Shown here: positions 1-64,000 of the stretch, piece by piece
Layout: every line of letters starts with the position of its first letter
Position numbering within the stretch: position 1 is the stretch's first letter
NCBI GenBank assembly: GCA_028822935.1
Contig: JAPKCM010000011.1
Coordinates: 1-64,000, forward strand
Direction: 5' to 3'
Length of the DNA: 64,000 bases
DNA from: Akkermansiaceae bacterium
GTDB taxonomy: Bacteria; Verrucomicrobiota; Verrucomicrobiia; Verrucomicrobiales; Akkermansiaceae
The notes under the pieces: model-generated
The model's input: the letters and a program-made list of their open reading frames with translations, nothing else
Databases searched by the model: none
What the model was told of the DNA's origin: nothing
Made by a program: the position numbers and the translations under genes

Positions 1-1012
1 TCGCTTCCGCAAAAATCTGCTGCTCGACCGCCTGACGCGCCTTATTGAAATCATCAAGCTCCTGAGCCAAGATTTCTGCTTCTTTGGAACAATCCGTCAT
101 GAGCGTTTCCAGTGCTTTCTCCGGTTGATCCATCCGGCCTGCCGCGTTAATCCGTGGCCCCAGACGGAAGCCCACATCCGCACTGCTCAGCTTTCCTTCT
201 ACCCCTGCAAGCGACAGCAGAGCTCTCAATCCAGGACGTGATGAGTCAGCCAACCCACGCAACCCATGACGAACCAGCAAGCGATTCTCATCAACAAGAG
301 GGACGATATCAGAAATGGTCGCCATCGCCACCAGATCGAGAACCTCCTTGAGATCGAAGTCAGGAACGGGACGCGTTTTTAAGAGCGCGTGAGCCAATTT
401 GAAAACAACACCCGCGGCACAAAGATAACTCCGCTTGTCACCCGAAGCTTTCGGATTCACCAAGGCGACACAATCAGGACGACCCGCCTTTCCGATCTCG
501 TGATGATCCACCACCACGGTTTCAATCCCCCGCTCTTTCAGTCCCGCGATAGCTTCATTTGAAACAGTGCCACAATCCACCGTCACCAAGAGATCCGGCT
601 TCCCGTTCTCTTCCAAACAGCGCGTGATGCCCGCTTCGCTGAGACCATAACCCTCACTACTACGATGAGGAATAAAGGCATCGGGATTGAGGCCATAGGC
701 CGAAAGCACCAGACTCATCACCGAAATGGAACTCACTCCATCGACGTCGTAGTCGCCATAGATACAGACCTTCTCTCCTCGATCAACCGCTTCAAGAATC
801 CGCACCACCGCGAGATCCATCTCCGCGATCTCGAAAGGATCTGAAAGTTCCGCCAGCTTCGGTTTGAGAAACTTGCTCACCTTTTCGCGCAAAATCCCGC
901 GTTGAGCCATTAGCTTCGCAAGAATACGAGGCATTCCTTCCGTTAGAAGATCTTCCCAACCATCAGGGACCTCGCGGAGAATCCACTCCACGTCTGTATT
1001 TTCCTGACTCAC
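1..1012 (-). CDS. recJ: Single-stranded-DNA exonuclease RecJ (N-terminal part, runs off window)
   Basis: RecJ is the 5'-3' single-strand DNA exonuclease of RecF-type recombination and mismatch repair. About 337 codons are present and the 3' part lies beyond position 1. The translation carries the DHH phosphoesterase hallmarks: YGDYDVDG (metal-binding Asp), VTVDCG, VVDHHE, and LGPRINAAGRMD near the left edge, in the expected order. The best start is GTG at 1012 (SQENTDVEWILREVP follows); an upstream in-phase candidate is cut off by TGA. No clear Shine-Dalgarno precedes it. The next gene upstream on the minus strand ends at 1153, so 140 bp separate them; this spacer holds a small CGGCCT/AGGCCG palindrome. 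Confidence 0.93.
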   Translation of the reverse strand, partial: MSQENTDVEWILREVPDGWEDLLTEGMPRILAKLMAQRGILREKVSKFLKPKLAELSDPFEIAEMDLAVVRILEAVDRGEKVCIYGDYDVDGVSSISVMSLVLSAYGLNPDAFIPHRSSEGYGLSEAGITRCLEENGKPDLLVTVDCGTVSNEAIAGLKERGIETVVVDHHEIGKAGRPDCVALVNPKASGDKRSYLCAAGVVFKLAHALLKTRPVPDFDLKEVLDLVAMATISDIVPLVDENRLLVRHGLRGLADSSRPGLRALLSLAGVEGKLSSADVGFRLGPRINAAGRMDQPEKALETLMTDCSKEAEILAQELDDFNKARQAVEQQIFAEA

Positions 1013-1152
1013 AGGTTCACAAAGTTTGCTAAATGAGAACGGCCTAAGGCCGAACAAGCCGCTTTAGAAGCAGAGGAGTGGCGATCGTGAACTAGTAGTA
1101 AGCAGAGTTTCTCCCGGCCTGAGCAGGAGCAACTTTGAAATGGTTGAAAAAT

Positions 1153-1707
1153 TCATGCTGTCAACATGACAGCCGTCTGGGAAGGCGGCAAGAGAAAGAG
1201 ATCTTTCTCTGATATAAGCCGTGAAATCCCTTTCAAATACCGCATCGACCGTTTCGCTTCGCGATCCAAATTCCCGGGCCAGTTCTTGGACCTCAGTCCC
1301 CGCCGTTCATAAGCTGCCGACCCGTAAAAAGAGAACTTACGATCCTTCAGAAAGAGAATAAAGAAGGCCCCATTCGCCTCTACAGTTTTCTCATGTTTGA
1401 GGTTGCCAAACGCCGTTCGTGCCGGGAGCCCCTTTCCCATTAGGTGCTCCACCGCATCCATGCCGTGGTAGGTCTCTCCATTGGAACTCTCGACCAGCAA
1501 GAACGTCCAGTTTGGCGTATTCGCCGAAATCCATTTCTCCAGCCCCACCAGCTGTCCCTGCGAAACTCCAATATTTCCTTTTAAATAGAGATGCTGACTA
1601 AGGTCCATTCCTAAACAATGCTCGCCCCGCTCTTGAGCTTCAGCGGAGAATCTCCCGCCCACGCGCTCCATGTTAGAAGCAGCGAAACCACAAATCCCCT
1701 GACCCAC
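1153..1707 (-). CDS. Hypothetical protein, 184 aa
   Basis: I do not recognise the family. The predicted soluble protein has no signal peptide or membrane segment. Features are a hydrophobic strand WTFLLVES around residue 68, the segment GAFFILFLKDRKFSFYGS around residue 115, and a basic NWPGNLDREAKRSMRYL stretch around residue 143. The GTG start at 1707 lies 4 bp after the stop of the upstream exonuclease gene, which argues for translation as the last gene of that operon. Internal ATGs at 1671 and 1608 are alternatives, and the conserved-looking part begins after the second. No role can be assigned beyond the operon association with a DEDD nuclease and an RDD protein. Confidence 0.6.
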   Translation of the reverse strand: MGQGICGFAASNMERVGGRFSAEAQERGEHCLGMDLSQHLYLKGNIGVSQGQLVGLEKWISANTPNWTFLLVESSNGETYHGMDAVEHLMGKGLPARTAFGNLKHEKTVEANGAFFILFLKDRKFSFYGSAAYERRGLRSKNWPGNLDREAKRSMRYLKGISRLISEKDLFLLPPSQTAVMLTA

Positions 1708-1711
1708 GCGC

Positions 1712-2305
1712 TTACCACGACACCTTCACTTCCTGAAGATGGCCGCCCCGGTCATCGTATTTCACGAGCCCGTGCTTCTGACCGTATTCGAAAACTTCCT
1801 TGGTCACCTTCACATCGTAGCAGCAATACTCCGCAATCTTCATCATCGGCTCAATCTTCTTTGTCTTCTTATATTCCTGCCACCACTTCAGGGCATCGAG
1901 CCCATCCGCCGTTTTCGATTCCCCAAGAGTGGCCTTGGCCGCCGAGTCGAGCTTGAGACGGAAGCCCAGCGTCTCCTCCAGCTTGAGCATCATGTCGCAG
2001 TTCAACGTCTGCACCGGAAGATCGTAAATGGTGTAGCCCTGAAGGACGGGATAATCGAATTGGATATGGTTCCAGCCGACAACGAGATCCGCCTTCACGA
2101 GTTGTTCGATGAGATCTTCCACCTGATCTTCACCATAAATGTGATACCGCCCCGTTTCCGTCGAGTAGGTCACCCCCACCGACATCCCCATTTTATCCTT
2201 ATGCGCTGCGCCACCGACATCGCCAAAGCTGCGCTGCGTCTCGAGATCAAAGTAAACCGTTCCTGCCACAGCTCTATTCCTAGAGGAAGCCTCCCCCTCC
2301 GGCAA
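1712..2305 (-). CDS. DEDD-type 3'-5' exonuclease / RNase H-like protein
   Basis: This is a 197-residue ribonuclease-H-fold nuclease of the DnaQ-like DEDD class. Visible catalytic motifs are Exo I, FDLET (Asp20, Glu22); Exo II, GWNHIQFD (Asp84); and Exo III, YCCYD (Tyr160-x3-Asp164, the DEDDy arrangement). The protein is a stand-alone domain, close to the predicted RNase-H-like nucleases seen alone or beside helicases, so its substrate (DNA or RNA) cannot be read from sequence. It starts 1 bp after the stop of the RDD gene and is followed 4 bp later by the unknown 184-aa gene, so all are probably co-transcribed. The first ~15 residues look unstructured and a later start is possible. Confidence 0.85.
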   Translation of the reverse strand: MPEGEASSRNRAVAGTVYFDLETQRSFGDVGGAAHKDKMGMSVGVTYSTETGRYHIYGEDQVEDLIEQLVKADLVVGWNHIQFDYPVLQGYTIYDLPVQTLNCDMMLKLEETLGFRLKLDSAAKATLGESKTADGLDALKWWQEYKKTKKIEPMMKIAEYCCYDVKVTKEVFEYGQKHGLVKYDDRGGHLQEVKVSW

Positions 2306-2306
2306 G

Positions 2307-3095
2307 TCACGAAGCTTGCTTGTATTCTTCGAGCGTTTTCTGAATCTCAGGCCAAACTTGCGGCCCTAGCTCGGGCCAGAGAATCCACACATTCAAAACG
2401 AAGATACCTGCCATCACCGCAAAATAGAACACCAGTCTCGCTGCCGATAGCGGAGCTGCGGGAACCCGAAACCCCATCACGAGATCCCATAGGGGGGCGC
2501 CCCTCTTTTTTACCATCCACAGGGCCACCAGATGCCCAATCAAAAGGAGGATGGGCATCCTCATGCCTACGCCAAGCACCCAGACCCGCATCGAGCGCAT
2601 TATGGCCGCCCCCAACGAAAGAAGATTCTCTTCTTGATCTTCGACTCGAAGCCGCAGGACCCATTTTCCGGGGGTCAGCCCAAAAAGATGCAGCAAAATC
2701 CCCTCAAAAATAATGGCTGGCACAAAATGGGCGGCGAAGACCCAAGCCGTGATCTGCTCACTCGGGTCGGGCATCATTTTCATCCCGCCCAGACGAAAGA
2801 CGAACAAGATCAAGCATGAATAAAGCGCCAGATCAAGCCAGCGCGCCCCCAGTCGACGCCACAGAATCCCCCAATCGGTCTTCACCGGCAAGGGTGGCGG
2901 CACGGGGATTTCTTCCACCTTCTTCTCAAACTCTGCTTCGAAAAAGTGAACCTCCTTAGCAGGCATCCACCCCTCCGCGCCTTCATACCACATCTGAACA
3001 TCTTCGGAGAGTTCATCCCTGCGAATCCGTTCACGAATCTCGTAGTCCTCGTATGGACCCCGTTTTTCTCCATCCTCAATCAGCCAGATTTCCAT
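2307..3095 (-). CDS. GYF_2 + RDD domain membrane protein
   Basis: The 262-residue protein begins with a GYF_2-like domain (residues 1-50, with WLIEDGEKRGPYEDYEI and MWYEGAEGWMPA). An RDD domain follows (about 75-260) with the characteristic Arg/Asp pattern (RRLGARWLDLALY, GLTPGKWVLRLRV) and four or five hydrophobic segments. RDD proteins are poorly characterised polytopic inner-membrane proteins, some implicated in transport. It lies 5 bp downstream of the LolC/E-like gene and 1 bp upstream of the exonuclease gene. The GYF_2-RDD combination is common in PVC-group genomes (recollection, not checked here). Confidence 0.85.
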   Translation of the reverse strand: MEIWLIEDGEKRGPYEDYEIRERIRRDELSEDVQMWYEGAEGWMPAKEVHFFEAEFEKKVEEIPVPPPLPVKTDWGILWRRLGARWLDLALYSCLILFVFRLGGMKMMPDPSEQITAWVFAAHFVPAIIFEGILLHLFGLTPGKWVLRLRVEDQEENLLSLGAAIMRSMRVWVLGVGMRMPILLLIGHLVALWMVKKRGAPLWDLVMGFRVPAAPLSAARLVFYFAVMAGIFVLNVWILWPELGPQVWPEIQKTLEEYKQAS

Positions 3096-3100
3096 TCAAT

Positions 3101-4729
3101 TTAAAGATTACGGAGTGATTTTGCAGGATCGCGGAAGGCCGCCATGAGAGCGGGAACAAGCGCGGCAATGAGACAGAGAATCACCGCGACAACGCAGATC
3201 ACTCCAAGGTGCTCCGGAATAATGCGGGCCGGAAGCTCGTCCATCCCATGGAACCCAGCCGGGAAGGCATCGATCCCTATCCCTCTGAGTAGAGTTAAAA
3301 TTCCCTGACGGTATTCGAGCGCCAACAAACCAAGTCCCAAACCCAGCAGCGATCCCGCGATGCCCACGATCACACCTTGGTAGAGGAAGACGCGCACAAT
3401 CTGCGAAGGCCGTGCACCGAGCGCTTTCATCACGCCGATCTCCTGACGCTTCTGCACTGTCACGGTATACATCACGGCTGTGATGCTGAAGGCCGAGAGG
3501 ATCGTGATAAAGGAGAGCGCAAAGCTCATCATCACCTTTTCCGTTTTAACCAACTGAAATTGCTGCTCGTGAGTCTTCATCCAACTGCGCACGAGCCAAT
3601 CCTCGCCCAGCTTCTTCTGCAGCTTTGTCGCGACCACTTCCGCATGGTAAGGATCTTCCGCTCGGATTCCGATCGCTTCGACTGCTTCTTGCAAACCTTT
3701 GAGCTGCTGACCGATCGCCAGTGGCACAAAGGCTCCTGGTCCCTGCGAGCGCTTGGTATCCCGATAGATACCAATGACCGTCACTTCCACAGGAGTGACA
3801 AATTCCTCAATATTCGCGAAGGCCTGTAAGTCCGCTTCCTTCAGATCAATATCCCTCAGATCCCCGAGCATATTTCTAACAACCTGCTGCGTTCCGGCGG
3901 CAAAATACTCCCTGCCCGAATCATCTTTCCGCAAGGGCTTATTAAGCACAGCAAAGAGAATCCCATCGATAATTTCAGCCTCACCAGCGCGCATCGGCTT
4001 ACCTTTTGTTCCTTCTTCCAGCAGAATAAGGTCTTGGATTATGCGGAAGGCCTCCGTCAGCTTTGCTCCCTCTACCACTTCTTCCTCACCAGATTTGCTA
4101 AATATCGTTTCAACCGCTTCTGCAAACGGCCCCAAGCGATCTTCGTAAAGAATCCAGGCGCGCTCTTGCTGCTTGATGCGGTAGACTTCCATCACCGCAT
4201 CGAGATTCTTGGACGCCAGAAAATTAAGCTTATCGCCGACCTGCAAACTCAGAGCCTCGGCAAGCTGACGCGAGATCACAGCTCGGTCATCCAGGCCCAT
4301 ATCAGCACTACTCGTCGGGTGCGCTTCCAGATCAAGTTGTTCTTCAAGCGCCTCGATCTGTGCTGCGTTCTCAGAATTGATCGCCCGAAAAACCACCGGC
4401 TTCTGCCAGCCTTTCGCATCGAGGAGCACATATCCCTCGATGAGTGCGTAGGCCCCAATCACGCCCTCTTCCTCAGCGAGACTTTTTTCCATCGGCTCCC
4501 AATCCAAAATCCCCGCACCATAGGCCGACTCCAGCCGAACGTGCGGAGCATAGCCCAGCAGTATCTCCTTAAGGTTCCGCTCAAAGCCCGCATGGACTGA
4601 AAGCACCACGATTAGAACCATTACCCCTGCAGCCACGCCGAGAAGCGAGATCAAGGTGATGATCGAAACGAATGTCCGAAGCGGATTAAGATACCGCAGA
4701 GCAAGGGTCCAACTGAAAGATTTCAACAC
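3101..4729 (-). CDS. LolC/LolE-family lipoprotein-releasing ABC transporter permease
   Basis: This is a 542-residue FtsX/MacB-type permease. An N-terminal transmembrane segment (residues 20-48, STLISLL-like then GVMVLIVVLSVHAGF) is followed by a long periplasmic MacB_PCD-like region. A C-terminal FtsX core has three membrane spans and the coupling motif KRQEIGVMKALGARPSQIV around residue 430. The family extracts outer-membrane lipoproteins from the inner membrane together with the ATPase LolD. It is about 130 residues longer than E. coli LolC/LolE, the surplus lying in the periplasmic domain. No LolD ATPase is adjacent: the divergent neighbour is a glyoxalase. LolC and LolE cannot be told apart, so no symbol is given. 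Confidence 0.88.
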   Translation of the reverse strand: MLKSFSWTLALRYLNPLRTFVSIITLISLLGVAAGVMVLIVVLSVHAGFERNLKEILLGYAPHVRLESAYGAGILDWEPMEKSLAEEEGVIGAYALIEGYVLLDAKGWQKPVVFRAINSENAAQIEALEEQLDLEAHPTSSADMGLDDRAVISRQLAEALSLQVGDKLNFLASKNLDAVMEVYRIKQQERAWILYEDRLGPFAEAVETIFSKSGEEEVVEGAKLTEAFRIIQDLILLEEGTKGKPMRAGEAEIIDGILFAVLNKPLRKDDSGREYFAAGTQQVVRNMLGDLRDIDLKEADLQAFANIEEFVTPVEVTVIGIYRDTKRSQGPGAFVPLAIGQQLKGLQEAVEAIGIRAEDPYHAEVVATKLQKKLGEDWLVRSWMKTHEQQFQLVKTEKVMMSFALSFITILSAFSITAVMYTVTVQKRQEIGVMKALGARPSQIVRVFLYQGVIVGIAGSLLGLGLGLLALEYRQGILTLLRGIGIDAFPAGFHGMDELPARIIPEHLGVICVVAVILCLIAALVPALMAAFRDPAKSLRNL

Positions 4730-4836
4730 CGCAAGATTCCCCCGCTTGGGTGAAATGACAAACCCAATCTCCCCCAGAGCGTCAAGAGAGCTAAAATTCC
4801 GATGGAATTCGCGGTATCCCGAGAATAGCCTCCGCC

Positions 4837-5211
4837 GTGATCAAATTTCTCCACACCCGTGTCCGTGTCGCCGATCCTGCTGCTTCTATCGCGTTCTACC
4901 AGAAGCTCGGATTCGAACTCGGCGTGCAGAAAACCTCCCCCCAAGGAAATCAGCTCGCCTTCCTCCACCTCCCCGGAAACGACCATTTTTTAGAGCTCAC
5001 CCACTCTCCCGACTACAAAGTCGAGGTTCCCGAAGATCTGATGCACACCGCTGTCGGCGTCGAGGACATCATTGCCTACTGTGATGCGCTCGAAAATGGC
5101 GGTATCGAAATCTGGCCCGGCGGCTGGCGCGAGAAATTCTCTACCGGCGAGCGCAAAATGGCTTTCGTGACCGATCCCGACGGCTACGAGGTCGAAATCC
5201 TCGAAAAGTAG
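4837..5211 (+). CDS. VOC-family lactoylglutathione lyase-like protein (glyoxalase I)
   Basis: A 124-residue single vicinal-oxygen-chelate domain, the usual length for bacterial GloA. Candidate metal ligands fall at the expected positions: His6 (FLHTRVRV), Glu53 (FLELTH), His70 (LMHTAVGV) and Glu120 (DPDGYEVEILE). The ending DPDGYEVEI is typical of glyoxalase I, which isomerises the methylglyoxal-thiol hemithioacetal to a lactoyl thioester. ATG at 4837 follows a short divergent spacer with the LolC/E-like gene. It precedes coaX by 71 bp, which contains a probable promoter, so it is likely monocistronic. The thiol cofactor used in this organism is not evident. Confidence 0.88.
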   Translation: MIKFLHTRVRVADPAASIAFYQKLGFELGVQKTSPQGNQLAFLHLPGNDHFLELTHSPDYKVEVPEDLMHTAVGVEDIIAYCDALENGGIEIWPGGWREKFSTGERKMAFVTDPDGYEVEILEK

Positions 5212-5233
5212 GCCCGGTTAAAAATTTACCTCA

Positions 5234-5254
5234 TTTGGATTTGTTTAGAGTTTC
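5234..5254 (+). repeat. Short interspersed 21-bp repeat (copy 1)
   Basis: The 21 bp beginning TTTGGATTTG and ending AGAGTTTC are identical to 7675-7695. An inverted partial copy sits near 7513-7531. The copy lies just upstream of coaX; the second lies just upstream of metX. It is A/T-rich and may be part of promoters rather than a mobile repeat. Confidence 0.4.
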
Positions 5255-5282
5255 TCCAGCTAGAATCTAAGATCCCCCCCCA

Positions 5283-6014
5283 ATGCACCTTCTTATCGAT
5301 AACTCGAATACGCGCACCAAGATCGCTCTCGCCGAGGGTCTATCCATCTCGGAGTGGCGCGCCGTCATTCCAACACCCGAGTTATCGCCTGAAACCCTTA
5401 CCAGTGTTCTTGCGGGAGTCACATTCGACAAAGTCTCCGTCTGCTCCGTCGTCCCAAAAGCCGCTGAAATGATGGAGACCTATTTCGAGGTCTCCCTTCA
5501 CCAAATTTCCCACCAGTCGATCCTCCCGATCAAGATCGACTACCCTTGCCCGGAACAAATCGGGGCAGACCGCCTCGCCAATACTGTGGCCGCCGTTTCC
5601 AAATATGGTGCCCCAGCCATCGTGATCGATTTCGGCACCGCAGTGACCTTCGATGTCGCCAGCGCAGAGGGCGCTTACCTTGGCGGTGCGATTGCGCCAG
5701 GCACCGCTTCTCTGCGAAATTACCTCCACCGCCAAACAGCTCTCCTCCCTTCTATTCAACTCACCGAACCCACCAACGCGATTGGAAAAAGCACTGAAGA
5801 CGCGATGCAAGTAGGCGCAGTGATCGGCTATCGCGGCCTCATTCGCGAAATCTTAAAAGAAATCCGTGAGGAATTAGGCGGCAACCCGGCGATCATTGCC
5901 ACGGGAGGCGATGCCGCCCTCATTGCAAGTGGCCTCGATGAAATCAGGAGCATCGATCCCGACCTCACCCTGGAAGGAATTCGCCAGATTGGTGTGACAA
6001 ATCACAAAAATTGA
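5283..6014 (+). CDS. coaX: Type III pantothenate kinase
   Basis: CoaX phosphorylates pantothenate to 4'-phosphopantothenate, the first step of CoA synthesis. The 243-residue protein shows the acetate/sugar kinase-Hsp70-actin fold motifs of the type III family: phosphate-1 LIDNSNTRTK (residues 4-13), GADR (94-97) and phosphate-2 VIDFGTAVTFD (114-124). GGAIAPG follows at about 135. The first motif reads DNSNT where DxGNT is usual. ATG 5283 lies directly after a run of eight C residues, with no purine-rich Shine-Dalgarno. With panC (31.6 kb) it gives two steps of pantothenate/CoA synthesis in this window. The next gene, a ROK kinase, starts 48 bp downstream. Confidence 0.95.
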   Translation: MHLLIDNSNTRTKIALAEGLSISEWRAVIPTPELSPETLTSVLAGVTFDKVSVCSVVPKAAEMMETYFEVSLHQISHQSILPIKIDYPCPEQIGADRLANTVAAVSKYGAPAIVIDFGTAVTFDVASAEGAYLGGAIAPGTASLRNYLHRQTALLPSIQLTEPTNAIGKSTEDAMQVGAVIGYRGLIREILKEIREELGGNPAIIATGGDAALIASGLDEIRSIDPDLTLEGIRQIGVTNHKN

Positions 6015-6040
6015 ATTTCTGACGTGGCACGAAGTCCTGA

Positions 6041-6051
6041 GCTAGTCTAGC
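6041..6051. promoter_or_regulatory. 11-bp palindrome upstream of ROK kinase
   Basis: GCTAG-T-CTAGC is a perfect palindrome 12 bp before the ATG of the ROK gene. It has the same TAGTCTA core as palindromes at 10256-10266 and 11604-11614, each upstream of a gene start. It contains TAGTCT, which could also serve as a -10 hexamer. An operator role is inferred. Confidence 0.35.
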
Positions 6052-6062
6052 CTCGCCCCTTA

Positions 6063-7016
6063 ATGAGTGACATCCCTCTCGCGATTGGAATCGACTTTGG
6101 CGGAACCACAGTGAAAGCTGGGGTGTTGTATCGCAGCAATGTCATCAGTAATGCCAAACCGATTGAAACCCAAAGTTTTCAAGGAGCTGACGCACTCGTC
6201 AAAGAGATCGCACGGGTCATTGGAGAGCTCCAGAAACTTCATCCAAATGTCGCAGCGGTCGGCGTCGGAGTCCCAGGGTTTGTAGATTTTAAAACAGGCC
6301 TCGTCCACAATGTCACCAATGTTGAAGGCTGGGTCCGCTTCCCCTTGAAGCGGCGTCTTGAAGCACTCACCGAACTTCCGGTCACTGCCGAAAACGACGC
6401 CAACTGCATGGCTTATGCCGAGTGGAAACGCGGCTCGGGACGCGGCGTGGAAAATCTTGTTGCCCTGACCCTCGGAACCGGAGTCGGTGGAGGATTCGTG
6501 GTGAACGGCCAAATGGTCCGCGGCGCAAAATCACTCGCCGGCGAACTCGGACAAACTTCAATCGATTATCAAGGCAGAACCGGAACCTACGGGAACCGAG
6601 GCGCCCTTGAGGAATATATCGGAAATGCGCAGATCGCCGAAACTGCTGTAGAAGCCTACGCTGCTGCGGGAGAAACGAAAACTTTGGAGGAATGCTCTCC
6701 CGCACATCTTGCCAAGCGCGCAATCCGCCACGACCTCATCGCCCAGCAAGTTTGGGACGGAGTCGCTGAAAAACTCGCCTGTGCCCTAATGAACTGCTGC
6801 TGGCTCCTCAATCCTGATGCCATTATCATCGGCGGCGGCGTCGCACGGGCCGGAGCCGTCCTTTTCGCCCCCTTGGAGCACGCCCTTCAGCGCCAACTCA
6901 GCACGCCCTTCAAAGAAAGCCTGCGCATCCTCCCGGCACGCTTTGGAAATGAAGCGGGCATCATCGGTGCTGCGACCCTCGCTCTCGAAGAAGCAGGATT
7001 CAACGTCGACGACTGA
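6063..7016 (+). CDS. ROK-family sugar kinase (glucokinase-like), zinc site missing
   Basis: The 317-residue protein has the ROK ATP-binding motif GIDFGGTTVKAGV (residues 9-21), the catalytic pair in ENDANCMAY (Asn111, Asp112) and GTGVGGGFVVNG (138-149). It most likely phosphorylates glucose or a related hexose. The usual ROK zinc site is absent: GELGH reads GELGQ (160-164), and the CxCGxxGCxE segment is replaced by a cysteine-free TYGNRGALEEY (175-185). Spacing is preserved, so the loop remains but cannot hold zinc. Gln instead of His also removes a residue that normally contacts the sugar, so specificity may differ. It lies 48 bp after coaX on the same strand. Confidence 0.88.
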   Translation: MSDIPLAIGIDFGGTTVKAGVLYRSNVISNAKPIETQSFQGADALVKEIARVIGELQKLHPNVAAVGVGVPGFVDFKTGLVHNVTNVEGWVRFPLKRRLEALTELPVTAENDANCMAYAEWKRGSGRGVENLVALTLGTGVGGGFVVNGQMVRGAKSLAGELGQTSIDYQGRTGTYGNRGALEEYIGNAQIAETAVEAYAAAGETKTLEECSPAHLAKRAIRHDLIAQQVWDGVAEKLACALMNCCWLLNPDAIIIGGGVARAGAVLFAPLEHALQRQLSTPFKESLRILPARFGNEAGIIGAATLALEEAGFNVDD

Positions 7017-7022
7017 TTCGAC

Positions 7023-7493
7023 TTAAAGGTCCAACTCGACCCAACTGCGGCAACCGCCGTATTTCTTGGCGTATTTAAAGGTGATTGGCTCCGGAAGCTT
7101 CTCCACTTCCACGTAGGCTAGGTGGATACTTCCCGAGGCCATTCCCTTTCCTTCCCAGAAGAAACGATCTCGAATCGTTTGCTCGGTCCAAATGTGCTGA
7201 TCGCTCAACTTAGCGACTTCCTCCCAATCCGTGAGCGTCACCGCCTTGCTCACCGTTACCTTGCTGGTGATCACAACCTCTTCATCAATCTCCCACTCGG
7301 ATTTGGCCATCACGTCAGGCACCGTGACGAAATCTCCCTGAGCATGAAAGCGCGTGGGAAACAGAACGAACTCCCCATGGGCGAAGGAAAATCCCTCGCG
7401 CCCCTCATGAATCCCACCCTTTCTTAGGATGATCTTCTGACGACCAGACTCCAGAACCTCACAGACAACATCCCATTCTTTGAAAGCAATCAC
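7023..7493 (-). CDS. DUF1802 family protein
   Basis: A 156-residue protein with the DUF1802 pattern: an N-terminal FKEWDVVCEVLESGRQKIILRK region, then GFSFAHGEFVLFPT around residue 38 and a C-terminal KYGGCRSWVEL. Function of the family is unknown; fusion to nucleotide-metabolism domains elsewhere has led to guesses only. It converges on the ROK gene with 6 bp between stop codons. Upstream lies a 235-bp non-coding spacer holding short A/T-rich repeats and a degenerate ATCCGTGTCCATCTGTCGTT motif. Confidence 0.8.
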   Translation of the reverse strand: MIAFKEWDVVCEVLESGRQKIILRKGGIHEGREGFSFAHGEFVLFPTRFHAQGDFVTVPDVMAKSEWEIDEEVVITSKVTVSKAVTLTDWEEVAKLSDQHIWTEQTIRDRFFWEGKGMASGSIHLAYVEVEKLPEPITFKYAKKYGGCRSWVELDL

Positions 7494-7674
7494 TTGGCGA
7501 CCAAATCCTAAATTCTAAATTTTGAAACTCTAAACAGACTTAAATCACTCATCGCAGAGAATGAGCTTCCTCATTTAGTAAAACTCTTCGCCCCAAATCC
7601 CGCTTCCCCAGTCGATCCCTCCTAATCCGTGTCCATCTGTCGTTAAACCTTCCCTGCATCGCCCCCATTCGCGC

Positions 7675-7695
7675 TTTGGATTTGTTTAGAGTTTC
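7675..7695 (+). repeat. Short interspersed 21-bp repeat (copy 2)
   Basis: Identical over 21 bp to 5234-5254. The element and a degenerate direct repeat (GGATTTAGAGTTTC at 7704-7717) form the leader of metX. An inverted relative lies at about 7513-7531 in the same spacer, so the spacer could fold or represent duplicated promoter DNA. Confidence 0.4.
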
Positions 7696-7728
7696 AAATT
7701 TTCGGATTTAGAGTTTCACTATCGAACC

Positions 7729-8856
7729 GTGACGACGACTTCCTTCCTGCCCCTGGGCGACTTCCCCCTTAAAGCGGGAAGCTCTCTCCCCGGCGCCCAG
7801 CTTGCCTATGCCACCTGGGGCACCCTGAATGAGGAAAAGTCGAACGCCATTCTCCTCTTCCACGCCCTCTCCGGCACTCACCATGCCAGCGGCACCCATC
7901 CGGTGCCACCCGAGGGCTGCGACCTTTGGACCGAAGAACTGCACGACGGTTGGTGGAACGAAATGGTAGGACCGGGAAAAGCCGTCGACACCGACCGCTT
8001 CTTCGTCATTTGCAGCAATTACCTCGGCGGCTGTTATGGCTCGACCGGGCCTGCGTCGATCAATCCGGAAACAGGAAAACCCTTCGGCTCCACCTTTCCG
8101 CACCTCAATGCTTCGGATCTCGTCGATGCCAACCTCCCGCTTCTCGATCACTTCGGCATTGAAAAACTTCACACCGTGATGGGCCCTTCCGTGGGGGGCT
8201 TGCTCACCCTCACCTTTGCCACGCGTCATCCCGAGCGTACCAAAAACGTCATTCCCATCGCCTCCGGTTTCAAGACCACCGTCCTGAATCGCCTGATCCT
8301 CTTCGAGCAGATCCTCGCTATCGAAAACGATCAGTATTTCAATGGCGGCGACTACTACGAAAACGGAAATCCCAGGATCGGCCTGGCCCTCGCCCGCATG
8401 ATCTCGCACAAGACTTTTGTTCATCTCGACACCTTCGAGAAGCGCGCCCGCCAAAAGGTGGTGCACGAAGAAGAGATGCTCTCATGGTTCCAGGTCCGCG
8501 ATACCTTTCAAAGCTACATGCTTCATCAGGGCAAAAAGTTCACCGAGCGTTTCGATGCGAACACTTATCTGCGAATCATCGACTTGTGGTCTCGCTACAA
8601 TGCAGTCACCGAAGGTGAGGCCGAATCTCCTCTTGAGTTATTCTCTCGCTGCCGGAAAGCCGGACACAAGTTTCTCGTCTTCTCGATCGATTCCGACTTT
8701 TGCTTCTATCCCGAAGAACAGGCAGAAACGGTCACTCATTTAGAAGAAGCCGCAGTCTCGACCATTCACATCACGGTGCACTCGGCAAAAGGCCACGACT
8801 CTTTTTTGTTAGAGCCCGAACTCTACACGCCGCACGTCAGAGAAATCCTAGCTTAA
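7729..8856 (+). CDS. metX: Homoserine O-acetyltransferase (MetX)
   Basis: MetX acylates homoserine using acyl-CoA, the first committed step from homoserine to methionine. The 375-residue alpha/beta-hydrolase shows HALSGTHHA (oxyanion region), the nucleophile elbow MGPSVGG (Ser154), SIDSDFCF (acid) and KGHDSFLLE (His) in order. The elbow reads GPSVGG rather than the common GGSxGG. Translation starts at GTG 7729, shortly after an A/T-rich leader. The 3' end overlaps the convergent ROK-like gene by 4 bp. No met riboswitch was recognised in the leader. Acetyl versus succinyl preference is not decided by the visible motifs. Confidence 0.93.
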   Translation: MTTTSFLPLGDFPLKAGSSLPGAQLAYATWGTLNEEKSNAILLFHALSGTHHASGTHPVPPEGCDLWTEELHDGWWNEMVGPGKAVDTDRFFVICSNYLGGCYGSTGPASINPETGKPFGSTFPHLNASDLVDANLPLLDHFGIEKLHTVMGPSVGGLLTLTFATRHPERTKNVIPIASGFKTTVLNRLILFEQILAIENDQYFNGGDYYENGNPRIGLALARMISHKTFVHLDTFEKRARQKVVHEEEMLSWFQVRDTFQSYMLHQGKKFTERFDANTYLRIIDLWSRYNAVTEGEAESPLELFSRCRKAGHKFLVFSIDSDFCFYPEEQAETVTHLEEAAVSTIHITVHSAKGHDSFLLEPELYTPHVREILA

Positions 8857-10211
8857 ACCAATTTTGGAAGCGAGGCCGCTGCGATCGCCTGCCCATGTCG
8901 CTTCATCGTCTCGTCCGGCGTGACAAAGGTAATTCGCTCGTTCAGCTCAGGATAATGAGACGCCAGTGTAGCGGTCGCATTGTCCAAAATAAGTTGCCCA
9001 CCTTCACCCGAAGTCACTCGGCCCAGAATGAGCAGATTATCGATCTCGTAAAAGCGCGCGTAATGCTTGATTGCATGCCCCAGATCACTGCCAATATCCG
9101 AAAATATTTTGGCCACTCTTGAGTCACCCAACTCCATCAACTTTTGCACTTCCATCAGTTGCTCCGGAAAAGGCATCGCTCCATAATCCAGTCCTAGATT
9201 CTTGGCATGACGCGCCACCGCTTGCTGGGAAAAATACTGCACTCCACAACCCCGGTGGCCTGACCACTCATCGATCGCGGCCTCGGGATGATCATCGATC
9301 GGCGCAAAGGCCAACTCATTAATCCCCGATGTCAACTCCCCCTGGGGATCGCAATAACCGACCGCCATCGAAGTCCCCATCGCGATGCCAAGAACCGAGT
9401 GAATATCAAAGTTCATCGCCGCCGCAAGCGCCGTGACATCACCATCATTGATCACATCAAAGGGAACTCCGCCCCATTCTTCCTTGAGCTTGAGAAACAT
9501 CGGACGCACCTCATTTTCATAAATCGCCTCATCGGTCACCCCCCGGAAAAGGGAAGCAACCCGCACGGTATTGTTAAAATAGTTTCCCGCTGCCGATCCT
9601 CCGATGGCATCCACCCGCGGAAGATGCTCTGCCGCCCGCTTCAACGAATGGCGAATTCCTTCCAAGTGGTAGCTGGGATCGGATTGAAAATAAGGATCCC
9701 AGGGAACCTCTTCCGAAAAGACTACTTCGCCATCGATCACCGCAGCCGTTTTGCGATCCGACCCCCCGAGGTCAAAACCGATGCGACATCCATCCAAGTG
9801 CCTCCCGAGAGGATTCGCTTCCGATTTTGGCTCGGGCAAAGAGTCAGCACTTTCGTGATGAATAAAGCTCAAGGGCTCGCCACAAAGTTTCGACCCCATG
9901 AAGTCAGCATCGAAATGGCGCGCACCAGTCGACGAGTAAACCGACGAAAGATAACTGATCAAATCTGCATCCGCATGGAGATGAACCCGTGATCCTCCCT
10001 TTATCCAAAAGAGAGTCTTCAACGTCCGTGAGACATACTTTTCATTATCAGTCCGCATCGCCCCCTCATGAGGGAGCAGATGAAAAGAATAATGAAAGCA
10101 AGTGCCGTCCTCTCGTGCGAGAGCGATCGTGGCACGCCTGCCATTGGCGTGAGACTTTGCCCGTGTTTCGAATTCAAAATCCCAGAGGTGTGCAGCTATT
10201 AATTCACTCAT
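8853..10211 (-). CDS. ROK-like kinase with N-terminal extension
   Basis: This 452-residue protein has about 165 residues of unrecognised N-terminal sequence (LWDFEFETRAKSHANGRRATIALAR and onward). A ROK/actin-like ATPase region follows: GFDLGGSDRKTAAVIDGEVV around residue 166, VINDGDVTALAAAMN around 280 and GIAMGTSMAVGY around 297. A GHRGCGVQYFS segment near 340 resembles the ROK zinc region in part. GRVTSGEGG near 400 closes the core. The substrate is unknown; the N-terminal part may be a separate domain. It converges on metX with a 4-bp overlap. Upstream, at 10256-10266, is an 11-bp palindrome of the type found before the other ROK gene. Confidence 0.75.
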   Translation of the reverse strand: MSELIAAHLWDFEFETRAKSHANGRRATIALAREDGTCFHYSFHLLPHEGAMRTDNEKYVSRTLKTLFWIKGGSRVHLHADADLISYLSSVYSSTGARHFDADFMGSKLCGEPLSFIHHESADSLPEPKSEANPLGRHLDGCRIGFDLGGSDRKTAAVIDGEVVFSEEVPWDPYFQSDPSYHLEGIRHSLKRAAEHLPRVDAIGGSAAGNYFNNTVRVASLFRGVTDEAIYENEVRPMFLKLKEEWGGVPFDVINDGDVTALAAAMNFDIHSVLGIAMGTSMAVGYCDPQGELTSGINELAFAPIDDHPEAAIDEWSGHRGCGVQYFSQQAVARHAKNLGLDYGAMPFPEQLMEVQKLMELGDSRVAKIFSDIGSDLGHAIKHYARFYEIDNLLILGRVTSGEGGQLILDNATATLASHYPELNERITFVTPDETMKRHGQAIAAASLPKLV

Positions 10212-10255
10212 TTCTCATTGGAGGAACTCCAATAATTCCCTGACACAAGTTTTAC

Positions 10256-10266
10256 GTTAGTCTAAC
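10256..10266. promoter_or_regulatory. 11-bp palindrome upstream of ROK-like gene
   Basis: GTTAG-T-CTAAC, 45 bp before the start of the minus-strand ROK-like gene. It shares the TAGTCTA core and symmetry with 6041-6051 and 11604-11614. Could be an operator or an overlapping -10 element; inference only. Confidence 0.3.
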
Positions 10267-10310
10267 AAATCGGAAAAGAGTTATTTGGGAATCTTTTCGC
10301 TTTTTTCGAT

Positions 10311-11231
10311 TTAAGCCATTGACGCTAAATCTTCCTCGATCGCCTCAAGGACATCTTCCTCCGGCTTAAAATCTGCTGCGTGATAAGAACTCCTCACCAA
10401 GGGACCACTCGCCACGTGGCGAAATCCCTTCGCCAAGGCGTTCTCTTTCCACTCCGCAAACTTCTCCGGCGTGACATATTCCACCACCGGAAGGTGGGCC
10501 ACCGTAGGACGAAGATATTGACCAAGGGTCAAAACGGTCACATCCGAGGCACGGAGATCGTCCATCGCTTTTTCAATCTCCTCTGGCCGTTCTCCGAGCC
10601 CCAGCATGATACCAGATTTCGTGGCCACTTTTCCTCCGGCCAATTCCTTGGCCTTCTTAAGAACCGAAAGCGAACGCTCGTATTTCGCCCGGCTTCTCAC
10701 GAGTGGAGTCAACCGCTCGACCGTCTCCAGGTTGTGATTAAAAATATGGGGACGGGCCTGCATCACCAAATCAAGAGCCCAATCCTTGTCATTAAAGTCA
10801 GGCACGAGAACTTCGATAATAATTCCGGGGTTCGTTTCCCGAACCGCCTTGATCGTCTCCTGAAAGTGCTCCGCGCCTCCATCATCGAGGTCATCACGCG
10901 CCACCGCCGTAATCACAACATGCTTGAGACACATCCGCTTCGTCGCTTCAGCGACGCGTTGCGGTTCATCGGCTTCGAGAGCGTCAGGCTTCGCCGTCTT
11001 CACGGCACAGAAACCACAAGCGCGGGTGCACTTTTCTCCAGCAATCATGAAGGTCGCCGTCCCCTGTCCCCAGCATTCCCAACGGTTCGGGCATTGAGCC
11101 TCTTCGCAAACCGTCACCAGACTAAGATCTTGAATCATCGATTTCGTATCCCAGAATACCGGATTGTTCGGCAGACGCACCTTAATCCAATCGGGTTTCT
11201 TATCGAGATGAAGGGACGCATCCATTTTCAT
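10311..11231 (-). CDS. lipA: Lipoyl synthase
   Basis: LipA is a radical-SAM enzyme inserting two sulfurs into protein-bound octanoyl groups; it serves lipoyl proteins such as GcvH, encoded at 43 kb. Both clusters are visible: the auxiliary-cluster motif CEEAQCPNRWEC (Cx4Cx5C), the radical-SAM motif CTRACGFC (Cx3Cx2C) and the C-terminal RSSYHA that ligates the auxiliary cluster. I chose ATG 11231 (MKMDASLHLDKK); an in-frame GTG at 11273 would add 14 residues. Length (306 aa) is normal. No lipB is adjacent. Confidence 0.95.
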   Translation of the reverse strand: MKMDASLHLDKKPDWIKVRLPNNPVFWDTKSMIQDLSLVTVCEEAQCPNRWECWGQGTATFMIAGEKCTRACGFCAVKTAKPDALEADEPQRVAEATKRMCLKHVVITAVARDDLDDGGAEHFQETIKAVRETNPGIIIEVLVPDFNDKDWALDLVMQARPHIFNHNLETVERLTPLVRSRAKYERSLSVLKKAKELAGGKVATKSGIMLGLGERPEEIEKAMDDLRASDVTVLTLGQYLRPTVAHLPVVEYVTPEKFAEWKENALAKGFRHVASGPLVRSSYHAADFKPEEDVLEAIEEDLASMA

Positions 11232-11601
11232 CCGAGGCCCAAAATTTCTTCCAGAAAGTCCGCATCCGCTCACGGTGGCAACCTAGCGTCGGAATCCAAA
11301 GAGGCAATCCCCGAGTGAACATCCTGTCATACTTCGTCGCGGTAGACAGTCAGCGTGCAAGCGCCTCATTCGCCTGGAGTTGGAAAAAATTCTTTCCGCG
11401 ATCGATTTGATCCGAATCGATGATTTCGATGCGCCGTTCTGGTCTAACTGGGACGTCCTCGAACTCGAGATTCCTTTCGACCGACCAGCTCACGGAAAAC
11501 AAGAGCGCCTTAAACTATTTAGAGAAAGCGCCTTACCAGCCCACTTTCCTGCTCGTGAAAAAGTGTAACCTTCTTCAATTTTTTACTTCCCTAAATCGAC
11601 C
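11232..11601. other. Intergenic stretch, possible decayed coding remnant
   Basis: About 370 bp separate lipA and the toxin-antitoxin pair. Overlapping short plus-strand frames give coding-like pieces: IDDFDAPFWSNWDVLELE from about 11409, then ALNYLEKAPYQPTFLLVKK in another frame from about 11510. This would fit a frameshifted gene remnant, but neither piece is recognised. No RNA gene is seen. Confidence 0.25.
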
Positions 11602-11616
11602 AGACTAGTCTAGTCT
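11602..11616. promoter_or_regulatory. Candidate autoregulatory operator of the toxin-antitoxin operon
   Basis: AGACTAGTCTAGTCT contains two overlapping palindromes (AGACTAGTCT and ACTAGTCTAGT) ending 7 bp before the antitoxin ATG. Phd/YefM antitoxins typically bind short palindromes over their own promoters, so this is the natural operator candidate. The core resembles the palindromes near the two ROK genes, so it may instead be a common promoter element. Confidence 0.45.
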
Positions 11617-11623
11617 TTATTTT

Positions 11624-11896
11624 ATGAAGCAAGTCGGACTCTACGAAGCCAAATCAAAGCTCTCTGCCCTCGTCTCTGCCCTGATCGAATCAGGTGATCC
11701 AGTTTCCCTCACAAAGCACGGCCGGGTCGTCGCCGAAATCCGGCTCCCCTCGGTGGGCTCTCCTGCCCGCGGCGGCCTCAGCGCCGAAAACTTCTTCATC
11801 TCTCCTGAGTTCGATCACCCTATCCGGAAGTCCCTTTCCCCACCCAGTCCTCCTCGAGTCGACCCACCCGAGGCTCCTGAATCTCCCCGCAAATGA
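11624..11896 (+). CDS. Type II antitoxin, Phd/YefM family
   Basis: A 90-residue protein starting VGLYEAKSKLSALVSALIESG and VSLTKHGRVVAEIR, the Phd/YefM DNA-binding N-terminal domain that dimerises and binds operators. The C-terminal 40 residues are proline- and serine-rich (HPIRKSLSPPSPP), as expected for a disordered toxin-neutralising tail. It overlaps the downstream PIN toxin by 4 bp (ATGA), the classic translational coupling of such modules. A palindromic operator candidate ends 7 bp upstream of ATG 11624. Confidence 0.88.
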   Translation: MKQVGLYEAKSKLSALVSALIESGDPVSLTKHGRVVAEIRLPSVGSPARGGLSAENFFISPEFDHPIRKSLSPPSPPRVDPPEAPESPRK

Positions 11897-12285
11897 TCGA
11901 ACAGCTCCTAGACACCCGGGTGCTTCTTCTTTTTCTCCAAAACGATCCCGCCCTTCCCGATCCGCTTGCCAAGCGGATCGAGTCGTCTCAAAACCGCTCG
12001 CTGGTTTCCCTCGCCAGCCTTTGGGAACTCTCGCAAAAACAGGCCTCAGGACTTCTTAAATTCGAAGCCGCCCAGCGCCCCGATTTCCCGGACCTTCTCA
12101 TCGAAGAAGGTTTCGAGGTGCTCCCCATCGGGTGGAGCACGATGCGCCGCGCCGCCGGACTACCGAGGCATCACAGCGATCCAACCGACCGCATTCTCGT
12201 TGCCGAAGCGATCGCCCGGAATATCCCCATCCTCTCCCTCGACGAGACATTTGATCTCTACAAGATCCCAAGAATCAGCGGTTAG
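11893..12285 (+). CDS. Type II toxin, PIN-domain ribonuclease (VapC-like)
   Basis: The 130-residue protein has PIN-domain features: LLDTRVLLLF near the start (Asp7, first acidic residue), SLASLWELS (Glu45 region), HHSDPTDRILVAEA (paired Asp around residue 97-100) and ILSLDETFDLY at the end. PIN toxins cleave tRNA or rRNA in a Mg-dependent way. It is coupled to the Phd-type antitoxin by a 4-bp overlap. The loop before the third acidic cluster reads RHHSDPTDR, the variant common in Phd-paired PIN proteins (HxDPxDR). A MITE-like repeat begins 2 bp after its stop. Confidence 0.9.
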   Translation: MIEQLLDTRVLLLFLQNDPALPDPLAKRIESSQNRSLVSLASLWELSQKQASGLLKFEAAQRPDFPDLLIEEGFEVLPIGWSTMRRAAGLPRHHSDPTDRILVAEAIARNIPILSLDETFDLYKIPRISG

Positions 12286-12286
12286 T

Positions 12287-12614
12287 ACCACTCGGCATTT
12301 CAAAAGAGACGAATGATGTTTTTAAATAGTTAGGAAAGAGCGCTACGCGTTGAAGTCAAGAGCCGGGCGCTTTCTCGAAATGGCAGCGTTAATCCTCAGT
12401 GGTGGTGCACCCAAGGGAATTTCACCCGCACCTCCGACCACCGTGATCGGTTGCCCGTTGTCTGAACTCTGAAAGTCAGACAATCGACAACCTTCAAGTT
12501 CCAAAACTCCAACAACAGACCACCGATAACGGACTACTCCCGCACCCGGCCTGCGTCCCGCCTTACCCTTTCATAAAATCACTCCGGCATTTCTCTCTTT
12601 TGAAACACTACTTG
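12287..12614. repeat. MITE-like element, copy A (about 328 bp)
   Basis: This non-coding block is nearly identical (roughly 90% by eye, with a few indels) to the reverse complement of 23358-23678. Both ends carry related inverted termini: CATTTCAAAAGAGACGAA at the left, and TTTCAAAAGAGA read inward from the right. Inside, TTGTCTGA (12458-12465) and TCAGACAA (12476-12483) form a perfect 8-bp hairpin conserved in both copies. No reading frame is conserved. It begins right after the vapC-like stop. Size, terminal repeats and lack of coding fit a non-autonomous mobile repeat; target duplications are not obvious. Confidence 0.75.
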
Positions 12615-12668
12615 CTATAACTTGCCAAATCGGAGCATCTTGAATGAAAGACCCAATTTCTGGCCACC

Positions 12669-12702
12669 AAAAAAGCGACCCCGTTTCCAGGATCGCTTTT
12701 AA
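12669..12702 (-). terminator. Rho-independent terminator of rpmB
   Basis: On the minus strand AAAAGCGA and TCGCTTTT enclose a GGAAAC-type loop with additional G-C pairing, followed by a run of six T. It lies about 20-50 bp after the rpmB stop codon. Confidence 0.8.
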
Positions 12703-12721
12703 AAATCAATTTGAAGGAACC

Positions 12722-12985
12722 CTAAATGAGGCCCGCTTTCTTGAGAGTCGCGTAAGCACCATTCTTATTGATGGTCTTAATCCCCTTCGCTGACACCTTA
12801 ATCTTCACATACTTGCTGAGTTCAGGAACCCAGACGCGCTTACTCTGAAGATTCGGAGAAACTTTACGCTTCACCGTCTTAGTGACGTGACGACCAATGC
12901 CGCCTTTTTTCTTGGCCAAACCAGAACGGTGGATTTTACGACCAACACGAACCTTTGAACCTCTAATACTACAAACTCTAGCCAT
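12722..12985 (-). CDS. rpmB: 50S ribosomal protein L28
   Basis: An 87-residue basic protein with the L28 signature MARVCSIRGSKVRVGRKIHRSG at the start and the central NLQSKRVWVPELSKYVKIKVSAK region. It belongs to the large ribosomal subunit. ATG 12985 is chosen because the preceding 25 codons in frame are not ribosomal-protein-like. The zinc-ribbon cysteines of some L28 proteins are absent except Cys5. It is transcribed alone and ends in a clear terminator; rpmG (L33), a frequent partner, is not adjacent. Confidence 0.95.
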   Translation of the reverse strand: MARVCSIRGSKVRVGRKIHRSGLAKKKGGIGRHVTKTVKRKVSPNLQSKRVWVPELSKYVKIKVSAKGIKTINKNGAYATLKKAGLI

Positions 12986-13106
12986 AAAACAAAATTGTTG
13001 TGGGCCGGGAGAAATAGGGAAATCGGGCTTCGGGTCAAGCCGTTTCTTATGATTTATCAAGAGTTTCTCCTATTTCTCACTCAACACTGGCAGGAACCGC
13101 CTCCGT

Positions 13107-13964
13107 ATGATGAGCTTCGACATGGCTCAACCGTCCGTCATCGATTACCTCAAACAACTCCAACAACAAGGCGTCAGCCATGCGGAGATCGATGATGAGG
13201 CACGTGGAATCCTCAGGGAATTCTATCGTCGCGGCGCCGCCAGCCCCAAGGCGAGAAAGAGCACGCCTTCCTCAGCAACCGCTCCCTCAGCAGCCGTAAC
13301 TCCCCCCACGGAAACCAAGATCAGCATCAACGGACACTCAGCAGCCGAAAAAATCAGCTCCCTCAAAGAGCAGTGCCTCACTTGGGCCCCCACTAAAGCT
13401 CTTCGAACACTACGGGACAAAATGGTCTTCTCCACCGGCAATCCAGAGGCCGACCTCATGCTCATTGGAGAAGCTCCCGGTTACCACGAGGAAAAAAAAC
13501 AAGAGCCCTTCGCTGGACCAGCCGGCGAAAAGCTCGACCAAATCGTCAAGGCCATGGGCCTCTCACGGGATGAAATCTACATTTCTAACGTCTGCAAATT
13601 CCGACCAGCCACCAAAAATCAAACGATGGGAAGCCGGAAGCCCTCCCCTGATGAAATGGCAGCGAATCTCCCCTTCCTGCGGGCGGAAATCGACGTGGTG
13701 AAGCCGAAGGTCATCATCGCCCTCGGAGGAACAGCCACCGAAGGCCTTTTGGAGGAATCCAAAGCAGTCAGCCAGCTCCGCAACGCCTGGCATCAGTTCC
13801 AGGGCATCCCACTGCGCGTAACCTACCACCCTTCCTATCTTCTCCGCCAATCCGAAGGCACCAGTGAGAAACGCATGGTCTGGGAAGACATGCTCGCCGC
13901 CATGGAAAAATTGGGACTCCCCGTTAGCGAAAAACAACGCAGATATTTCCTTCCGAAAGAATAG
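13107..13964 (+). CDS. Family-4-like uracil-DNA glycosylase without Fe-S cysteines
   Basis: UDG enzymes remove uracil from DNA. The C-terminal ~180 residues carry the family 4 motifs: GEAPGYHEEKKQEPFAGPAG (residues 121-140; GEAPG is the catalytic motif) and TYHPSYLLR (His241). Family 4 enzymes normally bind a [4Fe-4S] cluster through four Cys. This protein has only Cys90 and Cys163 in total: the first CxxC reads CLTW, and the later Cys of KCRPP...C is missing. The N-terminal 80 residues form an Ala/Pro/Thr-rich linker after a short helical part. ATG ATG at 13107/13110 are alternative starts. Confidence 0.82.
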   Translation: MMSFDMAQPSVIDYLKQLQQQGVSHAEIDDEARGILREFYRRGAASPKARKSTPSSATAPSAAVTPPTETKISINGHSAAEKISSLKEQCLTWAPTKALRTLRDKMVFSTGNPEADLMLIGEAPGYHEEKKQEPFAGPAGEKLDQIVKAMGLSRDEIYISNVCKFRPATKNQTMGSRKPSPDEMAANLPFLRAEIDVVKPKVIIALGGTATEGLLEESKAVSQLRNAWHQFQGIPLRVTYHPSYLLRQSEGTSEKRMVWEDMLAAMEKLGLPVSEKQRRYFLPKE

Positions 13965-14094
13965 CGTCACCTCAAGCTGACTCGCGCGAATTTTTCAGCA
14001 ACCTCATCGGCGGCCGGCTCCTCTTTAACCGCCTCCGTTAATTTTATGCGATTAATTCGGTGCATTCGACCGGAACGATGCTTCCATAACGCCC

Positions 14095-16125
14095 ATGAGC
14101 GAAACGCACCCTTTTCTGGCCGACGACTTTAAGATTCGTTGGTCCGCCCTCACGCCCGATCACATCGAAGCTGACGTCACCCAGGCGATTGAAACCAGCC
14201 GGACAAACATCGAAAAGATCAAGTCGCAGGACCACGAAAATCTCACCTACGAAAGCACCTTTGGCGCGCTCGAGTCGGCCACTGAAGATCTGGATCGCAG
14301 TTGGGGACGAGTCAATCACCTCGATTCGGTCGCCAATTCCGACGCGCTCCGGGAAGCTCTCAACAAGATGCTCCCACCAGTCTCGGAATTCTCCTCCTCA
14401 ATCTCGCTCGATGATCAGCTCTGGGCTGTTCTTAAAGCCTACGAGAGCTCAGACCTCTTCTCTCTTTCTGAAATCAAAAAACGCTTCATCGAAGAAACTT
14501 GTGCCGACTTCCGCTCCTCGGGAGCCGACCTCGATCCTGAAGCCAAAAAACGGATGGGGGAAATCAATGCCGAGCTTGCTAAAGTGACTCAAAAATTTGG
14601 CGAAAACGTCCTCGATTCTACCAAAGCCTGGGAACTTTACCTCGACGATGAATCCCGCCTCGCCGGACTCCCCGATTCAGCAAAAACTGCAGCCGCTGAG
14701 GATGCCAAGTCGAAAGAAAAAGAAGGCCAGTGGCGCTTCAGCATGCAGCACCCTTCCATGATGCCCGTGATGCAGCACGCGGACGACGAAGCTCTCCGCA
14801 AAGAAATGTGGGAAGGCTCCTGCACAATCGGACACGGTGGGGATCATGAAAACGGCGACCTCGTTTGGGAGATTCTTCGCCTTCGTGATGAAAAGGCCAA
14901 GCTTCTAGGCTTCGACAGCTTCGCCGACCTTATTCTCGAACGACGCATGGCCCAAAGCGGCGCGAAGGCCCTCAAGTTTACCGAAGACTTCCACGAGCAA
15001 ATCCTCTCTCGTTTCCATCAGGACATCGAGGAACTTCAGACTTACAAAGCCGAGAAAACGAACAAAGAAAAAGGACCTCTCGAGCCTTGGGAAACCACTT
15101 ACTGGGCCGAGAAGCGCCGGAAGGAGCTCTTTGATTTCGACGACGAAGCCCTACGCCCCTACTTCCCCGTCGAGCAAGTGATGGAAGGGCTCTTTTCCCT
15201 AACCTCCCGCCTTTTCGGCATCCGCATTTCCACCTCCGAGGCAGAAGCCTGGGACGACGACGTCACCTTTTACGAGATCCATGACACTCAAAGCGACGAG
15301 CATCTTGGCTCCTTCTACGCCGACTGGCACCCGCGCGACTCCAAGCGCAGCGGAGCGTGGATGAACTATCTCAAAACCGGCCTCCCCTCTCCCCGCACTC
15401 CGCATCTTGGATTGATCTGTGGAAACATGACCAAGCCCACCGGCGACAAGCCAGCCCTCCTCACCCATCGCGAAGTAGAGACCGTATTTCACGAGTTTGG
15501 GCACTTGCTACATCACTTGCTTTCCGACGTCGAAATCAAGTCACTCGCGGGAGTGAATGTGCCTTGGGATTTCGTCGAACTCCCGTCACAAATCATGGAG
15601 AACTTCTGCTGGGATCGGGAATCACTCGACTTCTTTGCGAAGCACTACGAAACAGGCGAAACCATCCCTGATGAACTTTTCGACAAAATGGTGGCGGCCC
15701 GAAATTACATGTCGGCCTCCGGCTTCATGCGTCAACTCTCTGTTGGAAAACTAGATCTCGAACTGCACGCTCACTATTCGAAATACGAGGGCCGTGATCT
15801 CGACGGTGTCGATCGAGAAATTCTTGCCAGTTACAAGACGCCCCTCGCGACGCCAAACCCCACAATGGCGCGTGCCTTAAATCATCTCTTTTCCGATCCT
15901 TTGGGTTACGCCGCCGGCTACTATTCCTACAAATGGGCCGAGGTCCTCGATGCCGATGCCTTCACTCGCTTCCGCAAGGAAGGCGTCTTAAACTCCAAAA
16001 CAGGCCATTCCTTCCGGAAGGAAATCCTTTCAAAAGGAAACTCCCGCCCCGTCGAAGAATCTTATCACGCCTTCATGGGACGTGAGCCGGACCAAGCGGC
16101 ACTACTGGAGCGAAGCGGCCTCTAA
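14095..16125 (+). CDS. prlC: Oligopeptidase A, M3 family metallopeptidase
   Basis: A 676-residue cytoplasmic zinc oligopeptidase, standard length for PrlC/OpdA, which degrades peptides left by protease and signal-peptide turnover. The zinc motif HEFGH occurs at about residue 465 (TVFHEFGHLLHHLL), followed about 28 residues later by the third ligand region ELPSQIMENF. The M3 C-terminal LFSDPLGYAAGYYSYKWAEVLDAD is also intact. No signal peptide is present. It starts at ATG 14095, 130 bp after the UDG gene, and converges on the GHL10-like gene with 27 bp between stops. Confidence 0.94.
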   Translation: MSETHPFLADDFKIRWSALTPDHIEADVTQAIETSRTNIEKIKSQDHENLTYESTFGALESATEDLDRSWGRVNHLDSVANSDALREALNKMLPPVSEFSSSISLDDQLWAVLKAYESSDLFSLSEIKKRFIEETCADFRSSGADLDPEAKKRMGEINAELAKVTQKFGENVLDSTKAWELYLDDESRLAGLPDSAKTAAAEDAKSKEKEGQWRFSMQHPSMMPVMQHADDEALRKEMWEGSCTIGHGGDHENGDLVWEILRLRDEKAKLLGFDSFADLILERRMAQSGAKALKFTEDFHEQILSRFHQDIEELQTYKAEKTNKEKGPLEPWETTYWAEKRRKELFDFDDEALRPYFPVEQVMEGLFSLTSRLFGIRISTSEAEAWDDDVTFYEIHDTQSDEHLGSFYADWHPRDSKRSGAWMNYLKTGLPSPRTPHLGLICGNMTKPTGDKPALLTHREVETVFHEFGHLLHHLLSDVEIKSLAGVNVPWDFVELPSQIMENFCWDRESLDFFAKHYETGETIPDELFDKMVAARNYMSASGFMRQLSVGKLDLELHAHYSKYEGRDLDGVDREILASYKTPLATPNPTMARALNHLFSDPLGYAAGYYSYKWAEVLDADAFTRFRKEGVLNSKTGHSFRKEILSKGNSRPVEESYHAFMGREPDQAALLERSGL

Positions 16126-16152
16126 CCGTGGCCGCGACCTCCGGTCACATCC

Positions 16153-17580
16153 CTACTTCCCCAACACTGCAGGCACACTCGTGGTTCCGTAGCGATCCAC
16201 CGAACTGACTGCGACGGCATCGGGAGTTCCGCCAAGCTTCACTGATGAGCCGTATGAGACCGCCGAAAGAACCCAGCGCTTCCCATACCGGGCCTGCACC
16301 GCATATTTGGCACATCCTCGAACCCGACTCCAAGAAACGGTGACACCACCTCCACCTGCAGCCACCCGCACCGCTGGAGCGGAAGGCACCACCTTGCTCA
16401 CCCAAGGCATGGGAGGCACGAGAGCAGGCTCTTGATAAATACTTTTCGCGAGTGCCTTACTGATTCCGCCACGGTTATTCACAATCGATTTTGCACTCCA
16501 AAACACGTGTCCCACATAGTTCCTCCCAATCGATCGAGAATAACTCACCTGATTAATAATCTCGCTAACGGGCCTTCCCGGATCATCAGTTGAGTTAATT
16601 CTAGCAGAGGCAATCCCGGGCCAAACGGGCCGACTTCCTTGCGCCCTCCACCATGTGAGCAATCGTGTATAACTCTGTGGCCCCTGAATCCGCCAATAAA
16701 GCTGTGGGGATAAGTAGTCGCACCAGCCCTTGGCCAACCACCTTCGCGAATCAGCACCAATATGTTTATAACTGTCGATAGAGGCCGTCGTCCCCTTTGG
16801 AACTCCAGGCCTCCAAATCCCAAATGGACTGATCCCCACGCGCACCCAGGGCTTCGCCTTTTTCACATTAGAATACATGTTCTTCACAAAGCTATTCACA
16901 TAGCTCCTGCGCTGGGATTCCGTTTTCCCATCTGGAAAAATCTGACGAGCCTCGCCCGATTTTTCGACATCGGGATAAGGATAAAAGTAATCATCAATGT
17001 GAACGCCATCGACATCATAACGATTCACGACATCAAGGATCACCGACATCGCACGCTGCTGGGTAAAACTACTGGACGGATCCATCCACTTGTAGGTTTT
17101 GAACTTTCGAATCACCGAGGGATGCGTCCGGGTCACATGCTTTGAAGATGCCGGAATTTTTTCGTTTGGAAGTGCCCGAAACGGGTTGAACCAAGCGTGC
17201 ACTTCGATCCCCCGTGCATGCGCCTGTTGAAGGCAATACGCCAGAGGATCATATCCCGAAGAACGACCCATTGCGCCACTGATCCAGTGACTTGCTGGCT
17301 CGATTCCGGAATTGTAAACCGCGTCGGCATTAGGCCGGATCTGAAAAATGAGCGCATTCATCCGAAGCTTCGCCATTTTATCGAGCATCGCCCGTAGCTC
17401 AGCCGTCTGAGTCGCTGCGCTCAACCCTTTATTACTGGGCCAATCGATATTGTAAACACAGGCCGACCAAGCGCCTCGAAACTCACGAGGAATCATCGGA
17501 GCCCGCTCTCGCGAAGGTTTATAAGTCTGCCCGCAGGCAATGGCGGAGAATAACAAGGGTAAGATGGCCCGAAACAACAT
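16153..17580 (-). CDS. Secreted GHL10-like glycosyl hydrolase (YngK/DUF187 type)
   Basis: A 475-residue exported protein: the hydrophobic N-terminus ends in SAIAC, a plausible signal or lipobox cleavage site. The GHL10 domain follows with EFRGAWSACVYNIDWPS, MNALIFQIRPNADAVY, GIEVHAWFNPFRA and DVDGVHIDDYFYPYP. Such domains adopt a TIM barrel; some members cleave carbohydrate linked to peptidoglycan or other glycans, but the substrate here is unknown. HIDDYFYP probably contributes the active-site acids. The C-terminal ~90 residues (VRVAAGGGGVTVSWSRV and onward) look like a fibronectin-III-like beta domain. It is monocistronic and divergent from dapA. Confidence 0.87.
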   Translation of the reverse strand: MLFRAILPLLFSAIACGQTYKPSRERAPMIPREFRGAWSACVYNIDWPSNKGLSAATQTAELRAMLDKMAKLRMNALIFQIRPNADAVYNSGIEPASHWISGAMGRSSGYDPLAYCLQQAHARGIEVHAWFNPFRALPNEKIPASSKHVTRTHPSVIRKFKTYKWMDPSSSFTQQRAMSVILDVVNRYDVDGVHIDDYFYPYPDVEKSGEARQIFPDGKTESQRRSYVNSFVKNMYSNVKKAKPWVRVGISPFGIWRPGVPKGTTASIDSYKHIGADSRRWLAKGWCDYLSPQLYWRIQGPQSYTRLLTWWRAQGSRPVWPGIASARINSTDDPGRPVSEIINQVSYSRSIGRNYVGHVFWSAKSIVNNRGGISKALAKSIYQEPALVPPMPWVSKVVPSAPAVRVAAGGGGVTVSWSRVRGCAKYAVQARYGKRWVLSAVSYGSSVKLGGTPDAVAVSSVDRYGTTSVPAVLGK

Positions 17581-17703
17581 AAGTCAACATTTCACGTCCC
17601 TTAAACAATCTCAAGCGAGAAGAGACATCCGGCCTTAGAATAGCTGCCATTCACACTTCCGTGTAACCTTCGCTATACAAATTCTCTATTTACCCTTAAA
17701 GAA

Positions 17704-18588
17704 ATGCCCATGTTCGCAGGCACATTTACCGCTCTCATCACTCCCTTCCGCGATGGCCGACTGGATCACGAGGCATTTAAAGCCCTTATCGATCGTCAGG
17801 TTACAGCTGGCATCACTGGAATCGTCCCCGTGGGCACGACCGGAGAATCCCCCACTCTTAATCCCGATGAGCATCTGGAAGTGATCAAGGCAGCCGTCGA
17901 ATTTGCCGATGGCCGCACCCTGGTCGTGGCCGGATCGGGTGCGAATTCTACCTCCGAAGCAATTCATCTGACCGAAGCTGCTGAAAAGGCGGGCGCGAAT
18001 GCCTCTCTCCAAGTCTGCCCTTACTACAATAAGCCCTCACAGGAAGGCCTCTATCAGCACTACAAGGCAGTCGCCGAAAACACCGGCCTGCCCATCATGC
18101 TCTACTCCGTTCCCGGCCGCTCGGTGATCGAGATTGGCATCGAAACCGTCGCCCGTCTTGCCAACGATTGCGAAAACATCATCGCCAACAAAGAGGCCGG
18201 CGGATCTGTCGAGCGCGTCAATCAACTCATGCAAGCCGTCCCCGAGGATTTTCAAATTCTCTCCGGCGACGATCCTCTCACCCTCCCCTTCATGTCTTGT
18301 GGAGCTGTCGGCCTCGTCAGCGTGGCCGCGAACTTGATTCCCGCGGTGATGGTCAACCTCGTCTCGCTCTGCCTCGATGGACAGTTCGTCGAAGCGCGCG
18401 AAGTGCAGAAGCGCTATTACCCTCTTCTCTCCGGCCTCATGGGACTCGACACCAATCCTGTCCCGATCAAATCAGCCGTCGCTCTTCAGGGATATTGCGG
18501 CGACGAAATTCGCCTCCCGCTCGTCAATCTCACTCCCGAGAAAACCGAGCAGCTGAAACATCTCCTGAAGACATACGCTCTTTTGTAA
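17704..18588 (+). CDS. dapA: 4-hydroxy-tetrahydrodipicolinate synthase
   Basis: DapA condenses pyruvate with aspartate semialdehyde, opening lysine and meso-diaminopimelate synthesis. The 294-residue class I aldolase-type barrel shows GTTGE (44-48), YYNKPSQEGLYQHY (from 107), Tyr134 in LYSVPGR and the Schiff-base Lys163 in ANKEAGG. ATG 17704 and an in-frame ATG two codons later (MFAGTFTALITPF) are both possible; the second matches family N-termini better. queE follows 41 bp later on the same strand. Confidence 0.96.
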   Translation: MPMFAGTFTALITPFRDGRLDHEAFKALIDRQVTAGITGIVPVGTTGESPTLNPDEHLEVIKAAVEFADGRTLVVAGSGANSTSEAIHLTEAAEKAGANASLQVCPYYNKPSQEGLYQHYKAVAENTGLPIMLYSVPGRSVIEIGIETVARLANDCENIIANKEAGGSVERVNQLMQAVPEDFQILSGDDPLTLPFMSCGAVGLVSVAANLIPAVMVNLVSLCLDGQFVEAREVQKRYYPLLSGLMGLDTNPVPIKSAVALQGYCGDEIRLPLVNLTPEKTEQLKHLLKTYALL

Positions 18589-18629
18589 ACTCTAAGTTCT
18601 AATCCAGAAACTCCAATCCAGACTCTGGA

Positions 18630-19361
18630 ATGAAACTGGCCCGCATGCCCGATGGCTCCCCGGAGCTCTTCCACACCCTCCAAGGTGAGGGACCATCGCT
18701 CGGTGCGCCCGCTGTCTTCCTTCGACTTTCCCTTTGCAATCTCCACTGCCAGTGGTGCGATACCCCTTACACTTGGAATTGGGAAAAGACGCCATGGAAA
18801 CACCAAGACGGGATCAAGTTTTCAAAATCGGAGCAAATCCTCGAGCTCTCCCCCGCCGAAATTGCCTCCCTCATTTCCGACTTCGATTGCGACCGACTGG
18901 TCCTCACCGGGGGTGAACCACTCCTTCAGCAAAGCGAACTCACCGAACTGCTCCACCTTCTTCCCAAAATCCCACACATCGAGGTCGAAACAAATGGCAC
19001 TCAGATTCCCGATGATACCTTCATTTCGATCCCAACCCAGTTCAACGTCTCACCCAAGCTCTCGAACTCCGGGATGCCCAAAAGCCTGCGTCTAAGTCCA
19101 GAGGCCCTCCACCTTTTCTCCTCGCTCCCTAGCGCGATCTTCAAGTTCGTCCTCTCCTCAGAAAGCGATCTTGAAGAAATCCAAGCCCTGCAAGAGCGCT
19201 TCGAAATCCCCGCTTCTCGCATCTTTCTCATGCCCGAAGGACGAAGCCCTGAAAAAACCTCACAAAAGTCTCTCTGGCTCGCCGATCTCTGCCGCGACCA
19301 AGGCTACCGTTTCACCCCCCGCCTCCACGTCCTCCTCTGGGGAGACAAACGGGGAAAATAG
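18630..19361 (+). CDS. queE: 7-carboxy-7-deazaguanine synthase
   Basis: QueE is a radical-SAM enzyme that contracts 6-carboxytetrahydropterin to 7-carboxy-7-deazaguanine in queuosine biosynthesis. The 243-residue protein has the signature FHTLQGEGPSLGAPAVF, the cluster motif LCNLHCQWCDTPYTW (Cys36, Cys40, Cys43) and TGGEPLLQ. The other queuosine genes (queC, queD, queF) are not in the window. The gene ends in GGGGAAAATAGGGG and a T-rich stretch to about 19380 that may form a weak terminator. Confidence 0.93.
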   Translation: MKLARMPDGSPELFHTLQGEGPSLGAPAVFLRLSLCNLHCQWCDTPYTWNWEKTPWKHQDGIKFSKSEQILELSPAEIASLISDFDCDRLVLTGGEPLLQQSELTELLHLLPKIPHIEVETNGTQIPDDTFISIPTQFNVSPKLSNSGMPKSLRLSPEALHLFSSLPSAIFKFVLSSESDLEEIQALQERFEIPASRIFLMPEGRSPEKTSQKSLWLADLCRDQGYRFTPRLHVLLWGDKRGK

Positions 19362-19414
19362 GGGTTTTTTCCCATTTTTTCTGAAACTTTCCTTTTCTGA
19401 GCGGGTTTCCTAAT

Positions 19415-19831
19415 GTGAAGACGCTTATGAAAAATCACCTTCCACCTGATTTTGATGACGAACTTGATGGCGACGCTGTCTGGAATCTCATCGACCAATC
19501 ATCATCCTTGGAGCCCTCGGGAAGCTTCACTCAGGACACCTTGCGCCGTACCCGGCTTGAGGAGACCGGGAAATCGTCTTGGTGGCAGAAGATTTTCACC
19601 CCTATCGGACTCGTCTCTATCTCGGGCACCGCAGTGGCTGCCATTGCTCTCATGGTCGCTCTCAAGGCCGATCCAACTCCCGTTACGCCTTCGCTCATTG
19701 TCGATCACAAGCCCGCACCCACAGAAGAATGGAGCGAGCTTGAAGACCAACTCGCTAGCGCCCTTCTCGTGACTGCCAGCGAAGACCCTTCGCTCTTTTC
19801 CGACGAAGAACTCGTCGCCCTTCTTTTCTAA
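19415..19831 (+). CDS. Small single-pass membrane protein upstream of PSD1 gene
   Basis: A 138-residue protein: acidic N-terminal half (PPDFDDELDGDAVWNLID), one transmembrane segment at about residues 65-85 (LVSISGTAVAAIALMVAL) and an acidic C-terminal part (EEWSELEDQLASALLV). The layout, cytoplasmic N-terminus then one span, resembles the anti-sigma-like proteins often found before PSD1 genes in Verrucomicrobiota and Planctomycetota, but no zinc motif is visible and no ECF sigma gene is adjacent. Start GTG 19415, or ATG 19427. It ends 13 bp before the PSD1 gene, so they are probably co-transcribed. Confidence 0.65.
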   Translation: MKTLMKNHLPPDFDDELDGDAVWNLIDQSSSLEPSGSFTQDTLRRTRLEETGKSSWWQKIFTPIGLVSISGTAVAAIALMVALKADPTPVTPSLIVDHKPAPTEEWSELEDQLASALLVTASEDPSLFSDEELVALLF

Positions 19832-19844
19832 CCCTCCTACTTCC

Positions 19845-21884
19845 GTGAAAATCCTTCCACTTTTCCTCCTCATCCCCGCCCTCCAGGCCTCTCCTCTCTC
19901 CTTAGAGGTGATAAAGAACACTGCCCGGGAAATCGACGAGATCCTCGGCCTCGGCCAGCAGGAACAAAAGGTCACTCCGAATGACCTCGTCGACGATCCA
20001 ACCTTCCTCCGACGTTCCTATTTGAACATCGCCGGTCGCCTCCCTTCTCACGAAGAAGCGGAAACCTTCCTCGACTCCACCGACGCTGACAAGCGCGGCC
20101 ACCTCACCGAACTCCTTGCAAATTCACCGGGCCTCAAGTCGCGCGTTTTTAATTACTGGGCGGACCTCCTTCGTCTCCAGACAGATAAAGAAACTTCCGG
20201 CCTTGGTTGGCACGTCTGGCTCCGCAATGCTGTCGATACGAACATGCCTTACGACAAGATGGTCAACTCCATGCTATCCGCCGATGGCCACGTCGCCGAA
20301 GACCCCGCTGCAGGTTACTACCTCCGGGATCGTGGCATGCTCCTCGATAATGTTTCCAACACCGTCCAGGTTTTCCTCGGTCACCAAATCGGATGTGCCC
20401 AGTGTCACGACCATCCCTTCGACACCTTTACCCAGATGGACTACTACCAGCTGGCCTCCTTCCTGGGTGGAACCGACTACCGCTTCGCTGGCACCCGCGA
20501 CAAGGTCCGCGAAGTCATGGGCGTCGACCCCACGAAACGTCCCGACTTCAGTGAAATGTCGAAGAATGAGCGACGCAAGGCCGCCGCTAAAATGAAGAAT
20601 AAGGGCAACAGCATGCGCAAAGAAGCTAAGGACATTGCCAGCCTCTTCCGCTACCACAATCGCAACGCCCTCACCACGAATACCAGCAAGCAGCTCAAGC
20701 TCCCAGAGGACTATAAATATGAGGACGGAGTTCCCGGAGAGGCCATCGAGCCCCGCACCATCTTTGGTGACAAGCTCGACAACGTCCCACCCGAGAAGCG
20801 CAAGGAAGCTTTTGCCAACTGGGTAACCGACAAGGAAAACCCCTTCTTCACCAAAGTCATCGCCAACCGCCTGTGGGCCTATGTCTTTGGTGCCGGCGTC
20901 GTCCCTGAACTCGACAACTGGAGCAACTCAGCCAAGCCGCTCTATCCCGAGCTCATGGAAACTCTCGAGACCGCGATGAAGGTGACCGACTACGACGTTT
21001 CCGAGTTTCTCCGCATCCTCTACCACACCGAGCTCTTCCAGCGTGAAGTCTCCGCGACCGATCCTATTCAGGGAGCCGCCTTCCACTTCTCCGGGCCAAT
21101 TCTCCGACGCATGAGCGCCGAAGAAATCCGTGACTCATTCGTCACTCTCAGCTCGGGTGTCGTTGATGACAACATCAACACCGGACTCGAATCAGCATGG
21201 AAAGAATATGCTAATTCCTACACCTTCCTCATGAACGCTTCCGCTGAAGAAATCCGCGAGATCGATGAAATCAACGACGGAGCAGAAGTAGCACGCCGCC
21301 AGGCCCAAGCCGATAGCGCCAAAATCCGCACCGCGATTCGCGAAGCCAAGGAAGCTGGTGACACCAAAAAAATGCAGCGCCTTTATGCCAAGGCAAAAGA
21401 GCTTCGCGAGAAGATCGGCAAAAAGGGTAAGCGCTACGGCATGGACAACGAAGCATATGAGATGGCCAGTGCCGCCATTTCACGACGCGCCCCTCGTGGC
21501 AAAGCTTCCTACTCGCAATTCGAAATGCGTGCTTCGGAAATCCCCGCTCCTGCGCGAGGCAACACCTTCGTGCGTGAGTTCGGCGCATCCGATCGCGAGA
21601 CGCCTGACGCAGGCCACACCAAGGCCACCGTCCCGCAGACCCTCCGCCTCCTCAACGGCCTCGAGACCGCTCTCCTCACTTCGAAGAAAAACCAATTCTC
21701 CAAGTCCGTCATGAAGATCAAATCTCCCGAGGAGCGCCTCGAATTCCTCTTCCTCTCGCTCTATTCCGCAAAACCTACCACTCAAGAAAAAGAAGCCTTC
21801 CTCCCCGAAGTCCAGACCATCAGCGGCACTGCCACCCTCGCGCGGGCCATGATCACCTCCAACCGCTTCCTCTTCGTCCAGTAA
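19845..21884 (+). CDS. DUF1549/DUF1553 (PSD1-type) secreted protein, pair 1
   Basis: A 679-residue exported protein (signal peptide ending near LLIPALQAS) with an N-terminal DUF1549 domain (FLRRSYLNIAGRLP; then VFLGHQIGCAQCHDHPFD, carrying a CxxCH heme-c type motif at about residue 184). A C-terminal DUF1553 domain includes NPFFTKVIANRLWAYVFG and PQTLRLLNGLE. Between them lies a charged helical insert (about residues 460-540, QAQADSAKIRTAIREAKEAG and onward). No N-terminal cytochrome domain is present, unlike the PSD1 protein at 46.9 kb. PSD1/DUF1501 pairs are common in this phylum, and some sit in polysaccharide-degradation islands, but the reaction is unknown. GTG start. Confidence 0.88.
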   Translation: MKILPLFLLIPALQASPLSLEVIKNTAREIDEILGLGQQEQKVTPNDLVDDPTFLRRSYLNIAGRLPSHEEAETFLDSTDADKRGHLTELLANSPGLKSRVFNYWADLLRLQTDKETSGLGWHVWLRNAVDTNMPYDKMVNSMLSADGHVAEDPAAGYYLRDRGMLLDNVSNTVQVFLGHQIGCAQCHDHPFDTFTQMDYYQLASFLGGTDYRFAGTRDKVREVMGVDPTKRPDFSEMSKNERRKAAAKMKNKGNSMRKEAKDIASLFRYHNRNALTTNTSKQLKLPEDYKYEDGVPGEAIEPRTIFGDKLDNVPPEKRKEAFANWVTDKENPFFTKVIANRLWAYVFGAGVVPELDNWSNSAKPLYPELMETLETAMKVTDYDVSEFLRILYHTELFQREVSATDPIQGAAFHFSGPILRRMSAEEIRDSFVTLSSGVVDDNINTGLESAWKEYANSYTFLMNASAEEIREIDEINDGAEVARRQAQADSAKIRTAIREAKEAGDTKKMQRLYAKAKELREKIGKKGKRYGMDNEAYEMASAAISRRAPRGKASYSQFEMRASEIPAPARGNTFVREFGASDRETPDAGHTKATVPQTLRLLNGLETALLTSKKNQFSKSVMKIKSPEERLEFLFLSLYSAKPTTQEKEAFLPEVQTISGTATLARAMITSNRFLFVQ

Positions 21885-21891
21885 CCTCTGC

Positions 21892-21912
21892 CCGTAGCAG
21901 AGGCTCTCAGCC
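21892..21912 (+). repeat. 3'-UTR hairpin repeat CCGTAGCAGAG (copy 1)
   Basis: CCGTAGCAGAGGCTCTCAGCC lies 7 bp after the PSD1 stop codon and in the gene's orientation. It matches 39594-39616 read on the minus strand at the end of the nudix gene. The stem differs by a compensatory pair (GGCT/AGCC here, GACT/AGTC there), which supports an RNA hairpin. Confidence 0.5.
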
Positions 21913-21961
21913 TTTGACCCTCAACCAAGTTTCGTCCCTTTCAACCTTCAGCCCTAGAAAA

Positions 21962-23275
21962 ATGAATCCATTCAACCAACTCGACGACCTCAACCGCCGC
22001 GAGTTCCTCTCCAACACCGCCCGCACCGCCTTCGGCGTCACTCTCGGAGGAGCCTCCACATCTTGGTTCAATTCGGCCGAAGCTGCGGAAGTCATCGCTG
22101 GCTCAAAAGGCAAGGCCAAGAACGTCATCTACCTCTACATGGCAGGTGGCATGACCCACATCGATACCTTCGACCCCAAGCCCGACGCCCCGTCGAATAT
22201 CCGGGGCCCTCTCAAGCCCATCGGCACCAATGTCTCCGGCATTATGCTCGGCCAGCATCTTGAGCAGACTGCCAAGCACGTCGATAAAATGGCTATTATC
22301 CGCTCAATGAACTCCACTCAGGGGGCGCACGCGCAGGGTAACTATAACGTCCATACTTCCTACACCCAGCGGGCATCGATCACTCACCCTTCAATGGGAT
22401 CTTGGGCCAACCAACTCGACCCTGATCGCATGGGCGGAACCCTCCCTCCCTTTGTCACCGTCCAGGCTGGCAATCGCCATCCTGGTGCCGGATTCTTTGA
22501 GCCTTCATTCTCCCCTCTCCCCATCGGAGATGCCCAGTCTGGCCTTCAAAATTCCAAACGTCGCAAGGACATCTCCGAAGCTCAGTTCAATCGCCAACTC
22601 GCTCTACGGTCCAAGCTCGATGGCGAGTTCATGGAACGCTTCAGCAAGGGACAGCGCAACGTCCGCGCCTACAATGAAATGTTCGATAACGCGGTCGGCC
22701 TGATGAAGTCCAAAGACCTCGAAGCGTTCGACCTCTCCAAAGAACCCGCGACCGCCCACGCCCTGTATGGCACCGAGAAATTCTCAAAAGGCGTCCTCCT
22801 CGCTCGCCGACTTGTGGAGCATGGAGTCCGCTTCGTCGAAGTCGGATTCGGCGGATTCGATTGGCACTCCGACGCCTTCACTAAAGCCGACGAGATGCTC
22901 CCCGTCCTCGACCGTGCCTATGCTGCGCTCCTACACGATCTCGAAATCAAAGGCCTTCTCGATACCACCATGGTTGTCATCGCCACCGAGTTTGGCCGCA
23001 CGCCAAAGATCGATGACGACGCCGGCAGGAACCACTTCCCAAAAGCCTTCTCCTTCGCCCTCGCCGGTGCCGGAATCAAAGGCGGAACCGTTTACGGAGA
23101 AACCGACGAAACGGCTTCCAACGTCATCACCAAGAAGACAAGCCCTGCCGACTTCAACGCCACCATCGCCACCGCCATGGGATTCAATCCCGACGAAGTC
23201 GTCATGTCCCCCTCCAAGCGTCCCTTCCGCATGGGCGGCGAAAAAGGCAAACCCATTCAGGAAGTCCTCGCCTAA
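21962..23275 (+). CDS. DUF1501 protein with Tat signal, pair 1
   Basis: From ATG 21962 the 437-residue protein begins NPFNQLDDLNRREFLSNTA, a twin-arginine signal (RREFL), so it is exported folded. The DUF1501 domain has an alkaline-phosphatase/sulfatase-like layout: NVIYLYMAGGMTHIDTFDPK (metal-binding Asp), HVDKMAIIRSMN, GVRFVEVGFGGFDWH and TTMVVIATEFGRTPKI. It is the constant partner of PSD1 proteins; its reaction is unknown. An upstream TTG at 21914 in frame is less likely because it lies in a repeat. The gene ends in a strong terminator. Confidence 0.9.
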   Translation: MNPFNQLDDLNRREFLSNTARTAFGVTLGGASTSWFNSAEAAEVIAGSKGKAKNVIYLYMAGGMTHIDTFDPKPDAPSNIRGPLKPIGTNVSGIMLGQHLEQTAKHVDKMAIIRSMNSTQGAHAQGNYNVHTSYTQRASITHPSMGSWANQLDPDRMGGTLPPFVTVQAGNRHPGAGFFEPSFSPLPIGDAQSGLQNSKRRKDISEAQFNRQLALRSKLDGEFMERFSKGQRNVRAYNEMFDNAVGLMKSKDLEAFDLSKEPATAHALYGTEKFSKGVLLARRLVEHGVRFVEVGFGGFDWHSDAFTKADEMLPVLDRAYAALLHDLEIKGLLDTTMVVIATEFGRTPKIDDDAGRNHFPKAFSFALAGAGIKGGTVYGETDETASNVITKKTSPADFNATIATAMGFNPDEVVMSPSKRPFRMGGEKGKPIQEVLA

Positions 23276-23308
23276 ATTTAGAGCGTCGTATTTCTTCCAT
23301 CTTCCATC

Positions 23309-23337
23309 AAAGCGCAGCCTCACTCGCTGCGCTTTTT
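23309..23337 (+). terminator. Rho-independent terminator after DUF1501 gene
   Basis: AAAGCGCAGC and GCTGCGCTTT form a perfect 10-bp stem around a CTCACTC loop, followed by T. It sits 34 bp after the stop codon at 23275. Confidence 0.88.
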
Positions 23338-23357
23338 CGTCTTCACGATACTTATCC

Positions 23358-23678
23358 CGAGTAGTGTTTCAAAAGAGACGAATACCGGAGTGACTTCTTG
23401 AAAGGGCAAGGCGGGACGAAGGCGTGGCGCGGGAGTAGTCGGTGGTCTGTTGTCGGAGTTTTGGAACTTGAACGTTGTCGATTGTCTGACTTTCAGAGTT
23501 CAGACAACGGACGACAGATCACGGTGGTCGGAGGTGCGGGTGAAATGCCCTTGGGTGCACCACAACTGAGGATCAACGCTGCCATTTCGAGAAAGCACCC
23601 GGCTCTTGATTCCAACGCGCAGCGCTATTTCCTAACTATTTAAAAACATCTTTCGTCTCTTTTGAAATGCGGAGTGGT
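23358..23678. repeat. MITE-like element, copy B (about 321 bp, inverted relative to copy A)
   Basis: Reverse-complement copy of 12287-12614. Termini read GTGTTTCAAAAGAGACGAA at 23364 and CGTCTCTTTTGAAATG near 23654-23669. The internal hairpin TTGTCTGA/TCAGACAA occupies 23482-23507. Relative to copy A it lacks a few bases (for example the GATAAC stretch of copy A near 12520) and has scattered substitutions, so the copies are not recent identical duplicates. It lies between the DUF1501 terminator and the recA terminator, and no coding frame is shared by the two copies. Confidence 0.75.
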
Positions 23679-23782
23679 CTTGGCGTGCTCCCTCTAGTCT
23701 CTGCGGATCTCTGTGACTCTGCCGTTAATTCTCCACTTCAAACACCTTCCTCCTCCTCTCAGTATGTCCAGTCAGCACGCAC

Positions 23783-23813
23783 AAAAAACGGCCCCACTTT
23801 CGCAGGGCCGTTT
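23783..23813 (-). terminator. Rho-independent terminator of recA
   Basis: On the minus strand AAACGGCCC and GGGCCGTTT (9-bp perfect stem, loop TGCGAAAGTG) are followed by T6, about 25 bp after the recA stop. Confidence 0.9.
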
Positions 23814-23838
23814 CTCAAAAAGAAATCCACTTAAACTC

Positions 23839-24927
23839 TTAGTCTTTCGTTTCCTCAAGCTTCGCTTTCACCTTATCCTCAATCTCGAGGTAAAGCCTTT
23901 CATCTTTTTTCAGCGCGATCTTAGCTCCGTCACGACCTTGCGCGAGCTGCGCTCCATCGTAGCTAAACCAGCTCCCGCGCTTCTGCACGATTTCAAACTC
24001 CTGCGCGAGATCGAGCAGTGAGCCTACTGAGGAAATCCCCTCGTCATACATGATATCGAATTCCGCTTCTCTGAATGGAGGGGCCACCTTGTTCTTCACG
24101 ATCTTCACCTTAGTCCGGCTACCTTGGACGGTGCCATCAGGCGCTTTAATTTGACCAATACGGCGGATATCCACACGCACTGAGGAGAAGAACTTGAGCG
24201 CACGTCCACCCGGGGTGGTTTCAGGACTCCCGAACATGACCCCAATTTTCTCGCGAATCTGGTTCGTGAAGATACATGTCGTGCGAGCCTTTGAGATGAA
24301 GCCAGTGAGCTTCCGCATCGCAGCACTCATGAGCTTGGCCTGGGTACCGACGGTGGTGTCACCGATTTCTCCAGCGAGTTCCTGCTTCGTGACAAGGGCG
24401 GCTACGGAGTCGAGGACGACAACATCGAGGGCATTCGAGCGGACGAGAGTTTCAACAATCTGAAGGGCTTCTTCACCGGAAGAAGGCTGAGAGATGAGAA
24501 GGTCATCCAGGTTCACTCCAAGCCGTTTGGCATATTGAGGGTCAAGAGCGTGCTCCACATCGACAAAGGCAGCGAGGCCACCGGCTTTTTGAGCATTAGC
24601 AATGACGGTGAGAGTGAGAGTGGTCTTACCCGAGGATTCCGGTCCGTAAACTTCGACGATTCGGCCGCGAGGAAAACCGCCGACTCCGAGAGCGCGGTCG
24701 ATGAGGAGATTTCCAGTGGGGATGGAGTCGACATCCATACGGGTGTCATCGCCAAGGCGCATGATGGCGGATTCGCCAAAGTCTTTTTGAATCTGTGTGA
24801 TCGCGAGATCCAGGTTCTTCTTGCGGGCAGCATTGAGCTTTTCTGCGCCCTTATCGACGGCAGCGGCGGCGGGGCCTTTCTCTTTCTTATCGGACATGGC
24901 GGCAGTTTTACTAGCGGTGGTACTCAT
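23839..24927 (-). CDS. recA: Recombinase RecA
   Basis: A 362-residue RecA filament protein for homologous recombination and SOS induction. It has Walker [11 protein letters not shown], Walker [27 protein letters not shown] and [14 protein letters not shown] (loop regions), and ends in a charged tail. The N-terminus is extended by about 30 Ala/Lys-rich residues ([19 protein letters not shown]). ATG 24927 starts the gene. Upstream, 24959-25002, a -35/-10 pair with 17-bp spacing overlaps a 7-bp inverted repeat that may be an SOS operator. Confidence 0.98.
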
Positions 24928-24958
24928 GACAATGGTTTCTCGTTAAATTGTGTGCGAA

Positions 24959-25002
24959 GAGTAACCAGATGAACACTATTCCGTCAAATAAAAACTGTTC
25001 AT
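24959..25002 (-). promoter_or_regulatory. recA: recA promoter with overlapping inverted repeat
   Basis: On the minus strand TTGACG (24987-24982) and TTACTC (24964-24959) are 17 bp apart and 32 bp before the recA ATG. ATGAACA (24969-24975) and TGTTCAT (24996-25002) form a perfect inverted repeat bracketing the -35 box. A LexA-like repressor site is the obvious guess for recA; the 20-bp spacing is unusual, and no consensus is known to me for this phylum. Confidence 0.45.
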
Positions 25003-25081
25003 AATACCATTGTTCTTTCGAAACCCTGATTTAACCAAGGATTGCCGTTGCCTTTCACGTCGTTTTTTCGACCCTCTCGGA

Positions 25082-25648
25082 ATGAAGGGTCTCAAATTTC
25101 TTGTATTCGCGCTTCTCAGTGCTGCTCTCCTTGGCGGCTGGCTGGCATGGCAGAAGGTCAACAGCAAAGAGGGCGTCGTCCTCACTTTCACCGAGGCCCA
25201 AATCACGGAGCGCTTGGATGAGAAGTTTCCCATCACGGAGGTGATCAAGGAACCCTTCCCACTTCCCCTTCAAGTGAGGGTCCAGACTCCAGAAATCACC
25301 TTTATACCAAATACCGATCGTCTACGAGCCCGCATCACGGCAGAAATGGACGCCATCCTAGCCCAATATGAAGCAAGCGCTTCTTTCAGCTGTGGTATTC
25401 GTTACGAAGCATCCGATCAGTCGCTCCGCTTGATTGACCCCGTCATCGAAGAGATCGAAACGAGCAAGATTCCGGAACAGTATCGCGAACCCGTGCACCT
25501 TCTCGCCACCCTTCTCGCGCAGAAATATCTCAACGACCAGCCAGTCTACCAACTTGAGGAAGAGGATCTTCAAGATCACGCAACGCGCCTTTTGCTGAAG
25601 GAAGTTTCCGTCACCGATGGTCTGTTAGTGGTGAGACTTGGACTTTGA
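25082..25648 (+). CDS. YceB-like (DUF1439) membrane-anchored protein
   Basis: From ATG 25082 a 188-residue protein starts MKGLKFLVFALLSAALLGGW, a signal anchor. A region resembling DUF1439/YceB lipid-binding-like lipoproteins follows: VVLTFTEAQITERLDEKFPI, FIPNTDRLRARITAEMDA and DQPVYQLEEEDLQ. The lipobox Cys of E. coli YceB is not present, so it is probably held by the uncleaved helix. Function is unknown; the fold is TULIP-like in relatives. It is divergent from recA and ends 44 bp before ndk, so the two may be co-transcribed. Confidence 0.75.
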   Translation: MKGLKFLVFALLSAALLGGWLAWQKVNSKEGVVLTFTEAQITERLDEKFPITEVIKEPFPLPLQVRVQTPEITFIPNTDRLRARITAEMDAILAQYEASASFSCGIRYEASDQSLRLIDPVIEEIETSKIPEQYREPVHLLATLLAQKYLNDQPVYQLEEEDLQDHATRLLLKEVSVTDGLLVVRLGL

Positions 25649-25692
25649 GGGAGTTGACAGCGAGGGGCATGTTCGTCTATCTGCCATCCAAC

Positions 25693-26127
25693 ATGGCCCA
25701 CGAAACCTCCCTCATCCTCTTCAAACCCGACGCAGTAGCTAAAAACATCGTCGGCAAGGTCCTCTCCCGCTTCGAAGCGGAAGGCTTCACCATTCGCGGT
25801 ATTAAAATGATGGCTCTCTCTGATGAGATCCTCGCCGAGCACTACGCTCACATCGCCGAAATGCCTTTCTTCCCTTCCGTTCGCGGTTTCATGCAGGAGA
25901 CTCCCGTCATCGCGCTCGCGCTCGCTGGCGCCGATGTCATTGCCCGCGTGCGTGACCTTCTCGGACCCACTGATTCAACCACCGCTGACCCAGGCACCAT
26001 TCGTGGTGACTTTGGCGATAAGACGAGCAACTCCAAGATGCGCAACGTGTGCCACGCCTCCGACGGCCAAGACACCGCTGCAGCTGAACTCAAGCGCTTC
26101 TTCGGCGAAGGAGAGCTCGCTCGCTAG
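25693..26127 (+). CDS. ndk: Nucleoside diphosphate kinase
   Basis: Ndk equalises nucleoside triphosphate pools through a phosphohistidine. The 144-residue protein (ATG 25693, MAHETSLILFKPDAV) has the standard length and motifs: the FKPDA start, GPTDSTTADPGTIRGDF, and the catalytic His in NVCHASDGQDTA. The residue before His is Cys rather than the common Val or Ile. The stop codon at 26125-26127 lies inside a 4-bp overlap with the convergent methyltransferase gene; the terminator for ndk sits inside that gene's 3' end. Confidence 0.96.
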   Translation: MAHETSLILFKPDAVAKNIVGKVLSRFEAEGFTIRGIKMMALSDEILAEHYAHIAEMPFFPSVRGFMQETPVIALALAGADVIARVRDLLGPTDSTTADPGTIRGDFGDKTSNSKMRNVCHASDGQDTAAAELKRFFGEGELAR

Positions 26128-26681
26128 TCGATCGGTATATTTGCAAGACTCACTAGAAAAGGCCGCCCTTCGAGGCGGTCTTTTTCGTTCATCACGGTCA
26201 CTTTCCGATAGCTCGAATGTGCTTCGGCCCACGTCAGAACCGCTTCCGCCTCTTCGAGCCCTCCCTCGTGTCCCGGATAACAAATACACGTGATCACTCC
26301 ACCGGGAGAAAGAATATTTGCAGCGCCTTCAAGCGCTTCGATCGTCGAGGCCGTTCTCGTAATCGTGCCATGATCCGCACCTGGTAAATAGCCGAGGTTA
26401 AACATCACCGCCGAAGCCGCTGGAACGAGCCGGGCAAGGTCGGCATGACTCGCCAAATAGTAGCTCACGGTGGTGGAAATTCCCTCTGAGCTCAAGCGCT
26501 CTCGAGTCGAGAGCAGCGCTTCATACTGTACGTCGAACGCATAAACGCGGCCATCCTCTCCCACGAGCTTCGCAAGAAATAAGGTGTCATTCCCATTTCC
26601 TGCGGTCGCATCAATGACAACATCGCCCGGGCAGACGCTCGCGCAAATGAGATCGTGTGCGACGTGGATGACTCGTTTCAC
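26124..26681 (-). CDS. MnmM/YtqB-type SAM-dependent methyltransferase
   Basis: A 185-residue class I methyltransferase of the rRNA_methylase (YtqB) family, members of which act on the wobble uridine of tRNA (nm5U to mnm5U; known of the family). The SAM-binding motif VVIDATAGNGNDTLFLAKLVG (residues 21-41) is followed by the acidic end of strand 2, VYAFDVQ, then MFNLGYLPG (the family's catalytic-pocket NLGYLPG) and ITCICYPGHEGG. It overlaps the upstream protease-like gene by 4 bp (ATGA), so translation is coupled. It is the last gene of the ompH-lpxD operon. Confidence 0.88.
   Translation of the reverse strand: MKRVIHVAHDLICASVCPGDVVIDATAGNGNDTLFLAKLVGEDGRVYAFDVQYEALLSTRERLSSEGISTTVSYYLASHADLARLVPAASAVMFNLGYLPGADHGTITRTASTIEALEGAANILSPGGVITCICYPGHEGGLEEAEAVLTWAEAHSSYRKVTVMNEKDRLEGRPFLVSLANIPID
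26157..26185 (+). terminator. Terminator of ndk, embedded in the convergent gene
   Basis: GGCCGCC (26161-26167) and GGCGGTC (26174-26180) with loop CTTCGA are followed by T5. It lies 30 bp after the ndk stop but within the last codons (EGRP region) of the minus-strand methyltransferase gene. Confidence 0.75.
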
Positions 26682-27946
26682 GGATGGAAGCAGAAGGTAA
26701 GATAAGCCGTGGCTTCGATCTCGCTTACCGGCATGCGTCGCGCACGAGATTGACCTGCCCAGCTTTCAAGAAAGATTACCTCTTTCCGCTGATCATTAAA
26801 GCCGATGATGACTGAAGCATGCAAAGGAGATTTTTCGTCAGGATAACTGGAAGAATCATCAGAGAATGAAACATCCTCCCCTTGGTCTAACTGCGCTGAA
26901 ACTCGTTGATGTTCGAGATCGCGATCGCGACTCCATCTTCGCCAGACGATGACAGGCATTCCAGATTGAAGGGAGCGACGCACGTCACTTTGGCCATAAT
27001 CCGAACTTCTCGACATCGCAAACCCTGCCTCCTTAGCCACCGCCTGATAAAGGCCCAGCATCTGCGATCCAGCGGCAGAGCCTGTGTTTTGAAACTTACC
27101 CGCAACGGCAAGCCAATCCTCATCAAGATGGAGTCCCAGGTAGCGCCCCGCCATCGTGAGAGTATTCAGTCCACAGTAAGGACGATATCCCTGCGGAACC
27201 ACGGCCAGATCCGAAAGCATCAGATCACCACGTTCATGTTTCACCAGACGCTTCTTCAACTGATTCACACGTTCACTCGTAGAAAGATTGGCCTGAGCAG
27301 AATCAAGCCATGATCGCTGAGAGCTTCCAGCGCGAGAAATACTCAACCTGATGAGACGATTGGGAGCGGCGATGAGATGGAGAACAAGATCTTCGTGCCG
27401 GTATTCTATCATCTCCGCACGGAGAGTCCGGGTCCGCCCTCGAGAAACGTCACGTGGTCGCTTACTGATTTTAGCGAGTTCTTTCTCCAGAGACTCTCGC
27501 GTTCCTTCAAAACTTTTCTGAAATTCGGCATCGCGGCCCGCGAGCTGCTCACGAAGCCATTCGATTTGCTGTTTCCGGGAAAGCCCTGCCGGAAGGCGTG
27601 GATTGAAGTATCCGAAAAACGAGCCGGCATCGGCAAAGGTGACCTGTATTTCCTCAAGGCGCTCTCCTCGATAAACCGAGCGGACCAATAACGAATCCAG
27701 CCCAAACATCTTGGGGAGCGCCAACAGATAAGCCGAGCGAGTCCCCGCTACTGAGGCTTCCTCCCTCCAATCTCCCAAAAGCTTCTTTTTCCCAGCCCAA
27801 AGATCGGAAGAGAGAAGGTGCTGGGAAACCTCTTGGCCATCCAAGGCGCTGTCATCCTGATTCACCGCACTCAGGACCGCATTGGGAATCGCCTCCAAGA
27901 CCATTCCTAGACAGAGATAGGTGCCAAAAAAAACTGCTCGCGTCAT
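26678..27946 (-). CDS. Exported C39-like papain-fold peptidase
   Basis: From ATG 27946 the 422-residue protein starts with a signal peptide (TRAVFFGTYLCLGMVLEA). An unrecognised central part of about 230 residues with a Lys/Glu-rich helix follows. The C-terminal domain resembles peptidase C39-type papain folds: VVPQGYRPYCGLNTLTMAGRY (oxyanion Gln and nucleophile Cys), a PLHASVIIGFND segment (catalytic His) and VIFLESWAG where Asn/Asp is expected; the third residue may be the Glu or Ser. It may cleave peptides or be a structural papain-like protein. In frame, a TTG at 27982 is an alternative start. It follows ompH 4 by 52 bp. Confidence 0.75.
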   Translation of the reverse strand: MTRAVFFGTYLCLGMVLEAIPNAVLSAVNQDDSALDGQEVSQHLLSSDLWAGKKKLLGDWREEASVAGTRSAYLLALPKMFGLDSLLVRSVYRGERLEEIQVTFADAGSFFGYFNPRLPAGLSRKQQIEWLREQLAGRDAEFQKSFEGTRESLEKELAKISKRPRDVSRGRTRTLRAEMIEYRHEDLVLHLIAAPNRLIRLSISRAGSSQRSWLDSAQANLSTSERVNQLKKRLVKHERGDLMLSDLAVVPQGYRPYCGLNTLTMAGRYLGLHLDEDWLAVAGKFQNTGSAAGSQMLGLYQAVAKEAGFAMSRSSDYGQSDVRRSLQSGMPVIVWRRWSRDRDLEHQRVSAQLDQGEDVSFSDDSSSYPDEKSPLHASVIIGFNDQRKEVIFLESWAGQSRARRMPVSEIEATAYLTFCFHP

Positions 27947-27998
27947 CCCCTTAAATAAACGGGGAAAAGCGAGCAGTGACAAATGGAAATACCCTTAC

Positions 27999-28595
27999 TT
28001 ATTCATCCTTCTTCTCTACTGGAGCATCTTTGTTGATCCGTTCAAGCAGGATTCCCGTAAGATCTGTGGCATCCTTGGTATAGACGAGGACGGCTACACC
28101 CGTCCCCGAGGCTCCAGAACGATCAAAAATAAAATTAAACCCCTTCTCCTCACCGACAGCCTGAACCATTAACACCAGTTCCTCTCGGATATCGCCAAAA
28201 TCCATAGTGGCTTTTTCGTTAAGCTGGGACTGCTTTCGCTTGAGCCAGGAAATTCGGTCCTTTTGTAGACTTTCCGCTTCGTCCCGTTTCGCGGAAGCCT
28301 GTCTGAAAAGCAGGTCACGTTTTTCTCCGCTCAAGGACGGATCATCAGCATCTTGCTGCATCTTCTTCGCCTCTTCGGCGGAGGCCTTGATTTTTTCGAG
28401 TCTCACCTTGTCCTGTCCCTTGATCGTCTCTTGATAGGTCGCAAAGGTCTCGCGGGTGGATTTGCTCTTGTGGTAATCCATTACGAGACGGCTCATATCA
28501 ACGGTTCCAATCTTATCCTCACCCTCTTGGGCAGGAGAAAGTCCGGTAAGGAGAAGCGAAGTGCTAAGAGCACAGAGAAAGCGTGGAAATTTCAT
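27999..28595 (-). CDS. OmpH/Skp-family periplasmic chaperone, paralogue 4
   Basis: A 198-residue protein with a cleavable signal peptide (FLCALSTSLLLTGLSPAQ). A short N-terminal strand GTVDMSRLVMDYHKSKSTRETF begins the Skp core, followed by a long charged coiled-coil (about residues 55-125, rich in Lys, Glu, Ala), then GFNFIFDRSGASGTGVAVLVYTKDATDLT, the family's returning strands. Skp trimers hold unfolded outer-membrane proteins. Last of four OmpH paralogues in the operon; it ends with a Lys/Glu/Asp tail. It may have a terminator in the A/T-rich gap before the protease gene, but none is clear. Confidence 0.9.
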   Translation of the reverse strand: MKFPRFLCALSTSLLLTGLSPAQEGEDKIGTVDMSRLVMDYHKSKSTRETFATYQETIKGQDKVRLEKIKASAEEAKKMQQDADDPSLSGEKRDLLFRQASAKRDEAESLQKDRISWLKRKQSQLNEKATMDFGDIREELVLMVQAVGEEKGFNFIFDRSGASGTGVAVLVYTKDATDLTGILLERINKDAPVEKKDE

Positions 28596-28636
28596 CTCAG
28601 TAATTTAAATTTAAATGGCGGGGCGACAACCCTAAC

Positions 28637-29221
28637 TTATTTGGCAGGAACGTCTTTATTGAGAAGCTTGAGAACATCATCCGTGATGTCAACTTTGTTA
28701 CGCACATAAAGAATAAAAGGCACTTGAGAAGTAGTGAGTCCAGAACTGTCGAAAACGTAGTCAACTTCAATTCCTGTAGCATGATCCTTCACCTGCTTTC
28801 CCACAGTTTCCCGAATGCTTTGCAGTTTCGTCACCATCTTCTGGTTGAGAGCCCTACTGCGGCGCTTAATGAATTCCTCACGTTCGCGACGGAGAGCCAC
28901 AAGAGTCTGCTCTCGCTCACCGAAGACCTGGGCAATAGCCTTTTTCTTCTCAGGGGAAATAGTGGCATCTTGGAAATCAGCACGGAGTTTGCGCATCTCC
29001 TCTTCGAGAGCTTTGATCGCGCCAATGCGTTCAACATTGTCCTCTTGAATATCAGCACGCTCTACTTTCTCTTCGGCATCGGCAGCAACAGTCTCATGAT
29101 ACTCGGTCAAAGCCTTCTTCATATCGATAATCGCCACCTTGAGAGGGGCGGCAGAAAGCGGACTGATGATTCCCACTGTAAGGAATAGAGTCAGGAGCTT
29201 GGGGACTAAGTTTAATTTCAT
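28637..29221 (-). CDS. OmpH/Skp-family periplasmic chaperone, paralogue 3
   Basis: A 194-residue OmpH protein with a signal peptide ending at PLSAA. The core starts KVAIIDMKKALTEYHETVAAD, continues with a coiled coil (ERADIQEDNVERIGAIKALEE and onward; residues 50-130) and ends VDYVFDSSGLTTSQVPFILYVRNKVDITDDVLKLLN. The aspartate-serine-SG turn (FDSSG) is shared by all four paralogues (FDRSG, FDKSG, FEKSG). It lies 45 bp after lpxD and 41 bp before paralogue 4. Confidence 0.92.
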   Translation of the reverse strand: MKLNLVPKLLTLFLTVGIISPLSAAPLKVAIIDMKKALTEYHETVAADAEEKVERADIQEDNVERIGAIKALEEEMRKLRADFQDATISPEKKKAIAQVFGEREQTLVALRREREEFIKRRSRALNQKMVTKLQSIRETVGKQVKDHATGIEVDYVFDSSGLTTSQVPFILYVRNKVDITDDVLKLLNKDVPAK

Positions 29222-29266
29222 GGCAATTGTGCAGGAGGGGGGGGTAGTTCACTGGACTTAAGTATT

Positions 29267-30301
29267 TCACTCCTCGCAGAGCTTCTCCAGCTTCTTTTTT
29301 AAAGATCTCACTTCTTCCAGCAGCTTCGGAACGCGACTTAAGGCCGCCATCTTTCGCTGCTCTTTCGCCATCGGCCTCGCTGGCATTCCCATGTAAGCTC
29401 CGGGATTGGGAAGATTCTTAACCGCTCCGGCACGTCCCGCAAGAACCACTTGGTCGCCGATCTCAATATGACCAGCGACACCAGCCTGAGCCGCAACGGT
29501 AACGTAGTTACCCAGCTTCGAACTTCCGGCAACGCCACTTTGAGAAACCAAAAGGCAGTGTTTGCCAGTCTCAACGTTGTGAGCGACCTGTACCAAATTA
29601 TCCACCTTGGTTCCCTCACCAATAACCGTCCGGCCGAACCGGGCCCGATCAATGCAGGAATTCGAGCCTATTTCGACATCGTCTTGCAAGACTACGATCC
29701 CGACTTGAGGAACTTTTTGATGCCGTCCTTCAACAAGCTCGAAACCAAATCCATCCGAACCGACAACGGCACCCGGTTGTAAAATCACCCGATCACCCAG
29801 TTCACAGCGCTCTCTCACTGAAGCATTCATATGGAGAACACAATCCTCGCCGATTCGAGCATTGTTTCCAATCACGACGCCCTCTCTAATCACTGTCCGA
29901 TCACCAATCCTAGCACCCTTGCCAATGATTGCTCCAGCTGAAATCGTGACGCTAGATGCGTCAAAGTCGGCGTCCTCTGCAACAATCGCCCCTTGAGCGA
30001 TCCCAGGAACAACATCATGGGCTTCCTTTTGAAAGTGATCAATAACCGCGGAAAAAGCGGCGGAGGGATTTTCAACCGTAAAAACGAGGCAGCCCGCTGG
30101 CACTTCCCAATCGCCTTCAGGCACCAACACGGCACCAGCCCTCGTAGCGGGGAGCTGCGGCGCGTAGCGGGGGTTCCCTAGAAAGCTCACCTCGGAAGGT
30201 CCAGCTTGATCCAGTGAATTGATGCCCGAGAAAACCCGATGAACATCACCCACCTCGTCCAGCCCGATGAGCCGGACTAGCTCAGAAGAAGTCAGAGACA
30301 C
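29267..30301 (-). CDS. lpxD: UDP-3-O-(3-hydroxyacyl)glucosamine N-acyltransferase
   Basis: LpxD adds the second 3-hydroxyacyl chain in lipid A synthesis, at the cytoplasmic face of the inner membrane. The 344-residue protein has the N-terminal uridine-binding domain (SEVSFLGNPRYAPQLPATRAGAVLV) followed by a left-handed beta-helix of hexapeptide repeats (AIIGKGARIGDRTVIREGVVIG and similar). HNVETGKHCLLVSQSGVAGS carries the catalytic His. The C-terminal helix is Lys/Glu-rich. Its presence shows a lipid-A-bearing outer membrane. lpxA, fabZ and bamA, common neighbours, are not here; instead OmpH genes flank it on both sides. Confidence 0.95.
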   Translation of the reverse strand: MSLTSSELVRLIGLDEVGDVHRVFSGINSLDQAGPSEVSFLGNPRYAPQLPATRAGAVLVPEGDWEVPAGCLVFTVENPSAAFSAVIDHFQKEAHDVVPGIAQGAIVAEDADFDASSVTISAGAIIGKGARIGDRTVIREGVVIGNNARIGEDCVLHMNASVRERCELGDRVILQPGAVVGSDGFGFELVEGRHQKVPQVGIVVLQDDVEIGSNSCIDRARFGRTVIGEGTKVDNLVQVAHNVETGKHCLLVSQSGVAGSSKLGNYVTVAAQAGVAGHIEIGDQVVLAGRAGAVKNLPNPGAYMGMPARPMAKEQRKMAALSRVPKLLEEVRSLKKKLEKLCEE

Positions 30302-30313
30302 AAAATTAGCAGC

Positions 30314-30880
30314 TTATTTTTCCTCGTTGATCTCCTTCAGCAAGGAATCAGTGAGGTCAGTCATGTCCCGGGCGTGAAGCACGAAGGGAATCCCCTGGCT
30401 GCTATTACCGGACTTATCAAAGATGTAGTCGTAGTTTCCGGCCTTGGCACGGTCCGAAACGGCGCGCTGAATTTCGACAAGAATACCACGCATCTGCTTT
30501 CTCATTTTCTCGTTCAGAGAGCGATTCCGCCGCTCCAAGAACTCGGAACGCTCACGCTCTTTGTGAACCCCATCCTGTTGAAGATCGTTGGATTCCTGAA
30601 AAAGTTCATTTTGCTTCTTAGCCCCTATGTTGGGATCCTTCAGTTGCTCACGAATCCCCTGAATTGTCGTTTCAATCTCCCGAATATCCGCGAGGCGCAA
30701 ATTATTGTCCTTCTGGATTCGAGCACGCTCGATATTAATCTCTTTTTGAATCGCGCTGGTGAGATGATATTCATTGAAGAGACGCTCCATATCGACCGTT
30801 GCGATTTTAAGACGCTGGGCCGAAGCCATCGAACTGAGGGCAAAGAAGCCGGCTAGGAGGAAAAGAAGAGAGGATTTCAT
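30314..30880 (-). CDS. OmpH/Skp-family periplasmic chaperone, paralogue 2
   Basis: A 188-residue protein: signal peptide to about residue 21 (LLAGFFALSSMASAQ), strand KIATVDMERLFNEYHLTSAIQK, coiled coil (about residues 45-125, with ARIQKDNNLRLADIREIETT), and the end strand YDYIFDKSGNSSQGIPFVLHARDMTDLTDSLL. It is only 12 bp upstream of lpxD, a spacing that suggests co-translation. The insert ERRNRSLNEKMRKQMRGILVEI is shared in pattern with the other paralogues. Confidence 0.93.
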   Translation of the reverse strand: MKSSLLFLLAGFFALSSMASAQRLKIATVDMERLFNEYHLTSAIQKEINIERARIQKDNNLRLADIREIETTIQGIREQLKDPNIGAKKQNELFQESNDLQQDGVHKERERSEFLERRNRSLNEKMRKQMRGILVEIQRAVSDRAKAGNYDYIFDKSGNSSQGIPFVLHARDMTDLTDSLLKEINEEK

Positions 30881-30954
30881 AAGTCTGAGAAGTTGGAGTA
30901 ACTCTGTGATTCTAAGGGGAAGGCGTCAACCTTCCACAAGGGTTAAATTCGCGC

Positions 30955-31545
30955 TTACTTGGTGTCGGGACGCTCCTTGTTCAGCTCAACCATGAGCGGG
31001 TTGGTGATATCGATCAAACCCTTACCATAAAAAAGAGGGGCAACCTGATTGGGGTTGGTCCCGGATTTCTCAAAAATAATGGTGAAACCTTCAGCGGCAT
31101 GCGCTTCGACAAGTTTGTGAATCTCTTTCAATAGCCCGGACATTTTGCCGTTCATTTGCTGATCAAACCGGTTATTTGCCTGACCGTAGCAGGCTTCTCT
31201 CTCGGCTTGGAGTCTTTCGTAGTAGGTCGAAACATCCTGTCGTTCCCGAAGTAAGGGAATCAGTTCGATCTCAGCCAGTCCTTCGACACGAGATCTCTCC
31301 GTCAACTCCTCCAGCTTGGTCTCGATCTCTTTCAACTGGGCCAGACCTTCATTATTCTCCTTCTGAATCCGAGCCCGTTCCTGATCAATATCAATCTGGG
31401 TTTCCGCCGTTTTGTAGTAGGATTTAAAGATCTTTTGTAGGTCCACAACTCCCGCCTTGAACTCCATGGGCTTCTCTTGAGCCACCAAGGAAGCAGAAAA
31501 AAGAAGCACTAAGGCAAAAATCAAGTTGGTCAGACGGTCGTTCAT
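30955..31545 (-). CDS. OmpH/Skp-family periplasmic chaperone, paralogue 1
   Basis: First gene of the operon, 196 residues. Signal peptide LIFALVLLFSASLVAQ, core start FKAGVVDLQKIFKSYYKTAET, coiled coil with RARIQKENNEGLAQLKEIETKLEEL (residues 52-120), and the end FTIIFEKSGTNPNQVAPLFYGKGLIDITNPLM. The paralogues align end to end with a shared IQK(E/D)NN motif in copies 1 and 2, showing they are tandem duplicates that have diverged. Its start lies 34 bp from the divergent panC, so the operon promoter must be in or near that gap. Confidence 0.93.
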   Translation of the reverse strand: MNDRLTNLIFALVLLFSASLVAQEKPMEFKAGVVDLQKIFKSYYKTAETQIDIDQERARIQKENNEGLAQLKEIETKLEELTERSRVEGLAEIELIPLLRERQDVSTYYERLQAEREACYGQANNRFDQQMNGKMSGLLKEIHKLVEAHAAEGFTIIFEKSGTNPNQVAPLFYGKGLIDITNPLMVELNKERPDTK

Positions 31546-31579
31546 CGTAAAACTATGCTAACGTCAGCACGCTTTATTA

Positions 31580-32434
31580 ATGAACCTTAGACACTCCAAC
31601 GTCAACTCTGTTCAAGAGACCCTCAAAAAATGTCCCAGCCCTCTTGCCTTGGTGCCGACGATGGGTGCGTTTCATGAGGGCCACCTCGCCCTGATTCGAG
31701 CAGCTCGCGAAATGGTAGGACATCAAGGCACGGTTGCCGTCTCGATCTTCGTCAACCCGATCCAGTTTGATCGCTCGGAAGATCTCTCGTCCTACCCACA
31801 GCCCCTCGAAGAAGATCTGGCCCTCTGCGAAAAGGAAGGCGTCGACATCGCTTTCGCCCCGGAAATCGGAACACTCTATCAGCCCAACCATTCCGTCCTC
31901 GTGACCGAATCCCTCCTCACCAAACATCTCTGCGGAGCCACCCGACCCGGGCACTTCGATGGCGTCCTAACCATCGTCTTAAAACTCCTGAACATCTTTC
32001 AGCCCGACTTCGCCATCTTCGGCGAAAAAGATTTTCAGCAACTCGCCCTGATTCGTCGCATGGTGCGCGACCTCGATGCCCAAACTGAAATCATCGGCCA
32101 CCCCACGGTGCGTGAGACCGACGGCCTCGCCCTTTCCTCGCGCAATCGCAAACTCACCCCCATCCATCGCGCCGACGCCCCCCGCATCCGCCGCGCCTTG
32201 CTCGCCGCCCAAAGCATCCATCAGACTGGCGAACAAAAACCTCAGGTTTATCTCGATGCCGCCCGCCACCACCTTTCAAAAGACGCGCCGGAAGATTTCC
32301 GCATCGATTACTTACAACTCGTTGACTCCGAATCTCTTCAGCCTCTTGCAAAAGTAACCTCCCTCGCGACCCTCGCCACCGCCTGCTTCTTCGGCCCTGT
32401 CCGCCTCATCGATAACATCCAAATCCGGGGCTAA
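31580..32434 (+). CDS. panC: Pantothenate synthetase
   Basis: PanC joins pantoate and beta-alanine with ATP via a pantoyl-adenylate. The 284-residue protein is a nucleotidyltransferase of the HxGH class: LVPTMGAFHEGHLALIRAA (HEGH), then SIFVNPIQFDRSEDLSSYP, GHFDGVLTIVLKLLNI, FGEKDFQQLALIRRM and RETDGLALSSRNRKLT (KMSKS-like SSRN). All substrate-binding segments are intact. The neighbouring vitamin gene coaX lies 25 kb away; panB and panD are not in the window. Confidence 0.96.
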   Translation: MNLRHSNVNSVQETLKKCPSPLALVPTMGAFHEGHLALIRAAREMVGHQGTVAVSIFVNPIQFDRSEDLSSYPQPLEEDLALCEKEGVDIAFAPEIGTLYQPNHSVLVTESLLTKHLCGATRPGHFDGVLTIVLKLLNIFQPDFAIFGEKDFQQLALIRRMVRDLDAQTEIIGHPTVRETDGLALSSRNRKLTPIHRADAPRIRRALLAAQSIHQTGEQKPQVYLDAARHHLSKDAPEDFRIDYLQLVDSESLQPLAKVTSLATLATACFFGPVRLIDNIQIRG

Positions 32435-32869
32435 CTCGTCACCTTTCTCTTCTTTTCATTTCGTCCACTTCCGACATAACCCGTCCATTAAAATTACCAA
32501 CACCCAAACCGGCACAGTAAAAGTGTCCATAAAGGAGCTTTCAAAGTAGGTAACCCCCCAGCTTCGGCATCCTCTTTTCCCCCGTAATCGCCCCCTCTCA
32601 CGTTTCCTGTTTTAAACTCCCTTCATTTAAATTCATCTAGGTTTCCCCATCTAGAATTTTGAGTTCCTCCCCCCAAATGAACAAAAAATCCTACGCCATC
32701 AACCGACTCTCCTACTCCCACGGAGGCCTCACCGCCTATCTCTGAGTCAGGTCAGGAATGCTCTTTCTCACCTCTCTGCTCACATTGAGTCTTCAGAAAT
32801 CCTCCTGAATTCGCTATCTTCCTCTAATCTTTCTCCGCTTCCCTTCGTTAAACCTCAAAATCAGATCCC
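32435..32869. other. Intergenic region with a possible 22-codon frame
   Basis: 435 bp between panC and the vWA gene. A frame ATG 32677 to TGA 32743-32745 encodes KKSYAINRLSYSHGGLTAYL after Met-Asn; its leader ends in a C run before ATG just like coaX (CTAGAAT...CCCCCC-AA-ATG). It could be a leader peptide, a gene remnant or chance. Nothing else is recognised. Confidence 0.3.
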
Positions 32870-33919
32870 ATGAGCAACGTCAGTAATGTCCCTTCAGCCA
32901 CCGCGAAAGAAGCTCTCCGCCGACAGCAAAAGCTCTCGACCGTGGTCAGCCTCATCACGGCTCTCCTGATCATCACCCTTATTGGAATCATTCTGGGCAT
33001 CATCATGATGGTCACCGAGAAGAAGGAAATCCCCACAATCGTCAGCTACAATGCAGCTTCGGAAGACGAAGTCGTCGTCGAAAAGCAAAAACTCAGAACG
33101 AACGTTTCCCGTAAACCTTCTTCCCCCAGCTCTGCCATCGCTCGCATCATTGCCTCCACGACAGCTTCCCCCACCGCCATTCCGGTTCCTGAGATCAACG
33201 TCCCCGAACCTTCCCTCGACTTCGGTGATGGCGACGACTTCGGTGATGGCTGGGGCGATGGAGACTTTGGCGATGGCGCTGGCTCAGCGACCTTCTTTGG
33301 CCAACAAGTTCGCGCCGAACGACTTGCTTACGTGATCGACTACTCCTCATCGATGAAAGGAAAGGGCCGTGAAAAGCTCATGCGCGCAGAACTCACCGAC
33401 TCTCTCTCAAAAATGATGCCAGGAATGAAACTGGGCATGATCTTCTTCGCCGGCCCATCTTGGGAAGCAGGCGGCAGCGTCCAAAAAGGTCAGGTCACCT
33501 CAGCCAAAGGCAAAAAGTTTAAATGGAAGACTACAGGCGGATCCTTCGGCTGGGTGCCGGATGGTAACCTTGAAAAAGCATCGTGGATCACGGTGACAGA
33601 TCCCCAAATCAAGAACCTCACCAAGATCGTCAAGGAAACCCCCCTTGTTGGCGGCACCGTTTGGAATCACCCCATCAACATGGCCCTCAACATGGACCCT
33701 CCCCCGCAAATGATCTACTTCATGACCGATGGTGCAGCAAGAGGCGCCGACGTCTGGTCAAAAGAAGTCGGAGATCGCGCCGCCAAAATGGGCGTGGTGA
33801 TCAACTGCGTCGCCATGATGGTTCCTCAAGCGATCAAAGATCTCAAAGACCTCTCCAAGCGCACTGGCGGCCAACTCACCATCGTGAAAGAAAACGGCGA
33901 ACATGAAGCTGTAAAATAA
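32870..33919 (+). CDS. Membrane-anchored von Willebrand factor A domain protein
   Basis: A 349-residue protein: cytoplasmic N-terminus of about 22 residues, one transmembrane helix (VVSLITALLIITLIGIILGII) and a low-complexity linker rich in Ser/Pro/Ala. A Gly/Asp repeat FGDGDDFGDGWGDGDFGDG spans about residues 117-136. The vWA domain starts at about residue 155, with the MIDAS motif VIDYSSSMKG (DxSxS) and MTDGAARGADVW. The domain probably binds a metal-mediated partner in the periplasm. The Gly/Asp stretch could bind calcium. It ends 1 bp before the pseudouridine synthase gene, so the two are co-transcribed. Confidence 0.88.
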   Translation: MSNVSNVPSATAKEALRRQQKLSTVVSLITALLIITLIGIILGIIMMVTEKKEIPTIVSYNAASEDEVVVEKQKLRTNVSRKPSSPSSAIARIIASTTASPTAIPVPEINVPEPSLDFGDGDDFGDGWGDGDFGDGAGSATFFGQQVRAERLAYVIDYSSSMKGKGREKLMRAELTDSLSKMMPGMKLGMIFFAGPSWEAGGSVQKGQVTSAKGKKFKWKTTGGSFGWVPDGNLEKASWITVTDPQIKNLTKIVKETPLVGGTVWNHPINMALNMDPPPQMIYFMTDGAARGADVWSKEVGDRAAKMGVVINCVAMMVPQAIKDLKDLSKRTGGQLTIVKENGEHEAVK

Positions 33920-33920
33920 C

Positions 33921-34547
33921 GTGGAAATTCTCTACCGAGACGCAGACATTGTCGTCGTCGTCAAACCCAGCGGGCTTCTCTCGATCCCCGGTCGTGGCCC
34001 CGAAAAAATCGACTCCGTTTCCCATCGCATCCGACAGATGTTCCCGGACTGCCTCGCACAGCCCTCCGTCCACCGGCTCGATATGGACACCTCGGGACTC
34101 CTCGTTCTTGCTCTCACTGCCGCGTCCCATCGCCACCTTTCGCTCCAGTTTCAGAACCGCGAAACCGACAAGCACTACCTCGCTCTTCTCGAGGGCGAAC
34201 TAGCGGGCGAAGAAGGCACCATCACCCTGCCCTTCCGACTCGATATCGAAAACCGCCCCCATCAAATCTACGATGAGATTCACGGCAAGATCGGCACCAC
34301 CCACTGGAAGAAGCTTGGCATCGAAAATGGAAAAACCCGCATCGCCTTCCACCCCATCACCGGCCGCACTCATCAACTCCGGGTCCACTCCGCACACCCG
34401 AAAGGACTCGGCATTCCCATCGTCGATGACCCGCTCTACGGAAATGGCGACCTCCCCGGGAAAATGAAACTCCACGCCTGTGAACTCACTTTCACTCATC
34501 CCACCACTGGGGAAAAGATGACCTTCACCGCACCAGTCCCTTTTTAA
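33921..34547 (+). CDS. RluA-family pseudouridine synthase
   Basis: A 208-residue enzyme of the RluA family, which isomerises uridine to pseudouridine in rRNA and/or tRNA. The catalytic motif VHRLDMDTSGLLVLA is at residues 50-65, with the RluA-type N-terminus YRDADIVVVVKPSGLLSIPGR, and the later PITGRTHQLRVHSAHPKG and DDPLYG. No S4 domain is present, which favours the RluA type (tRNA position 32 and 23S 746 in E. coli) over RluC/RluD. GTG start right after the vWA stop. Confidence 0.9.
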   Translation: MEILYRDADIVVVVKPSGLLSIPGRGPEKIDSVSHRIRQMFPDCLAQPSVHRLDMDTSGLLVLALTAASHRHLSLQFQNRETDKHYLALLEGELAGEEGTITLPFRLDIENRPHQIYDEIHGKIGTTHWKKLGIENGKTRIAFHPITGRTHQLRVHSAHPKGLGIPIVDDPLYGNGDLPGKMKLHACELTFTHPTTGEKMTFTAPVPF

Positions 34548-34603
34548 TAAAATTTGCTTCCCCCTAAAGCTCTGAGGATCACCATCTCATTTATACCTCA
34601 GCA

Positions 34604-35965
34604 ATGAAGCCGCTTTTCATTTCCATCTTCCTCCTTCTACTCGCAGTGAGTTCATCTCAAGCGGCCAAGAAACCAAATATTCTCTTCCTCCTAACCGATG
34701 ACCAGGCCCTGGAGACAATCTCCGCTCTCGGAAACAACGGAATCAACACTCCAAATATCGATAGCCTCGTGAAGGCAGGCGTCACCTTCACCAATGCTTC
34801 CAACATGGGCTCTTGGGTCGATGACGTCAGCTTTGCGAGCCGCACCATGATGTTTACCGGCAAGTTCCTCTGGCTCGCTTCGAAGGTAAAAGGCAGCGAA
34901 GACCCACCTCTGATCCAGGCCTTCAAGGATGGAGGCTACGAAACTTATGGCACAGGAGCCTGGCACGTGGGCGCAAAAGGCGGAATGGATTCTACTTTCG
35001 ACCATGTTCTCGACAAGCGCTCGGTTCCACTTTCTCTCGAAGAAACAAAGACCCCTTTCACCGCGTGGAATCATGACCAGGGAGCTAACTGGGAAAACGG
35101 AAGGCATCTCACCAACCTCACCGGAGAGAACGCCATTTCGCTCCTCAAAAAAGCCACTTCGCAAGAGAAACCCTTCTTCCTCTACGTCGGATTCAACGCC
35201 CCCGCACTTCCCTGGCAATACGAACAAAAGGAACTTAAAAGCATTAAGTCAGACCAGCTAAGTCTCCCTCCCAACATCAAAAACGGACACTTCTATTTTA
35301 GCCTCAAATCGCCCAAGAAAATCAGCCCTAAATTCGCCAGCAATCGGTATCGAGACTACTACCTCGTCATCGAGCGTCTCGACCGCCACCTCGGCCGTAT
35401 CCTCAGCGCACTCAAGCAGTCGGGATCCTATGAGAACACCATCATCGCTTTCCTGTCCGACAATGGAATCAACAATGGAGAAAATGGTGTCATGGGCTGC
35501 CAAAATCTCTACGAAAAAAGCCTCAAGGCACCATTAATTCTTGCCGGCCCCCACATCCCCAAAAACAAATTCATCGATGCCTCCGTCTACCTTCAAGACG
35601 TCCTACCAACCCTCATGCAGCTTGCCAAAATCCCCAAGCCCGAACTCTGCCAATTCCGAAGCTTCGTGCCGCAAATGAATGGAAAAGAAACCGGCCCCTG
35701 GGAGGATATCCTCGGAGCCTACTGCAACGATATGCGTTCCATCAGAGTAGAGGATCACAAGCTCGTCCTCTATCGCCGGAAGACCGAACGGCACATAAAA
35801 CTCTACGATCTCATCAAAGACCCTTTCGAAATGAACGACCTCTCGCAGAGGAAATCATCTTCTAACATCATCGAAGACTGCCTCGATCGGCTCCAGCGCT
35901 GGGAAGCCTCCTCCGGTGGCACGCTTAATATCAGAAGCTATTTTACTCAGCCAGACGTTCGCTAA
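34604..35965 (+). CDS. Sulfatase-family protein with altered active site
   Basis: A 453-residue exported protein (signal peptide ending SSSQAA) with the alkaline-phosphatase-like sulfatase fold: NILFLLTDDQALE (metal-binding DD), then SFASRTMMFTGK where C/S-x-P-S/A-R-x-x-x-x-T-G is expected, then FLSDNGINNGENG. The catalytic Cys is Ser, and the following Pro is Ala. The GKWHxG motif reads GAWHVG, so the catalytic Lys is lost. Ser-type sulfatases exist, but loss of Lys and Pro makes sulfatase activity doubtful. Related sulfatases of polysaccharide-degrading Verrucomicrobiota keep these residues. It might instead be a phosphodiesterase-like or regulatory member. Confidence 0.8.
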   Translation: MKPLFISIFLLLLAVSSSQAAKKPNILFLLTDDQALETISALGNNGINTPNIDSLVKAGVTFTNASNMGSWVDDVSFASRTMMFTGKFLWLASKVKGSEDPPLIQAFKDGGYETYGTGAWHVGAKGGMDSTFDHVLDKRSVPLSLEETKTPFTAWNHDQGANWENGRHLTNLTGENAISLLKKATSQEKPFFLYVGFNAPALPWQYEQKELKSIKSDQLSLPPNIKNGHFYFSLKSPKKISPKFASNRYRDYYLVIERLDRHLGRILSALKQSGSYENTIIAFLSDNGINNGENGVMGCQNLYEKSLKAPLILAGPHIPKNKFIDASVYLQDVLPTLMQLAKIPKPELCQFRSFVPQMNGKETGPWEDILGAYCNDMRSIRVEDHKLVLYRRKTERHIKLYDLIKDPFEMNDLSQRKSSSNIIEDCLDRLQRWEASSGGTLNIRSYFTQPDVR

Positions 35966-35981
35966 TCCTCCTTCTCAAACG

Positions 35982-36392
35982 ATGAGTTTCCAGCTCCACC
36001 CACGCCTCGAAAAAGGCTCCCATCCTCTCTGTCTCGTCAGCGGCTGCCATATTCGACTCAAAGACAACGCCTCCTTCCCCTGGCTACTCATCATTCCTGA
36101 AGTTGAGGAAGGCCTTGAAGACCTCCACCAACTCTCCCCCGAGCGATACGCCGAGATCGCATTTGTCATCCGGGTCGTCTCTAACTTCGTCGACGACCAT
36201 TTCAAACCCGACAAGCTCAACGTCGCCTGTATCGGAAACATCGTCCGCCAAATGCACATTCACATCGTCGGCCGCTCCGGGTCCGATCCCGCTTGGCCGG
36301 CTCCCGTCTGGGGATTCGAGGGGAAGACAGAATACTCTCTGGATCAAATCGAAGAAACCCGCACCGCAGCTCACAGAGCCCTCGGAACATAG
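35982..36392 (+). CDS. HIT-domain protein
   Basis: A 136-residue single HIT domain from ATG 35982 (MSFQLHPRLEKGSHPLC). The family's active-site motif appears as QMHIHIVGRSGSDPAWP, keeping the central HxH with Gln replacing the first His of HxHxHxx. Related proteins hydrolyse or transfer nucleotides; this subgroup (FQLHPRLE start, WLLIIPE) is similar to short proteins of Gammaproteobacteria. The substrate is not known. It lies 16 bp after the sulfatase and 48 bp before the next small gene, in line with an operon. Confidence 0.87.
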   Translation: MSFQLHPRLEKGSHPLCLVSGCHIRLKDNASFPWLLIIPEVEEGLEDLHQLSPERYAEIAFVIRVVSNFVDDHFKPDKLNVACIGNIVRQMHIHIVGRSGSDPAWPAPVWGFEGKTEYSLDQIEETRTAAHRALGT

Positions 36393-36440
36393 AGGAAGCT
36401 CTCTTTTCCCAATTCTTATCCAAGTTAAGAGCCTTCTAAA

Positions 36441-36701
36441 ATGATGTTTCCCTCTAGGCTGTCAAACTGGTTCCGTCGCCTCGGCTCCACTGAAGTCTAC
36501 CTTTTCGATGGCACTTCCGTGACTGTCACCAAGGGAAATCCCAAACCGAAGCTCACCGGAGAACTCCGCGGGATTCTTCAGCGAACAGGATCCGGCCCCG
36601 GCGAAATCCACCTCAGCGGTAACCAACGAATTCAATTCTACGACGGCATCAATCCCCGCGCCCACCAATCGATCCGGAACGTCTTCATTAACACGCTCTG
36701 A
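36441..36701 (+). CDS. Small protein resembling DUF3634
   Basis: An 86-residue protein with an N-terminal basic start (MMFPSRLSNWFRRLGS) and the core VTVTKGNPKPKLTGELRGILQR, GEIHLSGNQRIQFY and AHQSIRNVFIN. This matches my recollection of DUF3634 (a GxPPxKLxxEL region and a final RxRNV). The usual N-terminal membrane helix of DUF3634 is absent. Function is unknown. It is between the HIT gene and proS on the same strand. The 260 bp up to proS hold no gene that I can see. Confidence 0.6.
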   Translation: MMFPSRLSNWFRRLGSTEVYLFDGTSVTVTKGNPKPKLTGELRGILQRTGSGPGEIHLSGNQRIQFYDGINPRAHQSIRNVFINTL

Positions 36702-36961
36702 GAGTCTTCAATCCATCCGCGCACCAGATAAAATGCTTCTGATGAGGTCATCATTTGGGGACTGTATAAAATGGGAGCCTCAGCAGGCTATCCCTTCCAA
36801 CTCACCCGCAGCCACTCTCACTTCCGTCCCTGAACACGACACGGACGGCTCGTGGCTCACCCACCACCACTTCCAAGCTCTTGCTGGGAACTGTGAACTG
36901 CCCACTGTAAACTCAGAAAACTCTTTGCCTTCGCCCCACTTTACGTGATTCTCCGTGCGTC

Positions 36962-38476
36962 ATGGCCAAGCCCAAAAACGCAATCTCCCCTACCCGCTCC
37001 GAGAACTTTCCCGAGTGGTATCAGCAAGTCGTCCGCAATGCCGACCTTGCCGAGAATTCCGAGACCCGTGGATGCATGGTCATCAAGCCGTGGGGCTTCG
37101 CGATTTGGGAAGCAATCCAGCGCGACCTCGATGGTCGCTTCAAGGCCACCGGCCACGAGAATGCCTACTTCCCTCTTCTCATCCCCCTTTCTTATCTCGA
37201 AAAAGAAGCCGAGCACGCCGAAGGCTTTGCCACCGAATGCGCCGTCGTTACTCATCACCGCCTTGAGACCGTAAAAGACGAGAACGGAAAAACCAAGATG
37301 ATCCCGAAGGGTAAGCTCGCCGAGCCCTACGTCATCCGCCCCACTTCCGAGACCATCATCGGTGCCGCTTTCTCCCGCTGGGTCGAGTCCTACCGCGACC
37401 TCCCCCTCCTCATCAATCAGTGGGCCAATGTCATGCGCTGGGAAATGCGACCCCGCCTTTTCCTTCGCACTGCCGAATTCCTCTGGCAGGAAGGTCACAC
37501 CGCTCACGAAACAAAAGAAGAAGCAATCGTCGAGACCAAGATGATTCACCAGCTTTACTCCGATGTCCTCCGCGACCTCCTCGCGATCCCCGTCGTCATG
37601 GGTGAAAAGACGGAAGCCGAGCGCTTCCCCGGAGCCGAAATGACCTTTACCATCGAAGCCATGGTGCAGGACAAAAAGGCGATCCAAGCCGGAACCTCTC
37701 ACTACCTCGGACAAAAATTTGCCAAGGCGCAGGACATCAGCTTCGTCGATCGCGATAACAAAGAACAGCACGTCCACACCACCTCATGGGGCGTCTCAAC
37801 CCGTCTCGTGGGAACTCTTATCATGGCGCACTCCGACGACGATGGACTCGTCCTCCCACCCCGGGTTGCCCCTCAACAAATCGTCATTGTTCCCGTCACG
37901 CCAAAACCTGAATCCCGCGACGCCATCATTGGCGCCTGCCAGTCCCTCGCAACCCGCCTCCGCGAACAATCGTATGGCGGCGAGCAGCTCCGCGTGAAAG
38001 TCGATGACCGCGACCTCGGTGGCGGTATCAAAAAGTGGGAGTGGGTTAAAAAAGGCGTCCCTCTCCGCGTCGAGATCGGACCGCGCGACTTGGAAGAACG
38101 CAAAGTTTGCCTCCAACGTCGTGACCAAGCTCCCAATCAGAAATCATTCCTCGATAAGGAAGACTTCCTGCGCGACGTCGTCGACACGCTCGACGAAGTG
38201 CATCAATCGCTTCTCGAAAAAGCACGGACTCTACGCGACGAAAACATCGCCGAGTCAGCCGACCTCGCCGCTTTCGAAAGCCACTGGTCCACCGAAGATC
38301 CCGGCTGGCTCCTTACCCCTTGGGCTGGAACACGCGAAGAAGAGGAAGAGCTTTCCAAGAAGCACAAGATCACCGTCCGCTGCCTCCCTCTCGACAAGCA
38401 GGAAGAAGCGGAAGCCCCCTGTGTCCTCACCGGAAAACCTACCAAAACCCGCGCGCTCTGGGGTCGCAGTTACTAA
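36962..38476 (+). CDS. proS: Prolyl-tRNA synthetase, archaeal/eukaryal type
   Basis: A 504-residue class II aminoacyl-tRNA synthetase charging tRNA-Pro. It is of the eukaryote/archaeal-like type: no editing (INS) domain, the motif 2 region QWANVMRWEMRPRLFLRTAEFLWQEGHTAH, TSHYLGQKFA, and the C-terminal zinc-binding-like region with a final aromatic residue (TRALWGRSY). Motif 1 lies around residues 30-60. Several bacterial lineages carry this type. It ends in a perfect terminator. Confidence 0.96.
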   Translation: MAKPKNAISPTRSENFPEWYQQVVRNADLAENSETRGCMVIKPWGFAIWEAIQRDLDGRFKATGHENAYFPLLIPLSYLEKEAEHAEGFATECAVVTHHRLETVKDENGKTKMIPKGKLAEPYVIRPTSETIIGAAFSRWVESYRDLPLLINQWANVMRWEMRPRLFLRTAEFLWQEGHTAHETKEEAIVETKMIHQLYSDVLRDLLAIPVVMGEKTEAERFPGAEMTFTIEAMVQDKKAIQAGTSHYLGQKFAKAQDISFVDRDNKEQHVHTTSWGVSTRLVGTLIMAHSDDDGLVLPPRVAPQQIVIVPVTPKPESRDAIIGACQSLATRLREQSYGGEQLRVKVDDRDLGGGIKKWEWVKKGVPLRVEIGPRDLEERKVCLQRRDQAPNQKSFLDKEDFLRDVVDTLDEVHQSLLEKARTLRDENIAESADLAAFESHWSTEDPGWLLTPWAGTREEEEELSKKHKITVRCLPLDKQEEAEAPCVLTGKPTKTRALWGRSY

Positions 38477-38541
38477 CGGGACAACTCCACGAGTCGCGAG
38501 ATCCATCTTTTCATCAGCACCAACGGTGCGATCTAACTTAG

Positions 38542-38565
38542 CCCCACGCAACGCGTGGGGTTTTT
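38542..38565 (+). terminator. Rho-independent terminator of proS
   Basis: CCCCACGC (38542-38549), AAC loop, GCGTGGGG (38553-38560), T5. A perfect 8-bp stem 65 bp after the stop codon. Confidence 0.92.
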
Positions 38566-38624
38566 AATACAACGAGCTATCAAGCCCGGAAGAGGCGATC
38601 TAATCGCACGCTCCCCCTATCAGT

Positions 38625-39440
38625 CTAATAAAAATAGATCATCCCCGCGATCCCCGCGGCGAAACAGTAGTAGGAAAAATACTCCAACTTCCCGCGCTTC
38701 ACCGCGCCCATAACGAGGTAAATTGCAAGAAGGCCCACGGCCGCTGCCGCCGCTGCTCCTGCGAGATAAGGTGTATTAAAACAGGACTTTAATGCTTCGA
38801 AAAAAGACCCCGTTTCTTCAATCCGATCCTTCATCGTGAGGACAAAGCCTCCGGCGATCGCAGGGATCGACATCAAGAAGGAAAACTCGGCCGCTTTCTC
38901 CGCCTTCACCCCGCTCACCAGTCCAGCAGCAATCGTCGATCCCGAACGCGAAACACCCGGAAGAATGGCAAAGGCCTGACCGATTCCCATAATCACGGAA
39001 CTCTTCAAGCCCACTTTCTCCAAGCGTCCTTTCACCAAGCGTGGAATAAAAAGAATCAACCCTGTCAGAATCAAAAAAGACGAAACCATAAATGGATTTC
39101 CGGGGACTGAATCGAAAAAATCTTTAAAGAGCAAAGCAGCAATCACCGCCGGCACGGTGGCAATCGCTAACCACATAATCATCTTACGATCCTCGATCAT
39201 CGACGGTGTGTAGAGCGACTGCACCAATCTCCAAAGACTCGGCCAGAAGAAGATCAGCACACTCACCAGCGTTCCAATATGAAGAATGACTTCAAATGCC
39301 AGGTCAGGCTGGTGCGAGGAACCAACCTCACGAATCCCCAAAAGATACTGAGTCAGGACAATATGCCCCGATGACGAAACGGGCAAAAATTCGGCTAAGC
39401 CCTGCACAATGCCGACAACGATCGCTTTCCAGATTTCCAT
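38625..39440 (-). CDS. uppP: Undecaprenyl-diphosphatase (UppP/BacA)
   Basis: UppP dephosphorylates undecaprenyl pyrophosphate to recycle the carrier lipid for peptidoglycan. The 271-residue membrane protein shows QGLAEFLPVSSSGHIVL (the (E/Q)-rich motif 1) and LPGVSRSGSTIAAGL (PGxSRSGxT motif). It has about eight hydrophobic segments. Length is standard. It is transcribed alone; the gene upstream on the minus strand, nudix, ends 170 bp away. Confidence 0.96.
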   Translation of the reverse strand: MEIWKAIVVGIVQGLAEFLPVSSSGHIVLTQYLLGIREVGSSHQPDLAFEVILHIGTLVSVLIFFWPSLWRLVQSLYTPSMIEDRKMIMWLAIATVPAVIAALLFKDFFDSVPGNPFMVSSFLILTGLILFIPRLVKGRLEKVGLKSSVIMGIGQAFAILPGVSRSGSTIAAGLVSGVKAEKAAEFSFLMSIPAIAGGFVLTMKDRIEETGSFFEALKSCFNTPYLAGAAAAAAVGLLAIYLVMGAVKRGKLEYFSYYCFAAGIAGMIYFY

Positions 39441-39593
39441 AAGATCACTGCGACCCTAAGGAATTATTAAGCTTTCACAAGGGTAGGTTACGGGGCTTTG
39501 TGGAGGGACGCAGGAGAGTCTCTTAGCCTCTCTATCCGTGGAGCGACGAGGACGCGGACGGTAGGATTATTCCTTGGTTGGGGGTCGGGAAAG

Positions 39594-39616
39594 AGACTGA
39601 GAGTCTCTGCTACGGC
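39594..39616 (-). repeat. 3'-end hairpin repeat CCGTAGCAGAG (copy 2)
   Basis: Read on the minus strand, GCCGTAGCAGAGACTCTCAG then TCT overlaps the stop codon of the nudix gene. AGAGACT/AGTCTCT form a perfect 7-bp stem with a CTC loop. Copy 1 is at 21892-21912, also just after a stop codon and in the gene's orientation, with a compensatory change. A weaker relative (AGAGGCTAAGAGACTCTC) lies at about 39511-39530. Confidence 0.5.
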
Positions 39617-40149
39617 TCACTTCGCTTTTTCCAAAGTTTTGCCGACTCTTCACCGAAGACGACCTCATCCCAAAGGATCTTTTCTTCCTCGAAAAGAAAG
39701 CGCGCATCAAAGGTCTCGCCCTTCAGAGCCTGCGGTAGCCAGTAAGAATCATCCTCCCACATCCGCTCAAAAGGAATGTCGGCAATCTCACACCAATATG
39801 GAATCGCCTCATCCGTCGCGGTGGGAGTTCCCGTAAATTGCGTCGCAGTATAAACATGGCAATGAATGTCCGGAAGATTGGACATCGAAAACCAAAGCTC
39901 TCCTCGTTTCACCGGATCCAGCGCAGTGATGTGCAGCTCTTCTTGCACCTCGCGAATCGCGCACTCCTCGGGAGTCTCACCTGGATCAATCTTCCCGCCG
40001 GGACCATTAATTTTTCCCATCCCGATCCCTCGTAATTTTTCAATCAGAAGAACCCGGCTTCCTTGATGAACAAAAAGGAGAGTCGCCTCGATCTCGGGCT
40101 GCCATTGATCCCAATCGGGAGATGTTGTTTTATTCGGAAGGTCGGGCAT
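39610..40149 (-). CDS. Nudix hydrolase (MutT-like 8-oxo-dGTP diphosphatase candidate)
   Basis: From ATG 40149 a 179-residue protein with an intact Nudix box [22 protein letters not shown] around residues 50-71 and the MutT-type start of the domain ([33 protein letters not shown]). The GKINGPGGK and WFSM segments resemble MTH1-type oxidised purine nucleotide hydrolases. Start selection: ATG 40149 overlaps the gcvP stop by 20 bp, and upstream frames read through gcvP. It is the last gene of the gcvT-gcvH-gcvP operon. Its stop overlaps a hairpin repeat. Confidence 0.88.
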
Positions 40150-42943
40150 AATTTTCGACGGTGTCGCAGGTGCACACAAGATTGCGGTCCCCGTGCACGT
40201 TATCGATCCGTCCGACGACTGGCCAGAACTTGTGCCTCCTAAGTCGTGGCACTGGAAAGGCGGCCTTTTCTCTCGAATAAGAATGGCTCCACTCATCAGC
40301 AATCACCATTTCCGCAGTGTGAGGCGCATTCTTTAATGCGTTGTCAGCAGGATCAGCCTCCCCCGCGATGACTTCTTCAATCTCTACATGAATCCCCAGC
40401 ATCGCTTCACAAAAACGATCCAGCTCCTCTTTCGATTCCGATTCGGTAGGCTCAATCATGAGCGTTCCCGCCACCGGCCAACTCATCGTCGGTGCATGAA
40501 AGCCGTAGTCGATGAGACGCTTCGCAATGTCTTCCACCGTGATTCCACTCGCCTTTGTCAACGGACGGGTATCAATAATGCACTCGTGAGCCACCAGATT
40601 CCCGCGCCCCGTGTAGAGAATTGGATAAACCGGCGAGAGGCGCTTAGCGATGTAGTTGGCATTCAAGATCGCCACCGCAGTGGCGTCCTTCAGCCCTGCC
40701 GACCCCATCATCGCGATATACATCCAGGAAATGACGTTGATCGAAGCACTTCCCCAGGGAGCAGAACAAACAACATTGGCAGAATCTCCAAAGTCGCGAT
40801 GTCCCGGCAAGAACTCCACCAAGTGAGCCGCCACCCCAATCGGGCCGACTCCCGGACCACCGCCTCCGTGCGGAATGCAGAAAGTTTTGTGCAGATTCAA
40901 GTGACACACATCAGCACCGATGAGCCCGGGATTGGTCACTCCAACCTGCGCGTTCATATTGGCACCATCCATGTAAACTTGTCCGCCCGCCTCATGAATC
41001 GCGGCACACAATTCCTGAATCCCCTCTTCGTAAACTCCATGAGTCGAGGGATAAGTCACCATGAGTGCACCCAAATTTTCGCGATACTCCGCGATCTTGG
41101 CGTGAAAATCATCAGTATCGATGTTCCCTTCGTCGTCACATTTTACCGGAACGACCTGGAAGCCCGTCATGACAGCCGAGGCCGGATTCGTCCCATGCGC
41201 CGACATCGGAATGAGACACTTATTTCGATCCTGATCGCCATTGGCTTGGTGGTAGGAACGAATCGCCAGAAGACCGGCATATTCCCCCTGCGAACCCGCA
41301 TTGGGTTGTAGCGAAACTGCCGCAAATCCCGTGATTTCGGCCAACCAACTAGACAACTCAGTGAGCATGATCTGATACCCCTTGCTTTGATCTTCCGGGA
41401 CAAAGGGATGAAGGGAGGAAACCTCCGGCCAAGTCAGGGGCATCATTTCTGCCGCCGCATTGAGCTTCATGGTACATGAACCCAGCGGAATCATCGATTC
41501 ATTCAGCGCGAGATCACGAGCTTCGAGACGATGCAAGTAACGCATCATTTCGGTTTCGCTGTGATAAGAATGGAAGACCTCTTGCGGGAGAATCTTTTCG
41601 TCTCGAAGCATTTCTGCCGCCAGCTCATCGGCCTTTCCCGGAGACGCTCCAAAGAGTTCACAAATAGCGCTTAGATCTTGCTCCGTCGTCGTTTCATCAA
41701 AGGCAACCCCAAGTCGGCCATCGCCAAAGTTACGAAGGTTGTATCCTTTCTCCACCGCTGCCGAGAGAATCCCCTCCGCCCGACCGCCGACCTGCACCGT
41801 GAGCGTGTCAAAGTGGGAGTCATTCACCAACTCCACCCCCGCTTCTTTCAACCCCGAACTCAATCGACCAGTCAATGAACGAACGCTTGAAGCAATGTGA
41901 CGCAGTCCGTCGGGGCCATGATACACGGCATACATCGATGCCATCACGGCGAGAAGGACTTGCGCGGTGCAGATGTTCGAGGTCGCCTTGTCTCGGCGAA
42001 TATGCTGCTCGCGAGTCTGCAACGATAAGCGATACCCAGCATTCCCTTGGGAATCGATCGACACCCCAACCAGTCGACCCGGGATCTTCCGCTTCAGTTT
42101 ATCGACACAAGAAATGAAAGCCGCATGCGGCCCCCCAAAACCGAGAGGAACGCCAAAGCGCTGGCTCGATCCCACGCAAATATCAGCACCCATGCTTCCG
42201 GGAGATTTTAAGAGAGTGAGTGCCAGAAGATCAGCAGCGACCACGACCTGGGCCTTCACTCCGTGAACCTGCTCTGAGAAATCACTAAAATCGCGCACGT
42301 TTCCCAAAGTCGAGGGATACTGCACCAGCGCACCAATTAGATCTTCGCTCGCGCTAAAATTGGAAATTTTTTCCACCTTTACTTCGATCCCAAGAGGCTC
42401 GGCTCGAGTGCGCACGACATCGATGGTCTGGGGGTGGCATTCTTCATCGACCCAAAAGACGGTCGCCTTGGGCTTCATCGTGAGCGCGAGACTCATCGCC
42501 TCCGCGGCCGCCGTGGCTTCATCGAGAAGCGAGGCATTCGAGACATCGAGCCCGGTAAGCCCGGTCACGAGGGTTTGAAAATTTAGCAGGGCCTCCAATC
42601 GCCCTTGCGAGATCTCCGGCTGATACGGGGTATAAGCGGTATACCACCCGGGATTTTCAAGAATGTTCCGCTGAATGACCGGCGGAGTGACCGTTCCAGA
42701 ATAGCCCTGGCCGATGAATGATTTGAGTATCTTGTTTTGACCGAGCTTGCTTTTAAGAAGCTCAAGAGCCTCCGATTCGCTCAGAGCTTCCGGAAGAATC
42801 GTCCCCTCCGGCCACTGAATCTCGGAAGGAACAATCTTGGCGAGAAGAGCATCAAGATCACTTTGGCCGACTGCTTCCAGGAGAGCAGTCCTAGACTGAT
42901 CCCACGGTCCGATGTGGCGACGGGAAAAGGGCTGCGTCATCAT
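40130..42943 (-). CDS. gcvP: Glycine dehydrogenase (decarboxylating), P-protein
   Basis: The P-protein decarboxylates glycine and transfers the aminomethyl group to the lipoyl arm of GcvH. The protein of about 937 residues is the fused alpha/beta (homodimeric) form. It carries HIGPWDQSR at the start, [17 protein letters not shown] (PLP lysine, in the LHKTF context), [20 protein letters not shown] and [13 protein letters not shown]. The gene is 6 bp after gcvH. MM at the start leaves two start choices one codon apart. Confidence 0.97.
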
Positions 42944-42949
42944 GACCTT

Positions 42950-43324
42950 CTAGCGCACGATGCCGGTGTATGAAGACGCATCCATGAGCGCCTCGTATTG
43001 CGAGGTATCATCGATCTTCATTTTAAAAATCCAACCGCCATCGTAGGGGTCGGAATTGACCATCGAAGGATCAGCAACGAGGTCTAAATTGACCTCCACA
43101 ACCTCTCCCGCGAGCGGAGCATAAATGTCACTGGCCGCCTTGACACTCTCGACCACCCCAACCGGAGACGCTTTGTCGACATCGCCGAGATCGGGAAGCT
43201 CCACAAAAACAACATCGCTCAATTCGTCTTGAGCATGGTCGGTAATTCCAATGGTAACGATGTCTCCATCGAGGCGAACCCATTCATGATCAGGGGTGTA
43301 GCGGCAGTTGTCTGGTGCGGTCAT
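42950..43324 (-). CDS. gcvH: Glycine cleavage system H protein
   Basis: GcvH shuttles the aminomethyl intermediate on a lipoyl-lysine. The 124-residue protein has YTPDHEWVRLDGDIVTIGIT at its start and the lipoylation motif VESVKAASDIYAP (Lys62). lipA at 10-11 kb supplies the cofactor. Spacing is 23 bp after gcvT and 6 bp before gcvP. Confidence 0.97.
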   Translation of the reverse strand: MTAPDNCRYTPDHEWVRLDGDIVTIGITDHAQDELSDVVFVELPDLGDVDKASPVGVVESVKAASDIYAPLAGEVVEVNLDLVADPSMVNSDPYDGGWIFKMKIDDTSQYEALMDASSYTGIVR

Positions 43325-43347
43325 ACAATTGAATTTATTACGAAGTC

Positions 43348-44430
43348 TTATTTCCGATAAAAAGGCTTTTTCACGACTTTTGCCGAAAGGTATTTTCCTC
43401 GGATTTCGATTTGAACCGGAGTGTTCACCTTCACCCGATCCGTCGGAAGATAAGCAAGTCCAATTCCGGTACCAAGCGAGGGAGAAAGACCACCCGAGGC
43501 CAATTCACCGAGGGGCCTACCCTCCATATCATGGACCGGATAGCCCGGCCGGGGTGGCGCGCCTCTTTCACAAAGCTGGATCGCCATCAGTCGCTCGCTT
43601 ACGCCCTGTTCCTTTTGATCACGCAAGGCATCACCGCCAATGAAGCGCTCTTTCCCAAGTGCCACAAACATTCCTAATCCTGCTTCCAGTGGACTCCGGC
43701 TTGGAGAAAGGTCCGAACCATTGAGCGGATAGCACATTTCCAGTCGAAGCGAATCCCGGGCTCCCAGTCCGCAGGGAGCGACACCCTCATCCATAAGGAG
43801 TGACCACCAAGAGGAAGCCTGGGAAGCAGGGCAGAAAAGTTCGAAGCCGTCTTCGCCCGTGTATCCGGTGCGACAGACAATCATGCGATGACCCATGTGA
43901 CTCAAATCATCGACATGGTTGCGCGCAGGAAGAGTGCGTCCTTCAGTCATCTTAAAATAAACCTCTGAGGCATCTGGCCCCTGAACTGCGATGCCTGCCC
44001 AGTCATCACTGAGATTTTCCAACTGCAGATCCCCTTCCAGATGCTGAGTGAGCCAATCGACGTCTTCCTTGATCTTTGCGGCATTCACTAGAAGCAGGTA
44101 GTCATTTTCGGCGAGACGATAGATGATCAGATCATCGATCACTCCACCCTGGTCATTCAGAAGAAAAGTATACTGTGCCTCCCCGTCCTCAAGCTTAGCG
44201 ACATCATTCGCCAGCATTCGGTTGAGCCACGATTCTGCGTCATCCCCTTTTAAAAAAAGCTGTCCCATGTGGGAAATATCGAAGACCCCCACGTGCTCGC
44301 GCACTGCCTTATGTTCGTCGATAATAGACGAATACATCACCGGCATTTCCCAACCAGTAAAGGGCACCATCCTTCCTCCGAGCTCTCGATGCTTCTCGTC
44401 CAAGGGGGAAAGTCTTAAGACGTCACTCAC
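43348..44430 (-). CDS. gcvT: Aminomethyltransferase, T-protein
   Basis: GcvT releases ammonia from the H-protein intermediate and passes the methylene to tetrahydrofolate. The 360-residue protein has FTGWEMPVMYSSIIDEHKAVREHVGVFDISHMG, LNDQGGVIDDLIIYRL and CRTGYTGEDGFELF, and ends in KVVKKPFYRK. Translation starts at GTG 44430. First gene of gcvT-gcvH-gcvP-nudix. No glycine riboswitch was recognised in the 63-bp gap to the divergent gene. Confidence 0.96.
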   Translation of the reverse strand: MSDVLRLSPLDEKHRELGGRMVPFTGWEMPVMYSSIIDEHKAVREHVGVFDISHMGQLFLKGDDAESWLNRMLANDVAKLEDGEAQYTFLLNDQGGVIDDLIIYRLAENDYLLLVNAAKIKEDVDWLTQHLEGDLQLENLSDDWAGIAVQGPDASEVYFKMTEGRTLPARNHVDDLSHMGHRMIVCRTGYTGEDGFELFCPASQASSWWSLLMDEGVAPCGLGARDSLRLEMCYPLNGSDLSPSRSPLEAGLGMFVALGKERFIGGDALRDQKEQGVSERLMAIQLCERGAPPRPGYPVHDMEGRPLGELASGGLSPSLGTGIGLAYLPTDRVKVNTPVQIEIRGKYLSAKVVKKPFYRK

Positions 44431-44493
44431 GGCGGAAACCTGTCGACGCTGATTGGACTTGTCAACCCGTCAGAAGAGATCATTTTCAGGGCT

Positions 44494-45300
44494 GTGTCAC
44501 AGAAACGATTAACCATCGAAAGCCGCTTTGCCTGGCTCGCATTCCCGGGCCTCATTAAAGCGCTCGCAATGCTTCAAGGGGTTTTCTTTCTCGTCCTCAT
44601 TTTCAATCCCAAAGCCGGCGAAATCATCTACCCAAATATTGACAAAGTCATGTCTGGGGAAATCTGGCGGCTCTTCAGTTGGGTTCTCTATCCGCCCTAC
44701 CCACCCAGTCCCGGAGGAAGCCTCGTGTTTCCCTTCTTCTTCACTCTCATCGTCCTGCGAATCTTTTTTCTCTTCGACGAGACCCTAGAACTCGCCTGGG
44801 GCAGCACCCGGACGTCCCTTTACCTATACGCCACCATCATTTGCCAAGGGCTCGCGCTCAATTTCTTCCCCTTCTTGTTCGATGGGAAAGTCTACTACTT
44901 CGCGATCTTCTTCGCCTTTGCCACCATTCAGCCCCACTACACCTTTCTCTTGATGTTTTTCCTTCCCGTCAAAGTCTGGATTTTTGCGGTCTTGGCCGGA
45001 GTTGGGATCGCAATCATCAGCGTCGAATCATGGGTCAGAACAGGAATCCCCCTCCTTGCGGTCTTCTACCTTTTGATCTACCTCCCTTACCTGGTCTGGG
45101 CGATCCCCAAGGCTTGGAAATGGCGGAAAACGAGACACCAGGTAGCCGTCCGACGAAATAAGTTCCAATCCACCCGGATCGGAAACGGCACCAGCCTTCA
45201 TCGCTGCAAAATTTGTGATCGTACCGAGAACTCCGATCCTGATCTGCAGTTCCGCGTTGCTGAAAATGACGAGGAATATTGTCTCGACCATCTCCCCTGA
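44494..45300 (+). CDS. Rhomboid-like membrane protein with C-terminal zinc ribbon, catalytic motif absent
   Basis: A 268-residue protein with about six hydrophobic segments in residues 20-210. The N-terminal half has a rhomboid-like pattern (PNIDKVMSGEIWRLFSWVLYPP). The GxSG serine motif and the histidine of active rhomboids are not present, so it is probably an inactive rhomboid fold (pseudoprotease). The C-terminal soluble part has CKICDRTENSDPDLQF and CLDHL, forming a C-x2-C...C-x2-H zinc-ribbon candidate. GTG start 44494. It is divergent from gcvT and ends 18 bp before hisI. Confidence 0.7.
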   Translation: MSQKRLTIESRFAWLAFPGLIKALAMLQGVFFLVLIFNPKAGEIIYPNIDKVMSGEIWRLFSWVLYPPYPPSPGGSLVFPFFFTLIVLRIFFLFDETLELAWGSTRTSLYLYATIICQGLALNFFPFLFDGKVYYFAIFFAFATIQPHYTFLLMFFLPVKVWIFAVLAGVGIAIISVESWVRTGIPLLAVFYLLIYLPYLVWAIPKAWKWRKTRHQVAVRRNKFQSTRIGNGTSLHRCKICDRTENSDPDLQFRVAENDEEYCLDHLP

Positions 45301-45318
45301 TCACCTAAGGGTCGCGGC

Positions 45319-45765
45319 ATGAGCGAGTTGGAATTTGCCCCCCGCCCCGAAAAGAAGGAACTCGATGAGACCCTCGGATTCTGTCCGAAGTTCGATACCG
45401 ACGGATTAATCCCCGCCATGGCGATCGATTCCGAGACTCGTGAGCCCCTGATGCTGGCCTACATGAACGAGGAGTCCCTTAAACTCACCCTCGAAAAACA
45501 AGAGGCCGTCTATTACTCCCGCTCCCGTCAGGAACTCTGGCATAAGGGAGCCACCTCGGGACACGTTCAAAAGGTCCACGAAATTCGCACCGACTGCGAT
45601 CAGGACGCCCTCATTCTTTACGTGACTCAGCAGGGAGCTGGCGCCTGTCACACGGGCCGACGTTCCTGTTTCTATCGCGCGGTTAGCTTCGACAGCAATC
45701 CCGCCGCGACGACTTTTGTCGACGACGAGCGCACCTTTGATCCCGACGAAGTCTACGGGAAGTAA
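45319..45765 (+). CDS. hisI: Phosphoribosyl-AMP cyclohydrolase
   Basis: HisI opens the adenine ring of phosphoribosyl-AMP in histidine biosynthesis. The 148-residue protein is the stand-alone monofunctional form (no HisE domain). It has [34 protein letters not shown], the metal ligands in [10 protein letters not shown] and [13 protein letters not shown]. The spacing of 18 bp to the rhomboid-like gene suggests an operon. A terminator hairpin follows at 45782-45807. Confidence 0.96.
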
Positions 45766-45777
45766 TTTTCCCCAAAG

Positions 45778-45807
45778 AAAAAACCTGCCCTCTTGCGAGG
45801 ACAGGTT
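45778..45807 (-). terminator. Terminator hairpin between hisI and the peroxidase remnant
   Basis: AACCTGCCCTC (45782-45792) pairs with GAGGACAGGTT (45797-45807) with one mismatch and a TTGC loop. On the minus strand it is followed by T6, so it ends the remnant's transcript; on the plus strand the T run is weak. Confidence 0.75.
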
Positions 45808-45857
45808 CTTAGAAAGAGCGCTACCTTCCACAGAGCGCCTTTCAAATTCGTCCGTTC

Positions 45858-46712
45858 CTATGGTCCCACGACTGCGTAGCCGATCTTGAAGAACTGCTTG
45901 TCTGCACCAACGGGCGCCGTCATCGAAATCAGCCCGTTGGCGTCCGCCACGACTTCCGTGGCCTCACTCCAGTTGGATAAATCAGGAGAGGAAACACAGA
46001 GGTAGGCAACATTAGGAACTCCCTGCGCTGAAACCGTGACCATCTGGTTTCCACCGGCATCTTCACTGATCGCAAACGTCGCCGTCTCCGTGGGAAGAAT
46101 AATGAGGGACAGACTGCCGTTCCCATCAAAAGGGCTCGACCATTTCGGATCGGTGTAAACCGAAGAGCCCGTGAGGGTGAGGAGGAAGTTTTCCAAATCG
46201 TTCTTTTCCTGCTCGGTCAAATTGAGATTCTGAGTGCCACCACCCGGACCTCCGGGTCCCACTGGTCCTCCAGGTCCTCCTGCAAGGCGGGGATCAAGAT
46301 TTGGCGCGGGAGGATTCGGAATTGCATTGTAGTGATCAATCACCTCACGCAGTGAATTGAAGATCGCGTTGTGCATGAGACCACCATGGAGATTACCATC
46401 GGCATCGGCCATGTCCCGAAGGCTCGGCGACCGAGTATTCGTGGTGTCAGTCCCCCCCTCCAAGCGAACCCACCACTCTATTGTTCCGGCTGTTCGGATC
46501 GATATCGAATTCGGGAGCCTCATGACAAACATTGCAGCCCGCCCCATCCGACACACCCCGAAGTGCTTCTTGGGATCGTCCAGCTTCGCCGTCCACCCCA
46601 GATCGAGCAATCCGTGCGTGCCCATCTCTTGATTGAGCAAATTGAAGGCTTCTTTGAGATCCGAGAATTTTGGAAGCGGGTGGCCGCGATCACGATTGAG
46701 TGATTGAAACAA
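45858..46712 (-). pseudogene. Remnant of a di-heme cytochrome c peroxidase (MauG/CCP-like)
   Basis: The minus frame resembles the C-terminal heme domain of CCP/MauG proteins: NTRSPSLRDMADADG, then LREVIDHYNAIPNP, EQEKNDLENFLLTLTGS and TDPKWSSPF. A Gly/Pro-rich stretch and a beta-type C-terminal domain follow. The required heme motif is not in this frame: CNVCH (46522-46536) reads in a different frame, entered after a G4 run (46556-46559) and left again at a G7 run (46452-46458). Adding one G at the first and removing one at the second restores GVSDGAGCNVCHEAPEFDID and continuity. The N-terminal heme domain is missing, and the only start is TTG at 46712 three codons after a stop. It is a truncated, decayed gene. 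Confidence 0.75.
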
Positions 46713-46869
46713 AAATTCAAATCATGCAAACGACACTTCTCCTCCTCTCCACTTCCGTCATCCTTTCCAGGACCACGCACCGGGTCCTCGAAAGTTCGGG
46801 CGGGTTCTCGTAAGAATAACTCGCCCCTATAACGTATCCATTACACAGCAAACTTTGCAATTTCCCCTC

Positions 46870-49611
46870 ATGAGGTCTTTTTTATCAACTCTCTGGCTCC
46901 TCGTCCTTGTGATCGTCATCGCTCCCGTATCCGCCGAGGTCGATTTCGAGAACGAGGTGAAGCCCATTTTCACCGAACATTGTTATCAATGCCACGGCGA
47001 GTCGAAACAGAAAGGCAAGCTCCGCCTGGATTCGCCCGCCATGATTCTGAAAGGTGGGAACTCGGGGGAACCTCTCTTTCTCGTTGGCAAAAGTGCCAAG
47101 AGCCACCTCATCAAGCTCGTGTCACGCGCTGATCCGGACGAAGCGATGCCGCCCGAAGAAAAAGGCGATCCGCTCAACGGGACCCAATTAGAAACGCTGC
47201 GGAAGTGGATCGACGAAGGTGCTAAAATGCCAGGATCGGAGAAGTTGGCCGAAGTGAAAATGACGACCGATCACTGGTCCTTCCAGCCGGTCAGTCGCGA
47301 TGGTTTCAAGGAAAAGACGATCGATGAAATGATCAATGAAAAGAGAGCGACAAAAGGCCTCACCCCTTCGCCCCGCGCCGATCGCCGCACCTTGATCCGC
47401 CGCCTCTACCTGGTAATCCACGGGATGCCCCCGAATACCGCGGAAGTCGCGAAATTTCTCGCCGACAAATCACCGGAAGAAGAAGCCTGGCGGAACCTCG
47501 TCGACAGCGCCCTCGCCAGCCCGCGCTACGGCGAACGAATCGGGCGGAGATGGCTTGATGTCGTCCGCTTTGCCGAGAGCAACGGATTTGAAACGAATCG
47601 CGAGCGACCCCACGCCTACCCATTCCGCGACTTTGTGATCAACTCGTTCAACGAGGACAAACCCTACGACCGGTTCATTAGGGAACAGATCGCGGGCGAC
47701 GCCTTCGGAGCGGAGGTGGGGACCGGGTTTCTCGTCGCGGGATCCTATGACATTGTCAAAAGCCCGGACATCAATCTAACTCTCATGCAGCGGCAGGATG
47801 AACTCACCGACATCGTCAACACCACGGGCACGACCTTCCTGGGCCTGACGATCGGTTGCGCAAGATGCCACAATCACAAATTCGATCCCATCTCGCAAAA
47901 GGACTTCTATGAGTTTCAAGCCGTCTTCGCCGGAGTAGGATACGGCGACCGCACGCTGAAGAAAGCGATGAACAAGGAGTCGCAGGAGGAAATCGCGCAA
48001 CTCCGTCGCGAACTCGCAGCGCACAAGGACGCCGTCGATGACTTCAGGAAGAAGGCCGCAACGAAGGACGGAAAGGGGCCCTCGAATCTCAGAGACCCAG
48101 TGAATGCCATTTTAAATGTCGAAAACTTCAGCGTGATCGAAGCAAAATTCGTGCGCTTTACGATCCGGGAAACAAATGCGGGACAACCCTGCCTTGACGA
48201 GCTGATGGTCTTCGATCCAGAGGGCCAAAACGTCGCGCTCGGTGCCTCTCCCACCGCTTCCGGCAGCCTGCCCGGCTACCCAATTCATCAGCTTGAGCAC
48301 ATCAATGACGGACTAATCGGAAACGAGCACAGCTGGATCTGTCACAAAAAGAACGGTTGGGTGCAACTGGAGTTCGAGACTCCTCAACCCATCGAGCGAA
48401 TCGAGTGGGCCCGTGACCGTAATGGCGTCAATACCGACCGACTCGCGACCGATTATCTCATCGAGGCTTCGTTGGACGAGAAGACGTGGAAGACCCTCGC
48501 CAGATCCGCCGACCGCCATCCCTTTCGAGGACAACCTGACCCCAATGCCTTTCTCGCAAAATTGAACACCGCCGAGGCAAAGGCAGCCCGTAGCTTGATG
48601 GCGACGATCTCAGACAAGAACACGCGCATCGCCTCCCTCGAAACTGGTAAGCAGGCTTGGATCGCTAATTTTTCCAAGCCCGGAAAAACCCACCGTCTCT
48701 ACCGCGGCGACCCCATGGCGAAGCGCGAAGAAGTAGCGCCGGATGCCCTTGAGGTGATGGGTTCCCTCAAGATGGAAGTTGACGAGGCCGAGCAACAACG
48801 TCGCGTTAAGATCGCCGAGTGGATCGCGACCAAGGAGAATCCACTCACCGCCCGGGTGATGGCCAACCGCCTCTGGCAGTTCGTCTTCGGCACCGGAATC
48901 GTCGATACCCCAAGCGATTTTGGACTCAACGGCACGAACCCCACTCATCCTGAATTGCTGGATTGGCTAGCCGCCGAATTCATGGAAAACAGCTGGTCAT
49001 CCAAAGAACTCTTGCGGCTGATCTTGACGACGGACACTTTCCAGCAATCGAGCCAACCTCGTACCGAAGCGGCCAAGATCGACGCGAGCGGTCGTTATCT
49101 ATGGCGCTTCCCGCCCCGCCGTCTCGAGGCCGAGGCGATCCGCGATTCCATCCTTGCGGTCAGCGGCACGCTCAATCTCGAAGACACCGAGGGACCGGGG
49201 TTTTACCTCCTCGAGGTCGATCGCGAGAATGTCGTGCACTACAGCCCAAAGAAAATCACGGGACCAAAAGAATGGCGGCGCATGGTTTACATGATGAAGA
49301 TCCGCCAGGAACAAGATGCCGTTTTCGGAGCCTTCGACTGCCCCGATGGCAATCAGGTCATGCCGAAACGCAGCCGTTCAACGACCCCCTTGCAGGCTCT
49401 CAATTTGTTCAACAGTCCCTTCATCATTCAGCAGGCCGACAAGCTGTCCGAGCGCATCGGGAGTAATCCGGCCAAGGCCTTCAACCTCCTCTACGGACGT
49501 CCCGCGACAGCGGAGGAAATCGCGGATTCAAGCACCTTCATCGCAGCTCACGGCATGCAGGCCTTCTGCCGCGCCATGCTCAATACCAACGAGCTTCTTT
49601 TCATCTTCTAA
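46870..49611 (+). CDS. PSD1 cytochrome protein (c-type heme + DUF1549 + discoidin + DUF1553), pair 2
   Basis: From ATG 46870 a protein of about 913 residues with a signal peptide (FLSTLWLLVLVIVIAPVSA). An N-terminal planctomycete cytochrome C domain has the heme motif CYQCHG (FTEHCYQCHGESKQKGKLRLD). DUF1549 follows (TLIRRLYLVIHGMPPNTAEV and GCARCHNHKFDPIS, a second CxxCH). A discoidin-like insert lies around residues 415-545 (VRFTIRETNAGQPCLDELMVFD, HINDGLIG), then DUF1553 (NPLTARVMANRLWQFVFGTGI and VMPKRSRSTTPLQALNLFN). The discoidin domain hints at carbohydrate binding. It is co-transcribed with the DUF1501 gene 15 bp on. The codon use looks somewhat more G/C-rich than neighbours (by eye). 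Confidence 0.9.
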   Translation: MRSFLSTLWLLVLVIVIAPVSAEVDFENEVKPIFTEHCYQCHGESKQKGKLRLDSPAMILKGGNSGEPLFLVGKSAKSHLIKLVSRADPDEAMPPEEKGDPLNGTQLETLRKWIDEGAKMPGSEKLAEVKMTTDHWSFQPVSRDGFKEKTIDEMINEKRATKGLTPSPRADRRTLIRRLYLVIHGMPPNTAEVAKFLADKSPEEEAWRNLVDSALASPRYGERIGRRWLDVVRFAESNGFETNRERPHAYPFRDFVINSFNEDKPYDRFIREQIAGDAFGAEVGTGFLVAGSYDIVKSPDINLTLMQRQDELTDIVNTTGTTFLGLTIGCARCHNHKFDPISQKDFYEFQAVFAGVGYGDRTLKKAMNKESQEEIAQLRRELAAHKDAVDDFRKKAATKDGKGPSNLRDPVNAILNVENFSVIEAKFVRFTIRETNAGQPCLDELMVFDPEGQNVALGASPTASGSLPGYPIHQLEHINDGLIGNEHSWICHKKNGWVQLEFETPQPIERIEWARDRNGVNTDRLATDYLIEASLDEKTWKTLARSADRHPFRGQPDPNAFLAKLNTAEAKAARSLMATISDKNTRIASLETGKQAWIANFSKPGKTHRLYRGDPMAKREEVAPDALEVMGSLKMEVDEAEQQRRVKIAEWIATKENPLTARVMANRLWQFVFGTGIVDTPSDFGLNGTNPTHPELLDWLAAEFMENSWSSKELLRLILTTDTFQQSSQPRTEAAKIDASGRYLWRFPPRRLEAEAIRDSILAVSGTLNLEDTEGPGFYLLEVDRENVVHYSPKKITGPKEWRRMVYMMKIRQEQDAVFGAFDCPDGNQVMPKRSRSTTPLQALNLFNSPFIIQQADKLSERIGSNPAKAFNLLYGRPATAEEIADSSTFIAAHGMQAFCRAMLNTNELLFIF

Positions 49612-49626
49612 TCCACTGCCATTGCA

Positions 49627-51132
49627 ATGATTCCCATCAACCATTTCATTGACCGTCGCCAATTCCTCTCGCACACCGCCAGTGGATTCGGAAGTGTTGC
49701 GCTCGCCTCCCTGCTCGCCCGCGACGGTTTGCTCGGGGCGCAGGAAAAAGTCCGCGAAAGCGCGGCGGGGAAAAACCCGATCACTCCGGTGATCGACCCT
49801 GGCAATCCGAATGCCCCGCGGCTACCCCACTTCGAACCGCGCGCCAAACAAGTCCTCATGATTTTTTGCTCCGGAGCGGTGAGCCAAATTGATACTTTCG
49901 ACTACAAACCGGAACTCATCAAACACCACGGCAAGCCAATGCCGGGCGGCGAAAATCTCATCACTTTCCAGGGCCAGCAAGGCAACCTCACCAGGAGTCC
50001 CTGGGAATTCAAACCGCGCGGGCAATCAGGAAAGATGATCTCCGATTTGGTTCCTAAGCTCGGCGACCTCGCCGATGAAATGTGCTTCCTGCACGCCATG
50101 ACGGGCAAAACGAACACCCACGGTCCGGGCGAGAATTTCATGTGCACCGGGTTCACCCTCGATGGATTTCCCAGCGCGGGATCCTGGATGACCTACGCTC
50201 TTGGCAGCGCGGCCGACGATTTACCCGCCTACGTGGCAATCCCCGACGTGCGCGGAAAGCCCCAGTCGAGTGGCAATTGCTGGGGGCCGGGATTTTTGCC
50301 AGCCGCCTTTCAAGGCACCGATTTTAACGCCGTCAATCCGGTTCGGAACCTCGCCGTCCCCGGCGGCATCACCACCCGCACCGATGCCGCCACGAGGGCC
50401 TTTTTGCAACGCCAGAACCATCGACATCTCGCGGGAATTCCGGGCGACACCGAGCTCGCAGCGCGCATTGCCAGTTATCAACTCGCGGCAAAGATGCAAA
50501 TGAGCATCCCCGATGTCACCGACCTCAGCAGCGAACCCGCCCACATCCTGCGCGACTACGGAGTGGATGAAAGCGGGAGCAAAATCAAGGACCTGCGGGC
50601 CTCCTACGGACGCAACTGCATCCTCGCACGCCGCCTTATCGAGAAAGGAGTGCGCTTTGTGCAACTTTTCAACGGAGCCTATCAGACCGGAGGCGAAGGC
50701 GTCAGCAATTGGGACGGCCACAAGGCGCTCGAGAAACAATACAACATTCACGGTCCCGTTCTGGATCAGCCGACAGCGGCTCTCCTAAAAGACATGAAAA
50801 CGCGCGGTCTCCTGGAAGATACTCTCGTCGTTTTTGCAACGGAGTTCGGGCGCATGCCGACTTTCCAAAAAGGTGCAAGCGGCCGGGACCACAACCCCGA
50901 CGGCTTCACTGCCTGGATGGCTGGCGCCGGAGTCAAGACACCCTTCACCTACGGCGCGACCGATGCCTTCGGCCACAAAGCGGTCGAAAAAGTCACGACC
51001 GTTTACGATTTCTACGCGACTATTCTACACATCCTCGGCCTCGATCACGAGCGGCTCAGCTTCTACCACAACGGCATCGAGCGCCGCCTAACCGATGTCC
51101 ACGGGCATGTCATTAAAGAGATTCTTTCGTAA
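49627..51132 (+). CDS. DUF1501 protein with Tat signal, pair 2
   Basis: A 501-residue exported protein. The Tat signal is [22 protein letters not shown]. The DUF1501 core has [37 protein letters not shown] and [27 protein letters not shown] is followed by [20 protein letters not shown], a sulfatase/phosphatase-like metal site layout. It shares low similarity with the pair-1 DUF1501. The 15 bp between the PSD1 gene and this one favour a bicistronic operon. Its last 46 bp overlap a small minus-strand frame. Confidence 0.92.
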
Positions 51133-51239
51133 CGGAGGCAGAGATCGGTCCACCGCCGATTCCATCGCAGGCTTCTTAAACGCGACAAAGGACAACCCCA
51201 GTGGCACCAGAGCCAAGAAGAGAAAGAGAATTTTCTTCA
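51087..51239 (-). CDS. Small 50-codon frame with signal-peptide start, possibly truncated gene
   Basis: ATG 51239 starts 1 nt after the hflX stop codon. It reads [20 protein letters not shown] after Met, a convincing signal peptide, then [19 protein letters not shown]. It ends at TAG 51087 inside the 3' end of DUF1501. The position directly behind hflX suggests a second cistron whose downstream part was lost, perhaps when the PSD1/DUF1501 pair arrived. It is too short to name a family. Confidence 0.4.
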
Positions 51240-51240
51240 T

Positions 51241-52548
51241 CTACTCAGAAACGATAAACTCTGAAAATCGTTCCTCAAAATCCTTGGGAACCACTGCGGT
51301 CAGTAAGACATCGTTCCCATCATAATCCGTCGACAGCACTTTGCCCTCGCGATGGAGAAGCCCCGTGATATCCCCTCGAGATTGCGGGATACGATAATCC
51401 AAGCGCTTCACCCGATCCGAAAGTTTATTGGCGAACTTCCCGAGAAGTTCAGTCATTCCGATTCCTTCAAGAGCCGAGACCTCTATCGCTCCGGGAAAAT
51501 CAGCACGAAGTCCCGTCAGAATCGCGGGATCCTCGATCTGATCGATCTTATTCAGCACCACGATCACCTCCTTGTCATCCGCTCCCAATTCCTTGAGCAC
51601 ATTACACGTAGTGGTATAGTGCTCTGGAATTTCATCGGAATTTGCATCCAAAACGTGAACCAAAAAATCTGCCAAAATGGCCTCCTCGAGTGTCGCTTTA
51701 AAAGACTCCACTAATCGGTGCGGCAAGTTTCGCACAAAGCCCACGGTGTCGCTTACTAAAAGGGTCTGGCCATCTTCGAGCTCGAGTCGTCGAGTGGTAG
51801 GATCGAGAGTCGCGAAAAGCATGTCAGCCTCCAGGATGTCCGAACCCGCAAGCTTATTGAGCAAAGTCGATTTCCCAGCATTGGTGTAACCGACAATCGC
51901 AGCCGTCGCAATATCCCCTCGGGTGCGTTCTTTGCGCTGGGTCGCACGTTGTTTGCGAACTGCATTCAACTCATCTTTGACCCTGCTAATTTTCTGTCGA
52001 GCAAGACGACGGTCGACCTCAATCTGCTGCTCGCCCATTCCTCGGGATGCACCTCCGCCACCACCACTTCCTCCACCACCACCACCGCCTTCGCGGTCAA
52101 GGTGGCTCCACATGCGTGCCATCCGGGGAAGCGCATACTGCATCCGGGCAAGATCAACCTGAAGCCGGGCTTCCTTGGTGCGCGCCCGCTTTGCAAAAAT
52201 ATCCAAGATCACCTCTTCCCGATCGATCACGGTGAGGTCCGAAAGACCTTCCCAATTGCGCTGCTGCATCGGGCTCAATTCATTATCAAAAACGATGCAG
52301 TCACAGTCGCGAGCCTTCGCGAGTTCTACTAATTCATCGGCCTTCCCTGTTCCACAGAGCAACCCTCTGTGAGTAGCGCGCACACGCACGAGTTCCATCC
52401 CGACCACTCCGATCCCGAGCGTGTCGACAAGTTCCTCGAGTTCAAGAAGCAGCTTCCGCGTCTCCTCTTCCTCACGCTTATCATAGCAAACACCGACGAG
52501 CATCGCTCGTTCGACCAAATCTGGTTTTTCGCGAACTTCAAACATCAC
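51241..52548 (-). CDS. hflX: GTPase HflX
   Basis: HflX is a ribosome-associated GTPase that rescues or splits stalled ribosomes under stress. The 435-residue protein has the N-terminal HflX domain (THRGLLCGTGKADELVEL, FDNELSPMQQRNWEG) and RTKEARLQVDLARMQYALPRM. The GTPase domain has G1 GYTNAGKSTLLNKL, G3 DTVGFVRNLP and G4 LNKID. The conserved Gly-rich loop before the coiled coil is expanded here: REGGGGGGGSGGGGGASRG at about residues 151-169, where GGxGxxGPGE is usual. The C-terminal subdomain is intact. M1 and M2 are alternative starts. Confidence 0.95.
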   Translation of the reverse strand: MMFEVREKPDLVERAMLVGVCYDKREEEETRKLLLELEELVDTLGIGVVGMELVRVRATHRGLLCGTGKADELVELAKARDCDCIVFDNELSPMQQRNWEGLSDLTVIDREEVILDIFAKRARTKEARLQVDLARMQYALPRMARMWSHLDREGGGGGGGSGGGGGASRGMGEQQIEVDRRLARQKISRVKDELNAVRKQRATQRKERTRGDIATAAIVGYTNAGKSTLLNKLAGSDILEADMLFATLDPTTRRLELEDGQTLLVSDTVGFVRNLPHRLVESFKATLEEAILADFLVHVLDANSDEIPEHYTTTCNVLKELGADDKEVIVVLNKIDQIEDPAILTGLRADFPGAIEVSALEGIGMTELLGKFANKLSDRVKRLDYRIPQSRGDITGLLHREGKVLSTDYDGNDVLLTAVVPKDFEERFSEFIVSE

Positions 52549-52769
52549 CTACATCTTGACCCAAAACATGCCAAACCCCAAAAAAACAGCTTGGCCATTC
52601 TCAGAGGACTTCCTCCGCTCAACATGCCCATTACTTGGTTCATGGGTAAACCTTACTCCCTCTCAGAAAAATGGCGACCCGCAAATAACGCGATTCATTT
52701 TGGGGTCAACAAGACCAAAACGATCAAGCTAGGCCAAGTCGAGCAATGGTGATGAGAAAACCCCTGATT

Positions 52770-53618
52770 TTACAATGCGGGGCGCACTTGGTAGAACATC
52801 CGCAGGGTTCCCGCAGGTAGATTGTTGTCGGTGAAGGTCGTGAACTCGCCCTCCGATGGATAGCCGTCGTTGAGTTCTTCCCAATCGCCCAGCGATCTAC
52901 TCAGATCGGTCGTCCTCCAAAGGCTATAGTTGTGGCTGGGTTTGGATTTGAACGTGAGGACGACGTCCTCGTCGACGACATCAATTTCTGTCACCACTAA
53001 ATCGTTTCCTGCCGCGGCGTCGGACACAAGGAAGGCGATGTCGCCGATCCCGAGGCGGTCGCCGCCAGGTCCAGCTCCCGGCTGATCGTAGAAGGTTGAG
53101 ACCGCCTCGAGGCGCACGTAGCACGCGGTCACGGCCTCTGGAAAGGGGAAGCTCTGCCAGGGAGATTCTTCCTGCACCGCGGTGAAGGAGGGGTTGGATG
53201 TGATAGTCGTTCCGTAGCTCTCGTCGCCGAGAAGCGCCTCGGCATCCGTAGCGAAGCTGAGGTTAAACTCCCTCATGCCGTTGGAGTTGCTGTTCGCGTA
53301 ACCCCAATAGCTGATCTAGCTCAACGGGACATCGGCACCGAGATCAAACCAGATATATTCCGGTCCGTCGTGAACCGAAATATAATTGGAGGGGAAACCG
53401 CCCGGGGCGTCCGTATACCAATTATCGGCACCGCCCAACTTACTGTGGGGCTCCGCAGCATCGAACCCGACGCCAGGACCGCCGGCCAGTTCGGGGTCAC
53501 CGCCCGGATTGGCTCCGACCATGTTGTGGTCGAAGGCGCTGATGGGAAGGAACTCTGCTGCGTTGGCGACGCAGGCTGAGGCCGCGAGTAGCGAGGTGGA
53601 GATAATGATACGTTTCAT
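52770..53618 (-). pseudogene. Secreted discoidin-like gene interrupted by an in-frame TAG
   Basis: Two frames in the same phase are separated only by one TAG at 53316-53318. Part 1 begins with a signal peptide (IIISTSLLAASACVANA) and a discoidin-like (F5/8 C) start, with FDLGADVPLS before the stop. Part 2 continues ISYWGYANSNSNGMREFNLSFATD, as expected in the same domain, then CYVRLEAVSTFYDQ and a beta-type tail LRMFYQV. A single substitution (for example GAG or CAG to TAG) explains it. The full product would be 282 residues. Alternatives are a nonsense-suppressed codon or sequence error. No ribosome-binding site near a downstream start is obvious. Confidence 0.7.
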
Positions 53619-53907
53619 TATAAGTCTATCGTTATTGTTGTGTGAGATTCGCTCAGCTAGCCATCCCTAAAATCGAGTTTCGATCCGGCCTTGGAGTAAT
53701 CCTGTCCGTTGATAGCAAGTATTTTTTCCCTCAAGTGCAATTTCCAGGGCGATCAAGCTAGAGAGAGAGAAGGCTCCAACTGGCGCATTCATCGACAAAG
53801 CTCCAACAACTTCTTCGCGCTCGCCGGAGGAAGCGCCGTCACCGCAGGAATTGATGTCAATGACGGCCAATCGCACCACGCCTTCGCCGCTTCAGAAGCC
53901 GGCGTTA

Positions 53908-54255
53908 TCAGCTCAAGCGCTTCTTCTCACCTGACTCATCGACATTCACAAAGGTGACCTTTGTCGAAAAAATCACCTCTCCTTGGCCGGCCCTACCCCG
54001 GCGAACTTTCACTTGATAGGTCACAGAAGTAACCCCCTGAGTCACCTTTTCAGACTCAATCGCCAGAATCGTCCCTTCTCGCACACTGTGCCGAAAGACA
54101 ACTTGATCCATCCCGATCGTCACAAAACGACACTCAGAAAAATCCAGAGAAGCCGCGATCCAACTCGCTTCATCCACCCAGCCCAAAAGGCAGCCTCCAA
54201 AAAGGAACCCGAACTGATTCAGATCCCCGGGTAAAACGAGGCGGTGGGTTTCCAT
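53908..54255 (-). CDS. Hotdog-fold acyl-CoA thioesterase
   Basis: A 115-residue YciA/BACH-type hotdog protein. It has THRLVLPGDLNQFGFLFGGCLLGWVDEASWIAA (the first strand and helix with catalytic Asn/Asp, of the type DxNxxGxxFGG), MDQVVFRHSVREGTILAIES and FSTKVTFVNVDESG. It probably hydrolyses acyl-CoA esters. It lies 27 bp downstream of khpB on the same strand. About 290 bp between it and the discoidin-like gene hold no recognised feature. Confidence 0.9.
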   Translation of the reverse strand: METHRLVLPGDLNQFGFLFGGCLLGWVDEASWIAASLDFSECRFVTIGMDQVVFRHSVREGTILAIESEKVTQGVTSVTYQVKVRRGRAGQGEVIFSTKVTFVNVDESGEKKRLS

Positions 54256-54281
54256 GGAAACATTGAGATCTCAATCGCGCC

Positions 54282-54746
54282 CTATTTCAGACGGATGAGG
54301 ATCTTCTTATTGCGCATGTTGCTATCCTCAGAAACGCTTTCGACCTCAGGATCATCGACAAGCGCGTTGTGCACCAAGCGACGATGATACGAGTTCATCG
54401 GCGTCATCCAAATTTCATTTCCGCTGGCTTTCACCTTATCCGCGATGCCTCGGGCCTTATCTTGCACTCGCTCTTCTTGCTGGGCACGGAACCCATCGCA
54501 ATCCACGCGAACCCGTGGTGCATCGTCGTTCAGGCCGCGCAGAATCCGGTTAGTGAGATACTGAAGATCGTCCAAACGATCTCCGCTCTTCCCGATCAAG
54601 AGAGTTTGATCGGGGGAAAGAATATTAAGAGTCAAATGGTCCTCATCACCGTTAACTTCGATTTGGTGTTCAAATCCGAGCTTTCCAAGCATCGTTTCGA
54701 GGATCTTCTTCGCTTCTGCGGCCACGTCTGACATGATTTGGAGCAT
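54282..54746 (-). CDS. khpB: KH/R3H RNA-binding protein KhpB (Jag/EloR)
   Basis: A 154-residue RNA-binding protein of the Jag/KhpB family, without the N-terminal Jag domain. The KH domain (residues 20-80) has TLNILSPDQTLLIGKSGDRLDDLQYLTNRI. The R3H domain has MNSYHRRLVHNALVDDPEVES (Arg-x3-His). KhpB proteins bind small RNAs and influence cell division. ATG 54746 is preferred over 54734 because GAAGGGGAG precedes it at good spacing. YidC and RnpA, the usual neighbours, are not here. Confidence 0.92.
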   Translation of the reverse strand: MLQIMSDVAAEAKKILETMLGKLGFEHQIEVNGDEDHLTLNILSPDQTLLIGKSGDRLDDLQYLTNRILRGLNDDAPRVRVDCDGFRAQQEERVQDKARGIADKVKASGNEIWMTPMNSYHRRLVHNALVDDPEVESVSEDSNMRNKKILIRLK

Positions 54747-54855
54747 AGGGCTCCCCTTCGGGCCGTCAACTCATACTCACCGAATCGGCGGGCTTCTTTT
54801 TATTCCCATATTTTGGGAATAATCCCTTCTTACGTCGCTCAGATTAGTCACACCC

Positions 54856-55062
54856 ATGAAATTAGCTCTTCTCCTCACGGCCTTCGCCCTTTGTTCCTGT
54901 GCAGAGGTTTCCATTGTCGATCAGCCCCAGCTCAGCAAACCGGCGATGAGTTTTGCGCAAAAAGGGGCCGATTTCTCAGAGTTCACCCTGGTGAGCCAAT
55001 TGGAACGCGGTCGCACCAGTAGTTCACAAAGCGCCGGAGGGGGCTGCGCCTCATGCCACTAA
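54856..55062 (+). CDS. DUF4266-like small lipoprotein ending in CxxCH
   Basis: A 68-residue lipoprotein (KLALLLTAFALCSC, lipobox-type LCSC) with the DUF4266 pattern: QLSKPAMSF in the middle and a Gly-rich C-terminus. Family members usually end GGGCGCN; this one ends GGGCASCH, a CxxCH sequence that could take covalent heme or bind metal. It lies 31 bp before the beta-barrel gene. In other genomes DUF4266 proteins sit beside DUF3570 barrels, thioredoxin-like proteins and ApbE-type flavin transferases (recalled from the family). No ApbE gene is seen here. Confidence 0.72.
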   Translation: MKLALLLTAFALCSCAEVSIVDQPQLSKPAMSFAQKGADFSEFTLVSQLERGRTSSSQSAGGGCASCH

Positions 55063-55093
55063 AGTGCGACGAAGAACAACAATCATCACGTTC

Positions 55094-56254
55094 ATGAAGC
55101 TCCTTTTCCTCTTTCTCCTCACTGGACTCGCCTTCGCAGGGCCCGCCGATTCTTTCTCCTCCATCGAAGAATCGTCCTCCGATGCGGAAGACTCCGGGTC
55201 TTTTTTCGATCGTGTCTTCACCGGGATCCAACGAGTCGATCAGGACTTCGATATTTTGGATGACCGTGACGTCAGTGTCTGGCGGAGCACTTTCGCCTAC
55301 CGTCAAGAGCGATCCCACTGGAATATCGAAGCCAACGTTGGCTACACCGATATCTCAATTGACTATTCAGATCCCGTGGGAGGAACATCAGCGACCAGCC
55401 GCCGGGAAGACTCCTGGTCCGGAGGCTTGATTCTGGGGACCGACCTTTCTGAAGATCTCTCGCTCACCCTTGGATTTTCGCGCTACGAAGGTTTCAACAA
55501 CTACGGATCCGTATGGATTTCGGAATACTACGATCAATTTGTAGGAATCCCTGATCCGACCAATTACAATCCAGCAGACCCAAATGGATCTACTTTGAGT
55601 GGCAACCTGATCTGGGACTACGACCCTGGAGTAGCTCGCCTCACCCTTTCCTTCTCTTACGGAAATGACGAAATCGTTCCTGCCTGGAGCCTCGTTCCGA
55701 ATCCCGGTAATTTTTTCATCCCCGAAGCAACCCCGACCGGAAGCTCTTTCGATACCTACACTGGGTCCGTCGCTTGGGCCAAAGCGCTCAGCCCCTCGCT
55801 ACGCACGCAGACGACATTCCGCTTCAGCGACGTGACCGAACTTGATCCGCGCTTCCAGCTACAAAACGATACTGCCTGGGCCATTTCGGATAACCTAACC
55901 TTACGCGCCCAAACGGGAGCGTCGATCCAACATCCGGATTTTGAGGCCTTCTATGGGGGACTTTCCCTTGTTTATAATCTCAACGCTAATTGGAGTGTCG
56001 GAGTTTCAGCCCGCGTCTACGACGATACCGGCGAGATCGTCCCCGTAGGATTTAACACGGCTGCACCAGCAATCAGCTCGACCGAGTTCAGCGCCTCTCT
56101 CGCTTGGCAAAAACTGAGCACGACAGTTCGAATCTCCGCTGGAATCTATGACGTCGACTACGACCCGCTTGGTCCTTCTAACCAATTCTTCGCAGACCTT
56201 TATCGTGACCGTAGTTTCCTCGTCACGCGCCTTGCCCTCACCCACACTTTTTAA
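55094..56254 (+). CDS. Outer-membrane beta-barrel protein (DUF3570-like by context)
   Basis: From ATG 55094 a 386-residue exported protein (KLLFLFLLTGLAFAGP). After a Ser/Asp-rich linker the rest is made of alternating amphipathic strands (VSVWRSTFAYRQERSHWNIEANVGY, LTLSFSYGND, LVYNLNANWSVGVSARVYD). It ends VTRLALTHTF, with the C-terminal Phe used for BAM recognition. This fits an outer-membrane barrel of 14 or more strands. Context next to the DUF4266-like lipoprotein suggests DUF3570, but sequence hallmarks are not decisive. It is 3 bp from the next gene, so it is co-transcribed with the selenoprotein gene. A GTG at 55064 is a less likely start. Confidence 0.75.
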   Translation: MKLLFLFLLTGLAFAGPADSFSSIEESSSDAEDSGSFFDRVFTGIQRVDQDFDILDDRDVSVWRSTFAYRQERSHWNIEANVGYTDISIDYSDPVGGTSATSRREDSWSGGLILGTDLSEDLSLTLGFSRYEGFNNYGSVWISEYYDQFVGIPDPTNYNPADPNGSTLSGNLIWDYDPGVARLTLSFSYGNDEIVPAWSLVPNPGNFFIPEATPTGSSFDTYTGSVAWAKALSPSLRTQTTFRFSDVTELDPRFQLQNDTAWAISDNLTLRAQTGASIQHPDFEAFYGGLSLVYNLNANWSVGVSARVYDDTGEIVPVGFNTAAPAISSTEFSASLAWQKLSTTVRISAGIYDVDYDPLGPSNQFFADLYRDRSFLVTRLALTHTF

Positions 56255-56257
56255 AAA

Positions 56258-57283
56258 ATGAAATCCTGCTTCCTTCCCCTCTTTTCCCTCGCTTCCTTCG
56301 CGCTGGGTGGTCCCCCCGAACCCGGAGATTCTTCAGAAAATGTCACCTACTCTCTGGGCGGAAACTCCCTTAATAACCAAAACCAGTTCACTGAACTAAC
56401 GAACTCACAGCTCTCAGATCTGGCAGGCAAGGTCATCCTCGTCGCTTATTACACGCCCTGGTGATCAGGATGAGCCACTATGGTTTCTCAGTTGGGAAAC
56501 GAAATCATCGACCACTTTAATGACGCCTCACGTGGCAATCTCGTTGGAAGAAATGACAGCGGAATTGAATTCACCTCCATCCTTCTCTCTCTCGAGACTT
56601 CGGGTTTCGACAGATTGATCAGGATGGCAGCTGAAAACAACGGGTTCTCCCAGTATGGCCTGGATTCACTGAGTGATCGCAACACGAATGTGCGAGATGG
56701 CTTCAGCTTCTATCGTGGAGTTGAATCAACAGGGCCTCCGGGATCTCTTAGCTTCGCCCAACGGCGACGCATCGTTGTCATCGATAATAGTGATGCTTCC
56801 AACCCGGTCATTCGCCACAATGACCTCCCCCTGGGTTCAGGTTCTCTCGGCGCTCCCAATGTCGCGCTCATCCAAGCTGCTATTAATGACACTCCTGCCC
56901 CCAGTGAACTCGATTTCAACACCTGGCTTGCTGATTTCTCTCCACCCGCCGGACAGGATGGAACCTTCGACGATCCAGATCAGGACGGCTCCACCAACCT
57001 CCTGGAGTTTTCCTCAGGCACGGATCCAACGAGCGCTTCCGACTTTCCCTTTCAAAAATTAGAGGTATCCGAAGACGGATTTCAACTAACTATCCGCCGT
57101 TTCACAATGGCGGGAGGAATTGCGCGAGGATTTGACTCAGGAACTCTCGGCAATCTTTCCTCAACCACCATTGATGAAAGCAATGCCACCTCGGTTTCAC
57201 TCGGCGGAGACATTGAGGAAGTGAGCATCCCACTCCCGGCCAACTTCGGCCCCTTCATCCGACAAACCGTGACTCTCCCATAA
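56258..57283 (+). CDS. Putative secreted thioredoxin-fold selenoprotein with a UxxU motif (two in-frame TGA)
   Basis: One frame from ATG 56258 to 57283 (341 codons) is broken only by TGA at 56462-56464 and 56471-56473, giving TPW-U69-S-G-U72-ATMVSQ. The TGAs fall exactly at the two cysteines of a thioredoxin CxxC: a beta strand (GKVILVAYY) and TPW precede, and a helix (ATMVSQLGNEIIDHF) follows. Both sides read coding-like and in phase. A signal peptide (CFLPLFSLASFALGG) predicts periplasmic export. The C-terminal ~130 residues include DDPDQDGSTNLLEFSSGTDP, a calcium-binding DxDxDG repeat common in secreted Verrucomicrobiota proteins. A hairpin suited to a SECIS follows the second TGA. Plain pseudogene stops cannot be excluded, but two such placements by chance are unlikely. 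Confidence 0.8.
56483..56500 (+). promoter_or_regulatory. Candidate bacterial SECIS hairpin
   Basis: GTTTCTC (56483-56489), loop AGTT (56490-56493) and GGGAAAC (56494-56500) form a 7-bp stem with one G-U pair. The loop G at 56491 is 18 nt after the second TGA and 27 nt after the first. This meets the usual bacterial SECIS rule, recalled as a G among the first loop bases and about 16-37 nt from TGA. Confidence 0.6.
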
Positions 57284-57322
57284 GAAATTGTCAGGTGGCT
57301 CGGGGAAGGTTATCTTCCGCCC

Positions 57323-59041
57323 ATGATTCGCCCGCTCCTTGCCGGATTCCTTCTAACCCTCACTTCCATGGGTCCGGGATTGGCAGCGCCTGTTTTCGTC
57401 GCGCCCGACGATTCAGTTCCCTTGATTCGGCGGGATCTCATCCCCCTGGACTCCGCGGCGATCGATCATTTGGCAGATGCTTTGACCACCTTGGCAGACA
57501 GTCCGCTTAAGAATAACGCGCTCTCCCTGCGGCAACGCGCTCAACTTCTAGCCCTCACCTTGCGTCTTTCTCCTTCGCAGAGCCGCGCCCGCGAAATGCT
57601 CCGGAACGTGATCAACGGCAGCTACCAGCCTTCCATCCAGGAAAGTCGCAAGAAGAGCGCGCGAGGCCATGGTTTCCTCACCGCAAAGTGGCTCCTCGAA
57701 ATGCCCGAAGAGAGTGAAGGCAAGCACCTCGGCAATCTCCTTCTCGATGTTCTCGCACCGTATCAAAGCGATCATCCCCTTTTAGAAAAAAGAGCCCCCT
57801 CTGATGAAGACCGATGGAAGGGAATCATCGCGCCACTGACCACTTTCGAGAACGCTTCCAAGCCGCAGCCACTCGACCCGACACCGGAGACTCCGGAAAA
57901 TAGCAAATATGCCACCACCGGCCTCCTTACAACGACTCCGCTCGTGACCGTGATAAACGGCCAAGTCAGGTATGGCCCGGTCAACGTCCGCCTCATCCTT
58001 ACCGAACGCGGCAAGGGCCAATTGAAGTTCAAGCCCGCTCTCACAAGCTCGAATGGTCCAGAACGTCCCACTCAACCCCTGCATGACGCTCTCATGCAGT
58101 TTTACCAAGGCCAGGACCGCCCGCTACCCAAAGGCTACGATCTTTATCTCGATACCGGCAGAGGGACCTACGCCGAAAGGAATAAGGAAAACATCACCGC
58201 CCCCCTCGCCATGATGCTGGACGCAGCAAGCACGGGCCGCCCCCTTGCTTCAAACATCGTCCTCTTCGCCCGCCTCCATGCCGATGGCTCCCTTTCCCGC
58301 CCCTTCGAGAGCTGGCCCCTCATCTACTCACTCCGAAATAAACGACCCTCCGCAGGAACCCGCCTCCTGGTTCCTCCCGAACTCGCAGAAGAACTCACCG
58401 CTCTTCTTGTTCTCGAACATCCAAGCTTTCTCCTTCGCTTTGAAATCATTTCCTGTGCTAGCTTCAATGAAGCACGTCAGATCTATCTCGAAGACGCCCA
58501 ACAACCGGACGACATTCAAGCCGCGAGCAAGATCTTCAAAGAGGTAACCGAAGCGCTCAGAAGAACCTCCGATGGAAACATTGCCGCCAAGCTCGTCTAT
58601 GACAGTGTCAAATCCCGACTTCAAGAGGCCGCCGAAGCCTCTCCGAGGCACCTTTCCGCCCAAATTCTTCTCAAGCAAGCATCAGGAAACCACCCATCCT
58701 CCTTTTCCACTCCCATGTTCGCCCGCGAGTTCATTCGCATCACGGAATCCCTCACTAATCCTCCGGACATCCACTACAATTCCAGCTCCAGAGCGCTTAA
58801 AACCTTCCAAACCGAACAAAAGGCTCTCCTCGTAGAATTCAGCGAGAGCCGCCGGGTTTCCCAGGACGACGACCCTCTCGTTGAAGAAGGAAAGAATCTC
58901 GTCGATAAGTTGCGACCGGTCATCCGCTTGATCGATAAAGACCAATCAATTCCTGCTACCTTACAACTCACATTTTGGCTCAAGGAGGTTACTTTGTTCC
59001 GGGATCGTCTCAAACGCCTTACTGGCAATTCTGAGCGTTAG
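57323..59041 (+). CDS. Secreted Lon-fold pseudoprotease (inactive paralogue of the next gene)
   Basis: A 572-residue exported protein (signal peptide LLAGFLLTLTSMGPGLAA) with a helical N-terminal half. A central region aligns to the Lon S16 proteolytic domain of the next gene: LPKGYDLYLDTGRG, then ITAPLAMMLDAASTGRPL, and ADGSLSRPFESWPLIYSL. At the positions of the catalytic pair, GPSAG of the neighbour is ITAP here (Ser replaced, probably by Thr) and VAGKIRGA is FESWPLIYS (Lys lost). The C-terminal part is helical. It is 40 bp from the selenoprotein gene and 58 bp from the Lon gene. A binding or regulatory role is inferred; the family name is not known to me. Confidence 0.7.
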   Translation: MIRPLLAGFLLTLTSMGPGLAAPVFVAPDDSVPLIRRDLIPLDSAAIDHLADALTTLADSPLKNNALSLRQRAQLLALTLRLSPSQSRAREMLRNVINGSYQPSIQESRKKSARGHGFLTAKWLLEMPEESEGKHLGNLLLDVLAPYQSDHPLLEKRAPSDEDRWKGIIAPLTTFENASKPQPLDPTPETPENSKYATTGLLTTTPLVTVINGQVRYGPVNVRLILTERGKGQLKFKPALTSSNGPERPTQPLHDALMQFYQGQDRPLPKGYDLYLDTGRGTYAERNKENITAPLAMMLDAASTGRPLASNIVLFARLHADGSLSRPFESWPLIYSLRNKRPSAGTRLLVPPELAEELTALLVLEHPSFLLRFEIISCASFNEARQIYLEDAQQPDDIQAASKIFKEVTEALRRTSDGNIAAKLVYDSVKSRLQEAAEASPRHLSAQILLKQASGNHPSSFSTPMFAREFIRITESLTNPPDIHYNSSSRALKTFQTEQKALLVEFSESRRVSQDDDPLVEEGKNLVDKLRPVIRLIDKDQSIPATLQLTFWLKEVTLFRDRLKRLTGNSER

Positions 59042-59098
59042 CACACGATTTTCTCATTACCGGTTGATATCATAGATCACTTTGCCTTAGATTCCTCC

Positions 59099-60823
59099 AT
59101 GGCTTACGCGAAATCCTTTTTGCTCCTTCTCTTTAGTGCCTGCTACCTGCTAGCAGATACCTATCGACCGCCCAACCTCGACAAGGAAATCTTCGATGTC
59201 GACAAGATCAAAATCGACAGGATCTCTGAGTCCTCTCTTTTTGCCGGGCTGCTCTCAGTTGCGAAAGATTTCGACGAAGAAGATCATGAAGTGGACTTTG
59301 AACTTCGCGGTCATGCCCTCGCCATCGCTGGCCGCTTGAAGCCAGACAATGACAACTTTCTCAGCATCCTCGGCGACCTCAAGGAACGCGGCAAGGCCAA
59401 CAGTGTCGACGGAATGACCACCTCACACGCCGTTTCCAAAATCTACCGTGGCCTTCGTGTCCTCATGCGAAAAAAGGACAACGAGGACAACGTGAAGCTT
59501 GCGAGCTACTGCGCAGATATCGCCCTCCGCCTCGATGAGGGTGGCAAGGAAGCCAAGAAGATTAAGGAAATCCTCGAAGAGGCCGGTCAGCCCGACTGGA
59601 AGGACATGCTCGGTTCTCCCATCTACAACACCGGTGGTGGTAGAGGAGGACCTCCCAACGAATTTAAGGAACGTCTGGAAACCATCCCTGGTGGTAAAGC
59701 TGAAAAGTTCGCGGGCATCCAGAGTTCCGTTTATGCCCTTTCCGTCCGTCAACTTTCAAACGGTCGCCACGCAGGTGCCGCCAGCTCTCTTTCCGCCACC
59801 GCCCTCCGGGACAAGGATGTCGATGGTGTTGAATTCCACATCGACCAGAAAGTCGGCAACATGACCGGCAACTCACTCGAAGAAATTGCAAAATTCATGC
59901 GTGTCCGCCACGAAGAGGCTGGTCGTGTTCCTGCTGGATATAAGGTAGAAATGGCCTTCGAGGATAAGGACGGCCTTCTCGATGGACCTTCGGCGGGCAC
60001 CGCGATGTCCCTCATTATCGACGCCCTCTTCACCGGAAATAAGCTCGATGAAAGTTTTGCCTGCACCGGAACAATCACTGCCGATGGCAAAGTGGGGAAG
60101 ATCGGTGGAGTCGCAGGAAAGATTCGTGGCGCCACGAAAAAGAAATGCAAGCTGGCCGGAGTCCCCGCCGAAAACATTCCCGGTGTTTCTGACATCTACG
60201 TCCTCGATGGCATCGAACCACTCATCAACATTCAGGTCTTCTCGTTCGCCAAGTTTGAAGGAGCACTGAAAGTTGCCTCGGCAAACAAACCCACCGAAGT
60301 GCAAGAAACGATCGATGACTTCAACAAGATTGCCACCCTGCTCAAGGATCAGGGTGAAGATATGCTCAAAAGCCCTGCCGTCATTTCCAAACTCGAAAAG
60401 GTCGTTAAGGCAATGCCCAATCACGAGTCGGCCCGTATTCTTCTCGAAGTTGCCAAGGGAACCCCACCCAAGACCCTCTCAATCGGGGGCTCCTTCCATC
60501 AAATCGACACCGCAACTTCCAGCATCAAACAAAAGATTCAGATGATCAGCTGGACTGAAGAATTTAACCGCGAGAGCACCGACAAGGCAGACGCCGCTGA
60601 GGCTCTCGAACTCCTCAAGGAAGTGGATAACAAGGTTGATTCCCGCCTTTCCGATTTTCAAAAGGCGATGCTCGAGATTACCGAAATCTTCCACGATGGA
60701 CGTAAAGATTCTGAGAAAGACGACGAATTTGTCGAACGACTCAAGACCTCTTGGGAAGAAGTCCAGTCCGAACGAAAGAAGCTCATGGAAAATCCAGAGA
60801 TCATGGAGGAACTCTACGGCTAG
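59099..60823 (+). CDS. Secreted Lon-like serine protease (S16), without ATPase domain
   Basis: A 574-residue exported protein (FLLLLFSACYLLADTYRPP). After a helical region of about 190 residues and a GGGRGG linker, a Lon-type S16 domain extends over residues 225-380. It has FEDKDGLLDGPSAGTAMSLI (nucleophile Ser298) and GKVGKIGGVAGKIRGATKK (Lys341). The 43-residue Ser-Lys distance equals that of E. coli Lon (679-722). Lon's AAA+ module is missing, so the protease must act without ATP, outside the cytoplasm. A helical C-terminal region (residues 400-574) follows. It is downstream of its inactive paralogue. A terminator follows at 60871-60897. Confidence 0.85.
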   Translation: MAYAKSFLLLLFSACYLLADTYRPPNLDKEIFDVDKIKIDRISESSLFAGLLSVAKDFDEEDHEVDFELRGHALAIAGRLKPDNDNFLSILGDLKERGKANSVDGMTTSHAVSKIYRGLRVLMRKKDNEDNVKLASYCADIALRLDEGGKEAKKIKEILEEAGQPDWKDMLGSPIYNTGGGRGGPPNEFKERLETIPGGKAEKFAGIQSSVYALSVRQLSNGRHAGAASSLSATALRDKDVDGVEFHIDQKVGNMTGNSLEEIAKFMRVRHEEAGRVPAGYKVEMAFEDKDGLLDGPSAGTAMSLIIDALFTGNKLDESFACTGTITADGKVGKIGGVAGKIRGATKKKCKLAGVPAENIPGVSDIYVLDGIEPLINIQVFSFAKFEGALKVASANKPTEVQETIDDFNKIATLLKDQGEDMLKSPAVISKLEKVVKAMPNHESARILLEVAKGTPPKTLSIGGSFHQIDTATSSIKQKIQMISWTEEFNRESTDKADAAEALELLKEVDNKVDSRLSDFQKAMLEITEIFHDGRKDSEKDDEFVERLKTSWEEVQSERKKLMENPEIMEELYG

Positions 60824-60870
60824 TCCGGCCTCTCTAAAGCGGTTACGGCAATCCGCCTCTATTGCGGATC

Positions 60871-60897
60871 AAGTCCGGGGAATCACTCGGACTTTTT
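60871..60897 (+). terminator. Rho-independent terminator after Lon-like gene
   Basis: AAGTCCG (60871-60877) and CGGACTT (60888-60894) pair perfectly, followed by T-rich sequence. A second small stem (ATCCGC/GCGGAT, 60850-60869) precedes it. Confidence 0.8.
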
Positions 60898-61009
60898 GTT
60901 GTCCGCGAAGAATCTAGGATCTCAAATCGCGCACTCCAGGTTGAGCGGGCTTCACATCATCGATTCGCTCCATGAGCGCAAAGAACGAATGGCTCGATGG
61001 CAAAGTATC

Positions 61010-61546
61010 CTAACCAGGATCGCCGCCCTGCTGCCCCGCCTTCTTATGCGCTTTCCCCAGCGCATTCCTTTCGCGGGCCTCCCGAAAGAAGCTCTTTAAA
61101 ATGCTCACACATTCGCCCTCGAGAACGCCCGAAAGAATCTCACAGCGATGATTCAGCGGAGGGTTGCTCTCCAAAAGATTGATCCACCCTCCGGCGGCTC
61201 CGGCCTTCGGATCACCGCAGCCGAAGACCACTCGATCAGGACGACAATGCACAATGGCCCCCGCGCACATCGGGCACGGCTCCTTCGTCACGTAGAGAGT
61301 GCAGCCCTCAAGGCGCCAATCTCCTAAAGCATTCTGGGCCGAAGTAAGCGCCAGCATTTCCGCGTGAGCGGTGGCATCCTTAAGGGTCTCCACCTGATTC
61401 CAGGCCCGGGCAATCACCTGATCACCTTTGACAATGATCGCACCAATCGGGACCTCATGAGCCGCATAGGCCCGCTGCGCTTCCCGCAAGGCTTGGCCCA
61501 TGTAAAAATTATCCGGATGAAAATCGCCAAGAAAATTATCACTCAT
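61010..61546 (-). CDS. tadA: tRNA adenosine(34) deaminase TadA
   Basis: TadA converts wobble adenosine 34 of tRNA-Arg to inosine. The 178-residue zinc deaminase has the HAEMLAL motif (His61, Glu63), PCPMCAGAI (Cys91, Cys94), and the typical AWNQVETLKDATAHAE run between residues 48 and 63. The C-terminal helix is normal (LKSFFREARERN), ending in a Lys/Gly-rich tail. It converges on the Lon-like gene, with about 190 bp between them. Confidence 0.95.
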   Translation of the reverse strand: MSDNFLGDFHPDNFYMGQALREAQRAYAAHEVPIGAIIVKGDQVIARAWNQVETLKDATAHAEMLALTSAQNALGDWRLEGCTLYVTKEPCPMCAGAIVHCRPDRVVFGCGDPKAGAAGGWINLLESNPPLNHRCEILSGVLEGECVSILKSFFREARERNALGKAHKKAGQQGGDPG

Positions 61547-61600
61547 CTGCCACCATTCTAATCATCCCTCCACCAAGAACAACCCCAAGAATCCGACTTA

Positions 61601-61735
61601 ACCACCGATGGATGGGATTAATGGGATATTTTCACGCTAACAACTGAACCGTCCCCAGATCCAAGGTTCGTCTCTTTCGTCAATTTCTTGATCTCCCCCT
61701 CAACCTAATCCCATCCATCCCATTTATCCGTGGTT
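61601..61735. repeat. Imperfect inverted repeat with GGATGGGATTA arms
   Basis: Left arm 61601-61627 (ACCACCGATGGATGGGATTA then ATGGGAT) and right arm 61704-61734, whose reverse complement reads ACCACGGATAAATGGGAT then GGATGGGATTAG. The arms are about 80 bp apart. The right arm supplies the final codons (KNHG) and stop of the FAD oxidoreductase. A degenerate relative of such ATCCGTG/GGATAAA repeats occurs at about 7624-7645. Confidence 0.6.
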
Positions 61736-63277
61736 TTTAATCGCCTCCGCACACTTCCTCCCGTCGAGCGCAGCCGAGACAATCCCGCCCGCAAAGCCCG
61801 CGCCCTCACCGCAAGGATAGAGTCCTTTGATTTCGAGATGCTGCAGATCGTCACCCCGCGGAATCCGCACCGGTGAACTCGTCCGCGTCTCAAAGCCAAT
61901 CAGAAGAGCATTCGGCCCCGTGTAACCCCGCATCGATTTGCCAAACTTGCGCAAACCTCCCACCAGTCTTTCACTGATCCACTTGGGCAGAATCTCATCC
62001 AGGCGGACCGATTTCAAACCCGGAAAATAACTCGTCTTAGGAAGCTCTTTCGACAACTTCCCAGCCAAAAAATCCGTCACACGCTGAGCCGGGGCGACCT
62101 GACCCCCTCCACCCGCTGTCTTCGCGAGTTGCTCTAGTTTCTTCTGAAAACGAATCCCCTCCAGAACGTCCTTCCCCTTCACATCCTCCGGCTCGACACC
62201 CACCACAAGACCACTATTGGCAAATGGCGAATCCCTGCGAGACAGGCTCATTCCATTCACGACCACTTCATCATTTTGCGTCGCTGCCGGAACCACGAAA
62301 CCTCCCGGGCACATGCAGAAAGAATGAACACTCCGCCCCTTGATCTGCGTCGCGAGGGCATAACGAGACGCCGGCAAATCGTCACCGCGCTTCTCATCCT
62401 CCCGCAGATGATACTGGAGCTTATCAATCAAAGGCTGCGGATGCTCGATCCGCACCCCTACCGCAAAGGATTTCGCTTCAATCAGAACCTTCTTTTCGTG
62501 GAGAAGTTCATAAATATCACGCGCTGAATGACCCGTCGCAAGAATGACTCCCTTTCCTCGAAACTCCCGACCATCCGCCGTCACGACTCCGTACATGTGC
62601 GAATCGTCGATAAGAAAATCAACCACCTTGGCCCCAAAATGGACCTCGCCACCAGCCGCCCGAACCGAATCACGCATCGCCATCACCACCTTCGGCAAAA
62701 GGTTCGAGCCGATATGCGGATGCGCATCGATCAAGATCTTCTTCGGGGCACCGTGTGCCACAAAGGCTTCGTAGACCGCCCTCACCGGCCCCCGCTTCGT
62801 CGCACGAGTATAAAGTTTTCCATCAGAAAAGGTCCCTGCTCCTCCTTCTCCAAAGCAGTAATTCGACTCTTCAACCACCCGGCCCTCACGCATGATCGGC
62901 GCGAGATCAAACCGTCGAGCCGAAGCATCCTTTCCCCGTTCTAAAACGATCGGCTTCATCCCAAGTTCGAGACAACGCAAGGCCGCAAAAAGTCCAGCCG
63001 GTCCGGAACCGACGATAACAACCTCCTCGGCACCCTCCTTGATTTTCGGGCACTCCCAAACAGACTCAGCAAGAGGAGGCAATTTTTCATCCACCCCCAC
63101 ATCCAGCTGCAGGAGAAATCTCACCGGAGCCTTCCGGGCATCGAGCGACTTCTTCGTCAGACGCATCTCTTTAATCTGCTCCGGCTTAACGCGCAACTTC
63201 CGAGCCACCCTCAGAAGCCAACTCTTCTTGTTTGCAACCTCCTTAGGAGGAAGCGTGATCTGGACTTTTTTGATCAT
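61724..63277 (-). CDS. FAD-dependent oxidoreductase (COG2509-like)
   Basis: A 517-residue flavoprotein of the uncharacterised FAD-dependent dehydrogenase family. An N-terminal ferredoxin-like segment (LLRVARKLRVKPEQIKEMRLTKKSLDARK) of about 80 residues is followed by the Rossmann motif VVIVGSGPAGLFAALRCLELG, then GEGGAGTFSDGKLYTR, VILATGHSARDIYELL, SFCMCPGGFVV and LYPCGEGAGFAGGIVSAALDG. The reaction is unknown. The C-terminal end reads into a repeat arm. It follows the TauE/SafE gene by 3 bp, so pyrE, tauE-like and this gene form an operon. Confidence 0.85.
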   Translation of the reverse strand: MIKKVQITLPPKEVANKKSWLLRVARKLRVKPEQIKEMRLTKKSLDARKAPVRFLLQLDVGVDEKLPPLAESVWECPKIKEGAEEVVIVGSGPAGLFAALRCLELGMKPIVLERGKDASARRFDLAPIMREGRVVEESNYCFGEGGAGTFSDGKLYTRATKRGPVRAVYEAFVAHGAPKKILIDAHPHIGSNLLPKVVMAMRDSVRAAGGEVHFGAKVVDFLIDDSHMYGVVTADGREFRGKGVILATGHSARDIYELLHEKKVLIEAKSFAVGVRIEHPQPLIDKLQYHLREDEKRGDDLPASRYALATQIKGRSVHSFCMCPGGFVVPAATQNDEVVVNGMSLSRRDSPFANSGLVVGVEPEDVKGKDVLEGIRFQKKLEQLAKTAGGGGQVAPAQRVTDFLAGKLSKELPKTSYFPGLKSVRLDEILPKWISERLVGGLRKFGKSMRGYTGPNALLIGFETRTSSPVRIPRGDDLQHLEIKGLYPCGEGAGFAGGIVSAALDGRKCAEAIKNHG

Positions 63278-63280
63278 GAA

Positions 63281-63649
63281 TTATCCTTTTATCAGAAGCA
63301 TGCGCACTCCTACCACCACGAGGAGCAATCCGAAAATCTTCGTCAGCTGTGGACCGCTCATTTGCTTCATCAAATCTGTCCCAAACCAAGCAGCAAGGGC
63401 CGCTCCAAGCGCCGTGACGCCTACAATCTTCCAGTCAATTAAACCGGACTTACTCGTGATGTGATTCAGCGTCCCTGAAAGCCCACTCACCACCACCACC
63501 GCCAGCGATGTCGCCACCGCGGTCTTTTGCCCCAGCCCAAGAATCAGGACAAAGGCGGGCACCATGATGATTCCCCCACCGACACCGCAAAGCGCACCAG
63601 CGAGACCGGCGGCCGCTCCCACCAATAATCCGATAATCAACAGCTTCAT
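63281..63649 (-). CDS. TauE/SafE-family membrane permease (half-size)
   Basis: A 122-residue protein with four hydrophobic segments and the family's GLAGALCGVGGGIIMVPAFVL motif at the start. TauE/SafE (DUF81) proteins export sulfite or organosulfonates. Length is about half the common 250-residue form, which has two such repeats, so it would work as a dimer; half-size members are common. It overlaps the pyrE stop by 4 bp (ATGA). Confidence 0.88.
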   Translation of the reverse strand: MKLLIIGLLVGAAAGLAGALCGVGGGIIMVPAFVLILGLGQKTAVATSLAVVVVSGLSGTLNHITSKSGLIDWKIVGVTALGAALAAWFGTDLMKQMSGPQLTKIFGLLLVVVGVRMLLIKG

Positions 63650-64000
63650 GAGTCCAGAAGTTCGGAGCGAGTGAAGATGCTCACCACAGGCACCCCATCA
63701 GCTTCAATCGCAAGACGTCCCCCTTCTTCGCGATCGACAAGAACGAGACAGAAAACCACCTCACCTCCCGCCGCACGAATCGCGGCGATGGCCTTTAGCG
63801 TCGACCCTCCAGTCGTGATCACATCATCGACCACCACCACTCTGTCTCCGGATCTAAAATTCCCTTCGATCTGCTTCCCCTGTCCATGCCCCTTCGGCTC
63901 CTTGCGCACCGTGAAAACCTGCAGCGCCCTCTCGTGATCCGCACTCGCCATTCCGACAACTAAAGAAACCGGATCAGCTCCCATTGTCATCCCTCCGATC
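63646..64000 (-). CDS. pyrE: Orotate phosphoribosyltransferase (C-terminal part, runs off window)
   Basis: The C-terminal ~118 residues are present and the N-terminal part lies beyond 64000. PyrE forms orotidine monophosphate from orotate and PRPP. The PRPP-binding loop VVVVDDVITTGGST is intact, preceded by GADPVSLVVGMASADH and VFTVRKEPKGHGQGKQIEG (the flexible loop). The frame is open to the edge (IGGMTMG at the first codons). It overlaps the TauE/SafE gene by 4 bp. Confidence 0.93.
   Translation of the reverse strand, partial: IGGMTMGADPVSLVVGMASADHERALQVFTVRKEPKGHGQGKQIEGNFRSGDRVVVVDDVITTGGSTLKAIAAIRAAGGEVVFCLVLVDREEGGRLAIEADGVPVVSIFTRSELLDS

Follow-up and report, generated by a model that had tools for sequence, protein, structure and literature searches.

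A UxxU redoxin, very probably a selenoprotein, encoded with a lipoprotein and a predicted outer-membrane barrel in an Akkermansiaceae bacterium

Two in-frame UGA codons at the active site of a redoxin

In a 64,000-nucleotide stretch of DNA from an Akkermansiaceae bacterium (the window), one gene carries two in-frame TGA codons at the place of a thioredoxin CxxC pair. The locus raises two questions: whether these codons are read as selenocysteine (Sec), and what the product does beside the genes with which it is encoded. With TGA read as a residue, the frame runs uninterrupted from 56258 to 57283 (+), gives 341 residues with W-U-S-G-U at codons 69 and 72, and ends in TAA. A preliminary description of the locus, made from the sequence alone, had given this frame and both codons exactly. 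It had also anticipated that a standard gene caller would cut the gene, and the mechanical open reading frame (ORF) list of the window indeed represents it by 56480-57283 alone (267 aa). The redoxin follows a lipoprotein gene and a barrel gene, in that order and all on the (+) strand. The chief interest of the locus lies in this setting, about which the preliminary description had gone no further than a guess that it could be new. The features of the window are as follows.

54856-55062 (+): lipoprotein, 68 aa, with the tail GGGCASCH, a Cys form that is DUF4266-like (lipobox LCSC, by eye)
55094-56254 (+): predicted outer-membrane beta-barrel, 386 aa, 16 long strands in the model (ORF from GTG 55064; likely start, ATG 55094)
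56258-57283 (+): exported UxxU redoxin, 341 aa (reading with TGA as a residue, alignment, and AlphaFold model)
56462-56464 (+): TGA read as selenocysteine 69, first active-site position (codon reading and alignment)
56471-56473 (+): TGA read as selenocysteine 72, second active-site position (codon reading and alignment)
56483-56500 (+): SECIS-like hairpin GTTTCTC[AGTT]GGGAAAC within the coding sequence, with a 7-bp stem and an AGUU loop (alignment and covariation)
56912-57280 (+): C-terminal module of the redoxin, a DDPDQDG segment followed by a beta domain (own-genome matches and model)

The preliminary description had proposed a selenoprotein and suggested looking for selA, selB, selC (tRNA-Sec), and selD in the genome, as well as for homologues with Cys or Sec at residues 69 and 72. 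All four genes are present: selA (485.6 bits), selB (278.3 bits; cutoff, 242.25), selD (386.5 bits), and tRNA-Sec (53.9 bits; cutoff, 47), the last called SeC with anticodon tca (UCA) by ARAGORN. Among 145 genomes of the family, selA was matched in 65 (64 above the cutoff); it occurred in 14/14 genomes with a UGA redoxin versus 51/131 others (Fisher test, P = 6e-6, relatedness ignored). Two of the four genomes with a CxxC redoxin have selA (G031 and G130), and two have none (G039 and G073). Together with the Cys or Sec found at both codons in homologues and a covarying hairpin downstream, this machinery upholds the selenoprotein reading. Recoding of UGA to selenocysteine at both redoxin codons thus appears almost certain, and sequence evidence could hardly carry this reading further; the chemistry of the gene set is a testable proposal.

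The selD gene of the same genome (L047; G000 C53:6429-7358, -) contains one in-frame TGA of its own, and its product is probably Sec-containing.

Fold and domains of the redoxin

Behind a signal peptide read by eye, a thioredoxin-like domain covers approximately residues 16 to 216. The AlphaFold model (pLDDT, 92.2) is a confident redoxin fold, in agreement with the thioredoxin fold first proposed, with a strand at 58-65, a helix at 70-87, and the active-site pair starting this first long helix. The highest structural score went to 2ls5, a PDI-like protein from Bacteroides (Z = 15.0), with several others within 1. ResA, DsbE, and CcmG scored approximately 13 to 14.5, the peroxiredoxins AhpE, Bcp, and Tpx scored 13 to 14, and Sco1/BsSco scored 13.0 to 13.4. 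Because PDI-like, DsbE/ResA, peroxiredoxin, and Sco structures are all nearly equal (Z = 13 to 15), structure alone cannot separate a reductase from a peroxidase. In Pfam, the redoxin fell below the curated cutoffs of AhpC-TSA (17.9 versus 26 bits), Redoxin (14.8 versus 26.6 bits), and Thioredoxin (14.8 versus 23.5 bits). The similarity to AhpC-TSA is weak across the family set, with 13 of 18 members matching at an E value of ≤1 (best, 3.7e-05), and none of the 18 matched PF04592 at that threshold. No SelL-type model occurred among the NCBIfam matches of the redoxins, which leaves membership in SelL unsupported. From its sequence and model, the gene product is predicted to be an exported thioredoxin-fold oxidoreductase of the TlpA/ResA/peroxiredoxin class.

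Similarity to the C-terminal DxDxDG/beta segment recurs within other proteins from the same genome (21 further matches, mostly weak); the segment is probably a surface module that is common in this group. It also showed a weak match to the NCBIfam Amuc_1099 pilus-like model (E value, 7.9e-06, below the cutoff). Fusions of the redoxin domain occur in L085 and L092 (genus g28), with long Pro-Glu and Gly-rich repeat regions, and in L117, with Ig-like domains.

Selenocysteine and cysteine forms among homologues

The family search retrieved matches in 21 of the 145 genomes, 18 of which span the thioredoxin domain; 3 match the C-terminal module alone (L042 to L044) and were not counted. All genomes compared are draft assemblies. 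The 18 domain-covering redoxins, the window's included, divide as follows.

UxxU (n = 9): L001, L025-L027, L033, L035-L038
UxxC (n = 5): L032, L034, L039-L041
CxxC (n = 4): L028-L031

As the preliminary description had anticipated, the two positions hold Cys or Sec throughout, in the combinations Sec/Sec, Sec/Cys, and Cys/Cys only. The nearest homologue (L025; 60% identity) has TGA at both. Besides the two Cys/Sec positions, W68, D136, R170, and N210 are invariant across the 18-row alignment. Searching the named genome contigs with the single redoxin protein yielded one relative (L045), which is apparently the same contig as L025.

At the order level, a profile search of 386 genomes matched a redoxin in 30 (best 7 candidates per genome). 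Stretches from these genomes supplied further redoxin genes, with several per genome in genus g28; genome G254 of this genus had five profile matches among its best 7 candidates. The active site could be read in 32 genes, of which 27 have UGA and 5 have Cys at both positions. Sec is first in all of the UGA redoxins (27/27), Cys is second in some (8/27), and CxxU was found in 0/32 genes read. Such a distribution would be expected of a nucleophilic first residue, and at the level of alignment, the constant Sec there speaks for a thioredoxin-type attack by that residue. Not included in these counts are partial matches (L075 to L084, of which L080 to L084 were the sole yield of a phylum search) and L098, a more distant Cys redoxin whose sequence falls outside the motif pattern.

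A tree of 31 redoxins, built with the motif left out, requires at least 6 changes among the UU, UC, and CC states. L095 was excluded from this tree as too short; L093, which has a TAG within its frame, was absent from the alignment (A5) but was retained among the hairpins and, written with X, in the tree. Active sites with two Sec residues are rare, and close relatives here span UxxU, UxxC, and CxxC. The CPTC genes L029 and L030 adjoin the UPTC gene L032 on branches of 0.01 to 0.03. These three redoxins are near identical, the first position being Sec in L032 and Cys in the other two, and the hairpin described below is broken in the Cys forms. The trio represents a very recent Sec-Cys exchange; with its decayed hairpin, it makes the benefit of selenium directly testable.

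A covarying hairpin downstream of the UGA codons

With Rfam, nothing in the window reached the gathering level; the hairpin was therefore tested by alignment. An AGKU loop motif (A-G-(G/T)-T) lies at one fixed place, 16 nt past the second active-site codon, in 27/27 UGA redoxins. Within the flanking stems, 84% of cells were paired, compared with 37 to 55% when the partner was slid, and two-sided changes numbered 46 versus 16.9 in shuffles (0/500 shuffles). A stem of at least 4 bp with the AGKU loop was present in 19/27 UGA redoxins and 0/5 Cys redoxins. In 2,000 synonymous resamplings, a mean of 1.8 and a maximum of 6 of the 27 genes had a stem of at least 4 bp. Protein constraint (mostly a Gln codon) accounts for part of the fixed motif; the stems differ and covary.

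Two of the genes scored as failing the 4-bp threshold (L036 and L037) were those in which another hairpin was picked, and the fixed-place hairpin is seen in both. The others with a stem below 4 bp were L032, L085, L087, both L091 genes, and L094. The 27 redoxin hairpins were also used to build a covariance model, which recovers redoxin genes and did not find the hairpins of the lipoprotein genes (see below) at an E value of ≤10. Because coding sequence makes up most of the 42 positions, the model was not used as evidence for the lipoproteins. One match of this model in the window (43750-43794) is antisense to an ORF on the opposite strand and was set aside as chance.

A lipoprotein with a probable selenocysteine site in one clade

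In 20 operons, a lipoprotein with a C-terminal Cys pair could be read ahead of the barrel. Twelve of these, including that of the window, have a CxxC tail, and eight are Sec forms, in which UGA replaces the first tail Cys to give G-U-x-x-C, followed by TAA or TAG.

Operons with a Sec-form lipoprotein: L103, L104, L105, L110, L111, L112, L118, L099

These operons coincide exactly with an eight-gene clade of the redoxin tree (support, 100/99), so the change from Cys to Sec in the lipoprotein may have been a single one. Because only a few codons separate the UGA from the stop, automated gene calling would truncate or overlook the Sec form. Hairpins were tabulated for 16 of the 20 lipoproteins (7 Sec and 9 Cys; the same 16 make up alignment A7), and L099, L087, L101, and L108 were examined separately. 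All seven tabulated Sec forms have a hairpin after the stop, five with an AGUU loop (four of 6 to 8 bp; L104 has 3 bp and then a mismatch) and two with other loops and 8 bp (L110 and L111). By eye, L099 has the AGTT arrangement likewise. Of the nine Cys forms, none has an AGKU hairpin after the stop, and unrelated stems of up to 6 bp are present. Since the post-stop hairpin lies outside the coding sequence of the lipoprotein, it is not explained by the protein.

In L111 (3568-3795, -), the lipoprotein tail reads U-T-U, with UGAs one codon apart, a possible UxU pair. The lipoprotein gene of L108 ends in a TGA stop. In genome G102, a contig break splits the operon (L099 and L038), leaving the lipoprotein, the barrel, and the first redoxin codons on C470 and the remainder on C270.

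Linkage of the redoxin to an outer-membrane barrel

The barrel model (pLDDT, 82.6) has 16 long strands by our own count. Barrel matches occurred in 27 of the 386 order genomes (best 5 candidates per genome), 26 of which belong to the 30 genomes with a redoxin match (P = 4e-35). By coordinates, 26 of 28 barrel loci have a redoxin directly downstream on the same strand; the other two are G338, where the contig runs out, and G254 C259, where no redoxin is seen. ORF comparison recovered the barrel in 17 of 20 neighborhoods, and L108 has a barrel too. No barrel adjoins the redoxin in L114 or L115 (genus g28), and no lipoprotein was found ahead of the barrel in L098; thus, the three-gene set is separable.

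Cysteine is absent beyond the first 26 residues in 16 of 17 barrels. The flavinylation motif [S/T]GA[S/T] occurs in 1/17, that of the window (TGAS at residue 274), and is not conserved. Foldseek matches of the barrel included FadL and numerous further barrels; TM-scores normalized to query length were <0.5 among the matches listed, and for this reason, no function was read from the structure. ApbE, DsbD, and a dedicated metal transporter were not found by Pfam among 42 neighbors of the window and eight loci. These neighbors were chosen by ORF length, and some are hidden (e.g., in L109), so the absence of ApbE rests on those 42. The window's genome contains DsbD_TM, and no DsbD was found beside the operon.

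Comparison with described systems

In fold and export, the redoxin resembles the TlpA/ResA/DsbE extracytoplasmic thiol reductases, from which it differs by Sec at both active-site positions and by sequence scores that are all under the family cutoffs. SelL, a diselenide Prx-like selenoprotein, likewise has UxxU within a Prx-like fold. As far as SelL is described, the redoxin differs from it in being an exported two-module protein in a bacterial operon.

UxxU as such has already been reported in prokaryotic Prx-like proteins: it is described for "Prx-like 2" of an ocean survey (PMC2398784, available text), and Table 1 of a 2026 inventory includes Prx-like UxxC/UxxU selenoproteins (PF00578; PMC13188914). 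The redoxin shares a Trx/Prx-like fold and UxxC or UxxU with these proteins. It differs from them in being exported, in the DxDxDG/beta C-terminal module of most members, and in its barrel-lipoprotein operon; "Prx-like 2," compared by its description in that text, might be related to it. No DUF4266 or DUF3570 selenoprotein appears in Table 1 of PMC13188914, and the Sec lipoprotein would be a selenoprotein family missing from that table. Term searches of the available texts gave no mention of selenocysteine in PMC8238504, which names DUF3570 and DUF4266, and none of Verrucomicrobia in PMC12013277 and PMC9312934.

The closest parallel in gene content is provided by clusters of the form DUF4266-DUF3570-thioredoxin-like-ApbE(-DsbD), described in the available text of PMC8238504, the authors of which propose that the Cys tail of DUF4266 may redox-cycle. 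Like these, the window set combines a small secreted protein carrying a C-terminal Cys pair with a partner of approximately 400 aa and a thioredoxin-like protein. As far as that text describes the clusters, the present sets differ from them in that the lipoprotein tail is CxxC/UxxC rather than CxC, the barrels have no conserved flavin site, no ApbE occurs among the 42 neighbors scanned, and a Sec redoxin stands in place of the thioredoxin. In our genomes, the same order of small protein and then barrel is seen in L120 and L121, where DUF3570 follows a canonical DUF4266 (tail GGGGCGCN); these are the only 2 of 18 DUF3570 loci at which a DUF4266-type small gene was recognized upstream by the pattern used.

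Judged by their sequences, the lipoprotein and the barrel are not formal members of DUF4266 or DUF3570. DUF4266 (PF14086) was matched by 1 of 16 lipoproteins, at 18.7 bits (cutoff, 27); in comparison with true DUF4266, the N-terminal part aligns and the tail does not. The C-terminal CxC pair of the DUF4266 type was not found in the lipoproteins, the tails of which are CxxC or UxxC and once UxU. DUF3570 (PF12094) was not detected in the three barrels scanned (Pfam E value, ≤1), and the DUF3570 match of the window's own genome is a different gene (at C101). By hhalign, the barrel aligned to DUF3570 with a probability of 90.9% (E value, 1.1e-06; 11% identity over 183 columns), a weak match; barrels generally resemble each other.

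Proposed function

The best explanation, to which we assign a probability of about 0.58, is that the UxxU redoxin is recoded by the cell's own Sec machinery and works with the lipoprotein and the barrel as a selenium dithiol relay. For the relay role of the set taken by itself, we would give even odds; the chemistry of the partnership, the direction of electron flow, and the final acceptor are what we infer. In the proposed sequence of events, SelA, SelB, tRNA-Sec, and SelD would read both redoxin UGAs, with one hairpin directing both codons. DsbD-type envelope carriers would donate electrons and reduce the Se-Se pair, and the first Sec of the redoxin would then attack the Cys-x-x-Cys (or Sec-x-x-Cys) on the Gly-rich lipoprotein tail. 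The lipoprotein, together with the barrel at the outer membrane, would pass the electrons onward. Overall, this would amount to a flavin-free selenium version of the DUF4266-DUF3570-thioredoxin clusters.

A bolder form of this proposal, which we hold tentatively and at somewhat less than even odds, is a flavin-free electron relay at the outer membrane with two dedicated selenoproteins, the UxxU redoxin and the UxxC-tailed lipoprotein, beside the barrel. The set would be the selenium counterpart of the flavinylated DUF3570 systems, and the lipoprotein tail may serve as a swinging redox arm, by analogy with animal thioredoxin reductase, which has a C-terminal Sec tail. What would be new is the two-selenoprotein outer-membrane set, the chemistry of which is a proposal; it would tie selenium to uncharacterized envelope redox systems of the DUF4266/DUF3570 type.

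We consider it unlikely that the set handles metals or metalloids instead, with the Cys/Sec lipoprotein tail binding a soft metal and the redoxin keeping that site reduced, as Sco/TlpA do for copper. Sco1/BsSco rank among the structural matches, and the Cys-form operon of L109 lies directly behind a DUF2063 gene (PF09836). Upstream of that operon (oriented 1663-5284), this gene is accompanied by a KDGCKG-repeat peptide, a DoxX-like frame, an ECF-type sigma factor, and an MNIO/DUF692-like frame. The MNIO/DUF692, DoxX, and Cys-repeat assignments are tentative, and the gene makeup is presumably that of a bufferin-type metal-binding RiPP cluster. L108 likewise has a DUF2063-like gene, which falls in the same BLAST cluster. 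The link to soft metals was retained as a rival on account of the RiPP-like neighbors of L109, and the VIT1 iron transporter is present in 25 DUF3570 clusters according to the available text of PMC8238504. Against metal handling, the invariant redoxin residues include no His, none of the 42 neighbors scanned is a dedicated metal transporter, and RiPP-like genes were seen at just two loci, both of the Cys form, and at no Sec-form locus, although not all neighbors were identified.

A selenium peroxidase is quite unlikely. Here, the second Sec would reduce peroxides at the cell surface and the first would resolve, with the lipoprotein tail merely recycling the enzyme. The second Sec presumably lies where TxxC peroxiredoxins have their peroxidatic residue. 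AhpE, Bcp, and Tpx rank with the best structural matches, and the invariant R170, at the start of strand 170-177, may correspond in place to the active-site Arg of peroxiredoxins. A TxxU-type peroxidase would, however, be expected to keep the second position, which is the one replaced by Cys in 8 of the 27 UGA redoxins, the first always being Sec. PDI-like and DsbE structures also match equally or slightly better.

To a DsbA/PDI-like oxidative folding or isomerase factor for surface proteins, unconnected with electron export, we give a low probability. The top structural score is that of the PDI-like 2ls5, tied within 1 with several others, and the redoxin is exported and, in L085, L092, and L117, fused to repeat or Ig-like modules. 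A UxxU pair, however, is expected to be more reducing than CxxC and hence unsuited to an oxidase, and the tight linkage with one barrel and one CxxC/UxxC lipoprotein suggests dedicated partners. A reading without selenium (a pseudogene, a sequencing error, or TGA decoded as another residue, such as Trp) has a negligible probability and no supporting point was found for it: many genomes have TGA at these two codons, alternating with Cys and in no row with Trp, TGG (Trp) immediately precedes the first TGA of the redoxin, TGA serves as the normal stop of the homologous genes L028, L035, and L037, and Sec machinery is found in the genome.

Beyond the redoxin gene, the window contains two neighboring paralogues (57323-59041 and 59099-60823, both +), each with what looks by eye like a signal peptide. 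In Pfam, the first has no match, and the second is matched to the catalytic domain of Lon protease S16 (E value, 6.4e-11). At 10 of 20 loci, all with the same genus code, one or both paralogues occur close to the operon.
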